From: Verrucomicrobiota bacterium | GTDB taxonomy: Bacteria; Verrucomicrobiota; Verrucomicrobiia; Opitutales; Opitutaceae | Length of the DNA: 64,000 bases | Direction: 5' to 3' | NCBI GenBank assembly: GCA_016235555.1 | Contig: JACRKC010000060.1 | Span: 62,001 to 126,000 of the forward strand | In this document: piece after piece, positions 1 to 64,000 of the stretch | Layout: each line of letters starts with the position of its first letter | Position numbering within the stretch: position 1 is the first letter of the stretch | Made by a program: the position numbers and the translations under genes | The notes under the pieces: model-generated | The model's database searches: none | Told to the model about the DNA's origin: nothing | Seen by the model: the letters and a program-made list of their open reading frames with translations, nothing else

Positions 1-50
1 CGAGGAGCGCGAGGCGACAGAGCGTGGTGACGGGGATTTTCACAGTGGGG

Positions 51-1280
51 TCAGGGCTTGGTGGCTTCGACGGAGCCGAGGCCGCGGAGAATGGCGGGAT
101 CGGCTTCGTTGAAAAGGTGCAGGCCGTGGGCGCCGGCGGCATACCATCGGGCGGCGCGGGCGCGGTAGTCGGCGAGGGAGAGGCGGTCGCGTTTCGGTGG
201 GGCCATCTGGCCGGCGGCGATCGCCCGGTCTTCGGCGGCGGTGCGGTCGTGGCCGGAGAGAATCGCCTCCTCGGCGTAGAGCATGGCGCAGCCGGTGCCG
301 GCGGCCATCGCGACGAAGGGTTTCAGGTCGATCTCGTAGCCGCCGAGCGAGTGCTGGCCGACCGCGAGATAATCGAGGAGGCCGGCACGCAGCCAGGTTG
401 CGACATCGCAGCCGACTTTCAGGTGCTCGCGCCAGTCGATGCGGGCGGAGAGGCCGAGGCGGCGGCCTTTCTTTTTGCCCGCCTCGTCGAGGAGGGTGCG
501 CACGTCGCGGAGGAAACCGGTCATGAACTCGGCGCGCAGCGTGAACCACCGCGGATCGTCGGTGGGGAGCGTGCGTGGATCGGCGGCGTATTTCTTCTGG
601 AACGCGTCCACCAGCGGCGTCTCGTGGCCGAAAAACGGCGGGTGGCGGAGAAAATCGAGGTGGATGCCATCGATGTCGCGCTCGGCGGCCTCGCGGAGGA
701 TCGCGAGCTTGAAGGCCCGGACTTCGGGGAAGGCGTAGGAGAGCTTGGTGCGATCCTCACCCTTGAGGCCGCGGATGCGAAACTCCGGGTGCGCGCGCCA
801 GAAGTCGCTGTTGAACTGGCGGGCGACAAAGTCGTCGCCGGGCTTCGACGCATAGTCGCCGTTCATGCGCATGGTGGCGTAGCAAAGCAGGCCGGCCTCG
901 CGGCAGGCGGCCGCGACGGTGGCGAGGGTGTCGGTGCCCTCGGCCGCGAGGCGCTGGAGCGTCTCGGTGGCGAGTTGGTCGCCGCGGCGGCCGAAATCCG
1001 TGATGCCGGTGCCGATGAGCTCGGTGACTTTCGAGGGATAGTTCACGCGGCTGCCGGAGGTGATACACCATTCGAAGATGGCGAGCGGCGTGTCGCGATA
1101 GGTGAGCACATGGGCGCGGAGATCGGCGGCGTTTTTGTAGCGGCCGCTGTAAAACGCGCTGAAACCGTCGTCGTTGATGACGAGGAGCCGGGTGGAGTGG
1201 CGGGGCGGGGGCGCTTCGGCGAAGGCCGCGGCGGCGAGGATGGCCGGCGCAAGGAGCAGCGCGGAGAGGGGCAGGCGCAT
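51..1280 (-). CDS. Secreted GHL10-like TIM-barrel protein (putative glycoside hydrolase)
   Basis: Product of 409 residues. The ATG at 1280 was chosen because it opens directly into a signal peptide (MRLPLSALLLAPAILAAAAF, cleavage near AFAEA); an in-frame ATG at 1403 would add 41 polar, Pro/Arg-rich residues in front of it. The motif DGIHLDFLRHP at about residues 204-214 matches the strand carrying conserved Asp residues in the GHL10 (DUF187) group of family-10-like glycosyl hydrolases, and the lysine/arginine-rich middle and a late YLAVGQHS-type strand fit a beta/alpha barrel. GHL10 proteins are predicted periplasmic or secreted glycan hydrolases, mostly without measured substrates. It is transcribed away from the oxidoreductase gene at 1439 across a 158-base gap. 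The gene at 17653 belongs to the same broad family but is much longer. Family assignment is fairly secure; substrate is unknown. Confidence 0.7.
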   Translation of the reverse strand: MRLPLSALLLAPAILAAAAFAEAPPPRHSTRLLVINDDGFSAFYSGRYKNAADLRAHVLTYRDTPLAIFEWCITSGSRVNYPSKVTELIGTGITDFGRRGDQLATETLQRLAAEGTDTLATVAAACREAGLLCYATMRMNGDYASKPGDDFVARQFNSDFWRAHPEFRIRGLKGEDRTKLSYAFPEVRAFKLAILREAAERDIDGIHLDFLRHPPFFGHETPLVDAFQKKYAADPRTLPTDDPRWFTLRAEFMTGFLRDVRTLLDEAGKKKGRRLGLSARIDWREHLKVGCDVATWLRAGLLDYLAVGQHSLGGYEIDLKPFVAMAAGTGCAMLYAEEAILSGHDRTAAEDRAIAAGQMAPPKRDRLSLADYRARAARWYAAGAHGLHLFNEADPAILRGLGSVEATKP

Positions 1281-1438
1281 GAGGAGTGGGTGGCGGGGAG
1301 GCGGATGTTTTTTTGGGCGCTGGCTCGCCCCGGCGCAAGCGCGGCGCGCAGCAATAAACGCGCAGAGATCGGGGTGGAGCGGGCCGTGGGTTTCGGCCAT
1401 CATCGGTTTCGCATCGTGACTCTGTTCGTTTCAATCCG

Positions 1439-2728
1439 ATGAACCCCGATTCCGTTTCGACCATCGCCGCCAACGTGCCGCGCCGCGATTTTCTGAAGAC
1501 CGCCGCCGGCCTCGCGCTCGGCGCCGCGCTGCCGGCGCGTCCGCTCACGGCGGCGGAACGCACGCGCTCGGTCGGCGCCAACGGCCGCCTCCGCATCGGC
1601 ATCATCGGCTGCGGCGACCGCGGCCGCGAGGCGCACATGGAGGGCATCCACAAGCACGTGGGCGCGGTGGATTTTGAGATCGTGGCGGTGGCGGACCCGT
1701 GGCGGATCGCGCGCGAGAAGGCCAACGCGAAGGTGCAGGCGTGGTTCGGCCGCGACGCGAAGCAGTGTGTCTCGTATCGCGAGCTGCTCGCGCTCGACGG
1801 TGTGGATGCGGTCATGATCGCATCGCCGGATCACGTGCACACGCTGCACCTCGAGGCGGCGGCCAGGGCGAAGAAGCACATTTACGTCGAGAAACCGCTG
1901 GCGACGGAGTTCGCCAACCTCGTGCGCGCAGTCGACGCGGTGAAGGCGGCCGGCACGGTGGTGCAGGTGGGCACGCAGATCCGCAGCCTGCCGGGCATCG
2001 TGGGCGCCCGCGAACTCGCCCGGTCCGGCGTGCTCGGCAAATGGTCACGTATCGAGGAGACGCGCAACAACGAGCGGCCGTATTGGTATAACTGCCTCAA
2101 GGAGGTCGACCCTGCCGACGTGGACTGGAAGGAGTTTCTGCACGACCGGCCGATGCGGCCGTTCCGGGCGGAGGTCTATTCGGGATGGTATGGCTACTAC
2201 GAATTTTCGCGCGGGCCGATCAGCGGCTATGGATCGCACTTCGTGGATTTGGTGCACTTCATCACGGGCGCAAAATTCCCGGCGTCGTGCGTGTGTCTTG
2301 GCGGCACGTATACCTGGCAGGACGAGCATCGGTTCACGGCACCGGACTGCGTGCAGGCGACGTGGGTTTATCCCGAGGGATTTCTCGTGAGCAGCGCGAA
2401 CAACCTCGGCAACAGCTTCGGCAGCGGCCGGAAATTCTACGCCGACAAGGGCGTGCTCAAGGTGGATAATTGGAACGCGCCGACGTTCAGCGCCGAGGGC
2501 GGACCGCGGCGCGACCGCAGCATCCGCGGCGAGAAGCCGGTGCCGCCGGTGGAGCGGCCGGATCATTTCCTCGACTGGCTGCAATGTGTGCGCGACGGCG
2601 GCCAGCCGCACGCGCCGATCGAGGCTGGCTATCAGCACGCGGTGGCGGTTTTGATGGCGGACGAGTCCTACAAGACCGGCCGCAAGACGATCTACGATCC
2701 GGTGAAACGCGAAATCCGCTCCGCATGA
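1439..2728 (+). CDS. Tat-exported Gfo/Idh/MocA family oxidoreductase
   Basis: 429 residues. Twin-arginine signal at residues 15-20 (RRDFLK) followed by a hydrophobic Ala/Leu stretch. The dinucleotide-binding Rossmann motif GCGDRG is at 57-62, and the EKP motif, whose Lys is the usual catalytic base region of the family, is at 151-153. The C-terminal part has the beta-sheet domain with the substrate-pocket histidines (FVDLVHFITGAKFP). Family members oxidise or epimerise sugars and sugar derivatives with NAD(P); the exported members of Verrucomicrobiota and Planctomycetota are assumed to act on glycan breakdown products outside the cytoplasm with a bound cofactor. The next gene is an exported TIM-barrel isomerase-like protein 175 bases downstream, a common pairing. 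Sibling genes are at 24521, 57898 and 58871; the last two lack a Tat signal. Substrate cannot be read from sequence. Confidence 0.88.
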   Translation: MNPDSVSTIAANVPRRDFLKTAAGLALGAALPARPLTAAERTRSVGANGRLRIGIIGCGDRGREAHMEGIHKHVGAVDFEIVAVADPWRIAREKANAKVQAWFGRDAKQCVSYRELLALDGVDAVMIASPDHVHTLHLEAAARAKKHIYVEKPLATEFANLVRAVDAVKAAGTVVQVGTQIRSLPGIVGARELARSGVLGKWSRIEETRNNERPYWYNCLKEVDPADVDWKEFLHDRPMRPFRAEVYSGWYGYYEFSRGPISGYGSHFVDLVHFITGAKFPASCVCLGGTYTWQDEHRFTAPDCVQATWVYPEGFLVSSANNLGNSFGSGRKFYADKGVLKVDNWNAPTFSAEGGPRRDRSIRGEKPVPPVERPDHFLDWLQCVRDGGQPHAPIEAGYQHAVAVLMADESYKTGRKTIYDPVKREIRSA

Positions 2729-2801
2729 AGAATTCCCGGAGCAGGTTCCGCGACATTTGATCAAACCATCCCGCATGCCCTCTCAGTTTTTCCCAATTCC
2801 G

Positions 2802-2857
2802 GTAGCCGCGAGCGCCAGCGAGTGGACGAGCGACCACTCGCTGGCGCTCGCGGCTAC
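2802..2857. repeat. Perfect inverted repeat, GTAG-headed (family D)
   Basis: Two 24-base arms (2802-2825 and 2834-2857) are exact reverse complements around the 8-base loop at 2826-2833. Each outer end reads GTAG followed by CCGCGAGCGCCAGCGAG. It sits between the oxidoreductase stop and the ATG of the TIM-barrel gene at 2903, so a transcript running through both genes would carry this hairpin. There is no T-tract, so it is not a simple terminator. Confidence 0.85.
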
Positions 2858-2902
2858 GCCAATCAAGCCGGGGCGCACGGCGCGTCGTCGGAACCACAGC
2901 GC

Positions 2903-3781
2903 ATGAACTCGATTACGCTCACACGCAGACAATTCATCGGCGGCGTCACCGCAGCAGGCGCGAGCGCGGCACTCGTGCGGGCGGAGTCGGCGCCCCGCTG
3001 GCAGATCGGTTGCTACACGCGACCGTGGGCCGAGCACGACTGGCGGGTGGCGCTCGATGGCATCGCGGCGGCCGGCTACAACCACGCCGGCATCATGACG
3101 GCGAAAGGCGGTGTGATCATCGGGCCGACGACGCCGGACGAACAGGTGGCGACGATCGCGGCGGAGGCGAAGGCGCGCGCGTTGAGGATCGTGTCGATTT
3201 ACGGCGGCGATTTTCTCAATCCGAAATCCCACGACGCGAGCGTCGTCGCGCTGCGGCGGTTGATCGACCGCGTGCAAGTTTGCGCGTGTCCGGACCTGCT
3301 GCTCGGTGGCACGGGCAAGGCGGAACTGGTCGAAGCCTATTACAAGGCGGTGCGCGAGTGCTGCGACTACGCGGCGGCGCACGGTGTGCGGCTGACGGTG
3401 AAGCCGCACGGCGGCCAGAATGCGACCGGGCCGCAATGCCGGCGGCTGATCGAGAGCGTGGGGCACGCGGCGTTCCGCCTCTGGTATGACCCGGGCAACA
3501 TCTTCTACTATTCCGACGGGAAACTCGATCCGGTGGACGATGCGGCGACGGTCGATGGACTCGTGACCGGCATGAGCGTGAAGGACTGGCTGCCGCCGAA
3601 GAACGTGAGCGTGACACCCGGCACGGGGCGCGTGGAGTTCGCGAAAGTGTTCGCGCGGTTGCGGCGCGGCGGGTTCACGGGCGGGCCACTCGTGGTCGAA
3701 TGCACGGCGACCGGCGATCGCGCCCAGGTGACGGCCGAGGCACGGAAGGCGCGGGAGTTTGTCGAGACGTTGGTGAGGTGA
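2903..3781 (+). CDS. Tat-exported sugar phosphate isomerase/epimerase-like TIM-barrel protein
   Basis: 292 residues from the ATG at 2903. This start puts a twin-arginine motif (TRRQF, residues 7-11) and an Ala-rich hydrophobic stretch at the N terminus; an earlier in-frame ATG at 2822 lies inside the family D palindrome and is unlikely. The rest is an AP-endonuclease-2 type xylose-isomerase-like barrel: strands IGCYTRPW, HAGIMTAKG, LRIVSIYGGDF, LTVKPHGGQ, FRLWYDPGN and GPLVVECTAT carry the His, Glu and Asp residues that bind metal in this family. It probably isomerises or epimerises a sugar, possibly the product of the adjacent exported oxidoreductase. The pairing is inferred from neighbourhood, and the two genes may be one transcript interrupted by a palindrome. 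Confidence 0.8.
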   Translation: MNSITLTRRQFIGGVTAAGASAALVRAESAPRWQIGCYTRPWAEHDWRVALDGIAAAGYNHAGIMTAKGGVIIGPTTPDEQVATIAAEAKARALRIVSIYGGDFLNPKSHDASVVALRRLIDRVQVCACPDLLLGGTGKAELVEAYYKAVRECCDYAAAHGVRLTVKPHGGQNATGPQCRRLIESVGHAAFRLWYDPGNIFYYSDGKLDPVDDAATVDGLVTGMSVKDWLPPKNVSVTPGTGRVEFAKVFARLRRGGFTGGPLVVECTATGDRAQVTAEARKAREFVETLVR

Positions 3782-3802
3782 AGGGGCCGTGCGAGCGGCG
3801 GA

Positions 3803-3832
3803 AACGAGGCGGGACGCCTCGTCCACGACGGG
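3803..3832. repeat. Short hairpin, GAGGCG-GGA-CGCCTC (family H, single unit)
   Basis: A six-base stem around GGA at 3806-3820 continues into CGTCCACGACGGG. The same unit recurs as an inverted pair at 22440-22495. It lies between the TIM-barrel gene and purE. Confidence 0.65.
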
Positions 3833-3889
3833 CAGGCGCTTTTCGGTTTGCGGCGCGCGCGGGAGGCGCCTGAGTTTGCCGGCCTTCCT

Positions 3890-4381
3890 ATGACCAAACC
3901 ACTTGTCGGAGTCGTGATGGGCAGCACGTCGGACTGGGACGTGATGCAACACTGCGTGCAAACGCTCGAGTCGCTGGGCATCGGCTGCGAACGCCGGGCC
4001 CTCAGCGCGCACCGCACGCCGCACCTCGCGATCGAATGGTGCGCCGGCGCGGAGGCGCGCGGGCTGAAGGTGATCATCGCGGCGGCGGGCGGCGCGGCGC
4101 ACCTCGCGGGCGTGGCGGCGGCCGTGACGCCGCTTCCGGTGCTCGGCGTGCCGATGGAGAGCGCGTCGCTGAAGGGCCTCGATTCGCTGCTGTCGATGGT
4201 GCAGATGCCGGGCGGGATTCCGGTCGGGACGTTTGCGATCGGCAAGCCGGGCGCGATCAACGCGGCGCTCTTCGCCGCGGCGATCCTCGCGCTGGGCGAT
4301 CCGGCGATCAAGAAGGCGCTCGACGATTATCGCGCCAACCAGACGAAGAAGGTGGCCGAGGCCAAACTGCCGGGGCAGTGA
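3890..4381 (+). CDS. purE: N5-carboxyaminoimidazole ribonucleotide mutase, class I PurE
   Basis: 163 residues, the usual length of a class I PurE. It converts N5-CAIR to CAIR in purine synthesis in the cytoplasm. The phosphate- and substrate-binding loop GSTSDWDVM is at residues 11-19, the catalytic SAHRTP at 39-44, and the GGAAHLAG glycine loop follows. The ATG at 3890 is preferred over an in-frame ATG at 3848 because homologues begin with a short run before VGVVMGS. PurK, the usual partner, is not adjacent, so the gene stands alone between two palindromic elements and a convergent gene pair. Confidence 0.95.
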
Positions 4382-4409
4382 GGCTCGGGCGGATCGCTTG
4401 CTGGGCCGG

Positions 4410-4898
4410 TCAGTTTTTCTTTTCCGCGGGCGGCGGCGCCGGGGGACGATCGGGTGTGCCGGTGTCCATCACGTAGCGCCAGGAGCCGTCGGGCTGTTTT
4501 TTCCAGACGGTGAGAAACCAGCCGCCGCGGACGATCTCGCGGCCGTCGGGGCCGGGGCGGCGCGATTCGTAGCGGCCGTAGTTGTAGCCGAGCGTGCCGT
4601 CGTCGGAGACATCGGTGAAGGAGGCGGACCACGTGAGCTTCACGCCGGGCTGGTCTTCGCCCAGGCGTTCGCGCACGGCGGCGGGGCCGCGGAACTGGCG
4701 CGGATCGGTGTCGAGGAAGGCGACATCGGGCGCGGCGAAATGCGAGAAGGCGGCGAGCAGGCCCTTTTCCTGGGCCATCGCGCAGAAGGCGTCCTCCAGC
4801 GCGGCGACTTCCCGCTGGAGCTTCGTTTTGTCGGGCGCGGCGGCGCCGAGGGCGAGCGGCGCGAGGCAGGCGAGGAGGAGCGCGAGCTTTTTTTTCAT
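4410..4898 (-). CDS. Exported NTF2/SnoaL-like protein (DUF4440 type)
   Basis: 162 residues with an N-terminal signal peptide (MKKKLALLLACLAPLALGAA). The body has the NTF2-like fold pattern: an N-terminal helix (REVAALEDAFCAMAQEKG), a FAAPDVAFLD strand, a helix RGPAAVRERLG and the closing sheet GGWFLTVWKKQPDGSWRYVMD, typical of DUF4440/SnoaL-like proteins. Such domains bind small ligands or are enzymatic, and nothing here fixes the activity. The ATG overlaps the TGA of the MocA-like gene by four bases (4895-4898), so the two are translationally coupled. The link to molybdenum enzyme maturation is by position only. The C-terminal tail is Pro-rich (PPAPPPAEKKN). Confidence 0.75.
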   Translation of the reverse strand: MKKKLALLLACLAPLALGAAAPDKTKLQREVAALEDAFCAMAQEKGLLAAFSHFAAPDVAFLDTDPRQFRGPAAVRERLGEDQPGVKLTWSASFTDVSDDGTLGYNYGRYESRRPGPDGREIVRGGWFLTVWKKQPDGSWRYVMDTGTPDRPPAPPPAEKKN

Positions 4899-5515
4899 GG
4901 GGCGATGGGCTTGAACGCGGCGTAGTCGGCCGGGGTATCGAGGTCGGTCGCGAGGGCGGGGAGATCGACGGCGGTGACGCGCGCGGCGTCGCCGTTGAGG
5001 AGGGCGCGGGCGCCTTCCTCGCCGGTGAGGGCGGTGAGGGCGGGGAAATGTTCGTGGAGAAACAAGGCCGGCGCACCCTGCCGGCCGCCGTAACGCGCGG
5101 CAACGATGCTGCGACCGGTGGTGCGCTGGGCGGCGATAAGTTGCGCGATGGCGTCGGCGGAAAACGCCGGCTGGTCGCAGAGCGCGACGAGCGCACCGTC
5201 CAGCTCGCGGGAAAATTGCTGGAGCGTGGCGATGCCGACGCGCAGCGACGAGGCCATGCCTTCGGGCCAGGCGGGATTTTCCGCGATGAGCACGGTCTGG
5301 CGGGCGAGGAGCGGGCGGATTTTTTCCGCGTGGGCGCCGAGCACGACCACCACCGGCCAGACGGGCGCAGCGAGCGTGGCGGACACGGCCCGCAGCAGGA
5401 GCGGTTGACCGGCGACCGGCAGGAGCTGCTTGGGCGTGCCCATGCGCGTCGAGTTACCGGCGGCGAGAATCACCGCGCCGAAGCGAAGGTTGCGATGGAG
5501 TGGCGGGGGTTTCAC
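4895..5515 (-). CDS. MocA/MobA-like molybdenum cofactor nucleotidyltransferase family protein
   Basis: 206 residues with a MobA-like NTP-transferase fold. The signature VILAAGNSTRMGTPKQLL begins at residue 15 and supplies the nucleotide-binding glycine loop and Lys. The segment GALVALCDQPAFSADAI contains the conserved metal-binding Asp, and GGRQGAPALF fits the substrate loop. MocA enzymes transfer CMP to molybdopterin for xanthine-dehydrogenase-type enzymes. The gene lies downstream of xdhC on the same strand and ends in a four-base ATGA overlap with the next gene. Two similar AACG-TAATW-CGTT palindromes lie 32 and 88 bases upstream of its ATG and may control it. No molybdenum hydroxylase gene is in the window, so the client enzyme must be elsewhere. 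Confidence 0.82.
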   Translation of the reverse strand: MKPPPLHRNLRFGAVILAAGNSTRMGTPKQLLPVAGQPLLLRAVSATLAAPVWPVVVVLGAHAEKIRPLLARQTVLIAENPAWPEGMASSLRVGIATLQQFSRELDGALVALCDQPAFSADAIAQLIAAQRTTGRSIVAARYGGRQGAPALFLHEHFPALTALTGEEGARALLNGDAARVTAVDLPALATDLDTPADYAAFKPIAP

Positions 5516-5546
5516 ACGCGCGACGCGCCGGCGGCGTCAACGGGTT

Positions 5547-5565
5547 TGCAACGTAATTCGTTGCA
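5547..5565. promoter_or_regulatory. Palindrome TGCAACG-TAATT-CGTTGCA, possible operator
   Basis: Seven-base arms (5547-5553, 5559-5565) around a five-base AT-rich centre, starting 32 bases upstream of the mocA-like ATG at 5515. A similar palindrome lies at 5604-5618 with the same spacer length. The paired sites suggest binding of a dimeric regulator; no regulator is identified. Confidence 0.4.
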
Positions 5566-5602
5566 GAGGTGGATGCGAGGTCCGGGCCGGGAAGGGGAGT
5601 TT

Positions 5603-5619
5603 GTAACGTAATACGTTAT
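5603..5619. promoter_or_regulatory. Palindrome TAACG-TAATA-CGTTA, second possible operator
   Basis: Arms 5604-5608 and 5614-5618 around TAATA. The centre is 55 bases from the centre of the site at 5547. The right edge touches the start of the E1 repeat at 5618, so part of the resemblance could come from an old insertion boundary. Confidence 0.35.
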
Positions 5620-5727
5620 ACCAGTTACGGTGCGCTTTGAGACTGTAGGCCCGGCCGGTGGCCGGGCAGCGCGCCCACCGGGCGGGCCGACAAGATCAGG
5701 AGTCTCAAAGCGCGCCGTCACTGGTAT
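5618..5727. repeat. MITE-like palindromic element E1
   Basis: First of six copies in the window. The outer inverted repeats read ATACCAGTTACGG at the left and its near reverse complement at the right, extended by CGCTTTGAGACT / AGTCTCAAAGCG. Inside is a GTAG-headed hairpin (GCCCGGCC-GGT-GGCCGGGC) followed by an inverted GC-rich partner hairpin. It separates the mocA-like gene from the xdhC-like gene on the same strand. Confidence 0.85.
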
Positions 5728-5755
5728 TACAGACTCACAGCGGAAGGGAACGAGC

Positions 5756-6781
5756 TCACGCATGGATGGGGCGGGTGCGGTCGCGGAGCGAGCGGGCGTC
5801 GCGGCCGGTGAGGGCGGCTTGCATCTCGGCGAGGATGGCGAGGGCAACTTGGGCAGGGGAGTCGGCGCCGAGGTCCAGGCCGACGGGGGCGTGGAGGCGG
5901 GCGCGTTGTTCCGGGGAGAGCGGTGCGCCGGCGGCGGCGAGATCAGCGAGGATTTTTTCGGCGCGTTTTTTCGGGCCGAGCAGGCCGAGGTAGGCGAGGG
6001 GACGCGCGAGGAGTTCGCGCAGCAGCGGCACATCGTGCACGTAGTGGTGGGTCATCACCACCGCGAGAGTGTCAGCGTCGGGCGCGGCGCGGGCGACGAG
6101 GCCGGCGGCGGGCGCGACAACCAGGGCGTGAGCCGTCGGGAAACGTTCCGCGGTCGCCAACGCGGCACGCGGATCGGCGATCGTGACGTGCCAGCCGAGT
6201 TCGGCGGCGAAGCGGGCGAGCGGTTGCGCGTCGTCGCCGGCGCCGAAGATGAAGAGCGCGGTCGGCGGTGGCACGAGGTGGTGGAACACTTCGATCGCTG
6301 CGTCGCGCGCGGCGGGCAGGCCGTTCGGCAGGCTCAGGGCAGGTGCGGACGCGAGGCGGGTGCCAAGCTGGGCGGGGTCGGCGGCGCGATGGACGATGGC
6401 GAGCGGAGTGGGGCGGCGGGCGGCGAAGTTCTCGGCGAGGGCGGCGGCCCACGCGGGGCGCGGCGGGAGTTTTTCGAGCACAACGCGCACGATGCCGTGG
6501 CAGCCGAGGCCGACGCCCCAGACGAGATCGTTTTCGGTGGTGGTGTCGTAGACGACGGTCTCGGCGCAGCCGGTGGCGGCGACCTGGCGGGCGCGAGCGA
6601 TCACATCCTCCTCGAGGCAGCCGCCGCTGATCGAGCCGATGCGGTGGCCGTCGGCGGTGACGAGCAGCCGGGCGCCGGGACGGCGGTAGGAGGAGCCTGC
6701 GACGGTCGCGAGCGTGGCGAGCACCGACGCACCGGCGCCGGGAGCCAGCAGGGCGCGAACGATGGCTTGGAGCTCCTTCAT
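5756..6781 (-). CDS. XdhC family protein (molybdenum hydroxylase maturation)
   Basis: 341 residues from the ATG at 6781, where the XdhC/CoxI domain begins (MKELQAIVRALL); in-frame ATGs up to 7075 would add nearly 100 residues without family resemblance. The N-terminal XdhC-CoxI domain has GSSYRRPGARLLV and the Cys-containing SISGGCLEEDV. The C-terminal Rossmann domain has LFIFGAGDDAQPLARFA and WHVTIADPR. Family members bind the molybdenum cofactor, promote its sulfuration and insert it into xanthine-dehydrogenase-like enzymes in the cytoplasm. The mocA-like gene lies downstream on the same strand, separated by element E1. A third Mo-related gene, the MOSC protein at 42498, is far away. Function is known for the family; the client enzyme is not in the window. 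Confidence 0.88.
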   Translation of the reverse strand: MKELQAIVRALLAPGAGASVLATLATVAGSSYRRPGARLLVTADGHRIGSISGGCLEEDVIARARQVAATGCAETVVYDTTTENDLVWGVGLGCHGIVRVVLEKLPPRPAWAAALAENFAARRPTPLAIVHRAADPAQLGTRLASAPALSLPNGLPAARDAAIEVFHHLVPPPTALFIFGAGDDAQPLARFAAELGWHVTIADPRAALATAERFPTAHALVVAPAAGLVARAAPDADTLAVVMTHHYVHDVPLLRELLARPLAYLGLLGPKKRAEKILADLAAAGAPLSPEQRARLHAPVGLDLGADSPAQVALAILAEMQAALTGRDARSLRDRTRPIHA

Positions 6782-7142
6782 GCTCGTTGGGTCTGATGAC
6801 CCGGAGCTTGTTCCGGCTCGGTTGGAAACGGGGGTAGGTGGAAAACTCCGGGGAGCGGCTGCGTCTTGCGGCATCCGAGACGGGTGCGCTTCCCGAACCG
6901 AGGTGAAATTGCGCGATGCATTGGCTTTGATCAAAGGCCCCGGAGCTTGCTCCGGGGATTCTTTACGGGAAACAACACGACCTCCGCACGGAGGATTGGC
7001 GCGCGCGGCGTCCGCGGCGGGTGAGACGTTGGCGGAATTTCCCTTGCGCTGGGATACGGGTGTGTGCTCGGTCAATCATAAGCGAACGCGGCCTTTGGCC
7101 GTTCGAGCCCTCACACCAACACACAACACCACTGATACAACC
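6782..7142. other. Divergent intergenic region between xdhC-like and TonB receptor genes
   Basis: 361 bases without a credible gene. It holds a weak CCGGAGCTTGTTCCGG hairpin near 6800-6816, a strong hairpin at 6938-6957, and a CA-rich leader just before the receptor ATG (ACACCAACACACAACACC, 7110-7127) with no purine-rich ribosome binding site. Promoters for both genes must lie here, but no -35/-10 pair stood out. Confidence 0.5.
6938..6957. repeat. Hairpin CCCCGGAGC-TT-GCTCCGGGG (family I)
   Basis: Perfect nine-base stem with a two-base loop, related to the weaker hairpin at about 6800-6816. It is not followed by a T-tract, so it does not look like a terminator. Confidence 0.65.
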
Positions 7143-9992
7143 ATGAACATCCGCATCCGGAAGTTTGCGGCAGCGCTTTGGCCATTGGCGAGCGCGGCCG
7201 GTCTTGTCCTGTCGGGCGCCTCGTTGCAGGCGCAGCCCTCGGCTTCCAAAAAGGACTCCGATGAGACCCTGACCCTCGAGAAGTTTGTCGTCGCGGGCTC
7301 GGCCATCCCGACCGCGGGCAACGAGTCGTTCTCGCCCGTGAGCGTCGTGACCTACACCGAGATGGTGCGGGTGGGCGCCGCGGCCCCGATCGAAGCGTTG
7401 CGCGTCATGCCGGACGTGACGGGTAATGTCGCCACCGAGCAGCGCACCAACGGCGGCACGGGCGCCGCGGGCGTCAACCTCCGCGGTCTCGCGGGCACTC
7501 TGACGCTGTTCGATGGCCGCCGCACGGCAGGTTTCGACAACTTCAACGTGATCCCCTCGATCGCGATCGACCGCATCGAAGTCGTCAAAGACGGCGCGGG
7601 CGCCATCTACGGCTCCGACGCGCTCGCAGGCGTGTTCAACACCGTGATGGTGTCGCGCTTCAATGGCCATCGCGTGGACGCCTACTACGGCAACACCACC
7701 AAAAACGATGCCGGCGTGCAGCGCTATGGCCTCCTCGCGGGCCACACCCACGGCAAGACCAACGTCGTCCTCGGCGTCGAATACCTCGAGCGCAACGCCC
7801 TCCACTCGTCCGACCGCGAGCCGTCCGATCAGGCCGACCAGCGCTTCCGCGGTGGCGTCAATGGCGGCAGCCCGACCTTCTCCGGCCGCGCCACCGCGCG
7901 CATCGGCAGCGCCACGGCGACCGTCCAGGACCTCGTGCTCGCCCCCGGCAAGACCGTCGGCCTCACCTCGGCGGACTTCGTGCCGTTCAACACGAGCGTC
8001 GCCACCTCGACGCAGATGCTGAACTTCCGCCAATACACGCCCTCGATCCCGGCGCAGCACCGGCACTCGATCTACGGCCGCATCAACCAGACGTTGAGCG
8101 ACAACGTCGAGGTGTTTGCCCGCCTGATCTACACGAAGGACACCTTCTACAACGGCCTCGCGCCCTCGCCGATGCCCGCCCCGAGCACCACCGCCTCGGC
8201 CGCGCGCGATCTCCTGATCGCCGAGCGGGCCAGCCCGCACATCCCCACCGGCTTCTTCATCGCCGACGACGTGCGCTCGGCCGGCAACATCCTCAACGGT
8301 GTCGTGCCCTTCCGCACCATCGCCCTCGGGCCGCGGCAGCAGCTCTACCGCCGCGAGAACTACGACTTCGTGGTCGGCGCCAACGGCAAGTTCGGTCAGG
8401 GCTGGACGTGGAGTTCCAGCTACGTCTTCAGCGAACTCTATCGCGACCAGACGCAGAGCGGCGCCCCCGGCAAGACCAAGCTCGTCGCCGAGATTGTGGC
8501 CGGTAACTACAACCCGTGGGCGCTCGATACCGCGAAAGGCACCGGCCCCACCGGCAAGGCGTTCGACAATCCCGCCGCGCTCGGTCGCGCCGCGGCCTCC
8601 GGCAACACCCGCCTGCGCGGCACCACCCGCGGCTTCGATGCCAACGCGAGCGGCACGCTGTTCGCGATGCCGGCCGGCGACGCGAAGATCGGTTTCGGCG
8701 CGGATTACTACCGCAACGACTCCAGCAGCATCCCGGATGCGATCTTCTTCACGGGCGACCTGCTCGGACTCAACGGCTCGAATCCCACGATTTCGCGTGG
8801 CTACGGCACCGGCGCCTTCATGGCGTTGATGCTGCCGCTCGTCAGCCCGCAGATGAACATCCCGTTCGTCCGCTCGCTGAAGCTTCAGGGTGAAGGCCGC
8901 TATGACTACCAGACCGTGGAAGGCTATCAAAACGGCGCGTCCGGCGCCGACATCGGGCGCAGCTTCACGGCGCAGAACCCGAAGGTCGGTCTCCAGTGGA
9001 ACCCGGTCGAGGATCTCCTCATCCGCGGCACCTGGAGCACCGGTTTCCGCCTGCCGTCCCTCGGTTCGTTGTTCGCCGCCTCGGGCACCTCGAACCCCTC
9101 GCTGGTCGACCCGCTCGGCTTTACGATCGCGAACCAGACCCCGATCACGACGCGCGGCAATTCGAACCTCAGCCCGGAAAAGTCCAAGACCTACTCCTTC
9201 GGCGTGGTCTACTCGCCAAAGGCCGTTTCGGGCCTGAGCTTCACGGCGGACTACTACATGGGCGAGATCACGGGCCTCGTGGGCGAAGGCTCGCAATACA
9301 TCCTCAATGTCAATGCCGCGGGCCAGGGCTCCGGTTTCGTGCGCGGCAACCCCGCCACGATCAATCCCAACGCGCCGTTCGCCAACCTGATCACTCGTTC
9401 CGCCACCGGCGGCGTGACGACGATCGCGTCGACCAACTTCAACATCTCCGGACGCAAGACCACGGGTGTCGACTGGGCGGTCAGCTACGTCTGGCCGTGG
9501 AAGGAGATGGGCCGCTTCATGACTCGCGTCGACTGGAACACCGCGCTCTCGTGGGATCTGACGCCCGTCCAGGGCGCCACGCCGCAGAGCTACCTCGCGA
9601 CCTACATCGACGTTTCGCAAAACGCGATCTCGCCTGGCAGCATCCCGCGGCACAAGGGCCAGGTCACGCAGACGTGGTCCAAGGGCCAGTGGCACGTCAT
9701 GGTGGCGGCGAACTACCTCAGCAAGCTGCGGGACAACCCCGCCTTCACGCAGGGCAACGTCGTGCGCTGGATCGAGCCGTTCAGCACCGTCGACGCCAAC
9801 GTGGAATACAAATTCAAAGGCGGCGCCGGCTGGCGGAAATACCTCACGGATGTGACCTGGCGCATCGGCGGTAACAACCTCAGCGATGAAAGCGCGCCGT
9901 TTGCGGCCGGTGCGTTCAACGACAGCTACGATGTGACCACGCACAGCAATCGCGGCCGTTTCCTCTACACGCAAGTCACCCGGAAATTCTGA
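7143..9992 (+). CDS. TonB-dependent outer-membrane receptor 1
   Basis: 949 residues from the ATG at 7143. This start gives a signal peptide ending near LQAQPSA; the open frame upstream to 6714 has no signal and is ignored. A TonB-box-like LEKFVVAGS segment follows, then the plug domain (APIEALRVMPDVTG, GVNLRGLAGTLTLFDGRRTAG, IDRIEVVKDGAGAIYGSDALAGVFN) and a long barrel with aromatic-rich strands that ends in the expected terminal Phe (VTRKF). Such receptors import large substrates, often siderophores or oligosaccharides, using TonB energy. A clear intrinsic terminator follows, so it is probably monocistronic. The leader is CA-rich with no obvious Shine-Dalgarno sequence. The substrate is unknown; nearby glycan genes make a carbohydrate plausible. 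Confidence 0.92.
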   Translation: MNIRIRKFAAALWPLASAAGLVLSGASLQAQPSASKKDSDETLTLEKFVVAGSAIPTAGNESFSPVSVVTYTEMVRVGAAAPIEALRVMPDVTGNVATEQRTNGGTGAAGVNLRGLAGTLTLFDGRRTAGFDNFNVIPSIAIDRIEVVKDGAGAIYGSDALAGVFNTVMVSRFNGHRVDAYYGNTTKNDAGVQRYGLLAGHTHGKTNVVLGVEYLERNALHSSDREPSDQADQRFRGGVNGGSPTFSGRATARIGSATATVQDLVLAPGKTVGLTSADFVPFNTSVATSTQMLNFRQYTPSIPAQHRHSIYGRINQTLSDNVEVFARLIYTKDTFYNGLAPSPMPAPSTTASAARDLLIAERASPHIPTGFFIADDVRSAGNILNGVVPFRTIALGPRQQLYRRENYDFVVGANGKFGQGWTWSSSYVFSELYRDQTQSGAPGKTKLVAEIVAGNYNPWALDTAKGTGPTGKAFDNPAALGRAAASGNTRLRGTTRGFDANASGTLFAMPAGDAKIGFGADYYRNDSSSIPDAIFFTGDLLGLNGSNPTISRGYGTGAFMALMLPLVSPQMNIPFVRSLKLQGEGRYDYQTVEGYQNGASGADIGRSFTAQNPKVGLQWNPVEDLLIRGTWSTGFRLPSLGSLFAASGTSNPSLVDPLGFTIANQTPITTRGNSNLSPEKSKTYSFGVVYSPKAVSGLSFTADYYMGEITGLVGEGSQYILNVNAAGQGSGFVRGNPATINPNAPFANLITRSATGGVTTIASTNFNISGRKTTGVDWAVSYVWPWKEMGRFMTRVDWNTALSWDLTPVQGATPQSYLATYIDVSQNAISPGSIPRHKGQVTQTWSKGQWHVMVAANYLSKLRDNPAFTQGNVVRWIEPFSTVDANVEYKFKGGAGWRKYLTDVTWRIGGNNLSDESAPFAAGAFNDSYDVTTHSNRGRFLYTQVTRKF

Positions 9993-10020
9993 TTCCGCCT
10001 ATCCTGTTGCCTTGGTTTCG

Positions 10021-10056
10021 ACGGCCTGCCGGGAATTCCGGCAGGCCGTTTTGTTG
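10021..10056 (+). terminator. Rho-independent terminator after TonB receptor 1
   Basis: A 12-base stem, ACGGCCTGCCGG (10021-10032) paired with 10038-10049, a five-base loop and then TTTTGTTG. It lies 29 bases after the receptor stop codon. Confidence 0.9.
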
Positions 10057-10232
10057 TGACCTCCCGCCATCGGTCGTCGCGAAAATTGTGCGGCCGGGCG
10101 CGCAAATGCGACGAACGGTCGCAAAAAACAGTTGCACCGATGTGTCATAAGGCCCTTCGTTTCCGGCCAAAGCAAATGCGGCGCCCAGCGCCGGTTAGCT
10201 TCTAACCACACACACAACCGAAGACCAATGCT

Positions 10233-13028
10233 ATGAATATGAACTCCGTCAGGAAGTTTGTGGCAGCGCTTGGCCTGATCACAGCGGCTGGTTCCAGCCT
10301 CTGGGCTCAAGGCGCGGCCAAACCGAAAGAGGAGGCGATTGTGATGGAAGCCATGGTGACCACCGGCTCCCGTCTCGGCACCGCCTCGACCCAGTCAGAC
10401 ATCCCGATCACCGTGATCGGCAAACCGCAGATCGAGCAGACCGCCGTCGTGGAAGTCTCCGACTTCCTCAGGACCATGCCCGCCTTCACCGGCGCCGGCA
10501 ACGTCAACGACTCGGTCACCAATGGCGGTGCCGGCGGTCGCAACATCGACCTCCGCGGCCTCGGCTCGCAATACACCCTCGTCCTCCTCAACGGCCGCCG
10601 CCTCTCCTACTCGGGTGTCGGCAACGTCGTTGACGTGAACCAGGTGCCGGTGACCGCGGTCGACCACGTCGAAGTCCTCACCAGCGGCGCGTCCGCGGTG
10701 TATGGCACCGATGCGATCGGTGGCGTCGTCAACATCATCACCCGCAAGGGCCAGAATGGTGGCGAAATCAACGCGTTCTACGGCGACATCGACTCGAAGA
10801 CCGACCTCGGCCGCCGCCAGTTCGCGTTTTCGTTCAACGGCTCCGAAGGCAAGATCGACTTCATGGTCGGTGGCCAGTATTTCAAGCAGGGCGGTATCTA
10901 CAGCTCTGACTTCGACTGGTCGCGCGCCCCTGGACCGACCAGCAATATCTTCCCCTATCGCATGAGTCTCCCGAACAGCCTGTTCACCGCGGGCGCGACG
11001 GGCAATGCGAACTACACCATCAAGTGGAAGCCGAATGAGGGGGGCCGCCGCGATGCCGCCGCCCGCACGGATTTCCGCGCGTATGACGGCCGACTGCCCG
11101 ATGTCGCCAACCCCGACAACGGCGGCGACCAGTTCCCGTTCTACCTCTACACGCCCCTCCTGCGCCCGGAAGAGCGCTATAATTTCTTCGCCTTCACCAG
11201 CTATCAGCTCAACCCGAACGTCAAGGTCTTCGTCGACCTCATGTATCGTTACGGGTTTTCGTATAACCAGCTTGCCCCCGCGGCGGTGCCGGTCCCGGCC
11301 CTCGGCGCCATTGTCATTCCTGCGAACAACTACTGGAACCAGCGCATCTTTGGCGCCCAGGCGCCGCGGATCACGGCCGGTGGCTGGCGCCTCCTCGGTC
11401 TCGGGCCGCGTCTCGACACGGCGGAGCTGACCGGCGTCTGGTTCAACGGCGGTGCCGAAGGCAAGCTCGGCGATTGGAACTGGAGACTCGAGGGCCTATT
11501 CACCCAGGAAATCCGCGAGTTCACGAACGGCAACACCACGAGCGTCGACCTCATCAACGAGTGGTTGGCCAAGACCACCCCCGATGCGTTCAATCCGTTC
11601 AGCTCCAAGCTCGATGCCAATGCCGCCATCTGGCCCCTCATCAAGCGCAACGCCTACACCAACGAGCGCAGCCGCCTCGCGAACCTCGATTTCTCGATGG
11701 ACGGCCGCATCTTCGACACCGCGGCGGGCGCCGTCACCGGCTCCCTCACCGTGGAGTGGAACAAGCTCCGTGCCTACAGCCATCCGGACGCGCTCACGCA
11801 GCAGACTCCGCTCGGCTTCAACGGCACGCCCAACCCGACCGACGGCGACCGCACCCAGTGGGGCGTCGCGGCCGAAGTGGACGTCCCCCTCATCGCGAAA
11901 CAGCTGTCGACCCGCGTCGCCGGCCGCCACGACAACTATTCCGACTTCGGCGGCGTGAACGTCGGCCAGATCTCCGCCCGCTACACGCCCACCAAGGAGC
12001 TGCTCTTCCGCGGTTCGTTCGGCCAGGGCTTCATCGCCCCGTCGCTGCTCCAGATGTATGAGGGCCCGCAGGTCACCAACCCGAGTTTCATCGATCCGAC
12101 GGCCAAGAACAGCAACAACACGTGGGGCACCAACGCCCAGGTGTCGCTGACCCGCATCGGCAATCCGAAGCTCCAGCCGGAAAAGTCCGACATGTTCAAC
12201 GTCGGCATCGCCTGGTCGCCCAAGGAAGTCAAAGGCCTCACCGTCTCGGTCGACTACTGGAACACCCAGATCAAGAACGGCGTTTCCTCCGCGGAAAACT
12301 ACGCCGCGATCGTCGCGAAGCGCTTCTGGGAAGCCCTCGGTTCGAGCGATGCCGCCCGCGATGCCGCCGCCCGCACGCCCGCCCGTCTCGCCGCCGCGGT
12401 CGCGCAGATCAAGCAGCAGACCGGCGTGACCGTGCTGTGGGAAGCCGATGGCGGCCCCGGCGGCCTCGGTGGTCTCTCCGAGAACAACATCGCCCTCGAA
12501 AACGTCTACCGCGCGAACCTCGCCGGCACCAAGACGGACGGCTTCGACTTCAACGTGAACTACACGATGAACGCCGGCCAGGTCGGCACGGTCACCTTCG
12601 ACACGAAGGCCACCTACACGAAGAACTACCGCTACCAGGCGCTCGTCGGCGAGGCTTACACCCAGCTCGCGGGCCTGTATTCTTCGTCGTTCGAAGGCGC
12701 GTGGCCGAAGTGGCGCTTCGCCTCGGTGCTCGGCTGGAGCAAGAAGGATATCAGCGCCACCGCGATCTATCACTTCAGCCAGTCGACCAAGCTCGAGGAC
12801 GGCGTGGACACCACCTACCGCCGGGACTACCTGCCCTCCTTCAACACGTGGGACTTCCAGGTTTCCTACAAGCTGCCGTGGACCAAGACCAACCTCGCGA
12901 TCGGTATGGAGAACGCGTTCAACCGCCTCCCGCCGCTCACGGCGTATGCCTTGAACAACTTCGTGCCGGCCGGCGTGGCCGACGTGAAGGGCCGCTTCAT
13001 GTATGTCCGCGTGTCTCAGAAATTCTGA
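10233..13028 (+). CDS. TonB-dependent outer-membrane receptor 2
   Basis: 931 residues. Signal peptide ending near SSLWAQG, a short linker with EAMVTTGSRLG as TonB-box region, a plug domain (VSDFLRTMPAFTG, RNIDLRGLGSQYTLVLLNGRRLSYSG, VDHVEVLTSGASAVYGTDAIGGVVNIITRK), and a barrel ending in a terminal Phe (VSQKF). Either ATG at 10233 or the one two codons later could be used; no purine-rich ribosome binding site distinguishes them. The leader contains CTAACCACACACACAACC, close to the leader of the receptor at 46511. It follows receptor 1 on the same strand but has its own leader and terminator. The two share fold and not close sequence, so they probably import different ligands. Confidence 0.92.
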   Translation: MNMNSVRKFVAALGLITAAGSSLWAQGAAKPKEEAIVMEAMVTTGSRLGTASTQSDIPITVIGKPQIEQTAVVEVSDFLRTMPAFTGAGNVNDSVTNGGAGGRNIDLRGLGSQYTLVLLNGRRLSYSGVGNVVDVNQVPVTAVDHVEVLTSGASAVYGTDAIGGVVNIITRKGQNGGEINAFYGDIDSKTDLGRRQFAFSFNGSEGKIDFMVGGQYFKQGGIYSSDFDWSRAPGPTSNIFPYRMSLPNSLFTAGATGNANYTIKWKPNEGGRRDAAARTDFRAYDGRLPDVANPDNGGDQFPFYLYTPLLRPEERYNFFAFTSYQLNPNVKVFVDLMYRYGFSYNQLAPAAVPVPALGAIVIPANNYWNQRIFGAQAPRITAGGWRLLGLGPRLDTAELTGVWFNGGAEGKLGDWNWRLEGLFTQEIREFTNGNTTSVDLINEWLAKTTPDAFNPFSSKLDANAAIWPLIKRNAYTNERSRLANLDFSMDGRIFDTAAGAVTGSLTVEWNKLRAYSHPDALTQQTPLGFNGTPNPTDGDRTQWGVAAEVDVPLIAKQLSTRVAGRHDNYSDFGGVNVGQISARYTPTKELLFRGSFGQGFIAPSLLQMYEGPQVTNPSFIDPTAKNSNNTWGTNAQVSLTRIGNPKLQPEKSDMFNVGIAWSPKEVKGLTVSVDYWNTQIKNGVSSAENYAAIVAKRFWEALGSSDAARDAAARTPARLAAAVAQIKQQTGVTVLWEADGGPGGLGGLSENNIALENVYRANLAGTKTDGFDFNVNYTMNAGQVGTVTFDTKATYTKNYRYQALVGEAYTQLAGLYSSSFEGAWPKWRFASVLGWSKKDISATAIYHFSQSTKLEDGVDTTYRRDYLPSFNTWDFQVSYKLPWTKTNLAIGMENAFNRLPPLTAYALNNFVPAGVADVKGRFMYVRVSQKF

Positions 13029-13057
13029 GCCAGCGCACCGATTCTAGATTCACCCTC

Positions 13058-13090
13058 ACGCGGCCCGGGCAACCGGGCCGCGTTTTTTTG
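13058..13090 (+). terminator. Rho-independent terminator after TonB receptor 2
   Basis: An 11-base stem (ACGCGGCCCGG at 13058-13068 with 13073-13083) and a four-base loop, followed immediately by seven T residues. It lies 30 bases after the stop codon. Confidence 0.92.
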
Positions 13091-13172
13091 CGCTGTAGGA
13101 GGGCGGGGTCGACTGACCGCGCCGCAGGCACGTCGAAAAAACCGGCGGGGGCAGGCGACCCCGCCCCGCAGC

Positions 13173-13457
13173 TCAGCGCCCGGTGATCGGTGCCTGCGGC
13201 CGGAAGTCGTTGGCCTCGCGCTCGAGGTTGTTCGTGCCGGTCGAGCCGCCGGGCATGTCCTTGGCGATGCCGGCTGCGTCACCCTTTTTGACGACACGCG
13301 AAATGCGGCTGCCGGTCGGGTAGACGGCCTCGCCCTCGACGACCGCGGCGGAGGTGCCATTGGTCGGCGGGTTGGTCGTCGCGCAGCCGCCTGCAAAAAG
13401 GCCGGCCAGCACGAACGTCGAAGAAACCGAAACGCGGGAGAGGCGGATTGGGCGCAT
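13173..13457 (-). CDS. Small predicted lipoprotein of unknown function
   Basis: 94 residues from the ATG at 13457. This start gives a lipoprotein signal: basic MRPIRLSR, a hydrophobic stretch, and lipobox FAGGC with Cys at residue 25, followed by a low-complexity ATTNPPTNGTS linker. The upstream frame to 13601 is translated element E2 and is not protein. The mature part contains VYPTGSRISRVVKKGD, which recurs in small Verrucomicrobiota lipoproteins as I remember them, but I know no function. It is convergent with receptor 2 and follows receptor 3 on the same strand, separated from it by E2. Confidence 0.65.
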   Translation of the reverse strand: MRPIRLSRVSVSSTFVLAGLFAGGCATTNPPTNGTSAAVVEGEAVYPTGSRISRVVKKGDAAGIAKDMPGGSTGTNNLEREANDFRPQAPITGR

Positions 13458-13529
13458 GGCGCGATGAAAATCACACGCGCGCCATCTGCAAGCGCCGTAT
13501 CGGACGGTTCCTCGCCGCGGGCGCAGCTC

Positions 13530-13627
13530 ATACCACTTACTGTTCGCTTTGAGACTGTAGGCCCGGCCGGTGGCCGGGCTGCCCGCCCAACGGGCGGGCA
13601 AGTCTGAAAGCTACGGGACCGTGGTAT
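13530..13627. repeat. MITE-like palindromic element E2
   Basis: Begins ATACCAC, runs CGCTTTGAGACTGTAG into the GCCCGGCC-GGT-GGCCGGGC hairpin and an inverted CCCGCCC-AAC-GGGCGGG hairpin, and ends GTGGTAT. Its right outer arm (AAGTCTGAAAGCTACGGGACC) has diverged from E1 but matches that of E3. Confidence 0.8.
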
Positions 13628-13637
13628 GACTCATTGC

Positions 13638-16634
13638 TTAGTAACGCCCGTTCACCCCGAAGCTCACGAACGGTCCGTTGTAAATCGTCCGCGTGCGCGC
13701 GCCGCTGGTGGTTTGCACGACCCGCTGGGGCTCATCGAAGAGATTCGAGACGTCGAAGAAGAATTCCAACCCGCGCGGCAGCCGCAGCGAAAAGCCGGCG
13801 TTCGCCACGCGCCGGGCGAGCCGATCCGTCTGCAACTGCGGCGTGGGGCTGTAGGCGTTCAGGCAGCGATCCGTATGGCTCCACTGCACATACGGCGCGA
13901 ACCACCGGTATTTGTAGCTGAGGCGGACGTTCGCGGTGTTCGGGACGAAGCCCTCGAGCCCGTTGGTGCCGCCGCTGCCCTGGCCGTAGTCGCCCTCGGC
14001 CTGGAGGTGCGTGTAGTTGCAGAGCACCGTGAGCCCGCGGAACGCGCTCGGGAGGAAGGTGAGTTGCTGCAGATAGGAAAACTCGACGCCCGTCACCCGG
14101 CCGCGGCCGCCATTGCCGTTTGAGAGAATCGTGTAGCCGCCGTATTGGCCTTCGTAGCCATTGCTCGGACCGGCGCCGATGATGCCGATCTCCTGTCGAA
14201 AAACGAAATCGGTCAGATCCTTCCGGAACAGCCCGAGCGAAAGCTGTCCGACCGGCTTCAGATAATATTCGAGCGACAGGTCGTAGCTCGTCGCGAACTG
14301 CGGTTTGAGCGAGGGATTGTCGAGCGTGACGGTGTGATCGACGTCCGACACAGAAAAGATCGGCGTCAAATCGCCGAGCGCCGGTCGGCCGATGCTCGTC
14401 GCCACGCTCAAGCGGCCGATCAGGTTGGGCGTGAACGCCTCGCGAAAATGCAGGCTCGGGAAGAAATCGCGCGTCTCACCCGTGCGGGCGGAGGGCGTCG
14501 TGCCGTATTCGGCGTCGGTGCGCTTCACGGCGTCGGTGATGTTGGCCAGCGTGGCGCGCTTGATGTAGGCCCGCGCCTCGGTCTTCGACTCCTCCCACCG
14601 CACGCCGGTGACCACGCCGAGCCGGCCGAACGTCGTCGAACCCATCACGTAGCCGGCGAGGATTTTCTCCTGCACGAAACGGTAGCCCGCGCGCCGCGAC
14701 GACTCCACCTGGTAGGGGTCCACGCGCCACTGCCCCGGCTCGTTGTCCATCGAATGGGAATATTTCAACGGATCGAACCGCGGCACCGCACCGAGCCCGA
14801 ACCGCGGCGCCAACGCGGGATACGAGGCGAAGCGCGAGAGATCGTCGTCGTTCAGGCGGGTGGCGGGGTTGACGCCGGCGACGCCATCGGGTCCGACGTA
14901 AGTGGAGTTGCGCGCGCCGGAATCCTGATCCGACGACTGGCGCGTCGCGAGGCCGCCGAGGCTGAGGAGAATCTTCTGGCCACGGAGCGACACGGGCCGC
15001 TTCGCGTTGAACTCCGCGCTGGCCGCGCGGTTGACCGAGATGGCCGAGGTCTGCGACACGGTGCCGTTGGCGTAATTGCGCGCGTCGTAGATGCTCGGTC
15101 CCGAAGTCTGCGTGAAGGTCGGAGATTCCTCGCTCCTGCTCTTGTCGAGAATCCAGCCGATGTTCGTGACGGTGGCGGTCCAGTTGCGGCGCACGGCGTG
15201 GTTGCGGTAGGCGCCGGTGTCGCGCTCGGCGCGCGAGCGGTTGAGCGTGTAGTCGAGCTTCCACTCGCCGAGCCGGTGCTCGCCGCCGAACTGGATCATG
15301 TCGGTGAGATCGTCGGCCTCGAAGGGATTGGTCGCCGCCTGGAAAGTCGTGCGCGTGGAGTGCAGCACTTCGGTGACCGCCGCGGTGGAACCCGGCCGGA
15401 TGTTGCCGCCGCTCGCGGGCGCGCCGTCGGCCGTGACGCCGTTGGCGAACGCCCGGCCGGCCGTCGCGACACTCGCGGTGTAGGCCACTTGATAGTTCTG
15501 CGGACGCGTCGTCGTCTGCTCCTGAAAATTGCGCATCGCCGTCAGGTAATAGCGCGAATCGGCGTTGGCGCGGAAATCGACGCGCACGCTGCCCGTCTGC
15601 AGGAGGCGATCCTGGATGCCGTCGGTGCGCACGAAGTTGCTCGTGAACGCCGGCGTGCGCCCCGTCGTGTCGGGCGTGAGGTCGGTGATCGTGCGCTGGG
15701 TGACGTTGTCGTTGTAGACGAAATTGCCGCTGAGCCCGAGGTTCGCCTGCTCCCCGAAGAGGCCGAAGACCTCGCGGTAGCCGAGCTGCACCTGGGGCTG
15801 CACCTGCGGCACGGTGCGCCGCGGCGTGTAGTCAAAAAAAGTCGGCGACCACTTGCCGCCCACGCGAAACGTGATCTCGCGCTTCGCCTTCATGTTGAGG
15901 GTCGACTTCGACTTGAACTTGATGAGCCCGCTGATCGAGTCCGCCGGCAGGTTCGGCGTGAGCGACTTCGTCACCTCGATCTCCTCGAAGTTGCTCGCGG
16001 TGATGTTGGTGTAGATCGGCGTGCGGCTCATCGCGAGCTGCGACACCAGCGTGACGCCGTCGACCGTCGTCTTGTTGAGCGTGGCCGGCAGGCCGCGGAT
16101 GACGGGGCGGTCCAGATTGCCCTCGTCGGAGGGGATCGAGTAAACGCCAGGCAGGCGGTTGAGCAGCTCCGCCGGATTGTCGTTGGCGAGCACGCCGAGC
16201 GCGTCCATCGCGATGACGTTCTGCACGCTGTCGGCGTTCTTCTGCCGCGTGAGCGAGGCGGCGTTGCCTTCGCGCTCGGAGGTGACGACGAACTGCTCCA
16301 TCTGCACCGACTCGCCGGTCTTGAGTTTCACCAGGACGTTCTGCCGCGCCTCGGCGGTGACGCGCACGGACACGGTCTGCTCGTCGAACCCGAAATAAGA
16401 AATGCGCGCCGAGTAGTCGCCGGGTGCGACGTTGTGAAATTCGGCGACACCCAGTTCGTCCGTCATGTCGTCGCGCCCGGTCGGGAGCAGTTCGACGCGC
16501 GCCTGCTTGAGCAGGTAGGCGGACTCGGCGCTGCGGACGGTGATGGTCAGGGTGGCGGAGCGGACACTGGTCGCGAACAAGCCGAGGACGGCGAACGCGA
16601 GAAGGCGGAGGGAGGCGAGGCAATTGGTTCTCAT
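13638..16634 (-). CDS. TonB-dependent receptor 3 with N-terminal carboxypeptidase-regulatory-like domain
   Basis: 998 residues from the ATG at 16634, chosen for the signal peptide it opens (CLASLRLLAFAVLGLFATSV). Residues about 30-115 form a CarboxypepD_reg-like beta-sandwich (LTITVRSAESAYLLKQARVE, GVAEFHNVAPGDYSARISYFG), an extension typical of Bacteroidota and Verrucomicrobiota receptors. The plug follows (DALGVLANDNPAELLNRLPG, RPVIRGLPATLNKTTVDG, FEEIEVTKSLTPNLPADSI), then a large barrel ending in Tyr (GVNGRY). Importers of this type often take up oligosaccharides. It is transcribed toward the small lipoprotein with element E2 between them, and element A1 lies upstream at 16769-16903. Confidence 0.9.
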   Translation of the reverse strand: MRTNCLASLRLLAFAVLGLFATSVRSATLTITVRSAESAYLLKQARVELLPTGRDDMTDELGVAEFHNVAPGDYSARISYFGFDEQTVSVRVTAEARQNVLVKLKTGESVQMEQFVVTSEREGNAASLTRQKNADSVQNVIAMDALGVLANDNPAELLNRLPGVYSIPSDEGNLDRPVIRGLPATLNKTTVDGVTLVSQLAMSRTPIYTNITASNFEEIEVTKSLTPNLPADSISGLIKFKSKSTLNMKAKREITFRVGGKWSPTFFDYTPRRTVPQVQPQVQLGYREVFGLFGEQANLGLSGNFVYNDNVTQRTITDLTPDTTGRTPAFTSNFVRTDGIQDRLLQTGSVRVDFRANADSRYYLTAMRNFQEQTTTRPQNYQVAYTASVATAGRAFANGVTADGAPASGGNIRPGSTAAVTEVLHSTRTTFQAATNPFEADDLTDMIQFGGEHRLGEWKLDYTLNRSRAERDTGAYRNHAVRRNWTATVTNIGWILDKSRSEESPTFTQTSGPSIYDARNYANGTVSQTSAISVNRAASAEFNAKRPVSLRGQKILLSLGGLATRQSSDQDSGARNSTYVGPDGVAGVNPATRLNDDDLSRFASYPALAPRFGLGAVPRFDPLKYSHSMDNEPGQWRVDPYQVESSRRAGYRFVQEKILAGYVMGSTTFGRLGVVTGVRWEESKTEARAYIKRATLANITDAVKRTDAEYGTTPSARTGETRDFFPSLHFREAFTPNLIGRLSVATSIGRPALGDLTPIFSVSDVDHTVTLDNPSLKPQFATSYDLSLEYYLKPVGQLSLGLFRKDLTDFVFRQEIGIIGAGPSNGYEGQYGGYTILSNGNGGRGRVTGVEFSYLQQLTFLPSAFRGLTVLCNYTHLQAEGDYGQGSGGTNGLEGFVPNTANVRLSYKYRWFAPYVQWSHTDRCLNAYSPTPQLQTDRLARRVANAGFSLRLPRGLEFFFDVSNLFDEPQRVVQTTSGARTRTIYNGPFVSFGVNGRY

Positions 16635-16768
16635 TGGCCGCTGGGGTTTGGGTGAAGGACCGGGGAGTCCCTGAGGAATGCGAAAACAGCTAAAACGATT
16701 TAGCGTCAAGTCAAGCATGCGGTCGCTTCCACGGCGAAACGCACCCACTCCGCTCGGGAATCGGGAGG

Positions 16769-16903
16769 TGTAACTCAAACTGAGGTCAGTTCTCGAATGC
16801 CTCGGTTGTAGCGGCGGTCTATGACCGCCGTCGTTGCGCCAAGGGCATTCGTTCGGCGGTCATAGACCGCCGCTACAAATTACTGACCTCAGTTTGAGTC
16901 ACA
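16769..16903. repeat. Palindromic element A1 with flanking direct repeats
   Basis: 135 bases. Outer inverted repeats contain ACTCAAACTGAGGTCAGT. The inner hairpins are GTAG-headed (CGGCGGTC-TAT-GACCGCCG) and face each other across the loop GCGCCAAGGGCATTCGTT. Immediately outside lie near-identical direct repeats, CTCGGGAATCGGGAGG at 16753-16768 and CTCGGAATCGGGAGG at 16904-16918, resembling a target-site duplication. The element lies upstream of receptor 3 (-) and of the DUF1643 gene (+). Confidence 0.88.
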
Positions 16904-16929
16904 CTCGGAATCGGGAGGCCATCCGCTCC

Positions 16930-17586
16930 GTGGTTGTCAGCGCGGCGACAAATCCCCACAGACGCCGTGTTCATCCAACCCCTGCCAATCCGCCCGTGGG
17001 CCGCCGCGCCAAATCCATTTCCCAGCACACCTTCGCCGAGCAACCGCTGGAGCTGTTTCCGCCCGAGCCGGAGGATCCGCTCAACGCCGAGCGCACCCGG
17101 TTCAGCGCGGATCGCCGGCATCGCTTCACGCTCTTTCGCAGCTTCCGGGCCCGCGACGCCCGCCGCGATCCCGACCACTACGTCGCGTTCATCGGCATGA
17201 ATCCTTCCTCGGCCACCGATGTCGTGGCCGATGCCACGGTGGCCCGGTGCATCGACTTCGCCTTTCGCTGGGGCTTTGGCGGTTTCTACATGCTGAACGC
17301 CTTCAGCCTGCGCGCCACGGCGTCGAGGGAGTTGAAGGAGTTCACACCCAATCTGCCGGAGAACGACGAGTGGCTCCGCCGGATCGTCGCCGGTGCCGCC
17401 CGCGTGGTCGTCGCGTGGGGCGCGCCGGGCCATCGCGACGGCCGGGGTGCGGCGGTCGAGGCGCTGCTGCGCGCCTCGTGCGCTCCCGACCTCGTGTTCT
17501 GTTTCGGTCGGAATCAGGACGGCAGTCCCACCCACCCGCTCTACCAGCGGCGCGACGCGGTGCTGCTCCCCTACTTCACCGGGTAA
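16930..17586 (+). CDS. DUF1643 domain protein
   Basis: A DUF1643 domain fills the C-terminal 180 residues: RTRFSADRRHRFTLFRSF, YVAFIGMNPSSATD, FRWGFGGFYMLNAFSLRAT, VVVAWGAPG and a late VFCFGRNQDGSPTHPLY. DUF1643 proteins are common in bacteria and phages and have no established activity; the MNPSxA motif is characteristic. There is no good ATG. I marked GTG at 16930 because GGGAGG lies 11 bases upstream; GTG at 16996 gives 196 residues and is equally possible. The first in-frame start, TTG at 16834, is inside element A1 and unlikely. The presumed ribosome binding site GGGAGG is itself the direct repeat flanking A1, so the element inserted just upstream of this gene. Confidence 0.75.
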   Translation: MVVSAATNPHRRRVHPTPANPPVGRRAKSISQHTFAEQPLELFPPEPEDPLNAERTRFSADRRHRFTLFRSFRARDARRDPDHYVAFIGMNPSSATDVVADATVARCIDFAFRWGFGGFYMLNAFSLRATASRELKEFTPNLPENDEWLRRIVAGAARVVVAWGAPGHRDGRGAAVEALLRASCAPDLVFCFGRNQDGSPTHPLYQRRDAVLLPYFTG

Positions 17587-17652
17587 CTCCGCCACGGTGT
17601 CATCGTCTCCGTTTCGAGCATCGAGCCGCCCTTCCACTGGCCCTCGATCTTC

Positions 17653-20103
17653 ATGAAACCAACTCCCTTTGCCGCCGTCCGCCTCGCGGGACGGCTGATC
17701 GCGTGGCTCGTCTCCATCGCCACGATGCGCGCCGAAGTCTCCTCCGGCATCATCGACTCCGGACACTACCGCGATCCGGCCACCGCCCAGGCCGCATGGG
17801 TGCCGATGCGCGGGACCGCGCCCGTCGCGCCCGCCACGGTGCAAGGCCACGACGCGCTCCGGCTGCCGTGCAACTTCGCCGGCACGACCATCGAGCGCGC
17901 CTCGTGGGATCGCGCGGTCACCCTCGATCTGTCGGCCAGCCGCGGCGTGCAGTTCGAGTTCCTCTGCCCCGACATCGCTCCGATCTCCCACTTCAGTTTC
18001 TTCTTCCAGAGCGGCGGCGGCTGGTATTCGGCGACGTTTTTCCCCGAGGCCGTCAACCGGTGGTGCACCGTCACGATCGACAAATCCGCCACGCGCATCG
18101 AGGGACAACCCGCCGGCTGGCACCGCATCACGGCCATCCGCGTCTCGGCGTGGCGCGGCGGCGACGCTTCGACCGAGCTTTTCCTGCGCGACCTGCGCGT
18201 GTGCGGCGGACTCGGGATCGATGCCAGCGTCGCCGTGATCCAGGGCGAATCCGTCGCGCGCCAGAGCGCTGGCGAGGCACGCAGCGTCATGCAATTCACC
18301 GAGTCGATCACGACGGGCTTCGACTCGTTCGGCGTTGGCTACGCCACGCTCAGCGATCTCGCGCTCGACGCCGCCACGCTGCGCCAGGCGAAGCTCGTCG
18401 TGCTCCCCTACAATCCGTCGCTGCCCGACACAGCGATCGCCGCCCTCCGCGGCTATCTCGAGTCCGGCGGAAAGCTGCTCGCGTTCTACACGCTGCCCCG
18501 CGAGCTGCAGGCCCCGGTGCATCTCTCCCTCGGCCGCCTGCTCAAAGCGGACGACCGGCCCGCTCGTTTCGCGGCGATGCGCTTCGCCGCCGATGCGCTG
18601 CCGGGCGCGCCCGCGCTCGTCAAACAACGCTCGTGGAACGTCCGCGAAGCCACGCCCGACGCCGGTGCCGGTCGCGTCGTCGCCGAGTGGTCCGACGATC
18701 AGGGCCAGCCCTCCGGCGCGGCCGCCGTCGTCGCGACGGCCAACTGTGTGTTCGTCACCCACGTGCTGCTCGCCGACGATCTCCCGAATCAGCGCCGCCT
18801 GTTGCTCGCCGCCGCGGCCCGGCTGGCGCCGGACCTGTTGCCCGAAGCCGTGACGGCCGGCCTCAATCACCTCGGCCGGATCGGCGATCATCGCGACTTC
18901 ACCGCGGCCGCGGACTGGATCGCCCAACAGCCGCGCCTCGCCGCGCACAGCGCCCTCGCCGACGCGAAGGCCCTGCGCACCCGCGCCCAGCAGTTCACGG
19001 CCAACCGCCGCTATCTCGAAGCGCTCGACGTGCTGCCGCGCGCCGCGCAACGCCTGCTCGACGCCTACTGCCTCGCGCAGCGCGCGGTGCCGGGCGAGTT
19101 TCGTGCCTTCTGGTGTCACGACGCGTTCGGCGTCAACGGCCTCGATTGGGACACCGCGATCAAGCGCCTCGCCGACGCCGGTTTCACCGCCGTGCTGCCC
19201 AACATGCTGTGGGGCGGCGTCGCGTTTTATCCGAGCAAGGTGCTGCCCGTCGCACCCGACGTCGCCAAACGCGGCGACCAGATCGCGCAGTGCCTCGCCG
19301 CGGCGAAAAAATACGGCGTGCAGGTGCACGTCTGGAAAGTGAACTGGAACACCGGCCACCGCGTGCCCGCCGCGTTCCTGGAGCAGATGCGCCGCGAGGG
19401 CCGGCTCCAGGCCAGCTCCAAAGGCAAGGAGGAGCCGTGGCTCTGCCCCTCGCATCCGGCCAATCAGCAACTCGAGATCGCCGCGATGGTCGAGGTCGCC
19501 CGCGACTACGATGTGGCGGGCATCCACTTCGACTACATCCGCTACCCCGACAACGATCACTGCTTCTGCGCCGGCTGCCGCGAACGCTTCGCCCGCGCCA
19601 CCGGCGCCGCCGTCGCGAACTGGCCGGCCGACGTCCTCAACGCCGGGCCGCGCCGCGCGGCGTGGCTCGACTGGCGCCGCGCCAATATCGACACCGTCGT
19701 GCGCGCCGTGAGCGAGCAGGCGCGCGCCGTCCGTCCGACGATCAAGATCTCCGCCGCCGTCTTCCGCAACTGGGCGACCGATCGTGACGGGGTGGGCCAG
19801 GATTGGAAACTGTGGTGCGACCGCGGCTGGGTCGATTTCGTGTGTCCGATGGACTACACGGACAACGACCGCCAGTTCGAAGCGTGGGTGAAGCAGCAGA
19901 AAATCTGGGCTGGCTCCGTGCCCGTTTATCCCGGCATCGGCGTGAGTTCGTCCCACTCGCGTCTGCCTGCCGACCGCGTGATCGGCCAGATCGAGATCGC
20001 GCGCCGCCACGGTCTGCCCGGCTTCACGCTCTTCAACTACGGCGCGGTCGAAAGCGCCGAACTCCTGCCGCTGCTCGGCCTCGGCACCACCGCGAAACGC
20101 TAG
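17653..20103 (+). CDS. Secreted multidomain GHL10-like glycosyl hydrolase
   Basis: 816 residues with an N-terminal export signal (LIAWLVSIATMRAEV). About residues 20-190 form a beta-sandwich, possibly a carbohydrate-binding region. A Rossmann-like segment follows (KLVVLPYNPSLPDTAIAAL, YLESGGKLLAFYTLP), as in the non-catalytic domain of some glycoside hydrolases. From about residue 480 a GHL10 (DUF187) barrel begins: GFTAVLPNMLWGG, VQVHVWKVNWN, then AGIHFDYIRYPDNDHCFC with a nearby Cys cluster (CAGCRERF), and VDFVCPMDYT. The conserved HFDYIRYP strand carries the likely catalytic acidic residues. It precedes a GH-A-clan enzyme and a sulfatase on the same strand and probably acts on the same polysaccharide, by inference from context. 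Confidence 0.8.
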   Translation: MKPTPFAAVRLAGRLIAWLVSIATMRAEVSSGIIDSGHYRDPATAQAAWVPMRGTAPVAPATVQGHDALRLPCNFAGTTIERASWDRAVTLDLSASRGVQFEFLCPDIAPISHFSFFFQSGGGWYSATFFPEAVNRWCTVTIDKSATRIEGQPAGWHRITAIRVSAWRGGDASTELFLRDLRVCGGLGIDASVAVIQGESVARQSAGEARSVMQFTESITTGFDSFGVGYATLSDLALDAATLRQAKLVVLPYNPSLPDTAIAALRGYLESGGKLLAFYTLPRELQAPVHLSLGRLLKADDRPARFAAMRFAADALPGAPALVKQRSWNVREATPDAGAGRVVAEWSDDQGQPSGAAAVVATANCVFVTHVLLADDLPNQRRLLLAAAARLAPDLLPEAVTAGLNHLGRIGDHRDFTAAADWIAQQPRLAAHSALADAKALRTRAQQFTANRRYLEALDVLPRAAQRLLDAYCLAQRAVPGEFRAFWCHDAFGVNGLDWDTAIKRLADAGFTAVLPNMLWGGVAFYPSKVLPVAPDVAKRGDQIAQCLAAAKKYGVQVHVWKVNWNTGHRVPAAFLEQMRREGRLQASSKGKEEPWLCPSHPANQQLEIAAMVEVARDYDVAGIHFDYIRYPDNDHCFCAGCRERFARATGAAVANWPADVLNAGPRRAAWLDWRRANIDTVVRAVSEQARAVRPTIKISAAVFRNWATDRDGVGQDWKLWCDRGWVDFVCPMDYTDNDRQFEAWVKQQKIWAGSVPVYPGIGVSSSHSRLPADRVIGQIEIARRHGLPGFTLFNYGAVESAELLPLLGLGTTAKR

Positions 20104-20143
20104 GACGAGTGGTCAAACTCATGAGCTCGCGCTCCGAAAAATT

Positions 20144-20210
20144 GTGGGAGGGGCTTTATGCCCCGATCTGGGACGTGCGCCGTAACCGTCGGGGCGTAAA
20201 GCCCCTCCCA
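20144..20210. repeat. Paired GGAG-headed hairpins (family G)
   Basis: Left unit TGGGAGGGGCTTTATGCCCC and right unit GGGGCGTAAAGCCCCTCCCA are inverted copies, each also folding on itself (GGGC-TTTAT-GCCC), with a 22-base loop between. It fills the gap between two glycosyl hydrolase genes on the same strand. Confidence 0.82.
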
Positions 20211-20242
20211 CCCGGCAGGAAAGCACCGTCTGACACTTTACC

Positions 20243-22423
20243 ATGAAGCCGATCTTCCTTCGCTCGCTCGCCGCGCTCGCCGCGACTTTCTCCCTCGCCC
20301 GCGCCGCCGACCTCGTCCCGTTTCCCGTCGACTGGAAAACCTCCGCCCACAGTCCGGTCGATCTCTCCGCGCTGCTCGACGCGCCGGCCGGACGCCTCGG
20401 CTTCATCACCATGAAGGACGGCCACTTCGCGACTGCCGACGGCCGGCGCCTGCGTTTCTGGGGCGTCAACGCCACCGGCGCCGGCGCGCTCCCACGCCAG
20501 GAAAACGCCGACGTGCTCGCCGCCGGTCTCGCGCGCCGCGGCGTGAATTGCGTGCGCCTCCACATGCTCGACAGCCGCTGGGGCGGACTTTTCCCGCGCA
20601 ACGCCAACGACACGCTCAGCCTCGATCCGGCCCAGCTCGACCGCCTCGACACCTTCGTCGCCGCGCTCAAACGCCGCGGCATCTACGTGAACCTCAACCT
20701 CAACGTCTCGCGCAGCTACCGCCCCGGCGACGGCGTGCGCGACGCCGAGCTGCTCGGCTTCGCCAAATCGGTCACGTATTTCGACGAGCGCATCCTCGCC
20801 CTCCAACGCGACTACGCGCGCCAGCTCCTCACGCACCGCAATCCCTACACGGGCCGCACCTACGCCGACGAGCCCGCCGTCGCGCTCGTCGAGTTTGTGA
20901 ACGAGAATTCCCTCATCGAGGCCTGGTTCGGCGCGCGCCTCGAAGGCAAGGGCACGCAAAAAAATCCCGGCACCTGGGCCGACCTCCCGCCGAGCTACGC
21001 CGCCGACCTCACCGCCAAATTCAACACGTGGCTCGCCCGCCATGCCTCCGCCGCCGATCTCGCCGCCTGGCGCACGCAGGCCGGTGTCGCCGCCGCCGCG
21101 CCGCTGCCGCGCCTCACCAGCAAGGAAATTGCCAAGGCCGACCGCGCGCGCTTTCACGCCGAGGCTCGCTTCTACCTCGAGGTGGAGCGCGACTTCTTCA
21201 CCGGCATGGCGAAATTCCTGCGCGACGAACTGCACGTGCACGCGCTGTTCGCCGGCAACAGCGACCACGGCCACTCGCGCACCGGCTACCCGCAGCTCAG
21301 CGGCACGTCGCTGCTCGATGTCGTCGACAGCCACACCTACTGGCAGCATCCGAACTACCTCAACGATCCCGCCACCGGAAAAAAGCTCGGCTACACGATC
21401 GGCAACTCGCCGATGGTCGACGATCCGCTGCACTCGTCCGTCGTCGAGTTGTCGCGCTCCGCCTTCGCCGGCAAGCCCTTCACCGTCTCGGAGGTCAACC
21501 ATCCCTTCCCCGCCGAATACGCCACCGAGGGCATTCCGATCCTCGCCGCCTACGCCGCGCTGCAGGACTGGGACGGGATCTTCTGGTATACGCTCCTGCA
21601 CGCCGACCTCGCCGACATGAACTCATCCGTCGCCGGCCACTTCGACCTCGCGATGGACGCCGGCCGCCTCGCCCAACTCGCCCCCGGCGCGCTGCTGTTC
21701 CTGCGCGGCGACGTGACCGCCGCGCGCTCCGTGCTCACGCGCAGTTACACGCGCGAACAAGTGATCGACAGCATCCGGCTCGATCCGCGCGAGCACCGGC
21801 CGTATTTCACGCCGGGCTTCCCGCTCGCGCTCCCGCTCACCCAGGCCGTGCGCATCGCCTCGCTCGACGGCCCGCCCACGAGCGCGTTCCCTGCGGTCGC
21901 CGCCGCGACGCCGCTGCGCAGCGAAACCGGCGAACTCCACTGGCAGTTCGGCGAAAAGCGCACCGGCCTCGTCACGATCGACACGCCGCGCTCACAGGCC
22001 GCCACCGGCTTCAGCGGCGCCGACCGCGTGCAGCTCCGCCACCTCGCCGTCAGCGCCACGACGCCCTTCGCCGCCCTCACGCTCTCCGCCCTCGACTCCG
22101 CACCGATCGCACAAGCGCGCCGGCTCCTGCTCACCGCGACAGCCCGCACGGCCAATACCGATCAAACCTGGAACGCCAAACGCAACTCCACCGACGCATG
22201 GGGCCGCGCCTCCGCCTGCACCGAACCCGTCCGCGCCCGTGTCACCCTCCGCGGACTCGCCGGAGCGAAACGCCTCACCGTCACCGCCCTCGACGCCAAC
22301 GACCAACCGGCCGCTCCGAGCGCCGCGCCGCTCGCGCCGTCCGCCGACGGCACGTGGGCCCTCGAGCTCAACGCCCCCGGCGCCGCGCCCGCGATCACCT
22401 GGGTGCTCGAGGTGGTGCGCTGA
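20243..22423 (+). CDS. Secreted GH-A clan (GH5-like) glycoside hydrolase
   Basis: 726 residues with a signal peptide ending near LARAAD. A cellulase-like (beta/alpha)8 barrel spans roughly residues 50-470: RLRFWGVNATGAGAL, GVNCVRLHMLDSRWGG, IYVNLNLNVSRSY, then VEFVNENSLIEAW with the predicted acid/base Glu at 221 following Asn as in clan GH-A, and PFTVSEVNHPFPAEY with the predicted nucleophile Glu at 417. The C-terminal 250 residues are beta-rich. This arrangement resembles GH5-type endo-glycanases, although the subfamily and substrate cannot be set. It sits between another hydrolase and a sulfatase, as in a polysaccharide-utilisation locus. Confidence 0.82.
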   Translation: MKPIFLRSLAALAATFSLARAADLVPFPVDWKTSAHSPVDLSALLDAPAGRLGFITMKDGHFATADGRRLRFWGVNATGAGALPRQENADVLAAGLARRGVNCVRLHMLDSRWGGLFPRNANDTLSLDPAQLDRLDTFVAALKRRGIYVNLNLNVSRSYRPGDGVRDAELLGFAKSVTYFDERILALQRDYARQLLTHRNPYTGRTYADEPAVALVEFVNENSLIEAWFGARLEGKGTQKNPGTWADLPPSYAADLTAKFNTWLARHASAADLAAWRTQAGVAAAAPLPRLTSKEIAKADRARFHAEARFYLEVERDFFTGMAKFLRDELHVHALFAGNSDHGHSRTGYPQLSGTSLLDVVDSHTYWQHPNYLNDPATGKKLGYTIGNSPMVDDPLHSSVVELSRSAFAGKPFTVSEVNHPFPAEYATEGIPILAAYAALQDWDGIFWYTLLHADLADMNSSVAGHFDLAMDAGRLAQLAPGALLFLRGDVTAARSVLTRSYTREQVIDSIRLDPREHRPYFTPGFPLALPLTQAVRIASLDGPPTSAFPAVAAATPLRSETGELHWQFGEKRTGLVTIDTPRSQAATGFSGADRVQLRHLAVSATTPFAALTLSALDSAPIAQARRLLLTATARTANTDQTWNAKRNSTDAWGRASACTEPVRARVTLRGLAGAKRLTVTALDANDQPAAPSAAPLAPSADGTWALELNAPGAAPAITWVLEVVR

Positions 22424-22438
22424 CGCTTCCGTTTCCCC

Positions 22439-22500
22439 TGAGGCGGGACGCCTCAGCCACGACTCAATTCCGTCGTGGACGAGGCGTCCCGCCTCGTCGA
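22439..22500. repeat. Inverted pair of family H hairpins
   Basis: GAGGCG-GGA-CGCCTC at 22440-22454 and GAGGCG-TCC-CGCCTC at 22481-22495, with CCACGAC / GTCGTGG continuing the pairing inward. It starts 17 bases after the hydrolase stop codon. Confidence 0.8.
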
Positions 22501-22528
22501 TCTCAGCCGGAAGAATTCAGTCGGATTT

Positions 22529-22677
22529 CACCACGAAACACACCAAACACACGAAAGGAGGAAAGTGGGACAAGCCCACGGCTGGCAAAACTCAGCACTG
22601 AACGGTGCGCGCATTTGATCGACCGGTTTGCCGCCGAAGGCTTTCCCTTTCGTGTATTTGGTGTGTTTCGTGGTGGC
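22529..22677. repeat. Long inverted repeat, ACCACGAAACACACCAAACA type
   Basis: About 30 bases at 22529-22560 (CCACGAAACACACCAAACAC then ACGAAAGG) are matched by the reverse complement at 22647-22677 (CCTTTCGTGTATTTGGTGTG then TTTCGTGG). The 85 bases between encode nothing convincing. It is less GC-rich than its surroundings. With the family H pair it fills the 361-base gap before the sulfatase gene. Confidence 0.8.
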
Positions 22678-22784
22678 CTGCTTTTGCATCGTTACGTCTC
22701 AGAGAAGCGAAACGCGCCCTCCTTCACCGCGCCCGCGACTTTACCCTTTACCGTGGCATCGGTTTTCCCGCTACGCTCAACCCC

Positions 22785-24254
22785 ATGAAGCTCCTACCCC
22801 GCCTTCTTGCTTCGTTCTGTCTGCTCGGCCTGGCCGTGACTTCGCTGCCGGCCGCGAGCGCACCGAAACGCAACGTCCTGTTCATCGCCGTCGACGACAT
22901 GAACAACGACCTCCACACCTACGGCCACCCCTACGTGTCGTCGCCGAACATCGACCGGCTCGCGCAGATGGGCGTCCGGTTCGACCGCGCGTATTGCCAG
23001 TTTCCGCTCTGCTCGCCGAGCCGCACCTCGCTCATGACCGGCCGCCGGCCCGACGCCACGCAAGTCTACGACCTCCAGAAGCACTTCCGCTCGGTCGACC
23101 CCGACGTCGTCACCCTTCCGCAGATGTTCATGCGCGCCGGCTACTACGCGGCGCGGGTCGGCAAAATCTACCACTACGGCAACCCCGGCGACATCGGCAC
23201 GCCCGGCCTCGACGATGCCCCGTCGTGGAACCACACCGTCAACCCCGCCGGCCGCGACAAGACCACGCTCGAATCCGACATCATCAACTACACGCCCAAC
23301 CGCGGCCTCGGCAGCGCGATGAGTTTCCTCTCCGACAAAAAGGGCGCCGACGAGGAACACACCGACGGCAAGGTCGCCACCGAGATCATCAAGCTGCTCG
23401 AAGCGAAAAAGGACCAACCGTTCTTCATCGCCTGCGGTTTCTACAAACCGCACACGCCCTACGTCGCCCCCGCGAAATACTTCGATCTCTACCCGCTCGA
23501 GAAAATCAAGGTCTCCGTCGGCCCCGCCGAGCACATCAAGGACGTGCCGAAGGCCGCGCTCAGTTCGACCGCCGTCTGGCCGTGGTTCGGCTGCACCGAG
23601 CAGCAGGCCCGCGAGGTGAAACAGGGCTACTACGCCGCGATCAGTTTCGTCGACGCCCAGATCGGCCGTGTGCTCGCCGCCGTCGACCGGCTCAAACTCT
23701 GGGACAACACCGTCGTGGTCTTCTGGAGCGACCACGGCTACCACCTCGGTGAACACGGCCTCTGGATGAAACAGAGCCTGTTCGAAAACTCCGCGCGCGT
23801 CCCGATGATCATCGTCGCCCCCGGCGCCGCCGGCAACGGCCGCCCGAGCGCGCGCACCGTCGAGTTCGTCGACCTCTATCCCACGCTCGCCGATCTCTGC
23901 GGCCTCACCCCGCCGGCGAATCTCGCCGTCCAGAGCCTCAAGCCGCTGCTCGATAATCCCGCCGCCGCGTGGGACCGGCCCGCGTTCACGCAGGTATGGC
24001 GCGGCAGCTTTGCCGGCCACAGCGTCCGCACCGAGCGCTACCGCTACACCGAATGGGACGACGGCCAGCAGGGCGTGCAGCTCTACGACTACCAGACCGA
24101 CCCGAACGAATACCGCAACCTCGCCTCCGACCCCGCCTACGCGAAAGTCGCAGCCGAGCTGAAAGCGCTGATCGCGAAAAACTGGGCCCACGAATTCAAG
24201 CCCGCCGCCGGCGACCGGAAGAAGAACGCCAGGAAAAACAAGCAGGGCGAGTAG
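22785..24254 (+). CDS. Exported sulfatase, iduronate-2-sulfatase-like
   Basis: 489 residues from the ATG at 22785, which opens a signal peptide ending near LPAASA; the upstream frame from 22605 is translated repeat. The alkaline-phosphatase-fold metal site begins with NVLFIAVDDMNND. The sulfatase signature CSPSRTSLMTGRRP has Cys at residue 76, the residue converted to formylglycine by a maturase. DATQVYDLQKHFR and QPFFIACGFYKPHTPY are typical of the iduronate-2-sulfatase-like (S1_7-type) subgroup, and FWSDHGYHLGEHGLWMK carries the C-terminal Asp-His metal ligands. It removes sulfate esters from glycans outside the cytoplasm. The formylglycine-generating enzyme is not in the window. Context with two hydrolases suggests a sulfated polysaccharide substrate. 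Confidence 0.92.
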   Translation: MKLLPRLLASFCLLGLAVTSLPAASAPKRNVLFIAVDDMNNDLHTYGHPYVSSPNIDRLAQMGVRFDRAYCQFPLCSPSRTSLMTGRRPDATQVYDLQKHFRSVDPDVVTLPQMFMRAGYYAARVGKIYHYGNPGDIGTPGLDDAPSWNHTVNPAGRDKTTLESDIINYTPNRGLGSAMSFLSDKKGADEEHTDGKVATEIIKLLEAKKDQPFFIACGFYKPHTPYVAPAKYFDLYPLEKIKVSVGPAEHIKDVPKAALSSTAVWPWFGCTEQQAREVKQGYYAAISFVDAQIGRVLAAVDRLKLWDNTVVVFWSDHGYHLGEHGLWMKQSLFENSARVPMIIVAPGAAGNGRPSARTVEFVDLYPTLADLCGLTPPANLAVQSLKPLLDNPAAAWDRPAFTQVWRGSFAGHSVRTERYRYTEWDDGQQGVQLYDYQTDPNEYRNLASDPAYAKVAAELKALIAKNWAHEFKPAAGDRKKNARKNKQGE

Positions 24255-24280
24255 CGCCGTCGCGGACGCCGCCCGGCATC

Positions 24281-24390
24281 ATACCAACGTCACCTTGCGT
24301 TTGGACTGTCGGCCCGGCCGGTGGCCGGGCAGCCCGCCCAGCGGGCGGGCCTACAACGGAAGGTCTGAAAGCTACGGGATGTCGGTGTTA
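24281..24390. repeat. MITE-like palindromic element E3
   Basis: Starts ATACCAACGTCACC, contains GCCCGGCC-GGT-GGCCGGGC then CCCGCCC-AGC-GGGCGGG, and ends with a diverged arm (AAGGTCTGAAAGCTACGGG then GTCGGTGT) like that of E2. It lies 27 bases after the sulfatase stop codon. Confidence 0.78.
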
Positions 24391-24520
24391 AGTTTCCCGC
24401 GCGCCGGTGGAGCGCGCCGCTTCTGATTGCGCCCGCGGCGGGCCGCGCGTTGACCGCCCGCATCCGCGCGCCATCCTGTCGGTTGCGCGCCTGTCTGACC
24501 CGAGCAACCCCGCTCCTGTC

Positions 24521-25903
24521 ATGCACACCACTCAGACGCCCCGCCCGCTCACGCGCCGCGACTTTATCCGTTCGTCGTCGGCTCTCACCGCCGCCGCCCT
24601 TGCCGGCCCGTTCATCACGCCCAGCTCGGTCTTCGGCCAGAACGCGCCCAGCAAACGCATCACGCTCGGCGTGATCGGCTGCGGCAACCAGAGCACCGTC
24701 GATCTGCCGGAGTGGTTGAAAAACGACGACTGCCAGATCGTCGCCGTCGCCGACGTCAACAAGGCGAGCTTCGGCTATCGAAATGACAAGCAGTTCCTCG
24801 GCCGCGAGCCGCAGCGCGACTTCATCGAGGCGGCCTACGCCAAGAAAACCACCAGCGGCACCTTCAAGGGTGTCACCGCCTACGCGGATTTTCGCGACGT
24901 GCTCGCGCGCCGTGACATCGACGCCGTCGCCATCATCACGCCGGACCACTGGCACGCGGTCATGACCGTGCTCGCCGCGCGCGCCGGCAAGGACATCTAT
25001 TGCCAGAAGCCGCTCACGCTCACCGTCCGCGAGGGTCGCGACATGATCGCCGCCGTGCGCAAACACGGGCGCATTCTCCAAACCGGCAGCCAGTGGCGTT
25101 CGACCGCGTTCGTGCGGCAGGCCTCCGAACTCGTCCGCAGCGGACGCGTCGGGAAACTCGAGCGCGTCGAGACCTACCTTGCGGAAAACAATTTCGCCGG
25201 CCCCGGCCCCGGCTGGAAGGAAATGCCCGTGCCCGCCGGCTTCGACTACGATGCGTGGCTCGGGCCCGCCCCGAAGGCCCCCTTCCACAAGGACCGCTGC
25301 TTCTACAAATTCCGCTTCATCCTCGATTACTCGGGCGGCCAGACCACGAACTTCGGCTGCCACTCCAACGGCGTCGCGCACTGGGCGATGGGCATGGACG
25401 CCTCGGGCCCGGTCGAGATCGAGGACCTCGGCGCGGAGTTTCCCGCGAAAGGCGATCTTTTCACCACGCCCACGAAGATCGCCTTCCGCGCGCGCTACGC
25501 CAACGGCGTCGCGCTCGAATGCCGCACCGACAAGCGCAACTTCGGCGCGACGTTCTTCGGCACCGGCGGCTGGATTCGCGTCGGCAGCAAAGGCCTCGAA
25601 GCCAGCGCGCCCGATCTGCTCAAGCAGCCGCTCGGCCCGAAGGATCTGCGCCTGCCCGTGAGCGAGAACCACTATCGCAACTTCCTCGACTGCGTGAAAT
25701 CGCGCGCCGAGCCGGTCGAGCCCGTCGAAGCCGGCCACCGCACCGCGAGCCTGTGCCACCTCGGTAACATCGCGATGCGCCTCCACAAAAAAATCCGCTG
25801 GGATCCGAAAAAGGAAGAGATTCTCGGCGACACCGACGCCGCGAAAATGCTCTCGCGCCCGATGCGCGCCCCGTGGAACTACAACCTGCCGCTGAAAGCG
25901 TGA
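24521..25903 (+). CDS. Tat-exported Gfo/Idh/MocA family oxidoreductase
   Basis: 460 residues from the ATG at 24521. This start places a twin-arginine motif (TRRDFIRSSSALTAAALAG) near the N terminus; the frame continues to 24407 without further family similarity. The Rossmann motif is LGVIGCGNQST, and CQKPLTL stands at the EKP position, with Gln replacing the usual Glu. The C-terminal domain has the HSNGVAHWAMGMD substrate-site strand and ends PWNYNLPLKA. It belongs to the large group of exported oxidoreductases found beside sulfatases and glycosidases in Verrucomicrobiota and Planctomycetota. It closes the + strand glycan cluster begun at 17653. Confidence 0.88.
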   Translation: MHTTQTPRPLTRRDFIRSSSALTAAALAGPFITPSSVFGQNAPSKRITLGVIGCGNQSTVDLPEWLKNDDCQIVAVADVNKASFGYRNDKQFLGREPQRDFIEAAYAKKTTSGTFKGVTAYADFRDVLARRDIDAVAIITPDHWHAVMTVLAARAGKDIYCQKPLTLTVREGRDMIAAVRKHGRILQTGSQWRSTAFVRQASELVRSGRVGKLERVETYLAENNFAGPGPGWKEMPVPAGFDYDAWLGPAPKAPFHKDRCFYKFRFILDYSGGQTTNFGCHSNGVAHWAMGMDASGPVEIEDLGAEFPAKGDLFTTPTKIAFRARYANGVALECRTDKRNFGATFFGTGGWIRVGSKGLEASAPDLLKQPLGPKDLRLPVSENHYRNFLDCVKSRAEPVEPVEAGHRTASLCHLGNIAMRLHKKIRWDPKKEEILGDTDAAKMLSRPMRAPWNYNLPLKA

Positions 25904-26393
25904 GCCACCGCGGATCGGGAGCAGGAACACGCACCCGCCCGATCGGCCCAACCGAACGATTGGAACAGGAAGTCCGGGAAGGGCAGAAGATTGGCACTTG
26001 CCGGAATCCTTTTGCAGGAAATCCCGGTTTGAGAGGCTTCCTTCGCTTCCTCAGCACCGCGCCGGGCCACGACCGAACCAAAGCCGTCTTACAGGAGGCA
26101 GCAGAGGGCGCAGAGAAAAGCAGGAGCAACGCGGTCCGTCTTCTCTGCTCCCTCTGCGTCCTCCTGTAAAAACTCCGTTCGGCGAACCCGCCCTACACTC
26201 CGGCTTGGGCTGCGATCGAAAGCAGAACGCGCACCGGCCCGATCACCCCTGGAACAGAAAGGCCGGAAAGAACGGGAAGGGTGGAAGGTCGGGGCTTCCC
26301 GACCTTTCCGTCCTTCCTGTTCAAGAATTCTGCTTGATGAGGTCGATTCCGCGCGTGGCCAATGGCGAGCGACGCGGGTTTAGCCGCGCGCGG
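25904..26393. other. Intergenic region rich in repeats
   Basis: No credible gene. Two diverged direct repeats about 301 bases apart (25913-25980 and 26214-26280) share GATCG, AGCAG, CGCACC and CCCGATC blocks followed by GGAACAG. Between them is the family M inverted repeat. After the second copy come GGAACAGAAAGGCCGGAAAG (26251-26270) and an inverted partner ending CCTTCCTGTTC at 26322, enclosing the hairpin AAGGTCGGG-GCTT-CCCGACCTT. Confidence 0.6.
26089..26168. repeat. Inverted repeat, TTACAGGAGG type (family M)
   Basis: CTTACAGGAGGCAGCAGAGG followed by GCGCAGAGAA (from 26089) pairs with TTCTCTGCTCCCTCTGCGTC followed by CTCCTGTAA (to 26168), about 29 bases per arm with a few mismatches. 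It is purine/pyrimidine biased and unlike the GC-rich families. Confidence 0.75.
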
Positions 26394-26420
26394 AGCGCGT
26401 TGGGGGCAACGCGCTCCACC
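26394..26420. repeat. GGAG-headed hairpin, family F, abutting a stop codon
   Basis: Read on the minus strand it is GGTGGAGCGCGTTGCCCCCA followed by ACGCGCT, with CGCGTTG and CAACGCG as stem. The giant gene's TGA occupies 26422-26424, so the element begins one base after the stop. The same family occurs as an inverted pair inside the TolC-like gene at 39079-39157. There is no T-tract. Confidence 0.8.
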
Positions 26421-26421
26421 T

Positions 26422-29400
26422 TCACGGTCCCGGCGCGAAGCCGTCCTCTGTGCCGGACTGCACGTGATACTGGCCCGTGCGCACCGTGCCCTGGCGGTAG
26501 TTGTAGAGTTCGATCACGCGGAGCAGCTCCGCGAGGTTGAGCTTGCCGTCCGGCGGCGTGCCGACGGCCGAACCCACCGTGTCCGCGGAGTGGTAGACCG
26601 TGATCGTCGCGCCGCCGGGGCCGGGCGTGTAGCCATCCTCCGTGCCGGACTGCACCGTGTATTGCCCGGTGCGCACGGTGCCGGCGCGGTAATTGTAGAG
26701 TTCGATCACGCGCAACAGCTCCGCGAGGCTGAGCCGGTTGTCAGGCGCGGTGCCCGGCGCGGTGCCCATCGTGTCGGCCGAGTGGAAACGCGGGGCGGCC
26801 ACGACGCTCAGCGGACTGGGCGTGACCGCGGTCGACTGCGGCGAGCCGCTGAGGCGCAGCGAGGCCGTGGCGGCGAGGAGCTGCGGGCCGGTCGTGCCCG
26901 CGGGCACGTTGAGCGTGTAGGCGAACGTCGCCGGGCTCACCGGCACGCCGGACCACGCCCAGTTGAGCGTGCCGCTGTCGCCGGCCACCGGCTTGATGTC
27001 GCCCGCCGTGCCCGCATCCGAGGCAAAGCTCCAGCCCACGGGCAGCGTCACCGTCCACCCGAGCGCCGAGACGCCCGCGGGGAACGTGAACGTGTTGGTG
27101 ATCGTGACCGTGCCCCCGGCGGCGTAGCCGCCGCCGACCACTGCGTGCGCGCCGGTCGAACCCGTGGCCCCGCTGACCACCGTGAGCGTCGCGGGCAGGC
27201 TCGTCGCGGCGCCGAGCGCGTTGCTGACCACGACGGAATAACTGCCGCCGTCGGTCGCCGCTGCCGTCGCAAGCGCATACACCGCCCCGGTCGCGCCGGA
27301 GACCGGCACGCCGTCCTTGCGCCACTGGAAGTTCAACGGCCCGGTGCCGCTCGCGAGGGCGCGTAGCGCGACCGGGCTGCCGATCGCCGCGGTGGTCGCC
27401 ACCGGCGGCGAAACGATCGCCGGCGCGAAGCTCGCCGGCCGGGCGGCGTCGAGATCGTGCAACTCGAGCAGGACCGTGCCGCCGATGTTGTCGCCGGCGC
27501 TCACCTGCACGGTGCTCGCCCCGGCGTGGAGGTTGCCGGTGAGCACGAGGGCGGCGTCGCGGCTGCCGGCGGGCAACGCAAACGTGGCGACGCGGGCCGT
27601 GGCCGTGGTCGTCGCGGCCGCTTCGGTGGCGTTGGCGTCCCAGTCGTCGTTGTTGCCGATGAGGGTGCCGTCGCGCACGACGAGCATCGCGGGATTGGTG
27701 AGCGCGCCGGCGAGGCCGAGCGCCGGACCGACCGAACGCACGAGGTAGCTACGCTGGCCGCGGCCGTTGGCGCCGAGGCCGCCGATCACCACGCCGCCGC
27801 CGGCGCCCATCCGGCCGCGGATGGCGACGTAGGGCAGCGTGCTCATGGGTGCGGTGGCGAGGTCGGCGTCGTGGAGTTCGAGATAACCGAGGCCGGCCGC
27901 ACCGGTCGCGGGCAGCGCCCGCACGGTGTAGGTGCCGGGAGCGAGCGTGCGCACGATCGCGGCGTCCTTGCTGCCGGGGCTGAGTGCAAAGGCGCCGACG
28001 GCGGCTGTCGTGGCCGGGATTGAGTCCGGGTCGACCCCGACCGACCAATCGTCGTTCACCGCGATCAGGTTGCCCGTGGAGTCGAACAGTTCGAGCTTCG
28101 GGTCGCCGAGGCCGGTGAGTCCGAACGGCGCGAGGCCGGGGCCGACGGCACGGAGCAGGACCTTCTTCGCGACGCTGCCCTCGATCGTGAAGAGGCCGAG
28201 CGCGCCATCGCCGTCGATCAGGAGCCGGGCCGAGTAGGAAACGACGCGGGGGACGACGTTGACGCGCGCGGCGGAGCTCGTGGCGGAGCCGAGGGCGTTG
28301 GTGACGACGACGGTGTAGTCGCCGCGGTCGTAGGTCTGGGCGTTGCCGATGGTGAGGGTGGCATTGGTCGCGCCGGTGAGCGCGACGCCGTCGCGGCGCC
28401 ATTGGTAGGTGAAGGGCACGGTGCCGACGGCTGCGACGGAAACCGTGAGGCTGCCGCCGACGGCCAACGTGCCGCCGCTGGGTTGCACCGTGATTTGCGG
28501 TGCGGTGTCGGTAACAACGAGCGTCGCCGACGAGCTCGTGACGCTCGCGTAGCTGTTCGCCACGACCACATCATAGGAGCCGGCGTCAGCCAGTTGCGCA
28601 GGAGAAAACGTCAGCGAAGAATTCGTCGCTCCGGCGATCCCGGACCCGTTCTTACGCCACTGATAGGTCGGCGAAGAGGGCGAACCCGTGGCGGAGACGG
28701 CGAGCACCACAGTCGTGCCGACATACGTGGCCAAGCCCACCGGCTGAGCCGTGATCGTGACGCCCGCGGGATTGACGACGAGCACGGCGGGACTGCTGGC
28801 CACCGAACCAGCAGCATTGGTGACCAAGACATCGTAGGTGCCGGCGTGCGAAGGCACCGCAGGGCCGAGGGCCAGCGTGCTGTAAAGCGCGTCGGCGATC
28901 GGCACGCCGTCTTTTCTCCACTGATAACCGAGTGGCGCCGAACCCGTCGCAGTGACACGAAAACTCGCCAGATTGGTCTCATTTAACGTGGCCCCAACGG
29001 GCTGCACCGTGATCGTCGGTGCCACCGCGGGCGTGGTCGTAAGGACAGCCGTCGCTGAGGTCACGGTGCCGGCTGCATTCGTGACGACCACATCGAAGTT
29101 GCCGGCATCAGCGGTTTGCACGTTGCCGATGGAGAACGTCGACGAGGTGGCGCCGGGGATCACGGTCCCGTTCTTCCGCCACTGATAGGTGAACGGCGCG
29201 GTGCCGAAAATGCCGACGGAAAAACTCACCGTTCCTCCGACAAACTGCGTCGTGCTCACTGGTTGGCTCGTAATGGATGGTGGCACTGCAGCAGTCACCG
29301 TCAGCACGGCCGACGACGACGTCACGCTGCCGGCGGAATTGGTGATCACGACATCGTAGGTGCCCGCATCGGTGGACTTCACGCTGGAAAACAAGAGCGT

Positions 29401-32400
29401 GGCATTCGTCGCCCCGGCAATCGCCACACCACTCTTGCGCCACTGGATCGTAAACGGTGGTGGGCCGTAGGAGAGCACCGAGAAGCTCACATTCCCCCCC
29501 GCCACCTGTGTGGCGTTCATCGGCTGGCCGGCAATGGTCGGTGGCGTCGGCTGATTGACGACCAGCACCGCCGCCTGCGACGTCACGCTCCCGCCGGCAT
29601 TGGTCACGACCACATCGTAGGTGCCGGCCTGGGTCAGCGCCGTGCTGCCGATCGTGTAGGCCGAGCTGATGGCGCCAGCTATCGCCGCACCGTTGAACCG
29701 CCACTGGTAGGTGACGGACGTGCTGCTCGAGACGATGACAACGAAGTTCGACAAGCCGCCGATGATCACGGTGCCGCCCTGCGGTTGGCTCGTAATCACG
29801 GGCGGCGATCCCGGCTGCACGGTGACAGCCGCGGCATTTGATGTGACGGAACCGGCCGCATTGGTGACGACCACATCGTAGCTCCCGGCGTTGGTCAGTT
29901 GGACGCCGAACATCGAAAACGACGCACTCGTCGCAAAGGCCACGGCCACGCCATCCTTGCGCCATTGGTAAGTGAACGGCGCCGTGCCCGTAGCGGCCAC
30001 CGACAGAGTGACCGATTGCCCGACCAGCGCAGTTTGCGCCACCGGCTGCACGGAGATTGTCGGCGGCGTCCCGGGCGACACCGTCAACGTGGCCGCGCTT
30101 GAAGTAACCGCCCCGACGGAGTTGGTCACGACGACATCGTAGCTGCCTGCGCTCAAAAGCTGGATGTTCGACAACGTGAGGGAGGCGTTGGTCTCACCGG
30201 TAATGGCGGCGCCATCCTTGCGCCACTGGTAAGAAAGCGGAGTTGCGCCCGAAGCAACCACCGCCATCGACACGGTTTGTCCGACTTGAGCAGCCTGAGC
30301 GACTGGATGAGTCGTGATGAACGGTGCACTTTCATTTGACGCATCCCGCAGGGCGAGCACGTGATTGGATCCACCGGAAATGGAGAAGACATTGGTCACG
30401 GCCGCAGCGCCGGACGTAAGCGACGACGAGTTGCTGCCCCACGCCACCACGCTCCCGTCGGCTTTGACCGCATAGCTCGTGTAGCCACTGGCACCGATGG
30501 TGACGACGTTGGCCAGGCCGGCAGGCACGGTGGCCTGACCCAAGCCGTTGTCGCCCCACGCGACGACCGTGCCGTCCGCCTTCAACGCGAGCGCAAAGTT
30601 GTAGCCGCACGCAATGGCCGTCACGCCGGCCAAACCTGCCGGCACGACCGCGCCACTGCCGCTTCCCCAGCCGACCACGGCGCCGTCCGACTTGAGCGCG
30701 AGGCGGTGGCTGTCACCTGCGGCAATGGCGGTGACGCTGTTCAGGCCGGCGGGGACGTCGGTGGCTACACTGCTGGAGGTCCAGGCCGTGATGGTGCCGT
30801 CAGTCTTCAACGCCATGGCGTAGCCCCCGCCCGACGCGACCGCGACGACGTTGGCAAGGCCGGATGGCGTGTAGTTGATGCTGCCCCACGTGGTGACCGT
30901 GCCATCCGCCCGCAGCGCCATGCTGTGGGTGCTGCCGGCGGCCGCCGCCACGACGCCGGTAAGTCCGCCCGGCGGGTTGGTCTGACCGGATGAACTTTGG
31001 CCCCAGGCGACGAGCGTGCCGTCGCTCTTGATCGCGATACTGTGGTTATAGCCAGCCGCCACGGCCATCACGTTGGTCAATCCGGCCGGCACACTCGACT
31101 GGCCGTAGGAGTTGTCGCCCCAGGCGAGCACCTGCGTGGGAGCCGAGACGCCAACGAAGACCGCCGCGCTCGTGACCGGGCCCACGCTGTTGGTCGCGAC
31201 CACTTGGTAGGCACCCGTGTCGCGCCACGTGGCACCGGAAATCGCATAGCTGGCGTTCGTCGCGCCCGGCAGCGGACGACCGTTGCGGCGCCATTGATAG
31301 GTGACTGTTCCCGGGATCGCCGCGGTGGCGGTAAGGGTGAGGTTTTGCCCGGCGGAGAGCACCTGCTGGCCCGTGAGATTCAGGGTCACGGCAGTCGCAG
31401 TGTTAATGGTCACCGTCGCAACCTGGCTGGTGATTGACCCGAGTTGATTGGACACGACCACGTCGTAGCCACCGGCGCTGGCCGACGAGAGGTTGGCGAG
31501 CGCGAGCGTCGCCGTCGTCGCGCCCGCGAGGGCGACACCGTTTTTGCGCCACTGATAGGCGGGCAGCGAAGTGCCGCCACTGGCAGTCACTGCCAGGGTT
31601 AGGCTCTGCCCGGCGAACGCCGTGACACTCGCCGGCTGGGTCGTGATCGTCGGCGCGAGATCCCCGGACGAATCGCGCAGGGCTAGAGAACGGACACCCC
31701 CGGCGGCCACTCCAACAACCGCGTTCAATCCGGCCGGCACGGTGGTCTCGCCCGAACCATTGGTGCCCCACGCGATCACGCTGCCGTCGGATCGGAGCGC
31801 GAGCGCGTGGCTGCCACCTGCAGCGATCGCAACAACACCCGACAATCCGGGCGGGAGAACCGCTGGCCCCGTGCCGTTCGCGCCCCAACTCACCACCGTG
31901 CCATCGGACTTCAGCGCGAGGCCGAAATTATATCCGGCACTGATCGCGACGACGTTGCTCAACCCGGCAGGGACACTGCACTGGCCGGAGTCGTTCTTGC
32001 CCCAGCCGACGACCGTGCCGTCCTGTTTGAGCGCAAGGCTGAAACTGGCACCAGCGGAGATAGCTGCGACTCCGGCGAGCCCACTTGGCACCGCGGTGCC
32101 GCCAAAGGTCGGATCGCCCCACGAAACGACCGTGCCATCTGATTTTAGCGCGAGGCAGTGCGTGTAACGGGTCGCAACCGAAACGACGGTTGCAAGACCG
32201 GTGGGAATATTCGTCTGACCATAGAAATTGTCGCCCCACGCCACGACGCGGCCATCAGCCCGAAGCGCAAGGAACGCCCCTCCCGCGTCCATCGCCACGA
32301 CGTTGGTGAGATCCGCTGGAACCGCGTAACTACTACCCGGCACGACCACCGTCCCATCGGCCTTCAACGCGATAACGAAACCAATCGATACGGCGTTCGA

Positions 32401-34170
32401 CAATCCAGCCGGAAACAAACGATTCACTGAGTTGTTTCCCCAGTCGACCACTTGCGTCGTCGCCGGCGCCACGCGCACGAAAATCGGCGCACTCGTGACC
32501 GCACCGCTCCCGTCGTTGTAAACCGCCTGATAGTAACCCGACGCGGTCGCGCTGGCGTTGGTGAGCGCGAGGCTGCGGCCCGTCGCGCTCGCGATGGCCA
32601 AGCCACTGCGTTTCCACTGCACCGTCGCCGAGGAACTGATCGCCGGATCCAGCGTCAGCGTCAGCGACTGACCGGTGCCGATGACGTAGCGGCCGTTGTT
32701 CGTGGCGCTCACCACTGGAGAAGGGTTCACCGTGAGTGTGGCGGCGTTGCTCGTGGCGGAGCCGAGGTAATTCGTGACCACGACATCGTAGTTGCCAGCG
32801 GTGGCTGCGGCGGTTTCGCCGACGGTGAAGGAGGCGGCCGTCGCACCGGAAATAGTCACGCCATCTTTGCGCCACTGGTAGGTGGCCGGCACGGGCCCGA
32901 CATTTGCCACGACCGAAAAGGTGATGGACTGGCCGAGATTGCCGGACTGTGCGATCGGATGAGCGGTGATAATCGGGGCCACATCAGCCGTGGCGTCGCG
33001 CAGCGCGAGGGCATGGTCCCGTCCAGCCGCGAGACCGACCATCATCGAAAGGCCATTCGGCACCGTCGCCTGCCCGTCGGTATTGAGTCCCCACGCGACC
33101 GCTCCACCGTCAGATTTCAAAGCCAGGCTGTTGTAGGTGGACCCCGCAATGGCCACCACATTCGCCAATCCTGCGGGCACGGTCCCCTGGCGGTAGAAGT
33201 TATCGCCCCAGGCCACCACCGTCCCGTCCGATTTCAGCGCGAGGCTGTGTCCGCCCCCTGCGAGGGCCACCACGTCGGTCAAACCCGCCGGCACCGACAC
33301 TTGTCCGTTGTCATTGCGTCCCCACGCGACCACCGTGCCGTCGGACTTGAGCGCGAGGCTATGATAGGTTCCCCCCGCGATCCCGACCACGTTCGTCAGA
33401 CCGGTGGGCACGGTCGTTTGGCCATCGCCGTTGCGGCCCCATGCGACGACCGTGCCGTCGGATTTCAACGCCAGGCAATGATAGAACCCCCCGGCGATCG
33501 CCACCACACTCGCCAAGCCCGTTGGCACCGCCGTCTGGCCATAAAAATTGCTGCCCCACGCGACCACCGTGCCGTCCGACTTCAACGCAAAGCTGAATTC
33601 CCCGCCAGCAGCGACCGCGACCACATTTGTGAGACCGGCCGGCGCCGTCCTCTGACCGTTTTCGTTGGCCCCCCAACCGGCCACCGTCCCGTCTGCGGTC
33701 AACGCGATACTGAAACGATATCCAGCCGACACGGACACAACATTCGCCAGTCCCGTCGGCGCCGTTGCCTGGCCGTCGGCGTTGTTACCCCATGCGGCAA
33801 TGTTAGCCGGATTGACCGCCACGTTCACAAACACCACCGCGCTCGTCGTCGAGCCGCTCGTGTTGGTGGCGACGGCTTGATACCAGCCGTTGTCGCGGTA
33901 GGGCTTCGCGGCGGTGATCGTGTGGCTCGCGTTGGTCGCGCCGGCGATCGGGAGGCCGTTGCGTTTCCATTGAAAACTCGTCGCGCCCGTGGCGGCGACG
34001 GTGAGCGTGAGGTTCTGGTTGATGGTCACGACCTGCCGGGCGGACGGCACGGTCGTAAACACCGGCGCCTGCGCCTGCGCGAGGGTGGGCAGAAAACCGA
34101 GAACCAGGAAGCACCACAGCGAGCGCACATGGACTAACGCACGCGAAACCGGCCGGAAGAGCGGAGGCAT
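26422..34170 (-). CDS. Giant exported RCC1-repeat / Ig-like protein with dockerin-like tail
   Basis: 2582 residues from the ATG at 34170, which opens a signal peptide ending LPTLAQAQA; the upstream frame to 34446 is rejected. After one Ig-like module come three blocks of RCC1-type repeats (unit like VVAWGDNFYGQTNIPTGL then about 20 residues ending LALKSDGTV), each block with seven units: about 33000-33804, 31665-32455 and 30335-31140, presumably three seven-bladed propellers. Two Ig-like modules separate successive blocks, then eight run in tandem (to about 28260; marker YQWRKDG, DVVVTNAAGSVTS). Next are two related beta domains with VLLRAVGPG-like and DDW motifs, a fourteenth Ig module, a Gly/Thr-rich domain, and a duplicated LAELLRVIELYNYR tail. 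It is most likely a surface or secreted binding protein; no catalytic domain was seen. The strongly repeated codons make it a misassembly risk. Confidence 0.85.
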   Translation of the reverse strand: MPPLFRPVSRALVHVRSLWCFLVLGFLPTLAQAQAPVFTTVPSARQVVTINQNLTLTVAATGATSFQWKRNGLPIAGATNASHTITAAKPYRDNGWYQAVATNTSGSTTSAVVFVNVAVNPANIAAWGNNADGQATAPTGLANVVSVSAGYRFSIALTADGTVAGWGANENGQRTAPAGLTNVVAVAAGGEFSFALKSDGTVVAWGSNFYGQTAVPTGLASVVAIAGGFYHCLALKSDGTVVAWGRNGDGQTTVPTGLTNVVGIAGGTYHSLALKSDGTVVAWGRNDNGQVSVPAGLTDVVALAGGGHSLALKSDGTVVAWGDNFYRQGTVPAGLANVVAIAGSTYNSLALKSDGGAVAWGLNTDGQATVPNGLSMMVGLAAGRDHALALRDATADVAPIITAHPIAQSGNLGQSITFSVVANVGPVPATYQWRKDGVTISGATAASFTVGETAAATAGNYDVVVTNYLGSATSNAATLTVNPSPVVSATNNGRYVIGTGQSLTLTLDPAISSSATVQWKRSGLAIASATGRSLALTNASATASGYYQAVYNDGSGAVTSAPIFVRVAPATTQVVDWGNNSVNRLFPAGLSNAVSIGFVIALKADGTVVVPGSSYAVPADLTNVVAMDAGGAFLALRADGRVVAWGDNFYGQTNIPTGLATVVSVATRYTHCLALKSDGTVVSWGDPTFGGTAVPSGLAGVAAISAGASFSLALKQDGTVVGWGKNDSGQCSVPAGLSNVVAISAGYNFGLALKSDGTVVSWGANGTGPAVLPPGLSGVVAIAAGGSHALALRSDGSVIAWGTNGSGETTVPAGLNAVVGVAAGGVRSLALRDSSGDLAPTITTQPASVTAFAGQSLTLAVTASGGTSLPAYQWRKNGVALAGATTATLALANLSSASAGGYDVVVSNQLGSITSQVATVTINTATAVTLNLTGQQVLSAGQNLTLTATAAIPGTVTYQWRRNGRPLPGATNASYAISGATWRDTGAYQVVATNSVGPVTSAAVFVGVSAPTQVLAWGDNSYGQSSVPAGLTNVMAVAAGYNHSIAIKSDGTLVAWGQSSSGQTNPPGGLTGVVAAAAGSTHSMALRADGTVTTWGSINYTPSGLANVVAVASGGGYAMALKTDGTITAWTSSSVATDVPAGLNSVTAIAAGDSHRLALKSDGAVVGWGSGSGAVVPAGLAGVTAIACGYNFALALKADGTVVAWGDNGLGQATVPAGLANVVTIGASGYTSYAVKADGSVVAWGSNSSSLTSGAAAVTNVFSISGGSNHVLALRDASNESAPFITTHPVAQAAQVGQTVSMAVVASGATPLSYQWRKDGAAITGETNASLTLSNIQLLSAGSYDVVVTNSVGAVTSSAATLTVSPGTPPTISVQPVAQTALVGQSVTLSVAATGTAPFTYQWRKDGVAVAFATSASFSMFGVQLTNAGSYDVVVTNAAGSVTSNAAAVTVQPGSPPVITSQPQGGTVIIGGLSNFVVIVSSSTSVTYQWRFNGAAIAGAISSAYTIGSTALTQAGTYDVVVTNAGGSVTSQAAVLVVNQPTPPTIAGQPMNATQVAGGNVSFSVLSYGPPPFTIQWRKSGVAIAGATNATLLFSSVKSTDAGTYDVVITNSAGSVTSSSAVLTVTAAVPPSITSQPVSTTQFVGGTVSFSVGIFGTAPFTYQWRKNGTVIPGATSSTFSIGNVQTADAGNFDVVVTNAAGTVTSATAVLTTTPAVAPTITVQPVGATLNETNLASFRVTATGSAPLGYQWRKDGVPIADALYSTLALGPAVPSHAGTYDVLVTNAAGSVASSPAVLVVNPAGVTITAQPVGLATYVGTTVVLAVSATGSPSSPTYQWRKNGSGIAGATNSSLTFSPAQLADAGSYDVVVANSYASVTSSSATLVVTDTAPQITVQPSGGTLAVGGSLTVSVAAVGTVPFTYQWRRDGVALTGATNATLTIGNAQTYDRGDYTVVVTNALGSATSSAARVNVVPRVVSYSARLLIDGDGALGLFTIEGSVAKKVLLRAVGPGLAPFGLTGLGDPKLELFDSTGNLIAVNDDWSVGVDPDSIPATTAAVGAFALSPGSKDAAIVRTLAPGTYTVRALPATGAAGLGYLELHDADLATAPMSTLPYVAIRGRMGAGGGVVIGGLGANGRGQRSYLVRSVGPALGLAGALTNPAMLVVRDGTLIGNNDDWDANATEAAATTTATARVATFALPAGSRDAALVLTGNLHAGASTVQVSAGDNIGGTVLLELHDLDAARPASFAPAIVSPPVATTAAIGSPVALRALASGTGPLNFQWRKDGVPVSGATGAVYALATAAATDGGSYSVVVSNALGAATSLPATLTVVSGATGSTGAHAVVGGGYAAGGTVTITNTFTFPAGVSALGWTVTLPVGWSFASDAGTAGDIKPVAGDSGTLNWAWSGVPVSPATFAYTLNVPAGTTGPQLLAATASLRLSGSPQSTAVTPSPLSVVAAPRFHSADTMGTAPGTAPDNRLSLAELLRVIELYNYRAGTVRTGQYTVQSGTEDGYTPGPGGATITVYHSADTVGSAVGTPPDGKLNLAELLRVIELYNYRQGTVRTGQYHVQSGTEDGFAPGP

Positions 34171-34680
34171 AGTGCTGCCGACGATGCGCCGCTCCCGGCG
34201 AAGACACAAGGCCCGAGCCCGGCGTCGGGAGATTTTCCCGCTGCGCATCTCCTGGCGCGGCCGCGGGCGGAGCGGGGGAATTCGGCTACCCCGCGACCAA
34301 ACCGAAACCACGGAGGGGATGGGCCACAAAAAGCACCCAAGGCCCAGCGCGGCGAAGCCGCAATGAAAGCACGGACCAAGGCATTTTTTGACCGCGGATG
34401 ACGCGGATTTTCGCGGATAAGGTTCCCCCGCCTCCGGCGGCGCCAAAGGCGACCAGGGCAGGAAGACCTCGGATCATCCGCGCTTCACCCGCCTCTGGCG
34501 GGCAAGTCGGTGTAATCCGCGGTGAATGGTTTGGAATCTCCATCGCTGGTTCACCCGCCGAGAGGAGGCGGCGAACCCACGAAACTTCCTCCCGGGATAT
34601 TCGTCTCGACGCCCGTTCCCGCCCGCCGCTCACTTTCCCTCCGACCCGTTCGTTCCCACGCCGGCTCCCACCCGCCCCGC
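34171..34680. other. Divergent intergenic region with family N repeat
   Basis: 510 bases without a convincing gene. ACCGCGGATGACGCGGATTT and following bases (34391-34419) are loosely mirrored by GGATCATCCGCGCTTCACCC (34471-34490) and GTAATCCGCGGTGAAT (34512-34527). The pairing is imperfect. Promoters for the giant gene (-) and the RND operon (+) must lie here. Confidence 0.5.
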
Positions 34681-37600
34681 ATGAATCTCCTCCAGCTTTC
34701 GCTGCGCCGCCCGCTTTCGATCGTCGTCCTCGTCATCGCCGTTTCCCTCGCGGCCGGGCTCGCGATCCAGCGCATGTCGCGCGACATCTTCCCGCCGCTC
34801 GGCATCCCCACCATCTACGTCGCCCAGCCGTTCGGCGGCATGGACCCCGCCCAGATGGAGGGTTACCTCACCTACCGTTACGAGTATCACTTCCTCTACA
34901 TCGCGGGCATCTCGCACGTGGAGTCGAAGTCGATCCAAGGCGCTTCGATCATGAAGCTCCAGTTTCACCCGGGCACCGACATGTCGCAGGCGCTCTCCGA
35001 GGTGATCGCCTACGTCAACCGTTCGCGCGCCTTCATGCCGCCGGGCACGCCCGCACCGTTCGTGACGCGCTTCGACGCCGGCAGCGTGGCGGTCGGCTAT
35101 CTCGTTTTCTCCACCGACAATCCCAACCGCACGCTCGGCGAAATGCAGGACCAGGCGCTCAACCGCGTGCGCCCCGCCTTCGCCACGCTGCCCGGCGTGT
35201 CGGCCCCGCCACCGTTCGGCGGCAGCTCCCGCGGCATCATCGTCAACGTCAACCCCGAGCGCATGCGCGCCTACAACCTCTCGCCCGACGAGATCGTCAA
35301 GGCCCTCGCCGAGGCCAACCCGATCAGCCCGTCGGGCAACATGAACCTCGGGGACAAGTATCCGATCGTGGAAATGAACGCGATCGTGAAGAACCCGCAG
35401 GACCTCGCCGCCGTGCCGCTGCGCCGCGGCGACGACGGCGCCGTCTTCGTGCGCGATGTCGCGACGATCGTCGACGCCTCTGATGTCGTCACCGGCCACG
35501 CGCTCGCCAACGGCCTGCGCACCGTCTACCTGCCCGTCACCAAACGCGGCGACGCCTCGACGCTCGCCGTCGTCGAACTCGTCAAAAAGAACATCCCCGA
35601 GTTCCAGAAGATCCTGCCCGACGACATCAAGGTCAGCTACGTCTTCGACCAGTCGCCGGTGGTCAACCGCACGATCAAGGACGTGCTCAAGGAAGGCGGC
35701 ATGGGTGCGCTCCTCACCGGCGTGATGGTGCTCCTCTTCCTGCGCGACTGGCGCAGCGCGTTCGTGGTTGTGCTCAATATTCCGCTCTCGCTGCTCGCCG
35801 CCGTGTTCGCGCTCTGGGTCACCGGCCAGTCGATCCACCTCATGACGCTCGGCGGCCTCGCCCTCGCCATCGGCATCCTCGTCGACGAATCGACCGTCGC
35901 CGTGGAAAACATTCACGCCCACCTCGCGCGCGGTTCGTCGCTCGCCCGCGCCGCGCTCGATGGCACGCGCGAGACCGCGCTGCCGCGGTTGCTCGCGATG
36001 CTGTGCATCCTCGCAGTGTTCATCCCCGCGTTCTTCATGGTCGGCGCGGCCAAGGCCCTCTTCGTGCCGCTGGCGCTCGCGGTCGGCTTCGCGATGATCG
36101 CGTCGTATTTCCTCTCGAGCACGCTCGTGCCGATCCTCTCGGTGTGGTTCCTCCGCGGGCACGCGGCCGAGGTGCATGACGCCTCGTATTTCGCGAAACT
36201 CCAGCGCGCCTACTCCAGCCTCGCCCAAACCGTCGTCGCCCTGCGCTGGCCGCTCGCGCTCGTCTACCTCGCCGTCTGCGGCGGCATCATCTGGAACATC
36301 GGTGGCAAACTCGGCACGGAGATTTTTCCGAAGACTGACAACGGCCAGTTCGCCCTGCGCCTCCGCGCCCCCAGCGGCACGCGCGTCGATCTCACCGAGG
36401 GCATCGCCAAGAAAGTCCTCGCGATCATCGCGCGCGAAGCCGGCGGCGCCGACAAGGTCGACGTCACCATCGGCATGGTCGGCGTGCACAACTCCAGTTT
36501 CCCCGTGAACCTCGTCCACCTCTGGAACGGCGGCCCCGAGGAGGGCTGGCTCGCCGTGCAGTTCAAGCCGGGCACCGGCCTGCGGATGGAGGCGTTCAAG
36601 GAAAAGCTCCGCGGCGTGCTCGCCCGCGAGTTCCCCGATCTGCGGCTCTCGTTCGAGCCGCAGGACATCGTGTCGCGGGTGATGAGCTTCGGCTCGCCCA
36701 CGCCCATCGAAATCGCCATCAGCGGCTCGTCGCTGCCGGTCGCGAAGGGCTACGCCGACAAGATCATCGAGCGCCTGAAAACCATCCCCTACCTGCGCGA
36801 CATCCAGATCGCGCAGACGCTCGACTACCCCACCGTCTCCGTGAACGTCGACCGCGAACGCGCCGGCCTGCTCGGCGTGCAAATCTCCGATGTCACGAAG
36901 TCGCTCGTCGCCGCGACCACCTCGAGCCGTTTCACGACGCCCATCTTCTGGGCCGATCCCGCGACCGGCATCTCCTTCAACCTCCAGGTCCAGATCCCCG
37001 AGGCCAGCACGCAGTCGATCGAGGATCTCGGCAACGTGCCCGTGACCGCCGCCGGCGGAAAGCCGGTGCTCCTGCGCAACATCGCGACCATCGCGCCCGG
37101 CACCGCGCCCGGCACCTACGAGCGCTACAACGTCGCGCGCCTCCTCAGCATCACCGCCAACCTCCACGGCTCCGACCTCGGCACCGCGATGCGCGACATC
37201 CGGGGCGCCGTCGCCGCCGCCGGCGCCCCGCCCGAGGCGCGCACCAAGGTCGACTACCGCGGCCAGGCCATCCCGCTCGCGCAACTGCTCGACGGTTTCC
37301 GCTCCGGCCTGCTCATCGCGATCGTCGTCATCTTCCTGATGCTCGCGGCCAACTTCGAGTCGATGAAGCTCGCGTTCGCCGTCATCTCCACGGTGCCCGC
37401 CGTGCTCGCCGGCGTCGTGCTCGCGCTCAAGTTCACCGGCTCCACCCTCAACATCCAGTCCGCGATGGGCGCGATCATGGCCGTGGGCGTCGCCGTCGCC
37501 AACGCGATCCTGCTCGTGACCTTCGCCGAACGCAGCCGCGTGCAAAACGGCGACGCGCTCGGCGCCGCCGTCGAGGGCGGCCGCAGCCGCCTGCGCCCGA

Positions 37601-37851
37601 TCCTCATGACGAGCTTCGCGATGATCGCCGGCATGATGCCGCTCGCGCTCGGCCTCGGCGACAGCGGCGACCAGACCGCGCCGCTCGGCCGCGCGGTCGT
37701 CGGCGGCCTCGTGCTGGCGACGTTCGCCACGCTGTTCGTGCTGCCCGCGTTCTTCGTGCTGCTGCGAAAGGGCTCCACCACCCGCTCCAACTCCCTCGAT
37801 CCCGACGACCCCGCGAGCGTGCATCACGTGGCCCCGGCCGGTAAATCATGA
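34681..37851 (+). CDS. RND efflux transporter permease
   Basis: 1056 residues from the ATG at 34681, where family similarity starts (LSLRRPLSIVVLVIAVSLAAG, first membrane segment); the upstream frame is discarded. The length and plan match AcrB/CzcA pumps: two halves, each with a large periplasmic loop, and about twelve membrane segments. The segment GGLALAIGILVDESTVAVEN carries the proton-relay position at residues 402-403 as Asp-Glu instead of the Asp-Asp of AcrB-type pumps. Later landmarks include LVTFAERSR and RPILMTSFAMIAGMMPLALG. It exports drugs, lipids or metals from the inner membrane through the fusion protein and channel encoded downstream at 38021 and 39055. A 169-base gap holding palindrome C separates it from the fusion-protein gene; this may be one operon with a hairpin or two units. 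The substrate cannot be set. Confidence 0.93.
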   Translation: MNLLQLSLRRPLSIVVLVIAVSLAAGLAIQRMSRDIFPPLGIPTIYVAQPFGGMDPAQMEGYLTYRYEYHFLYIAGISHVESKSIQGASIMKLQFHPGTDMSQALSEVIAYVNRSRAFMPPGTPAPFVTRFDAGSVAVGYLVFSTDNPNRTLGEMQDQALNRVRPAFATLPGVSAPPPFGGSSRGIIVNVNPERMRAYNLSPDEIVKALAEANPISPSGNMNLGDKYPIVEMNAIVKNPQDLAAVPLRRGDDGAVFVRDVATIVDASDVVTGHALANGLRTVYLPVTKRGDASTLAVVELVKKNIPEFQKILPDDIKVSYVFDQSPVVNRTIKDVLKEGGMGALLTGVMVLLFLRDWRSAFVVVLNIPLSLLAAVFALWVTGQSIHLMTLGGLALAIGILVDESTVAVENIHAHLARGSSLARAALDGTRETALPRLLAMLCILAVFIPAFFMVGAAKALFVPLALAVGFAMIASYFLSSTLVPILSVWFLRGHAAEVHDASYFAKLQRAYSSLAQTVVALRWPLALVYLAVCGGIIWNIGGKLGTEIFPKTDNGQFALRLRAPSGTRVDLTEGIAKKVLAIIAREAGGADKVDVTIGMVGVHNSSFPVNLVHLWNGGPEEGWLAVQFKPGTGLRMEAFKEKLRGVLAREFPDLRLSFEPQDIVSRVMSFGSPTPIEIAISGSSLPVAKGYADKIIERLKTIPYLRDIQIAQTLDYPTVSVNVDRERAGLLGVQISDVTKSLVAATTSSRFTTPIFWADPATGISFNLQVQIPEASTQSIEDLGNVPVTAAGGKPVLLRNIATIAPGTAPGTYERYNVARLLSITANLHGSDLGTAMRDIRGAVAAAGAPPEARTKVDYRGQAIPLAQLLDGFRSGLLIAIVVIFLMLAANFESMKLAFAVISTVPAVLAGVVLALKFTGSTLNIQSAMGAIMAVGVAVANAILLVTFAERSRVQNGDALGAAVEGGRSRLRPILMTSFAMIAGMMPLALGLGDSGDQTAPLGRAVVGGLVLATFATLFVLPAFFVLLRKGSTTRSNSLDPDDPASVHHVAPAGKS

Positions 37852-37881
37852 ACGTCCCCCAACTGATCTTCGCCCGACGAG

Positions 37882-37951
37882 AGGTAGGAGCCTGCTTGCA
37901 GGCGATTCGCTCACGCCGAGTTTTCCATCGCCTGCAAGCAGGCTCCTACCT
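37882..37951. repeat. Paired GTAG-headed hairpins (family C)
   Basis: Two perfect 25-base arms (37882-37906 and 37927-37951), each headed AGGTAGGAG and containing CCTG-CTTG-CAGG, with a 20-base loop between. It lies between the RND pump gene and its fusion-protein gene. After it comes CATTCGTGTGAATTAGTGTC, which resembles another low-complexity repeat. Confidence 0.88.
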
Positions 37952-38020
37952 GCCGACGTTCGCCAGATTTCGGCCATTCGTGTGAATTAGTGTCCATTCG
38001 TGGTTCAAAAACTCTCTCCC

Positions 38021-39058
38021 ATGCGCCTTCTCGCTCCCTCTGTTCTCCTCGCCGCCGCGCTGCCCGCGCTCGCGCAGACCGCCGCCCCGGTCGCCGTCGA
38101 GGTCACGTCACCACGCCGCGGCGACATCCACCGCTTCGTCACGCTGCCCGCCACGCTCCGCGCCAACCAGCAGGTCACGCTCCACGCCAAAGTCCCCGGC
38201 TACCTCAAGTCGATCACCGTCGACCGCGGCGACACCGTGCAAGCCGGCCAGTTGCTCGCCGAACTCGAGTTGCCCGAACTCGTCGCCGCGCGCGGACGCC
38301 TCACCGCCGAACTCGCCATCGCCCGGACCGATGCCGACCGCATCGCCAACGCACGCCTGAAAGCTCCGGACCTCGTCACGCCCCAGGCCGCTGATGCCGC
38401 CGCCGCCCGCCTCGCCATCGCGCAAGCCGCGGTGAAGGAAAACGAGACGATGCTCGGCTACGCGAAGATCACCGCGCCGTTCGCCGGCGTCGTCACCGCG
38501 CGCAACGTCGACGTCGGCGCCTTCGTCCCCGCCGCCACCGCGAGCGCCAACACCGGCGCCGCCGCGATCGTGACCGTGATGGACACCGCCACCGTGCGCG
38601 TGCGCGTGGCCGTGCCCGAGGTCGAAGCCGCCCGCGTGAAAACCGGCCAACCCGTCGTCGTCACCACCGACGCCCTGCCCGGCAAAACCTTCCGCGGCAC
38701 CGTCACCCGCCACGCCAGCGCGCTCGACGAGGGCACTCGCTCACTTCTCGTCGAAGCCGACCTACCCAACGCCGACGGCACGCTGCGCCCCGGCATGTAT
38801 CTCAGCGCCAAGGTCGGCGTCGAACTGCACACCGACACCACGCTGATCCCCGCCGCCGCGCTCGTGCGCGAAAAGGCCGCCGGCTTCGTCTTCACGCTCA
38901 CCGACGGCAAGGCGACCAAGCTGCCCGTGAAATACGGTTTCATCGACGGCACGAACGCCGAGATCCTCGACGGCCTCCCCGCCAACGCCCGCGTGATCAT
39001 CCCCGGCAAGATCGCGCTCACCCCCGGTCAGGCCGTCACCGCCACGGAAGCCAAATGA
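38021..39058 (+). CDS. RND efflux periplasmic adaptor (membrane fusion protein)
   Basis: 345 residues from the ATG at 38021; an in-frame GTG seven codons earlier is weaker because the basic n-region and signal (MRLLAPSVLLAAALPALAQ) begin at the ATG. The lipoyl-like half motif VTLHAKVPGYLKSITVDRGD and its return half ITAPFAGVVTARNVDVGAFV flank a helical hairpin (ELPELVAARGRLTAELAIAR). Beta-barrel and membrane-proximal domains follow (VRVAVPEVEAARV, YLSAKVGVELHTDTTLIPAA). It links the inner-membrane pump to the outer-membrane channel. Its stop overlaps the start of the TolC-like gene (ATGA, 39055-39058), which couples their translation. Confidence 0.92.
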   Translation: MRLLAPSVLLAAALPALAQTAAPVAVEVTSPRRGDIHRFVTLPATLRANQQVTLHAKVPGYLKSITVDRGDTVQAGQLLAELELPELVAARGRLTAELAIARTDADRIANARLKAPDLVTPQAADAAAARLAIAQAAVKENETMLGYAKITAPFAGVVTARNVDVGAFVPAATASANTGAAAIVTVMDTATVRVRVAVPEVEAARVKTGQPVVVTTDALPGKTFRGTVTRHASALDEGTRSLLVEADLPNADGTLRPGMYLSAKVGVELHTDTTLIPAAALVREKAAGFVFTLTDGKATKLPVKYGFIDGTNAEILDGLPANARVIIPGKIALTPGQAVTATEAK

Positions 39059-40443
39059 AGAACCGCACCACAGTTCCGAGGTGGAGCGCGTTGACCCCAA
39101 CGCGCTTTCTGCGTTCGCGAATCCTGAAGCGCGTTGAGGTCAACGCGCTCCACCTCATTGCCATCGCTTTCGCCGCCGCCATCACCTCCGCCGCCGACGC
39201 CTCCTACCCGATCGACCTCGCCACCGCGCTGAAACTCGCCGGCGCGCAGAACCTCGATGTCGCCATCGCCCGCGAACGCGTCAGCGAGGCCGAGGCCACG
39301 CAGGAACAGGCGCGCCAGAGATTCTTCCCGTTTCTCACACCGGGCCTCCAGTGGCGCCGCCACGACGGCCGCACTCAGGACGTGATCGGCAACATGCTCG
39401 ACACGCGCAAGCAGACGCTCGGCCTCGGCGTGACCGTCGGTGCGCAGGTCGATCTCGGCGACGCCTACTACCAGTCGCTCGCCTCGAAACAACTCACCCG
39501 CGCCGCCAGCGAAGCGCTCAACACGCGCCGCCAGGACGCGATCTTCCAAGCCGCCGCCGGCTACTTCGAACTCGCGCGCGCCGCCGCCGCCGTCGGTGCC
39601 GCGCGCGACGCGCTCCGCATCGCCGACGCCTACACCGCCGAGGTGAAAGCCGGCGTCGCCGCCGGCATCGCCTCCGCGGGCGACGCGGCCCGCGCCGAAG
39701 TGCAGTCCGCGAAAAACCGCACGCTCGTCGCCACCGCCGAGGAACAACGCGCCGTCGCCGCTGCCCGCCTCGCCACCACCCTGCGCCTCGCCCCCGGCAC
39801 CGAGCTCCAGCCGCGCGACGCCGAGCTCGCCCCGCTCACGCTTTTCCCCGCCGACACCACACCCGGCGCGCTCGTCACGCAGGCGCTCGCGAAGCGCCCC
39901 GAACTCTCCCAAGCCGGTGCGCTCACCGAAGCCGCCGAGACGCAGCTCAAGGCCGCGAAGGTCGGCCCGCTTGTTCCCACCGTCGGCGCCACCGCGCAAC
40001 TCGGCGCCCTCCGCGGCGGCCGCGGCGGCGCCTTGGGTAGCTTCGCCGACAGCGAGGACTACGCCATCGGCGTGAGCTGGCGTGTCGGCCCCGGCGGACT
40101 CGGCGACACCGCGCGCCACCGCGCCGCCGAAGCGCGCACGCGCAGCGTCAAACTCGAACGCGACCGCGTCAGCGACCAGGTCACCCGCGAGGTCATCGAA
40201 GCCCACGCCCGCGTGCGCGGTGTCGCGGCGCGCCTCGCCGCCGCCAGCGATGCGCTTCGCGCCGCGGAAGCCGCGTGGAAATTCTCCCGCGACCGCCGCG
40301 ACTTCGGCGTCGCCGCCGTGCTGGAGGCCGTGCAAGCCGAGCAAGACTACACCCGCGCCCGCCTCGACTACCTGCAAGCCGTCGCCGAGCACAACGCCGC
40401 CCACTACGCCCTCCAACGCGCCGTCGGCGGCGCGACGTCGTAG
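39055..40443 (+). CDS. TolC-like outer-membrane efflux channel, signal region carrying a repeat insertion
   Basis: 462 residues. The outer-membrane efflux protein fold is clear: LATALKLAGAQNLDVAIARE, the QARQRFFPFLTPGLQWRRHD strand region, long amphipathic helices with EVKAGVAAGIASAGDAARAE, and a second repeat from SQAGALTEAAETQLKAAKVG. The start at 39055 forms the ATGA overlap with the adaptor gene. Residues 9-35 are encoded by an almost perfect 29-base inverted repeat (family F), giving RWSALTPTRFLRSRILKR before the hydrophobic stretch LIAIAFAAAITSAADA. The signal peptide therefore has an unusually long basic n-region, but the hydrophobic core and a cleavage site near ITSAADA remain, so export may survive. 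It forms the channel of the RND tripartite pump. Confidence 0.88.
   Translation: MKNRTTVPRWSALTPTRFLRSRILKRVEVNALHLIAIAFAAAITSAADASYPIDLATALKLAGAQNLDVAIARERVSEAEATQEQARQRFFPFLTPGLQWRRHDGRTQDVIGNMLDTRKQTLGLGVTVGAQVDLGDAYYQSLASKQLTRAASEALNTRRQDAIFQAAAGYFELARAAAAVGAARDALRIADAYTAEVKAGVAAGIASAGDAARAEVQSAKNRTLVATAEEQRAVAAARLATTLRLAPGTELQPRDAELAPLTLFPADTTPGALVTQALAKRPELSQAGALTEAAETQLKAAKVGPLVPTVGATAQLGALRGGRGGALGSFADSEDYAIGVSWRVGPGGLGDTARHRAAEARTRSVKLERDRVSDQVTREVIEAHARVRGVAARLAAASDALRAAEAAWKFSRDRRDFGVAAVLEAVQAEQDYTRARLDYLQAVAEHNAAHYALQRAVGGATS
39079..39157. repeat. Family F inverted repeat inside a coding sequence
   Basis: GAGGTGGAGCGCGTTGACCC then CAACGCGCT (39079-39107) pairs with 39129-39157 with one mismatch in 29. 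Each arm is a GGAG-headed hairpin (CGCGTTG-ACC-CCAACGCG). It is in frame within the TolC-like gene's signal-peptide region. Confidence 0.9.
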
Positions 40444-40454
40444 GCCATCTTCAG

Positions 40455-40560
40455 TGGGTGGGGCCCGCTCTCCGAGCGGGCCTGAGTTCCAAGTCGGATT
40501 TGCGAACCATAACTCTCGCCCCGCGCAAACTCAGGACGGCTCGGAGAGCCGCCCCTACCC
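40455..40560. repeat. Paired hairpins (family K) between convergent genes
   Basis: Left unit GGCCCGCTC-TCC-GAGCGGGCC then TGAGTT; right unit, read on the minus strand, GTAGGGGCGGCTCTCCGAGC then CGTCCTGAGTT. The arms match imperfectly and the right end has the GTAG head. It fills the gap between the convergent TolC-like (+) and porin (-) genes, where a bidirectional terminator might be expected, but no T-tract is present. Confidence 0.78.
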
Positions 40561-40567
40561 TCAAGCT

Positions 40568-41824
40568 TCAATACACGATCTGAAACCGCGTGAGCAGGCG
40601 GCCGCGGTTGTCGGGCAGGCCGGGCGCGCGGCCGAACAGATAATCCACGATCACACGGATGTCGTCGCCCTTGAAGTAGTAGTCGAGGCCCACGAGCCAG
40701 TTTTCCGTGCTGTCGCCGCGGCGGGAGAGATTCGGGTCGAAGTGCTCGCGGCGCACGGCCAACTGGAATTTCTGCGGCACGAGGTAATACGCCGCCGTGA
40801 GCTGCCAGCTCTCGCCGTCGAAATGCGCATCGGGCACGCGGTTCGTCGGCGCGAAACGCATCCGCAGCCACTCGCTCGCGACCTCCAACAACCCCCGCCG
40901 CCACGTCGCATCCACGCCCCAGCCGGTGCGCGTGCCGGTGAAAAGCTGGTCGGGCGCACCGCCAGCCGTGTGGTCGAAATCGAACCCCGGCCTGCTCACC
41001 GCGGTGTCGCGCGAGCGCAGCGCACCGGCGCCGAGCGTGAGCCGGCCCGCCGTGCGATCGTCAAACGCGAGCGCGGCCACGTGCGTCGTGTAGTGAAATG
41101 CGTCGTTGTCGTTGACCGTCGTGTTGGTGCCGTTGCCGTTGGCCACCATCACGGCGTAGTTGAGACGCTGCGGCACCAATTCGCCGAACACGGAGACCCC
41201 CGTCTGGCGGAAATCGCCGAGGCGGTCCGCCCCGAGCGAGCGTTCCACCATCGGCCCCTTGTATTCGATGGCGAGCAGCTCCTGGCAGAAGGCCGGCTTG
41301 AGCTGGCCGGCGCGGATATTGGCGGCCGGAAAGCGGCTCCAGTTGAGATAGATTTCGTTGGCCTGCACGCGCAGGCCGGACGCGGGCGCCATGGTGCCGC
41401 TGGAATACTCCGCGTCCACGCGCGCCTCGAAATGCTCCGCGAAACTCGCGATCATGCTCAGCCGCGAGCGCCGCACATAGATCCGGTCCGTCGCCCCGGC
41501 GAAGCGGCTGTCGCCCGTGCCGCCGAACTCCGCCTGCATCTGCGTGAAGCCGCCGATCGTCACGCGCGACTCCCTGCCCGCGGGCAGCACCACGCCGTCG
41601 CCCACCGTGGCGCTGCCGCCGTTGTGGGAGACGATGCCATAGGGCGGCGCCGCGGGCCCGAGCGCGGTGGCCCCGAGCCGCGCCCGCAACGCGGCGTTCT
41701 CCTGCTCGACGGTCGCGAGCCGCGCCTCCAGCGCGCGGAAGCGCTCCTCCACCGACGACGCGTCGGCTCCGGGGGCGCGCAACGCAGCGCAGTTCAGCAC
41801 GGCGAGAAGAAGCAGTCGTTTCAT
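40568..41824 (-). CDS. Phosphate-selective-porin-like outer-membrane protein
   Basis: 418 residues from the ATG at 41824, opening a signal peptide (MKRLLLLAVLNCAALRAPGA). Residues about 20-50 form a short coiled coil (VEERFRALEARLATVEQENA), as in trimeric OprO/OprP-type porins. The rest is a beta-barrel of alternating strands: SRVTIGGFTQMQAEFGG, IYVRRSRLSMIASFAEHFEA, EIYLNWSRFPAANIRAGQLK (the usual KPAF-like substrate strand) and RGLLEVASEWLRMRFAP, closing LTRFQIVY with terminal Tyr. It is probably a passive channel for anions or small solutes. It is convergent with the RND operon, and element K separates them. Anion preference is inferred from family resemblance alone. Confidence 0.82.
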   Translation of the reverse strand: MKRLLLLAVLNCAALRAPGADASSVEERFRALEARLATVEQENAALRARLGATALGPAAPPYGIVSHNGGSATVGDGVVLPAGRESRVTIGGFTQMQAEFGGTGDSRFAGATDRIYVRRSRLSMIASFAEHFEARVDAEYSSGTMAPASGLRVQANEIYLNWSRFPAANIRAGQLKPAFCQELLAIEYKGPMVERSLGADRLGDFRQTGVSVFGELVPQRLNYAVMVANGNGTNTTVNDNDAFHYTTHVAALAFDDRTAGRLTLGAGALRSRDTAVSRPGFDFDHTAGGAPDQLFTGTRTGWGVDATWRRGLLEVASEWLRMRFAPTNRVPDAHFDGESWQLTAAYYLVPQKFQLAVRREHFDPNLSRRGDSTENWLVGLDYYFKGDDIRVIVDYLFGRAPGLPDNRGRLLTRFQIVY

Positions 41825-42293
41825 GGCAAACGGGGCAGCGTGGCGCACGCCGGACAGCGAGGTCAACGCGCTTCACCCGCGGCGCGGTCCGCGCCACGGC
41901 TTTCCGGTCTGGTTTCCCAACTGTAGGTCAGCTCGCTTGCGCGCGCGGTTGGGCGCACGCCGGCGCGCCGGCCTGCGCGGGAACGATTCATCGGAAAGCC
42001 GGCGCGGTCTGCAGGAACGGCGGTTTTCCCACCGCCGCATGACGGGCTCCGGCGCTTCCGCGGGGTCGGTGCCGGAACCGGGAAAGTGTCGGAAATTTTC
42101 CGGGCTCACGATCCTCCGTGGCGGAACGCGTGAGCCCGGCGAAGGCCGGTGTGCACCGGCCCGCCTCCGGCGGGTTTCGCGCGAAGCGGCGAAGGCCTCA
42201 CGGCTTCTGCTCCACCGCGGAGCGAACCTTTCGACGCCCGCCGACGGAGCCGTGCAATCGGGCGCAGCCGCCGGCGGAGGGAGACCGGCACGA

Positions 42294-42322
42294 GGGTTTG
42301 TCATCCATTAGATGACAAACCC
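42294..42322. promoter_or_regulatory. Hairpin/dyad GGGTTTGTCATC-CATTA-GATGACAAACCC
   Basis: A perfect 12-base inverted repeat with a five-base centre. A second dyad at 63202-63224 has the same core arms with C/G in place of T/A at one paired position, and the same centre length. It could be an RNA hairpin or a dimer binding site. Confidence 0.5.
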
Positions 42323-42374
42323 GTTCCGGTGCGGCGGGGCTGCCATGGCACGTCGCACGATCTGACTGCAACCT

Positions 42375-42459
42375 TCCGCGGAGTTGCAGGCCCGGCCGGT
42401 GGGCGGGCTGCCCGGCCACCGGCCGGGCCTACAGTCTCAAAGCGCACCGTAACTGGTAT
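42375..42459. repeat. MITE-like palindromic element E4
   Basis: The right half is canonical (GCCCGGCC-ACC-GGCCGGGC, CTACAGTCTCAAAGCGCACC, GTAACTGGTAT). The left outer arm has diverged to GCAACCTTCCGCGGAGTTGC. It lies just downstream of the MOSC gene's stop codon. Confidence 0.78.
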
Positions 42460-42497
42460 TACAAACCGCGCGCCGCGCCGGGCGGGTGGCGCGGAGG

Positions 42498-42992
42498 TCA
42501 GGCGCCGGACCCGGCCATGAGCCACAACTCCACCGGTCCGACGCCCAGCTCGCCATCGCTGAGGATCTTCGCGCGCAGGCCGCCGCGGCCGAAGAGCCAG
42601 TCCTCCGCGCCGGGCGCCACCGCCTGGTTCATCCAGACGCACGGCCGCGCTTCGCCCGTGCCCTCGAACTCGACGCCGCCCAGTGTGAAGCGGCGCTCAA
42701 GGAGTGCGTTCAAATCGAGGCCCTCGGTGATCACGTTGCGGCGGAAAGCCGACGGTGACAGCGCGGGCACGCCGAATTTTTTGCGCGCTGCGAGCACAGT
42801 CTCCCACGCAAAAAAGGTCACCTGCCCCCGGTAATCCGGCCGGTAGCCGTAGAAGCGATCGCCTTCGAGGCCCCAGCCCGCGCGGCATTTCACGACGGGT
42901 CGATCGACCGCGGTGTGCGTGCCGGCGGGCTGCCCGTAGCGGCCGAAAAAATTATGCCCGGATGAAGTGAAGATGTGCCGGATCGCCGACAT
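42498..42992 (-). CDS. MOSC domain protein
   Basis: 164 residues from the ATG at 42992, chosen because the MOSC strand order begins at IRHIFTSSGHNFFGRYG; the frame upstream to 43208 is translated repeat L1. Recognisable pieces are GLEGDRFYGYRPDYRGQVTF, ITEGLDLNALLERRFTLGGV and the Cys-containing EGTGEARPCVWMNQAVAPG, which matches the conserved MOSC cysteine thought to carry sulfur or bind the molybdenum cofactor. MOSC proteins act in molybdenum cofactor sulfuration or in detoxifying N-hydroxylated bases. It is alone, between repeats E4 and L1. It may relate functionally to the xdhC/mocA-like genes at 4.9-6.8 kb, but nothing in position shows this. Confidence 0.82.
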   Translation of the reverse strand: MSAIRHIFTSSGHNFFGRYGQPAGTHTAVDRPVVKCRAGWGLEGDRFYGYRPDYRGQVTFFAWETVLAARKKFGVPALSPSAFRRNVITEGLDLNALLERRFTLGGVEFEGTGEARPCVWMNQAVAPGAEDWLFGRGGLRAKILSDGELGVGPVELWLMAGSGA

Positions 42993-43069
42993 GCGGGAGG
43001 GATGCAACCACCACGGGCGCCGCGGTGCAAACCGAGTTTGTCCGCCGGCCGGCGCCGGGAGCAGCTCAA

Positions 43070-43160
43070 TTTCTTGCCGTCCGGCGAGAGCGACGGAGCG
43101 GCGGTTTTCAACCGCCGGGCTGGGGCGCTTGGAAAAGCGCCCCTCCGCCTGGCAAGAAAG
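43070..43160. repeat. Composite palindromic element L1
   Basis: Outer arms TTTCTTGCC (43070-43078) and GGCAAGAAAG (43151-43160). Inside are two different GGAG-headed hairpins facing inward: CGGCGGTT-TTC-AACCGCCG on the plus strand and GGGGCGCTT-TTCC-AAGCGCCCC on the minus strand. A related copy (L2) is at 51866-51954. Confidence 0.82.
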
Positions 43161-43188
43161 CGAGATGCGCGCCCGCCACCGCGCCGGT

Positions 43189-46170
43189 TCACAGCGACTT
43201 GCGCACACTCAAATAACCGAAACGGCCGCCGGGACGGCCGACCAGGCCCTGGTTGTAGCCGACGTTCGTGTTGTCGAGGGGCGGATCGCGATCGAGGAGG
43301 TTCTCGAGGCCAAGGGTGACGCGCGTGTCACCGAGTTTCGATTGCTTGTCGAAGGCGTAGCTGAGCGTGCCGGAGAACGTGTAGTAACGGCCGACATCCC
43401 AGCCATCGAGCCGGAGGCTGCGATAACGATGGATGTAGTTCATGCCGAGACTCGCGCCCCAGGTGCGGCGCTGCCACGCGATCGAGGACTGGCCGCGATA
43501 GCGCGGCAGACTGCGGCCGACACTGGTGACCACGGCATCGTTCTGAAAGCGGCGCGAGGCGTAGAAGCCCATGTAGGTCCAGGTGCTGGTGAGGTTGAAC
43601 TGGCCATATTCGCGGGTGCGGAGGCGATAGCGCAGGCCGTAGTCGTAGTAGCGCACCATCTGCTGCGCGAGATTGACGGCGGAGTCGGTGATGTAGCGGA
43701 TACGGCCGGGCACGGTGACGGTTTCGCCGGGACGGACGGGCGTCGAGGCACCAGCCGCGCCGGAGAGGACGTTGATGTTGGCGGTGGTCGTGTTGGTGTA
43801 GGTTTCCGATTGCGGATCGCGGATGACGAGGTCGCCGGTGCTGGTGAGTTCGTTCTGGCGGATGAAGGTCGTGCCGAGACCGGAGGTGATGAGGTTCTTC
43901 TGCTCGATGATGCCGTGCGCGAAGTCGAGCGAGAGTCCGCTGAGTCGCTTCCACGGGAGATCGTAAACGAGACCGACCTGCTTGGTGATGCCGTCCTCGG
44001 GCTTCAGGTTGCGGTTGCCGGCGGTTTTCACGAGGCGCTGGTAGGTCGACGCATCGACCGGATCGCCGGTGAGGGCCTGGGGGCGGCGGAGGTCCGGCAG
44101 GCTGCTGACGAGGCTCTCGCGCACGCCGCCGTAGAGCTGCGGGAGCGTGGGCGAGCGGAAGGTCTCGCTGTAGCTGGCGCGCAACAACAGCGAGCGGAAC
44201 GGACGGAAGCGGAGGCCGCCGAATGGTTTGATGCCGCTGTCGTAGCCGTCGCTGAATTTCTCGAAGCGCGTGGCGCCGTTGACCTCGAGGGTGTGAACGA
44301 ACCGGAAGTGTTTTTCCTTCACGAGCGGCAGCCGGAGTTCGAACGCCGCGGAATCGACGGTGCGCGACGCCTTAGTGGGATCGGCCAGGCGCACCTGGCC
44401 GATGATGTCATCCAGCGTCGTCGAGAGGGCGTCGTTGGCCGTGTTGAAGTGCTCCTCGCGATGCTGCGCGCTGAGCGAGCTGCCGACCTTGCCCCAGGGC
44501 AGCGCGAAGAGCTCGGTCGTGGTGATGCGACCGTCGAGCAGCAGGGTGTCGGCGTCGCCGTTCTGACCGGAGATCACCTTGATGCCATCGATGGTGGCGG
44601 GATCGTTCTTGAAGCCGGGCCCGCCGAAGATGTTGAGGGCGTCGGGCGTGGTCTTCGCGAGGGCGGCGCGGACCTTGCTCTCGGAAATGGCGTTGGTCGT
44701 GCGGTCGGTGGATTCGTTCTTCGTGTAAGCCCAGCCCAAATCCCAGTCGAAGCGTTCCGCGAGCGAGCCGTGGATGCCGGCGCGCACGCCGAGCGACTTG
44801 CTCTGGATCTTCGCGATGCGCGGGCCGACCTCAATCGGCCGATACGTGAAGGCGAGCGGGATGCCGAAGGGGTTGTAGTAGTTGCGCGCCGGGACGAGGA
44901 TGTTGTTGTCGCCGGCGGTCGAGATCGGTGAGGGCGCGAGGTGCGTCTCGGACTTGATCTGGGTGTAGGTGACGGCGGCGTCGGCCTCGATGGTGCGGGT
45001 GAGCTGGTAGGCGAGGCCGGTGCTGAGGCTGCGCGTGACGCGTTCGGGGACATTCCAGACGAAGGGCTGGAAATTGTAGGAGTTGCTGAACTCGCCGGCG
45101 GGATAGGCCCGCGCGACGAACTGCGCGGCGGTCGGCCGGCCGGGATTGTTTTCGCGCGGGACCGACGCGTAACTGCCGGAGCTGCCAAGCGTGCCGGCGT
45201 TGACGCCGCCAGTGCCCGGGAGGAACGCCGCCGCGGTGCCGGTGAGGGGGTTGACGATCGCGGCGGCCGTGAAGCCGTTCTTGGGATCGGTGAGTTGGGC
45301 GAGTGTCGGAACACCCACGGTGGCGTAGGGGCCGGTGCCGGAACGGCCGTCGTAGGCACTGACGGCGGTGGCGGTGGGGCGGAGGTTGTTGGCGTATTTC
45401 ACCGCATCGTAGGCGCGCCAGCGTTCGGTCTGGTCGGCGTTGGCCGAGAAGGGCTGGTCGGTGGCGGCGTTGGCGTGGCGCGAGCTGTAGCTGTAGGTGA
45501 CGTTGGCGCGGAGCTTGCCGGCGCGGGTGCCGCCGAAGAGCGAGACGGAGAGTTCGGAGCCGTCGGTGTTGAAATAGTTGCCGTAGCGGGCGTTGACCTC
45601 GGCGCCGACGAAATTCTGGCGCGTGATGATGTTGATGACGCCGGCCGTGGCGTCGGAGCCGTAGACCGCCGAGGCGCCGTCCTTGAGCAACTCGACGCGC
45701 TCGATAAGCGAAACCGGAATGCGGTTGAGATCGACGAACACGGTGCCGCCGCTGCTGATGCCGTTGGGGGCCTGCCGGCGGCCGTCGACGAGCACGAGGG
45801 TGTTGTTGGGTCCGAGGAAACGCAGATCGATCGCCGACGCGCCGCGCACGGCGGTCGTGGTGCCGCCCTCGTTGATCCCGAGCGCGGTGGCCTCGGGGAT
45901 GTCGCGCATGATGTCGGTGAGATTGTCCATGCCGGACAGGTCGATGTCTTCGCGCGTGATGAAGCGCACGGGAGACGGGCCCTCGGCGTCGGTGCGCTTG
46001 ATGAGCGAGCCGGTGACCTCGAACTTTTCGAGTTTCTCCGGCTCGGCGGCACCGGCGGCGTTGACGGTGGGGGTGGAGGCGGTTTGGGCCGGGACGGGTG
46101 CGCCGCACAGGAGGGCGAAGGCACCGAGGCACGCAGCCGCGCGCGCGGCTGCCAGCAGCGATTGGTTCAT
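43189..46170 (-). CDS. TonB-dependent outer-membrane receptor 4
   Basis: 993 residues. Signal peptide ending near GAPVPAQ, TonB-box-like region EKLEKFEVTGSLIKR, then a plug with LTDIMRDIPEATALGINEGG, AIDLRFLGPNNTLVLVDGRR and RVELLKDGASAVYGSDATAG, and a barrel. It is a close paralogue of the next receptor, with the same length and matching blocks (EGPSP, ALSTTLDDIIGQVRLADPTK, SLPDLRRPQALTGDP, LFGFP-like strands). It ends SVRKSL, so the terminal residue is Leu and not the aromatic usual for barrel assembly. No strong terminator was found after it. Tandem duplication with later divergence suggests related but different ligands. Upstream lies element A2. Confidence 0.92.
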   Translation of the reverse strand: MNQSLLAAARAAACLGAFALLCGAPVPAQTASTPTVNAAGAAEPEKLEKFEVTGSLIKRTDAEGPSPVRFITREDIDLSGMDNLTDIMRDIPEATALGINEGGTTTAVRGASAIDLRFLGPNNTLVLVDGRRQAPNGISSGGTVFVDLNRIPVSLIERVELLKDGASAVYGSDATAGVINIITRQNFVGAEVNARYGNYFNTDGSELSVSLFGGTRAGKLRANVTYSYSSRHANAATDQPFSANADQTERWRAYDAVKYANNLRPTATAVSAYDGRSGTGPYATVGVPTLAQLTDPKNGFTAAAIVNPLTGTAAAFLPGTGGVNAGTLGSSGSYASVPRENNPGRPTAAQFVARAYPAGEFSNSYNFQPFVWNVPERVTRSLSTGLAYQLTRTIEADAAVTYTQIKSETHLAPSPISTAGDNNILVPARNYYNPFGIPLAFTYRPIEVGPRIAKIQSKSLGVRAGIHGSLAERFDWDLGWAYTKNESTDRTTNAISESKVRAALAKTTPDALNIFGGPGFKNDPATIDGIKVISGQNGDADTLLLDGRITTTELFALPWGKVGSSLSAQHREEHFNTANDALSTTLDDIIGQVRLADPTKASRTVDSAAFELRLPLVKEKHFRFVHTLEVNGATRFEKFSDGYDSGIKPFGGLRFRPFRSLLLRASYSETFRSPTLPQLYGGVRESLVSSLPDLRRPQALTGDPVDASTYQRLVKTAGNRNLKPEDGITKQVGLVYDLPWKRLSGLSLDFAHGIIEQKNLITSGLGTTFIRQNELTSTGDLVIRDPQSETYTNTTTANINVLSGAAGASTPVRPGETVTVPGRIRYITDSAVNLAQQMVRYYDYGLRYRLRTREYGQFNLTSTWTYMGFYASRRFQNDAVVTSVGRSLPRYRGQSSIAWQRRTWGASLGMNYIHRYRSLRLDGWDVGRYYTFSGTLSYAFDKQSKLGDTRVTLGLENLLDRDPPLDNTNVGYNQGLVGRPGGRFGYLSVRKSL

Positions 46171-46293
46171 AGTTCGGTCGGTTGAGGGGTGGGCCGCTTC
46201 CGCAGAGGAAACAGCCGGGGTAGTTGTGGAGCGGGAACCAAGCCAACCAGCCCGGGAAGGGCAATGGCGAACTGGTGCGCAAGACCAGAGGGG

Positions 46294-46432
46294 GTGTAAC
46301 AGGAAGTGAGGTCAGTAAACAGAGGTCTTGGTTGTAGCGGCGGTCCGCGACCGCCGAACGAGAACCCATGGCGCATACCCGGCGGTCGCAGACCGCCGCT
46401 ACAGCGGGCTGACCTCACTTCCGGTTGCATCC
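46294..46432. repeat. Palindromic element A2 with flanking direct repeats
   Basis: Outer arms contain GGAAGTGAGGTCAG and CTGACCTCACTTCC. The inner GTAG-headed hairpins are CGGCGGTC-CGC-GACCGCCG and CGGCGGTC-GCA-GACCGCCG. It is flanked by GACCAGAGGGG (46283-46293) and GACCAGAGGAG (46433-46443), 10 of 11 identical. It lies between the two paralogous receptor genes. Confidence 0.85.
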
Positions 46433-46450
46433 GACCAGAGGAGTCAGCCG

Positions 46451-46483
46451 AAAAAAAGGCGGCCCCGTCAAAGCGGGGCCGCC
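46451..46483 (-). terminator. Rho-independent terminator of TonB receptor 5
   Basis: Read on the minus strand: GGCGGCCCCG, six-base loop, CGGGGCCGCC, then seven T residues. It begins 28 bases after the receptor stop. It also marks a break between the two paralogous receptors, so they are probably separate transcripts. Confidence 0.93.
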
Positions 46484-46510
46484 GAAGGCGTAGCACGTCC
46501 GGCGCGGGGC

Positions 46511-49492
46511 TCAGTAGGTTTTGCGCAGGCCGATGCTGAAGAAGCGGCCGACGGGGCGCGCGACGAAGCTCTGATCGTAGCCGACGGCGTTGTAGTAAAG
46601 CGGCGGCTCCTTGTTGAAGAGGTTGTCGACGCCAAGGGTCAGGCGCGTGTTGTTCAGCCAGTCGACGGACGAGGCCGGGATGTCATAAGCGATGAAGCCG
46701 CCGATCGTGTAGTAGCGCCCCACTTCATAGCCCTGGGTGGTGAAGTTGCCATAGTGGTTGATGAAGTTGTGCGTGGCACCGGCGAGCCATTCCTTGCGCG
46801 TCCAGAGCAGGCTGTTCTGGATCCGGTAGCGCGGGTAGCCGTCGCGGCCGACGACGTTGGCCGCACCGGTGGTCGCGGGGGTGCGGGTGGAGCCGTAGAA
46901 GACGAGATACGAGACGTTGCTGCGCCAGCTGAACTGGCCGTATTCGGCCGTGCGCTTGCGATAGTTCAGCTCGTAGTCGATGGCTTCGACGCGCTGGTAG
47001 GCGAGGTTCTGCACCCGGTCGAGGATGGCTTGGATGCGGCCGGGCACCGTGACGGTCTGCCCCGGGGCGACCGGCGTGACGGCGCCATTGGGGCCGCTCA
47101 GCACGTTGATGTTGGCCGCGGTGTTGTTGCGGTAGGACTCGGTGCCGGGGTCGCGGACAATAAGGTCAGCCGTGCCGCCGCCAACTTCGTTGGAGCGAAT
47201 GTAGGCCGTGCCGGTGGTCGTGATGATGTTGGTCTGCTCGATCCGGATATAAGAGACGCCGACTGAGAGGCCTTTGAGGGCCTTGACCGGGACGTCGTAG
47301 ACGAAGCCGTATTGGTAGCTCTTGGCGGTCTCCGGCGTGAGGTTCGGATTGCCGCCCTGACGCACGAGGCGTTGCGTGGAAGCGCCGTCGAACGGATCGC
47401 CGGTGAGGGCCTGCGGACGGCGGAGATCGGGGAGACCGTTGGGCAGGGACTGTGACTCGCCGCCGTAGAGCTGCACGAGCGTAGGCGCGCGGAAGGTGCG
47501 CTGGAGGCTGCCGCGGAGGAGGAGATCCTTGACCGGCTGGTAGCGGAGGCCGAAGTAGGGCTTCACGCCGCTGTTGTAGCCGTCGCTGAAATCCTCGAAG
47601 CGGGCGGCCGTGCGAAGGTCGAGGTCATAGAAGCCCGTGTAGCGGCCCGGTTTCACGAGCGGCACGCCGAGTTCGGCCGCGGCGAACTTCACCGTGCGGC
47701 GCGACTGCGTGGCATCGGCGAGACGGACCTGGCCGATGATGTCGTCCAGCGTCGTGGAGAGCGCGTCGTTGGCGACGTTGAATTTCTCCTTGCGCCAGCC
47801 GGCGTGGAAGGCGCTGCCGACCGTGCCCGTCGGGATGTTGAAAAGATCGCCGCGGATCAGACCGTCCCACGCATCAAGGCCGGCATTGCCCGCCTTCTGG
47901 CTTTGCACGCGGATGCCATTCAGCGTGGCGGGACTGTTCTTGAAATTGGCGCCGCCAAAAATGTTGAGGGCATCCGGCGTGCTCCTGGCCAGTGCCGCGC
48001 GCAGACGGCTCTCGGAGATGGCGTTGGTGGTGAGATCGACCACTTCGTCGTAGCCGTAGGTATAGCCGACTTCCCAGTCCCACTTGTCAAAGAGGGTGCC
48101 GCGGGCGCCGAAGAGCAGCGAGTAACTGTTGTTGCTGATGTCGGCCTTGCGGGGGCCGATATCGACCGGACGGAAGGCGAAGTTGAGATCGACGCCGAAG
48201 GGATTCCAGTAGTTGGTCTTCGGGACGAGGATGTTGTTGTCACCCGCCGTCGAGATCGGCGACGGAGCCAGCTCGATGTGCGACTTGTTCTGCTGGTAAG
48301 CGCCCTCGGAGAAGAGGGTCAGGTTCTTGGAGATGTCATACCGGTAGGTGAAATTGAGGCCGGTGCGCTGCACCTCGGGCGTCAACCAGACGAACTCCTG
48401 AAAATTGTAGAGATTCGAGGGACTGCTCTGGGGCGTCAGGATCTGCGGGACATAGGTGGCCGTCGCCGCCGCGTTGAACTGGCCGCCGGTACCGACCTGC
48501 GACGGATTCGTAAACGACGGTGTGGCCGTGGTGAGCGAGCCGGCCGGTGTGCCGCCGGTGCCGGGGAGGCGGGTGATGGTCGCGCCCGCGGCGAGGCCGG
48601 GGATGTTGACGCCGTTCTGGCCGTTAACCTGGCCGGCGGCGAGACCAGTGAGGTTGATGCGGGCCTGCGGACCGGTGCCGGAGCGCAGATCGAAGAAGCC
48701 GCCGGCAACGAGGTCGGCATACTTCGCGCCCTTCGCGGCGTAGCGCGCCGAGAGGTCGGCATTCTTGCCGAAGTTCGTATCCACGGCCTTGAGCGCACCG
48801 CGCTCGAAGAAGGTGACGCCGATGGTGGCGCTGGCCTTGCCGGAAGCGGCGCCGGCGAAGAGCGAGAAGGATTTCTCGCCGACGTCGGTCTTGGTGGAGT
48901 TGCCGTAGGAGGTGGACACTTCGACGCCGTTGTAGTCCTTGCGGAGGATGATGTTCACGACGCCGGCCGTGGCGTCGGCACCGTAAATGGCGGACGCGCC
49001 GTCCTTGAGGACTTCGACGCGCTCGACCATCGCGATCGGGAAGCGGTTGAGATCGACGAAGACCGTGCCGCCCGAGGCGTTGGCGGTGGCGACGGTGCGG
49101 CGACCGTTGACGATGACCAGGGTGTTGTTGGCGCCGAGGTCGCGGAGATTAAGCGCGGTGGAGCCACGCACGGCGGCGGTGGTGCCGCCCTCGTTGATGC
49201 CGGTGAAACCGGCTTCGGGCATGTCGCGCAGGAGATCGGTGAGATTGGTGCGGCCGGAGGCCTCGATCTCGACGCGATCGATGATCTTGATCGGGGACGG
49301 CCCCTCGACGTCGACCTGCTTGATGCGGGAACCGGTCACCTCGAATTTTTCGAGCTTTTGCGGTTCGTTGGAATCATCCTTCTTTTCAGTGGGTTTCGGA
49401 GCGGTCTGCGCGGCGAGAATGCCGGCGCCAAGCAACGCCACGAAACCGAGACGTGCAGCCGCAGACACGGCCGCCAATAGCGGATTGTTCAT
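46511..49492 (-). CDS. TonB-dependent outer-membrane receptor 5
   Basis: 993 residues. Signal peptide ending near GAGILAAQT, charged linker, TonB-box-like QKLEKFEVTGSRIKQ, plug (LTDLLRDMPEAGFTGINEGG, ALNLRDLGANNTLVIVNGRR, RVEVLKDGASAIYGADATAG), then a barrel ending in Tyr (GLRKTY). It is paralogous to the receptor at 43189. The leader just before the ATG reads CTCCTAACCACAACAACC with no purine-rich ribosome binding site, as for receptor 2. An S9 peptidase gene is divergent across a 179-base gap, so receptor and peptidase may share regulation and serve peptide uptake; that is inference. Confidence 0.93.
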   Translation of the reverse strand: MNNPLLAAVSAAARLGFVALLGAGILAAQTAPKPTEKKDDSNEPQKLEKFEVTGSRIKQVDVEGPSPIKIIDRVEIEASGRTNLTDLLRDMPEAGFTGINEGGTTAAVRGSTALNLRDLGANNTLVIVNGRRTVATANASGGTVFVDLNRFPIAMVERVEVLKDGASAIYGADATAGVVNIILRKDYNGVEVSTSYGNSTKTDVGEKSFSLFAGAASGKASATIGVTFFERGALKAVDTNFGKNADLSARYAAKGAKYADLVAGGFFDLRSGTGPQARINLTGLAAGQVNGQNGVNIPGLAAGATITRLPGTGGTPAGSLTTATPSFTNPSQVGTGGQFNAAATATYVPQILTPQSSPSNLYNFQEFVWLTPEVQRTGLNFTYRYDISKNLTLFSEGAYQQNKSHIELAPSPISTAGDNNILVPKTNYWNPFGVDLNFAFRPVDIGPRKADISNNSYSLLFGARGTLFDKWDWEVGYTYGYDEVVDLTTNAISESRLRAALARSTPDALNIFGGANFKNSPATLNGIRVQSQKAGNAGLDAWDGLIRGDLFNIPTGTVGSAFHAGWRKEKFNVANDALSTTLDDIIGQVRLADATQSRRTVKFAAAELGVPLVKPGRYTGFYDLDLRTAARFEDFSDGYNSGVKPYFGLRYQPVKDLLLRGSLQRTFRAPTLVQLYGGESQSLPNGLPDLRRPQALTGDPFDGASTQRLVRQGGNPNLTPETAKSYQYGFVYDVPVKALKGLSVGVSYIRIEQTNIITTTGTAYIRSNEVGGGTADLIVRDPGTESYRNNTAANINVLSGPNGAVTPVAPGQTVTVPGRIQAILDRVQNLAYQRVEAIDYELNYRKRTAEYGQFSWRSNVSYLVFYGSTRTPATTGAANVVGRDGYPRYRIQNSLLWTRKEWLAGATHNFINHYGNFTTQGYEVGRYYTIGGFIAYDIPASSVDWLNNTRLTLGVDNLFNKEPPLYYNAVGYDQSFVARPVGRFFSIGLRKTY

Positions 49493-49671
49493 AGATCAGG
49501 TTGTTGTGGTTAGGAGTGCCACCGGCCGGCTGCAAAGCCGTCCGGGTTGTGATGACCCGGCAATGCAGGGTGGTGGCCCGGGGCTTGGCAACGTCTAAGT
49601 AGGTAGTTTCCCCTGTCGAAAAATTGACTCCCCCGATCAGCCAGCCTCAGTCGGAGGCCACACCATCCGCC

Positions 49672-51780
<2,109 letters not shown>

Positions 51781-51865
51781 CCAAGCCCTCGACGACATCA
51801 GCGCGAGACGGACACGCCCGGCCCGACCGGCTCCGCGTTCGCGGCGGCGAGAGGACGCAGCTGGG

Positions 51866-51954
51866 TTTCTTGCCGTCCGGTGAGCACGACGGAGCGACGG
51901 GTTTCAACCGTCGGGCTTGGGGCATGGAAAAGCGCCCCTCCGCAGTGCAAGAGA
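51866..51954. repeat. Composite palindromic element L2
   Basis: Same plan as L1: left TTTCTTGCCGTCCGG, GGAG-headed hairpin CGACGG-GTTTCA-ACCGTCG, then an inverted GGAG-headed GGGGCGCTTTTCCATGCCCC, and a short right outer arm GTGCAAGAGA. It is the first of three abutting elements. Confidence 0.75.
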
Positions 51955-51957
51955 CTG

Positions 51958-52067
51958 ATACCAGTTACGGCGCGCTTTGAGACTCCTGATCTTGTAGGTC
52001 CGCCCGGTGGGCGGGCTGCCCGGCCACCGGCCGGGCCTACAGTCCAAAAGCACGGTGACGTTGGTAT
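51958..52067. repeat. MITE-like palindromic element E5
   Basis: Starts ATACCAGTTACGGCGCGCTT and ends GGTGACGTTGGTAT. The inner hairpins are GTAG-headed GTCCGCCCGGTGGGCGGGC and, inverted, GCCCGGCC-ACC-GGCCGGGC. It begins three bases after L2 and touches A4. Confidence 0.85.
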
Positions 52068-52181
52068 CAGAAGTCGCGACGTAGCGGCGGGCGTCCCGGT
52101 CCGCCGGTCGCGATGTGTCAGGGTCGGCGGGCAGAGACGCCCGCCGCTACGCCATGGCAAATCACGACCGACGACTTCTGA
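52067..52181. repeat. Palindromic element A4 (variant of family A)
   Basis: Outer arms TCAGAAGTCG (52067-52076) and CGACTTCTGA (52172-52181) are perfect. The inner units are GTAG-headed CGGCGGGCGTC and, on the other strand, CGGCGGGC-GTCTCT-GCCCGCCG. It ends nine bases before the stop codon of the convergent beta-helix gene. Confidence 0.8.
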
Positions 52182-52189
52182 CTCTCTCT

Positions 52190-54928
52190 TTAGCGGCCTG
52201 GGTCGGTCGTGACGATGGCGAGGTTATCGAGGTAGAACTCGGTCTTCTCCGTGGCGGCGCTGATGAAGCCGACCCAATCGAGTGACTTCATCGCGGCGCT
52301 GCGGAAGGGGAGATCGGCGAACTCGCGCGTGGCTTGTCCCGCCGGTGTCACGCGGAGCGTCCAGCGGCCCGGACTCGCCGGCCCGAGCGCGGCGACAATT
52401 TCGAAACGCACCCACTGGCCGAGCGGGATCTCGCTGCTGAGGCCCTTCACGCCGGTGAGTTTGCCGTCCTTGATTTGAAAGACGGGGCCGGTCTGGTAAG
52501 GCGTCGCCTTGTTGCGCCACTCGTGGACGAAGATCGCTTTCGATTCGAGGAAGAGGTCGAAGCTGACCGTCGAGGTGCCGGTCTGATGGTTCGGCGAAAA
52601 CGTCAGCATCGGATAGTGGGACGCCGGCAGACCGGGGGCATCGAGAAACCGCAGGCTCTGCCGGCCCTCGGACTTCCGGGCTCCGGTAAGATTGAGCGAG
52701 TCGCCCGGCGGCGGCTGGCCGGGTTTGCGGTCGGCGAGGCTGCCGTGTGCGTGGGGAAAAGGAAATTTGGGGTTCGTGATGCGGCCTTCGAAATCCTGCC
52801 GGATGTTGAGGGCGGGCGGCACGGGTTTCTCGGGGCGAGGCAGAGCGGGCTCGCGGTCGTAGGTCGCCGCCAGCTTGCGCCACGCGGCATCGCCGATGAC
52901 ACCCATCGTGGAGACATCGATGGGCTTGAAGCCGAGCGCGAGGGCCGGCGAGCCGGCCTTGAGCCGGAAATCGCGCGCGGCCGGATCTGCAAACAGCGGG
53001 TCGGCGATGAGCGAGCCGGCGTCCTGTCCGGTCTGCTGCCACGCGGCGAAGGGGAGATGCTTGGACGTGAACGTGACGGATCGCCCGGCGTAGTTCCAGT
53101 AGAGGTTGCGCTGGAGGAGCACGTGGGCGGTCGTGCCGCTCCAGTTGCCGCCGAGCAGGTCGCCGCGATCGTAGACGACGAGGTTGTTTTCGAAGGTGAA
53201 GGAAAGGTGCTCCTCCGTCCGCGTGCGCTTCAGTTGCACCTCGCTGGAGAAGGCGAAGACGTTGTTCCGGATGACGTTTTCGCGGCCGTAGTGCTGGTGG
53301 AAGCCGCCGTCGGTCGTGTTGAAAACCACATTGCCCTCCATGACGATGCCGGTGCTGCCCTCGTCGGTGTAGAGGCCCCAGCCGCCGTAGCTGAAGCAGG
53401 TCACATCGTGGATGAGGTTGTGGCTCACGGTCGTGCCCTCGGACGGCCCGAGCGTGTAGACGCCGCCCATGTCGCTGAGCAGTCCCTTGCCGAGGTGGTG
53501 GAGATGATTCCACTCGATGCGATTGCGCTTCGCGTTGCTGGGCGCGTAGCCCCAGCGCCAGCCGACCGAGATGGCGGAGTAGAAGAGATCGGAGATTTCG
53601 TTGTGCGTGACTTCGTTGTCGGAGGAGGAACCGATCCAGACGCCCACGGCGCACGGGAAGAGCAGGCCGCCGTCGCGAATGATGTTGTTGTGAATGCGAT
53701 TGTGGCTGGCGTGGTTCCCGGGCTGGGGCTCGTCATTGAGCGAGCCGATTTTGACGCCGCCGGCGCCCATGTCGGTGATGAGGCAATGCTCCACGGTCAC
53801 CTCGCGACAACCCGGCTGAAGGGAGAAGCCGTAACTGCCGAAATGGGACAGCTCGCATCCCTCGAACCCGACGTGGCGGGCATGCGCGAGGGTGACGACG
53901 CCATCGACGCTGCGCACGGCGGCCTGGTTCGCCTCGAAGGTCGCGACGGACGCGACGCCCCGGGCGTGGCGGAATTTCAATCCGTGGAAGCGGAGAAACT
54001 GCACGGGCTGCGCGGCCTCGCCGGTCAGCGTGAGCAGTTTTTCGGCGACGGGGTAAGTGGCGACGGTGCGGGCCACCGTCTCGCCCGCGCGCGGGAGGTA
54101 GGTCAGGCGGCCGGCGCGGGACAGGAACCATTCGCCCGGTTCGTCGAGGAGCGATGGGAGGTTTTCGATGAGGAAGCCGGTGTGGTGATCGAAGGGATTG
54201 TGGGGCTTCACGGCGCCACCGCGGACGACGAGGAGGCCGTTGGCGGGATCGACCGATTCCACGCGGCGGCGCGTGTTGTCCCATTTGTGATAGAAGTTGA
54301 TCACGGCGTCCTTGGTCTCGGCGGCCGTGGCGTCGCGAAACGCGGCGAGGTCGGCGGGGGAAACCCGGAGCGTCTGCTCGTAGATGTCGCCGCCGCGGTC
54401 GGAGGCGATGCGCTTTTCCTGTTCGAGGCTGCGCAGGAAACGGTAGCCCTGGCTCACGGCGCGGGCGCGGACGGCGCGCCGCTCGCCGAGCCAGAGCTGC
54501 TCAAAGGGTGCGGTGCCGGCCGGCAGATCGAGTTCCCAACGACCGGGCTTGCTCTCCGTGAAGGGTGGCAAAGTTGCGCCACCCGAGATGATGACCTCGG
54601 CGCCCGGCGCGGCCTCATACGAGATGAGCCGGCCCTCGGCGCCGGAGTCGCGCGCATCGAAGGCGACCGCGGCGCTGATCCGGTAGGTGCCGCGGGCGAA
54701 GATCACGCGGACCGGCTCGGTGAGCGGCCGCGGCAGCTGGCGGACGGCGAGGCGCGCGCCGTTGAGTGAAGCCAGCGGACCGTCGGTCTGCGTGGCGTTG
54801 GGCTGCGCGAGCCGGCCGGACCAGGTGTCGTGGCCGAGCGGATCGACGTGGAGGTCGAGCGCCAGGGTGGCGACGGGCGAGAGGCAGAGGGCGGAGACAA
54901 GGAAGTGAACGGCGGGGCGAAAGTTCAT
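52190..54928 (-). CDS. Secreted right-handed parallel beta-helix repeat protein
   Basis: 912 residues from the ATG at 54928, opening a signal peptide ([20 protein letters not shown]); an in-frame ATG seven codons earlier (54949) is possible, and the frame beyond is translated repeat A3. The N-terminal motif [20 protein letters not shown] and the [14 protein letters not shown] segment are typical of secreted beta-helix proteins. Successive helix turns carry Asn ladders ([48 protein letters not shown]). The C-terminal 200 residues look like a LamG-type jelly roll ([20 protein letters not shown]). This architecture is found in polysaccharide lyases and hydrolases; no catalytic residues are claimed. 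Confidence 0.82.
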
Positions 54929-55005
54929 CGATAGGCGGCGACCGGCCATGGAAACAAAAGCAGGCGTCGGATGCGACTGGATAGATGCACTGCTGCGCTG
55001 GAGGG

Positions 55006-55137
55006 GTGTAACAGGAAATGCGGTCAGCCAGCTGTAGCGATGGTCTGTGACCGCCGTCGAACCTCCAGCATTCCTCCGTCGGCGGTCGTAGACCGCCGCT
55101 ACAGCCAAGGCCTTCGGAACTGGCCTCAGTTTGATTT
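55006..55137. repeat. Palindromic element A3, hybrid outer arms
   Basis: The left end (GTGTAACAGGAAATGCGGTC) matches A2, while the right end (CTGGCCTCAGTTTGATTTAT) matches A1/A5. The inner hairpins are GTAGCGATGGTCTGTGACCG and its inverted partner GGCGGTCGTAGACCGCCGCT. It is the first of an abutting A3-B1-J cluster that fills most of the 578-base gap after the beta-helix start. Confidence 0.8.
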
Positions 55138-55271
55138 ATACCAACGGCTGCTGAAGAATGGACTATTGGGTCGCGTGGGGAGGTTGGGATTTATCCCCGA
55201 CGCCTGCGGTCGGACGATGTCGGGCGTAAAGCCCGACCTACGATGATCCAAATCTCAACAGCCGTTGGTAT
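55138..55271. repeat. Palindromic element B1
   Basis: Outer arms ATACCAACGGCTG (55138-55150) and CAGCCGTTGGTAT (55259-55271) are perfect. Inside are GGTTGGGATTTATCCCCGAC and, inverted, the GTAG-headed hairpin GTCGGGC-TTTAC-GCCCGAC. The outer ATACCA end resembles that of family E. Confidence 0.85.
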
Positions 55272-55310
55272 GACCCGTGGCGAAGTGGATCACGGGTCGG
55301 GAGACCCGTG
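55272..55310. repeat. Hairpin cluster GACCCGTG / CACGGGTC (family J)
   Basis: CACGGGTC-GGGA-GACCCGTG at 55291-55310 preceded by another GACCCGTG at 55272-55279. It directly follows B1. The remaining 196 bases to the SDR stop codon show no further feature. Confidence 0.65.
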
Positions 55311-55506
55311 CCACAAACCGGCGATATTGGGAGCGGAACATGGCTCACTTGCTTGCAGAAAACCAGGAGGTGGGCCGGCCGCTCCGCGGGCGGCCACGAG
55401 CGAGCGGGAGTCGCGGCGAACCGGCCGGGCGCGGAGCCTCCGGCCCACCCGGCGGCGCGTTTGCGTTGGACGAAAGTGAGACGCGCTCTGTCCGGGGCGA
55501 CGCGCG

Positions 55507-56283
55507 CTACCAGGTCGTCCACCCGCCGTCCACGGCGAGGCTGTGGCCGGTGACAAAGGAGGCGCTGTCGGTCAGGAGAAAAAGTGTCGGGCCGACGATC
55601 TCGGTATTCCGGCCGATCCGGCGGAGGGCGGTCTTGCCGGCGAGGTCGTGGATGAAGTCCGGGAGATCCTTCTGGATGGTCGGATTCGGAAACGGTCCCG
55701 GCGTGACGCAATTGAAGCGCAGCCCCGCCGGGCCGTAGTGCACGGCAAAATAGCGCGCCATCGCGAGCACGGCGGCCTTGCTCGCTCCATAGTCGATCGG
55801 GTTGGGCGCCATGGGCGCGCGGTAGATGCGGGGATCGGGCGCCACCACGCCATACATGCTGGAGAAGAGCACCACGCTGCCGCCGCCGCGCGGCTTCATG
55901 CATTCGGCCACGCAGCGGCACAGCTCGAACGTCATCGGCAGCGAAAGATCGATGGTTTTCTGGAAGTCGGCCCGGGCGAGGTCCTCGAGTTTCTGGCCGC
56001 TCGACGAGGCGAAGACGAGGTGCACCACGCCGTCGGGCACGCCGTGTTGCGCGGCGGTTTGCCCGACCAGGGCGGGAAGGTCGGCCGTCGTCAGGTCGCA
56101 GGAAACAGGAATGGTTTTCGTCAGCTGCTGCTGCTGCACGAGCGTCGCGGCCTTGTCGGCGAGGTCGAGGCAGACGACTTTTCCGGCCGCGGCATCCAGC
56201 GCCGCGGTGATCGGCGAGCCGAGGTAGCCGGCGCCGCCGGTGACCCAGATGGTTTTCTTTTCGAGCGAGTGCCAGGCGGTCAC
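55507..56283 (-). CDS. SDR family oxidoreductase
   Basis: 258 residues. A classical short-chain dehydrogenase: cofactor motif TGGAGYLG at about 15-22, HLVFASSSG in the NNAG position, SSMYG with the catalytic Ser region, and YGASKAA with the catalytic Tyr-x3-Lys. The C-terminal SFVTGHSLAVDGGW motif is complete. It reduces or oxidises a small hydroxy/keto substrate with NAD(P). It is the last gene of a five-gene operon; the ATG lies 12 bases after the stop of the upstream SDR gene. The partner aldolase and oxidoreductases suggest sugar-acid catabolism. Confidence 0.9.
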   Translation of the reverse strand: MTAWHSLEKKTIWVTGGAGYLGSPITAALDAAAGKVVCLDLADKAATLVQQQQLTKTIPVSCDLTTADLPALVGQTAAQHGVPDGVVHLVFASSSGQKLEDLARADFQKTIDLSLPMTFELCRCVAECMKPRGGGSVVLFSSMYGVVAPDPRIYRAPMAPNPIDYGASKAAVLAMARYFAVHYGPAGLRFNCVTPGPFPNPTIQKDLPDFIHDLAGKTALRRIGRNTEIVGPTLFLLTDSASFVTGHSLAVDGGWTTW

Positions 56284-56295
56284 GGGAGCAGCGGG

Positions 56296-57096
56296 TTATT
56301 TGGCGGTGTAGCCGCCGTCGACGGGGAGGTTGGCGCCGGTGACGTAGGTCGAGGCGTCACTGAGCAGGAAGACGACCGCGCCGCCGATTTCGCGGGCGTC
56401 GGCCATGCGGCCGAGCGCGGTCATCGGGCCGTAGCGCGCGAGAAACTCGGCGGGTGGCGGGCGCTCGGGGTTGTAGATGCCGCCGGGCGACACGACGTTG
56501 GCGCGCACGCCGCGCGCGCCGTAGTAGGAGGCGAGATAGCGTGTGAGATTGAGCATGCCCGCCTTGTGGAAGAAGTAATCGGGGGAGGGGAACGCCATCT
56601 CTTTCGGGTAGAGGGCCGGGTGCACGCCGACCATGCCCATGTGCGAGGCGATGTTGACGATGCTGCCGGAGTTTTGCGCGGCCATCGCGTCGCCCAGCGC
56701 GCGCACGGTGGCGAAGAAGCCGGTGGCGTTGGTGGCCATCGAGGTCTCCCAGTTCGCGAGCTGGTCGTTGAAGCCGCGCATCACGCGCTGCACGGCGTTG
56801 AACACCAGGCCGTCGAGGCGCCGGTGCGTCGCGAGCACGCGATCGCGGAGCGCGTGGATCGAGGCTTCGCGGCCGATGTCGAGTTCCTCGGCGTGGACGT
56901 CGCGGCCGGCGGCGCGCGCGGTGGCGGCCGCCGGTTCGAGCGACGCGCGGTTGCGCGAGGTGATGATGAGGGTCGCGCCCGCGTCCGCGATGGCGGCGGT
57001 GAGCGCGCGGCCGAGCAGACCGCTGCCGCCGGCGAGCACGACGACCTTGCCGTGCAGGGAAAACGACGGAGCCGGCGGAGTGGCGTCAGGCGGCAT
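56296..57096 (-). CDS. SDR family oxidoreductase
   Basis: 266 residues from the ATG at 57096; the upstream frame to 57189 overlaps the aldolase gene. The cofactor motif is LAGGSGLLG, then VFNAVQ in the NNAG position, NIASHMG with the Ser strand, and FFHKAGMLNLTRY where the usual YxxxK is FFHKAG. The preceding PSPDYFFHKAG provides Tyr as the likely base in YFFHK, i.e. Tyr-x3-Lys is intact. It closes TYVTGANLPVDGGY. The start lies 11 bases inside the upstream aldolase frame, so translation is probably coupled. It may catalyse a sequential step with the second SDR. Confidence 0.88.
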   Translation of the reverse strand: MPPDATPPAPSFSLHGKVVVLAGGSGLLGRALTAAIADAGATLIITSRNRASLEPAAATARAAGRDVHAEELDIGREASIHALRDRVLATHRRLDGLVFNAVQRVMRGFNDQLANWETSMATNATGFFATVRALGDAMAAQNSGSIVNIASHMGMVGVHPALYPKEMAFPSPDYFFHKAGMLNLTRYLASYYGARGVRANVVSPGGIYNPERPPPAEFLARYGPMTALGRMADAREIGGAVVFLLSDASTYVTGANLPVDGGYTAK

Positions 57097-57901
57097 AGGG
57101 AGACGGGGGTTGGCCGCCGGCCGGCCGGGGGGCGGGTGGTGGCACCAGCGAAAGCCGCTGCTTGAAGAAATCGCCGAGGCCCGCGACATCCGCGCCGACG
57201 TTGAAGAGCTGGTGCCCTTCGGCGACGAGTTGCTCGAAGGGCGCGAAGAGCCCGGCGGTCATCACGAACCTGCCGTGCCGGCGTCCGGCGGCGGCGACGC
57301 GCCGGCGCGCGTCGACCACTTCGGGGGCGTCGAGTTGTCCGGTTTTGCCGATGCGGTGGCTGAAATCGCCCGGACCGAACAGCAGCACGTCGAAACCCGG
57401 CACCGCGGCGATGGCCTCGACCTGGGCGAGTGCCTCGGGCGACTCGATTTGGAGGACGATGATGCGCTCGGTGTTCGTGTGGTGCAGGTAGTCGGCCATG
57501 GGCAACTGGCAGAACTGGCCGTCGACATTGCCGCCGTCGAGCGGGCGCCGGCCGACCGGGTGGCAGCGCGCCCAGTCGACGATCTGGCGGGCTTCATCGG
57601 CGGACGCGACGTGCGGCACCATGATGCCGGTGGCGTCGGCCTCGAGCGGGCGGAGGTGGTCGCTGTAGCTGCCGCGCGCGACCCGCACGATCGTATCCAT
57701 GTCGTGCACGCGCGCGGCGCGGATCTGGTTTTCGAGGCCAAGCCAGTCGTTGGGCACGTGTTCGTTGCAGAGCCAGACGCCGTCGGCGCCGCAGAGGCCG
57801 GCGATCTCGACCACGCGGGGATCGGAAAAGTTGAGTTTGAGCAGGGTGGCGAATCCGCCCCGGCGGAGTTTTTCGAGGACGCGGCTGCGACGGGTTTTCA
57901 T
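57086..57901 (-). CDS. HpcH/HpaI family aldolase
   Basis: 271 residues from the ATG at 57901. A class II pyruvate-type aldolase barrel: LRRGGFATLLKLNFSDPRVV, CGADGVWLCNEHVPND, IVRVARGSYSDHLRPLEADA, then the metal-binding Glu in IVLQIESPEALAQ and Asp in LLFGPGDFSHRIG. Family members cleave 2-keto-3-deoxy sugar acids to pyruvate and an aldehyde. The ATG forms a four-base ATGA overlap with the upstream oxidoreductase gene (57898-57901). In this cluster it is the likely carbon-carbon cleavage step of a sugar-acid pathway, which is inference. Confidence 0.88.
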   Translation of the reverse strand: MKTRRSRVLEKLRRGGFATLLKLNFSDPRVVEIAGLCGADGVWLCNEHVPNDWLGLENQIRAARVHDMDTIVRVARGSYSDHLRPLEADATGIMVPHVASADEARQIVDWARCHPVGRRPLDGGNVDGQFCQLPMADYLHHTNTERIIVLQIESPEALAQVEAIAAVPGFDVLLFGPGDFSHRIGKTGQLDAPEVVDARRRVAAAGRRHGRFVMTAGLFAPFEQLVAEGHQLFNVGADVAGLGDFFKQRLSLVPPPAPRPAGGQPPSPYAA

Positions 57902-58878
57902 GAGGAAATTTGTTCGAGGATTTCGGCGACGGCGACCCGGCGCGACTGCTCGGCCCGGCTGCGGAGGCCGGCGATGAGCACGGCCATCAGCTCCTCCGTC
58001 TCGCTGAAGGGATGGGCGCTGGCGCCGGTGCGGACGAAATCGATGAAGCCGGCCATCTGCCGGCGAAAGGCGGTGTAGGTGTCGGTGAAGCGCAGCGTGT
58101 GGGCCCCCTCGGTGCCGCAAATCGTGAGGAGGCCGTGCGACGGTCCGGCGTCATACATGACCGGCAGCGTGAATTGCACGCCGCTGCGGTGCAGGAGATG
58201 GGCGACCTCGGTGCCATGGGTTCCGTGGGACTCGAGGCGCACGGAAACGAATCCCGGGCCGAGCAGCCGGAAGACCGGTTCGAGCAGGTGGATGCCGTAA
58301 CGTTCCCAGGTCTTGCAACAGGTGGCGGCGAGCCAGCGCAGCTCGCCGGCTTTCGCGCGTGCGAGCAGTCCGTCCAACTCGGGCGCGTAACGCAGCCCGC
58401 TCGAGGATTGGATGCGCGCGCCGGCCCTCTGCCATTGCACGAAGGTCCGCAGATCCTCGACCGAGAGCGCGAGCGGTTTGTCGACGAAGACCGGCAAGCC
58501 GGCCTCGATGAACGGGCGGGCGCGGCGCACGTGATCAAACCCGTCGTCGGTCGCGATCACGACGGCGTCGACGTGGCCGATCACGTCCTCGGGCCGGGCG
58601 ACGACGTGCGGGATCAGGGCAGCCGCGGCGACCTGCGCCGCCTCGGCGGCAACGTCGGTCCAGAGATGCGTCACTTGCGCGTGCGGGAGGCGCACGCTGC
58701 CGGCTGGCTGGGCGCCGAGGTAGCGCGGGATGACGGGAAACGGGCACGCGGCCATCGCGACCGGATCGAAGCCGTTGACGATGGCCGACCAGGAATACGG
58801 GTGGCCGTTGCCCGGAATCATGCCGAGCATGGCAAGTCGCACCGACGACGATGGGGCGGAAGCGGGGAGATCAGGCAT
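57898..58878 (-). CDS. Gfo/Idh/MocA family oxidoreductase (cytoplasmic)
   Basis: 326 residues from the ATG at 58878. The N terminus begins RLAMLGMIPGNGHPYSWSAI, where the usual GxGxxG is altered to GMIPGNG. VDKPLAL stands at the EKP position and the substrate-domain motif TCCKTWERYGIHLLEPVFRL follows. No Tat signal, unlike the genes at 1439 and 24521. The start lies eight bases inside the upstream oxidoreductase gene and the stop overlaps the aldolase start by four bases. The altered cofactor loop could mean a different nucleotide preference or a non-classical role. Confidence 0.82.
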   Translation of the reverse strand: MPDLPASAPSSSVRLAMLGMIPGNGHPYSWSAIVNGFDPVAMAACPFPVIPRYLGAQPAGSVRLPHAQVTHLWTDVAAEAAQVAAAALIPHVVARPEDVIGHVDAVVIATDDGFDHVRRARPFIEAGLPVFVDKPLALSVEDLRTFVQWQRAGARIQSSSGLRYAPELDGLLARAKAGELRWLAATCCKTWERYGIHLLEPVFRLLGPGFVSVRLESHGTHGTEVAHLLHRSGVQFTLPVMYDAGPSHGLLTICGTEGAHTLRFTDTYTAFRRQMAGFIDFVRTGASAHPFSETEELMAVLIAGLRSRAEQSRRVAVAEILEQISS

Positions 58879-59881
58879 GGAGGGAGGCGCAGTTGACGCG
58901 CGTGCCGGATGCGGCGGAGGCGAGGGCGGCGAGGTTGAAGCGAAGCGTGTGGGCGGCGGCCTCGAGCGAACAAAGCCGCGGGGGCCGCCCCTCGATTTGG
59001 TCGAGAAAGGCGTTCGCCTGGGCGATGAAGTGCGCGTCACGATCGGCGACGCGCGCGTCGTGCCACGTCCAGCCGGCATCGCCGGCACGAAAAACGCCCC
59101 AGCGCTGGGCGTGCAGCTCGATGCGCAGGCTGCCCGCGACGCAGTTGAGCTGGAAGGACGTTTCGTTGGGGTGCTGGAACTGGTTGAGGGCGTAACTGGC
59201 CAGCACGCCGTCCCGGTGGCGGGCGCTCACATGCACGGTGTCTTCGACTTCCACATCGGGCAGCGCGAGGTGGGCGCAATCGCACAGCACACTCTCGGTC
59301 GGTCCGAGCACGCTTTCGATCCAGTTGGCGGAGTGGGTGAGGGCATCCTGGATCGCGCCGCCGCCGGTGCGCCGGTCGCGATAGTAGGTCTGGGCGTAGG
59401 CCGGGCGGAGGAGATGAAACGGCTGTCCGCTGAGGACCGACACCTGCCGCACCGGGCCGAGTTCGCCCCGGGCGAGAAAGGCCTGCGCCTCCGCGAGGAA
59501 GGGAAAGACGTGAAGGACATAGGCGACCGCCGCCTGCCGCTGGCTGCGCGCGTGGGCGGCGAGGAGCTCCTCCACGCCCGCCAACGAATGGGACAGCGGT
59601 TTCTCGATCAACACGTGCATCCCGGCCGCCAACGCCGCGCCGGCGATCGGCACGTGGAGGGGAGCCGGGGTGCAGATGACGACCGCGGTGGGTTGGCCCG
59701 AGCGCACGGCGGCCTGCCAGTCCGCGACGCCGGGCACCCGGTAGGTGTCCGCCATGCGTTGCAGCAGCGCCGGATTCTGCTCGCAGGCGGTGACGGTTGC
59801 ACGGGCCGTGGCCTGGAAACAACGCAGATGGCGTTCGCCGATGCTGCCACAGCCGACCACCAGGATGGAGTGCTGGCTCAT
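58871..59881 (-). CDS. Gfo/Idh/MocA family oxidoreductase (cytoplasmic), first gene of the operon
   Basis: 336 residues. Classical Rossmann motif VVGCGSIGERHLRCFQ, IEKPLSH at the EKP position, and a substrate-domain segment GGAIQDALTHSANWIESVLG. No export signal, so it acts in the cytoplasm. It starts 251 bases from the divergent GntR regulator gene, and the promoter region between holds a palindromic element and a GntR-type operator. With the downstream oxidoreductase, aldolase and SDRs it probably oxidises a sugar or sugar acid. Confidence 0.9.
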   Translation of the reverse strand: MSQHSILVVGCGSIGERHLRCFQATARATVTACEQNPALLQRMADTYRVPGVADWQAAVRSGQPTAVVICTPAPLHVPIAGAALAAGMHVLIEKPLSHSLAGVEELLAAHARSQRQAAVAYVLHVFPFLAEAQAFLARGELGPVRQVSVLSGQPFHLLRPAYAQTYYRDRRTGGGAIQDALTHSANWIESVLGPTESVLCDCAHLALPDVEVEDTVHVSARHRDGVLASYALNQFQHPNETSFQLNCVAGSLRIELHAQRWGVFRAGDAGWTWHDARVADRDAHFIAQANAFLDQIEGRPPRLCSLEAAAHTLRFNLAALASAASGTRVNCASLHA

Positions 59882-59912
59882 GGGGCGGCGGGGCGGGGCG
59901 ATCCCGAGAAGG

Positions 59913-60025
59913 CGTCGAAAAAGGCTGTTCGAAGGTGGCGCCGGACCTCCGGGCCGGCCGTCGTGCGCTCGTGTCGCGGCGCGGCGCTCGGCCTGCCCGG
60001 AGGTCGGGCCCTGCCTTTTTCGACG
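59913..60025. repeat. Composite palindromic element P in a divergent promoter region
   Basis: Perfect 13-base outer arms CGTCGAAAAAGGC (59913-59925) and GCCTTTTTCGACG (60013-60025). The inner arms GACCTCCGGGC (59944-59954) and GCCCGGAGGTC each also form a small hairpin. It occupies almost half of the gap between the catabolic operon and gntR. Confidence 0.82.
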
Positions 60026-60100
60026 TCCGCTGAGGCCGGAGCCGCCGGTGCACCGTTGGGGTCAGGGGACGCGATGGCCGACAAGGTTTCCATCTTGCAA

Positions 60101-60116
60101 CTCATGTATACACGAG
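60101..60116. promoter_or_regulatory. Likely GntR/FCD operator CTCATGTATACACGAG
   Basis: A 16-base dyad around TGTATACA, 14 of 16 positions symmetric, ending 17 bases before the regulator's ATG. TGTATACA-like cores are common for FCD-type GntR regulators. Position suggests autorepression, possibly with control of the divergent operon. Confidence 0.6.
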
Positions 60117-60132
60117 TATTTCGTTTTCGCGC

Positions 60133-60885
60133 ATGAAGGATGTCAATTCCGATATCGCCTACGACTACATCCGGAAGCGGATCCTGGGCGGCGAATATGC
60201 GCCGGGCGCGAGCCTGGCCACCAAGACCTTGTCCGCGGAGATCGGGGTCAGCCGCACGCCGGTGCGGGATGCCCTGCGCCAGCTGGAGGCGGATGGATTG
60301 GTGACCATTCAGGCCCGGTTGGGGGCCAGCGTGAAGCAGATGGCCCTGAAGGAATTTCGCGAGATGTGCGGGCTCCGACTGGCGCTGGAGAGCTTCGCGG
60401 CGGGCCTGGCCGCGACCAATCGCACCGAGGAGGACCTGCGCGAAATCTCGCTGGCCCTGGAGGCGATGCGCAAGCTGACCGAAAAGATCATCGCCACCGC
60501 GCGCGACAAGGAGGAGGCGGTCCTCGAGGCGCTGCGCCGGGAGGATGTCCGGTTTCATGTGGCCATCATGTCGGCCGCCAAGAACGAGCTGATGAAATCG
60601 GAGATCCTCCGCCTGCACCTGATCAACCGCGTGGTGACCGTGCCGGGCCCGGAACGTGATGTGCAGCTGGAGAAGAAAACGATCGATGCGCGCCGGCGCG
60701 CCGTCCTCGCGAGCCATGAGGAGATCTTTGTCGCGATTCGCCAAGGCGACGCCGCCGGGGCGCGCGATGCGATGGCGGCGCACATCCAGGACATCGTCGA
60801 CAACACGCTCCGGGTGCTGGCCCTCCAAGGCGGCGGTGTTTCCGGACGGGCGTTGACCGAGGAAGAGCTCAGCTACGTCCCGTAG
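60133..60885 (+). CDS. GntR family transcriptional regulator, FCD (FadR) subgroup
   Basis: 250 residues. The N-terminal winged helix-turn-helix spans about 8-75 (AYDYIRKRILGGEYAPGASL, VSRTPVRDALRQLEADGLVT). The C-terminal all-helical FCD domain carries the metal/ligand residues around DVRFHVAIMSAAKNELM and ASHEEIFVAIRQGDAAGARD then AMAAHIQDI. FCD regulators respond to organic acids and sugar acids. It is divergent from the oxidoreductase-aldolase-SDR operon, which it probably controls, and a TGTATACA dyad lies just upstream of its own start. Confidence 0.92.
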   Translation: MKDVNSDIAYDYIRKRILGGEYAPGASLATKTLSAEIGVSRTPVRDALRQLEADGLVTIQARLGASVKQMALKEFREMCGLRLALESFAAGLAATNRTEEDLREISLALEAMRKLTEKIIATARDKEEAVLEALRREDVRFHVAIMSAAKNELMKSEILRLHLINRVVTVPGPERDVQLEKKTIDARRRAVLASHEEIFVAIRQGDAAGARDAMAAHIQDIVDNTLRVLALQGGGVSGRALTEEELSYVP

Positions 60886-61355
60886 CGCGCCCGACGGCGG
60901 CCGTTCCCCGCCCGGCCCGTCGGGAGACGCGGCTCCTGAAATCCGGCATCCGCGGCGGTTTTCGAGCGGACCGCGCGCTCACGCTCGCAGCGACCTGGCT
61001 GCGCAACGTGGCGTTGCTTTTCGGTCGCTGCACTGGAGCGGCTCGTCGGCGCGGACAGTGCCGGCGGCGGCAGGAACGAAGTCATGTCAGTTACGCGGCG
61101 CTTCGGCGCTTTGGATTTTGCAGGCCCGCCCGGTGGGCGGACTGCCCGGCCACCGGCCGGGCCTACAATGCCAAACTACAACGTAACTGGTGTCATGGGT
61201 CGCGCCGAGGGTGACGATGGCCTCGTCTGGCGCAGGTCCGGCGTTGGGTTGGTCGAAGCCACGGGCACGCGCGAGAACAACGGGCTGCCCGCCTGCCATC
61301 CCGCGCGTTGCACGCGTGATTTCTGCGTCCGGCCCGCCGTGCCGGCGGTGGAGCG
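60886..61355. other. Intergenic region between convergent gntR and cyclophilin genes
   Basis: 470 bases without a supported gene. It holds element E6 (61083-61196). No T-tracted hairpin was found after gntR. The 150 bases after E6 are GC-rich with open frames on both strands but no recognisable protein. Confidence 0.5.
61083..61196. repeat. MITE-like palindromic element E6
   Basis: Ends CATGTCAGTTACG and CGTAACTGGTGTCATG. The inner units are GCAGGCCCGCCCGGTGGGCG and the inverted GCCCGGCC-ACC-GGCCGGGC followed by CTACA. The outer flank (GCGCTTTGGATTTTG) differs from E1 and E5. Confidence 0.78.
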
Positions 61356-62525
61356 TCATTGCGGTTCGAGTTTGAAGATCAGGCCGTCGAGGAGCGCGTC
61401 GGTTTGGAGTTTGATGCGCTGGCCGGGCGGGGGCTGCTTGTCGGGCGCGGAGGTTTTCTGCTGCTGCGCGAACGTGGCGTCGCCTTCGGCTTGGGCGGCT
61501 TTGAGGAAGGCTTCCTTCACCTCGTGAAACGCGCCGCCGTCGGCGAGGTCCCTGGCGGTCGCGGGGCGGCCGAAGAAGGGTGTGGTCGATTCGCCGATGA
61601 GCCAGACGCGCCAGTCGTGGTCGTCGGCGAAATAGGCGGCGACGGCGCCGCGTTTTTCGACGCCGAGCTGGGCGGCGAGGGCTTTCATGAATTGACCGGG
61701 CTGGGCGTCCTCGGCCGCGGAGGGAGATTTGGCGAACACCCGCGCGGCGAGGCGGAGGCCGGTGGTGCGCTCGAAGTTGGCGAGCTTGTAGTTGAAGTTC
61801 TTCGCGCGCGGCGGATCGACGGGGAGGATTTTGTCGGGATCGAAGAAGTGGGATTTGGGCGAGAGGTCCTTGGTCGCGGCGGCGAGGTCGGCGTATTTTT
61901 TCTTCGCGGCGGAGAGGCGCGCGAACGACTCGGCGTCGGCGCGGAAGGCCCGCGCGGCGGCGCCGATGCGCTGGATTTTGATGGTGACTGCGTCGTCCTG
62001 CTTGATCTGCGGGAGCACCTCGAGGCCGCGCACGGTGCGGCCGAAGACGGAGTGGAGGTAGTTGAGGCGATTCGTCGGCGCGAGGGTGACGAAGAACTCG
62101 CAGCTGTTGGTGTCGGGGCCGGCGTTGGCCATCGAGAGGATGCCCGCGGCGTCGTGACGCAGGCCGGGCACGAACTCGTCGGGGAAGCGGTGCGGGATGG
62201 GTTTTTCCTCGTCGTCGGTGTCTTTGAGTCCGGGGTTGCCGCTTTGGATCACGAAGCCGGGGACGACGCGATACCAGGTGAGGCCGGTGTAGAAGGGCTG
62301 GCCGGCCTTCGGCGCGAGCGAGCCTTCGGCGAGGCCGACGAAGTTGGTGCACATGAGCGGGGCGCGCGTGTAGAACAGCTCCACGGTGAACGCGCCGCGC
62401 GGCGTGGTGAACTCGGCGTAGAGGCCATCGGAGAGGGCGGTGCCTTCGGCGCCGCGAAGCGGCGAAGCAAGGACGAAGCCGACGGCGGCAAGCGCGGCGA
62501 ACAGCGGGGCGGGAACGCGTTTCAT
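61356..62525 (-). CDS. Exported cyclophilin-type peptidyl-prolyl isomerase
   Basis: 389 residues from the ATG at 62525, which opens a signal peptide (LFAALAAVGFVLASPLRGAE). The cyclophilin domain covers about 30-190: GAFTVELFYTRAPLMCTNFV, TWYRVVPGFVIQSGNPG, ILSMANAGPDTNSCEFFVTL and LHSVFGRTVRGLEVL, including the Arg and FF residues of the active site. The C-terminal 200 residues are Ala/Lys-rich helical and not recognised. It catalyses prolyl isomerisation during folding outside the cytoplasm. It is followed by nothing on its strand until element E6, and element B2 separates it from ppnP upstream. Confidence 0.88.
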   Translation of the reverse strand: MKRVPAPLFAALAAVGFVLASPLRGAEGTALSDGLYAEFTTPRGAFTVELFYTRAPLMCTNFVGLAEGSLAPKAGQPFYTGLTWYRVVPGFVIQSGNPGLKDTDDEEKPIPHRFPDEFVPGLRHDAAGILSMANAGPDTNSCEFFVTLAPTNRLNYLHSVFGRTVRGLEVLPQIKQDDAVTIKIQRIGAAARAFRADAESFARLSAAKKKYADLAAATKDLSPKSHFFDPDKILPVDPPRAKNFNYKLANFERTTGLRLAARVFAKSPSAAEDAQPGQFMKALAAQLGVEKRGAVAAYFADDHDWRVWLIGESTTPFFGRPATARDLADGGAFHEVKEAFLKAAQAEGDATFAQQQKTSAPDKQPPPGQRIKLQTDALLDGLIFKLEPQ

Positions 62526-62577
62526 GCCGGCGACCGTGGCGGGTTCGCCCCGGTGCGACAATGAATCTCTGGAACAC

Positions 62578-62643
62578 GTAGGTCGGGGTTTATCCCCGAC
62601 GCAGGCGCGGCCGAAGTCGTGTCGGGCGTGAAGCCCGACCTAC
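62578..62643. repeat. Palindromic element B2, overlapping the ppnP stop codon
   Basis: GTAGGTCGGGGTTTATCCCC then GACGC at the left; on the other strand GTAGGTCGGGCTTCACGCCC then GACAC. The right-hand GTAG head, on the minus strand, contains the TAG stop codon of the ppnP gene (62640-62642). Confidence 0.88.
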
Positions 62644-62972
62644 ACTTTCAGGAACGAGCAGATGTATTCGCAGAGGCCGCTGCTCACGGCGATGGTGAAG
62701 CCGCTGTTGCCGGGGACATCGAAGTGCGTGCCGGCGGCGTAGTCCTGCTTCGCGGCCGAGCCGTCGAGCGCGACGGTGCAGTGGCCGGCGACGATCTCCA
62801 TGCGCTCGGGGGCGCCGGTGTTGAAGTGGTAGGAGCCGGGCCGGATGAGACCGAGGGTTTTCTTCGAGCCGTCCGGGAAGTGCACGGTGTGGCTGACGAC
62901 GTTGCCGTCGAAATAGACGTTGGCCTTGGTGGCGACGGTGACGCTGGTGAATTGAGCGGGGAGCGAGGACAT
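62640..62972 (-). CDS. ppnP: Pyrimidine/purine nucleoside phosphorylase PpnP (DUF1255)
   Basis: 110 residues from the ATG at 62972; the frame extends to 63047 but resemblance starts at about FTSVTVATKANVYFDGNVVS. The small cupin-like family pattern is complete: HTVHFPDGSKKTLGLIRPG, YHFNTGAPERMEIVAGHCTV, GTHFDVPGNSGFTIAVSSGL then CEYICSF. PpnP phosphorolyses several nucleosides. The stop codon TAG is part of the GTAG head of element B2, so the last codon or two may have been set by the insertion: the protein ends SFLKV. The usual length is near 95-105 residues. Confidence 0.9.
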   Translation of the reverse strand: MSSLPAQFTSVTVATKANVYFDGNVVSHTVHFPDGSKKTLGLIRPGSYHFNTGAPERMEIVAGHCTVALDGSAAKQDYAAGTHFDVPGNSGFTIAVSSGLCEYICSFLKV

Positions 62973-63036
62973 CGGGCGAAGTGAGCGGGCCGCACGGCGC
63001 GAAGCAAGCGCGCGGTGCGGCAGCACCCCGCCCGGG

Positions 63037-63171
63037 GTGTGACTCAAACTGGTGTCAGTGACTTGTAGCGGCGGTCTATGACCGCCGGCGTGGCGCCAAG
63101 GGTATTCGTTCGGCGGTCATAGACCGCCGCTACAACCGAGGCATTCGAGAACTGACCTCAGTTTGAGTGCC
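63037..63171. repeat. Palindromic element A5 with flanking direct repeats
   Basis: Same family as A1, with near-identical GTAG hairpins and core loop. It is flanked by CCCCGCCCG (63026-63034) and CCCCGCCTG (63172-63180), 8 of 9 identical. Relative to the core, its long linker lies on the opposite side from that of A1. Confidence 0.82.
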
Positions 63172-63201
63172 CCCCGCCTGAGCCCGTGGATCACGCCACC
63201 A

Positions 63202-63224
63202 TTTGTCACCTATTGGGTGACAAA
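63202..63224. promoter_or_regulatory. Dyad TTTGTCACC-TATTG-GGTGACAAA
   Basis: Perfect nine-base arms and a five-base centre, 76 bases before the GTG of the acid phosphatase gene. It matches the dyad at 42294-42322 with paired substitutions. It could be an operator for the phosphatase or a structured leader. Confidence 0.5.
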
Positions 63225-63299
63225 CGGCGAGTGAGGCGCAGGGGAGAACGGGGGCGAAACACAGTTGCCGGCGGGCGGAACTTCGGCACGGTCGCGCGC

Positions 63300-64000
63300 G
63301 TGCAAACGCTCCGTTTTTTCCCTGTGATCCGGCTGCTGACCGCCGCGCTGATCGCTGCGCCCGGCTTGCGGGCCGAGGACAATTTGATGAAGCCGGCGGC
63401 GGCGCCGGCCGCGGTCGTGCACTTCGTCGAGGCGAAGCGGCTCGATCTCGCGCAGATTCTGCCGAAGCCGCCAGCGGCGGGATCGCTCGCGGCGCAGGCG
63501 GATCTCGAGACGGTGCGGCAGGTGCAGGCGGCGCGGACGGCCGAGCAGGTCGCGTGGGCGAAGATCGTGGACAAGAACGACGTGTTCGCGGTGTTCGGCG
63601 CGGGCGGGTTGCTGCCGGCGTCGTTCAAGGCGGAGAATTTTCCGCGGTTCGTGCAGCTGTTGAAGGATATCAACGACGATCTGCGACCGCTCATCGACCA
63701 ATCGAAGAAAGCCTACGCGCGCCCGCGGCCCTACGCGCTCGACCCGCGGGTGCAGCCGTGCGTGGACCTGCCGACGAATGATTCCTACCCGAGCGGGCAC
63801 AGTTACAACGGCTGGATGCGGGCCGCGGTGCTGGCGGAGATTTTTCCGGAGATGCGCGCCGAGCTGATGGACCGCGCGCGGTATTTCTGCTGGGGGCGGG
63901 TGCTGGCCGGCGTGCATTTCCCGACGGATCTCGAGGGCGGAAAGCGCATCGCGCTGGCGGGGTTTGCGGAGCTGATGAAGAGCGCGGCGTTTCGCGCGCG
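63300..64000 (+). CDS. Exported class A acid phosphatase (PAP2 superfamily), 3' end outside the window
   Basis: The frame from GTG 63300 runs off the window end, giving 233 residues so far. It opens a signal peptide (TLRFFPVIRLLTAALIAAPG, cleavage near LRAED). The three PAP2 phosphatase motifs are present: Lys-x6-Arg-Pro in KKAYARPRP, PSGHSYNGW, and Arg-x5-His-x3-Asp in RVLAGVHFPTD; this arrangement matches bacterial class A non-specific acid phosphatases. An earlier in-frame GTG at 63231 is possible but would place a basic stretch before the signal. These enzymes release phosphate from organic esters in the periplasm. A TTTGTCACC dyad lies just upstream. Confidence 0.85.
   Translation, partial: MQTLRFFPVIRLLTAALIAAPGLRAEDNLMKPAAAPAAVVHFVEAKRLDLAQILPKPPAAGSLAAQADLETVRQVQAARTAEQVAWAKIVDKNDVFAVFGAGGLLPASFKAENFPRFVQLLKDINDDLRPLIDQSKKAYARPRPYALDPRVQPCVDLPTNDSYPSGHSYNGWMRAAVLAEIFPEMRAELMDRARYFCWGRVLAGVHFPTDLEGGKRIALAGFAELMKSAAFRA

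Follow-up and report, generated by a model that had tools for sequence, protein, structure and literature searches.

In the 64,000-nucleotide stretch of Verrucomicrobiota DNA analysed here (the window), a nested palindrome lies at the junction of a TonB receptor and a DUF1643 protein (PF07799, 3.4e-31), ahead of the gene for the latter; downstream of this gene follows a protein with a GHL10 glycosyl-hydrolase-like domain (17653-20103). Between positions 16500 and 17200 no consensus promoter or terminator was found. The palindrome's outer arms (16768-16790 and 16882-16904) show 96% complementarity; each inner arm (16806-16830 and 16854-16878) has the tag GTAG at its outer end. Single-stranded DNA of the 141-base element folds into one long hairpin of -61.8 kcal/mol (z -15.6); the RNA fold reaches -96.2 (z -14.4). 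An in-frame protein insertion is ruled out by stops in all six frames of the element. A known RNA was rejected as well, as the two Rfam matches both lie far under the gathering score.

A sequence-only reading of this locus had noticed a direct repeat of 15-16 bases around the palindrome. The repeat is real: CTCGGGAATCGGGAGG at 16753-16768 and CTCGGAATCGGGAGG at 16904-16918 both abut the outer inverted repeat (16768-16904), and GGAATCGGGAGG occurs without mismatch at only two places in the window, which are the two repeat copies. The duplication itself, however, is only 9 bp long (GGAATCGGG), and with the boundaries so corrected the element measures 141 bp (Table 1). The copies are spaced by 150, that is the 141-bp element plus 9 bp, the same value as in the family described below. 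The AGG right after the left duplication represents element bases 1-3 (GGG in most family copies) and the CTC ahead of the right duplication the final three (CCC in most copies). The match extends to 15-16 bases because both terminal triplets of the element look like the sequence adjoining them. The single base thought to be deleted from the right copy is therefore not a deletion. Among 44 copies the first base is G in 38 and the last base C in 39. The window copy shares its initial A with 4 of the 44 copies counted at that place, and the T in its CTC is found there in 6 of 44.

The right repeat copy had further been proposed to supply the ribosome binding site of the DUF1643 gene. This is possible, as GGGAGG at 16913-16918 precedes an in-frame GTG (16930) by 11 nt; the in-frame GTG at 16996, however, better fits the internal Met of the nearest homolog (by eye, the homolog's own start being uncertain), and we regard such a role of the right copy as doubtful. 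GGGAGG straddles the duplication and its flank and so would pre-date the insertion.

Table 1. Positions of the element, its parts and related repeats within the window
Feature	Position	Strand	Remark
141-bp mini-transposon (MITE), TIR subtype A	16766..16906	.	fixed GGG/CCC boundaries across family
Left 9-bp target-site duplication, GGAATCGGG	16757..16765	+	9/9 identical to right duplication
Right 9-bp target-site duplication, GGAATCGGG	16907..16915	+	
Left 25-bp terminal inverted repeat, AGGTGTAACTCAAACTGAGGTCAGT	16766..16790	+	family GGGTG...
Right 25-bp terminal inverted repeat	16882..16906	-	
Inner core, two inverted GTAG-tagged REP-like palindromes (REPIN-like)	16806..16878	.	25-nt arms, 100% complementary
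Copy of another repeat family	24281..24386	.	empty site for the L076:11129-11253 insertion
Second window copy, TIR subtype D	46292..46432	.	9/9 duplication gaccagagg
Hybrid copy, left TIR D and right TIR A	55004..55143	.	without duplication (3/9)
Diverged subtype A copy	63035..63175	.	no recognisable 9-bp duplication

Copies, target duplications and empty sites

The element belongs to a family with many members in its own genome. From 330 first-look candidates the best 40, the window copy included, were scored with a 136-bp inner query; these best matches to the window copy are 92-100% identical. The divergence from the consensus has a median of 5.2% in 39 copies picked for their likeness to the window copy, which itself diverges by 1.5%. 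A 19-nt pattern of the terminal inverted repeat (TIR), allowing up to two mismatches, hits 226 sites in the genome and none with the reversed-pattern control. In 59 stretches, mostly contig starts, we counted 23 pairs of the TIR subtypes A and D in 1.06 Mb, corresponding to about 170 per genome. Three of these stretches were picked for transposase matches and the rest without TIR-based choice, whereas 20 long stretches were selected around TIRs; the counts of A/D pairs and of the type B pairs described below may include overlaps between stretches.

So far the family is found only in its own genome: 37 further genomes, drawn from the same family and order, contain no match to the element. Among 273 genomes of the order the TIR pattern occurs in two, the own genome and G057, the latter with a single site with two mismatches of a kind that the reversed-pattern control yields in other genomes too. 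Plasmids gave no match and viral contigs 0 matches, and in the genome contig collection one Amycolatopsis contig matches the TIR exactly.

The flanks of the copies reveal a duplication of fixed width. In 28 of 41 copies a direct repeat scoring at least 8 lies beside the element, with 0.24 expected when the flanks of different copies are paired, and 13 of the 41 reach a score of at least 11 (0.0 expected from randomly paired flanks of different copies). Among 70 distinct copies a run of at least 7 was seen at offset 15, which equals GGG plus 9 plus CCC, in 42 (0.1 expected) and at other offsets in 0-2. An exact rescan of 2.3 Mb of the own genome, with up to six mismatches per TIR and some copies of subtype D, gave 62 distinct copies, and in 34 of these at least eight of the nine bases are identical (0.03 expected), 23 duplications being perfect. 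The same rescan yielded 164 TIR-like sites against 21 in the reversed control, and 34 further sites had no partner. Widths 8 and 10 gave two matches each, and the anchored widths 3, 4 and 5 gave 16, 7 and 7. A duplication longer than 9 bp is ruled out by the single offset and the width counts.

Copies of several lengths and cores (TIR-to-TIR 106-400 bp) have the duplication at their flanks; it is present in 5/7 short copies, 21/43 of standard length, 1/1 and 6/9 longer ones and 1/2 above 200 bp. The 28 of 62 copies without a duplication at the 8-of-9 level are as would be expected of old or recombined copies. No clear target motif emerged from 44 copies. We also observed a long TIR pair of 3,223 bp (L132) with a complete D element as its left end, and two places (L063:17511-17690 and L075:14060-14194) at which elements are apparently inserted side by side, the second at the end of the first, a possible clustering.

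A search with the joined flanks (77 records, 70 distinct) uncovered two paralogous sites that are clearly empty and contain the target once. One corresponds to the copy at L062:11685-11819, which we compared with L122 (TTCTCGGTG / TTCGCGGTG; 86% identity over 189 bases). The other belongs to a 131-bp variant at L076:11129-11253, which is inserted in a member of another repeat family; the comparison displayed six uninserted members. That other family consists of GTAGGCCCGCCCG...-type hairpins, with members in the window (Table 1) and at L072, L071, L080, L121 and L036. Three candidate sites, for L022, L046 and L047, have alignments of no more than 71-76% and poorly matching targets; they were not counted, and the match of L063 was its own locus. 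For the window copy the joined-flank search of the own genome found no empty site, and the genomes compared included none of the same genus. The DUF1643 protein is present in 8 of 56 other genomes (9 of 57 with the own genome), and its best outside match, the one inspected, lies in a different neighbourhood.

End subtypes and the GTAG-tagged core

The core has the characters of a GTAG REP or REPIN, as the tagged palindrome is found in inverted pairs and also alone. With a strict pattern we counted 44 inverted GTAG pairs: A/D elements enclose 34 of them, another 6 are close to an unpaired TIR, and the other 4 lie away from both. Single units number 35, with 10 located outside. For the element as a whole, an association with a RAYT was not seen at ten Y1_Tnp loci. 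GTAG is the mark of the GTAG REPs, which are highly enriched in Opitutus terrae according to the excerpts of PMC3733652 used here.

Similar-sized elements are also enclosed by TIRs of subtype D (GGGTGYAACAGGAAGTG...), with 13 D-D pairs of which 7 have the duplication. Mixed A/D elements number six, and one has a duplication; being few and mostly without duplication, they are as would be expected of recombinants. Ends of type B (GGGCGCATCTC...) show a 9-bp duplication in 21 of 50 pairs, with widths 4-8 and 10-13 giving 0 to 6 each. Type B is a separate MITE family of the own genome (e.g., at L073, L028 and L036), in several instances located beside type A; its member in the window (43057-43172) has no visible duplication. 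Three elements of 193-195 bp (L061:16352-16546, L064:1614-1806 and L069:9907-10100) have the same outer ends around another GTAG-type core (...GGGCGTCC...). As read from these three, cores may be exchangeable between elements with the same outer ends.

ISKra4-family transposases and the mode of spread

A model of the ISKra4 family has three matches in the own genome, two of them above the cut-off. The third is partial (L216, contig C139) and lies between two subtype A TIRs 859 bp apart (L216:984-1842), which differ from the pattern at 2/25 and 4/25 positions. For its C-terminal open frame, NF033572 gives E 2e-21 and 76.6 bits, under the curated cut-off of 205, and Pfam has no match; an N-terminal fragment is 34% identical over 44 aa to orfA of the relative L224 (pairwise E 2e-7). 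The alignment shows that the protein has lost its middle, where the relatives have their conserved D blocks (which presumably hold the catalytic residues), and has retained a GSGLIES...HRHV block. Since the middle is missing, L216 appears to be a broken ISKra4 relative and not a working source. Its identity is 48-50% to L218 and L224 and 38% to L214 and L215, its flanks (CGAGACCAC / CGCGCACCA) show no exact duplication, and by eye it has only the TIRs in common with the window element. An intact insertion sequence with the exact ends GGGTGTAACTCAAACTGAGGTCAGT was found neither in the 2.3 Mb nor in transposase searches that covered the entire own genome. Two weaker, stop-containing matches to the ISKra4-type remnant are located at C19:135336-135524 and C19:129767-129985.

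Related elements with open frames have comparable ends. In the own genome the 1494-bp L214 is bounded by GGGCGCACATCAG ends with GGG and has AGCGTGGGA on both sides (9/9 duplication), and the 1502-bp L215 has an 8/9 duplication. For both, the end search was filtered on the duplication; a search on the inverted repeat alone gave the same ends for L215 and ranked another inverted repeat first for L214. In other genomes we scanned 20 of 29 loci resembling the remnant and ranked the candidates on their ends before the duplication. A candidate end pair was obtained at 19 of the 20 loci (L225 gave none), and at four of the 20 matching GG-ends coincide with a 9/9 duplication. These are L224 (GGGTGCGACCAGAAGTGG, 18/18), L218 (GGGTGTGATTAGAAGTGG, 16/18) and L235 and L239 (GGGCGCA... 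ends), all with perfect 9-bp duplications. The remaining 16 of 20 have no 9/9 duplication, among them L228 and L230 despite their matching GGGTG ends; L240 looks by eye like an 8-bp duplication.

The sequence-only reading had taken the flanking repeat as a target-site duplication and the element as a transposon-like insertion rather than a plain REP/BIME. This view holds, given the fixed 9-bp width in 34 of the 62 copies, the two paralogous empty sites and fixed ends that match those around the decayed ISKra4-family transposase gene. We suggest that the element is very probably a non-autonomous MITE of the ISKra4 type, and that its insertion proceeded in the following steps. The 25-bp ends GGGTG...CACCC would be bound by an ISKra4-family DDE transposase, a member of the prokaryotic Mutator-like group p-MULT 4. 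This enzyme would join them to a target whose strands were cut 9 bp apart, and finally host repair would duplicate the nine target bases. A transposase of the L216 type or a close relative may have moved the element in trans, and this transposase is presumably now lost or broken in the own genome. The inner pair of GTAG-tagged hairpins is probably a REPIN-like passenger and not the moving part. A REPIN-like core inside an ISKra4-type MITE is hence our best reading.

The core by itself would also suit a REP/REPIN or TIR repeat that is spread by a Y1 transposase (RAYT/TIRYT) and flanked by a coincidental repeat. Its two GTAG-tagged palindromes form an inverted pair, the own genome has ten Y1_Tnp (RAYT-like) matches (contigs C18, C66, C56, C11, C59, C138, C79, C139, C109 and C69), and in Pseudomonas TIR families which combine GTAG units with other stem-loops are tied to such transposases (PMC3733652, excerpts). 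Strongly against this speaks the fixed duplication at the outer ends of more than half of the copies. From Y1 transposition a fixed target duplication is not expected. Moreover, only one of the ten Y1_Tnp loci (L094) contains the ends; they form a pair with the spacing of an element, and over 1.2 kb separate this pair from the gene match. Mobilisation by a RAYT was therefore rejected and is in our view very improbable.

Duplications of 9 bp occur in other transposase families too, so that the MITE could owe its movement to another DDE transposase with this stagger (IS4, IS5/IS903 or IS256 type), the link to ISKra4 being accidental. It fits this proposal that an intact ISKra4 element with the exact ends is lacking and that the remnant is partial. 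DDE_Tnp_1 (PF01609), however, has four matches in the own genome, none with these ends in its locus, which removes the IS4/IS5-type transposases as source; IS256 (PF00872) and IS1595 (PF12762) have 0 matches each. The sole gene match between these ends among the transposase loci scanned (PF01609, Y1_Tnp, ISKra4) is ISKra4, and we consider another DDE transposase unlikely. Finally, the foldback structure, the copies without duplication and the recombinant look of the hybrid A/D copies might be taken to mean that no transposition occurred and that foldbacks arose repeatedly in situ or through repair that joined them at staggered breaks. Repair is expected to give variable lengths, whereas the width is sharply 9, the ends are fixed and the empty sites are clear; this explanation is hardly credible.

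The case is a clear one in which a nested palindrome with the look of a REP/BIME element proves to be a transposon, for which the end, the length of the target and the probable transposase family can be named. It further suggests that a DDE transposase is able to spread REP-like hairpins, and that a single genome harbours no fewer than three MITE end types (A, D and B), all with a peak of 9-bp duplications. More tentatively, and with some reserve on our part, a Mutator-like DDE transposase might have taken over the spread of REPs: REPINs would be dispersed as passengers in ISKra4-type MITEs and not by their own tyrosine transposase, with interchangeable GTAG cores in a few TIR subtypes.

Comparison with known elements

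MITEs and ISKra4 elements are already known. In the open-licence literature we found no description of this family or of ISKra4-type ends combined with GTAG-tagged cores, and nothing on ISKra4 in Verrucomicrobi, on REPINs together with MITEs and a transposase, or on palindromic hairpin repeats together with a transposase in Opitut.

With the GTAG REPs and REPINs described in the excerpts of PMC3733652 the element shares its inner arms, which are inverted GTAG-tagged palindromes. It differs in that the mobile unit is bounded by an outer TIR and duplicates its target, and no link to a Y1 transposase gene was seen. The Pseudomonas TIRs are likewise made of a GTAG unit and another inverted repeat; according to the same excerpts the GTAG units are degenerate and the stem-loops attached to them unrelated, and these TIRs are present in hundreds of copies and linked to tyrosine transposases. 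Composite GTAG structures as such are therefore not new. The 9-bp duplication, however, is unmentioned for them in these parts of PMC3733652, and the transposases there are tyrosine transposases.

The transposase superfamily that includes ISKra4 is characterized in the excerpts of PMC3942029 by inverted repeats of 18-39 bp with a conserved terminal C/G and direct repeats of 8 or 9 bp; p-MULT 4 comprises the ISKra4, ISAzba1 and ISMich2 groups, the last with two-ORF transposases. The element agrees with the ISKra4 family in the GGG/CCC termini of most of its copies, its TIR of 25 bp and its 9-bp duplication. Unlike the family it is only 141 bp long and geneless, with a hairpin pair in place of the core.

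MITEs are defined in the excerpts of PMC3733652 as elements of 70-300 bp with TIRs and no coding capacity, RUP and Nezha being named. The element is short, bounded by TIRs, non-coding and present in many copies with duplications, and empty sites exist in two paralogous cases, none of them for the window copy. It thus resembles bacterial MITEs such as RUP and Nezha (PMC3733652) and MITEAba12 (PMC6382973) in size, ends, lack of coding capacity and copy number. It is set apart by its ISKra4-type ends, its core of a GTAG-tagged palindrome pair and the two end subtypes, A and D, around similar cores.
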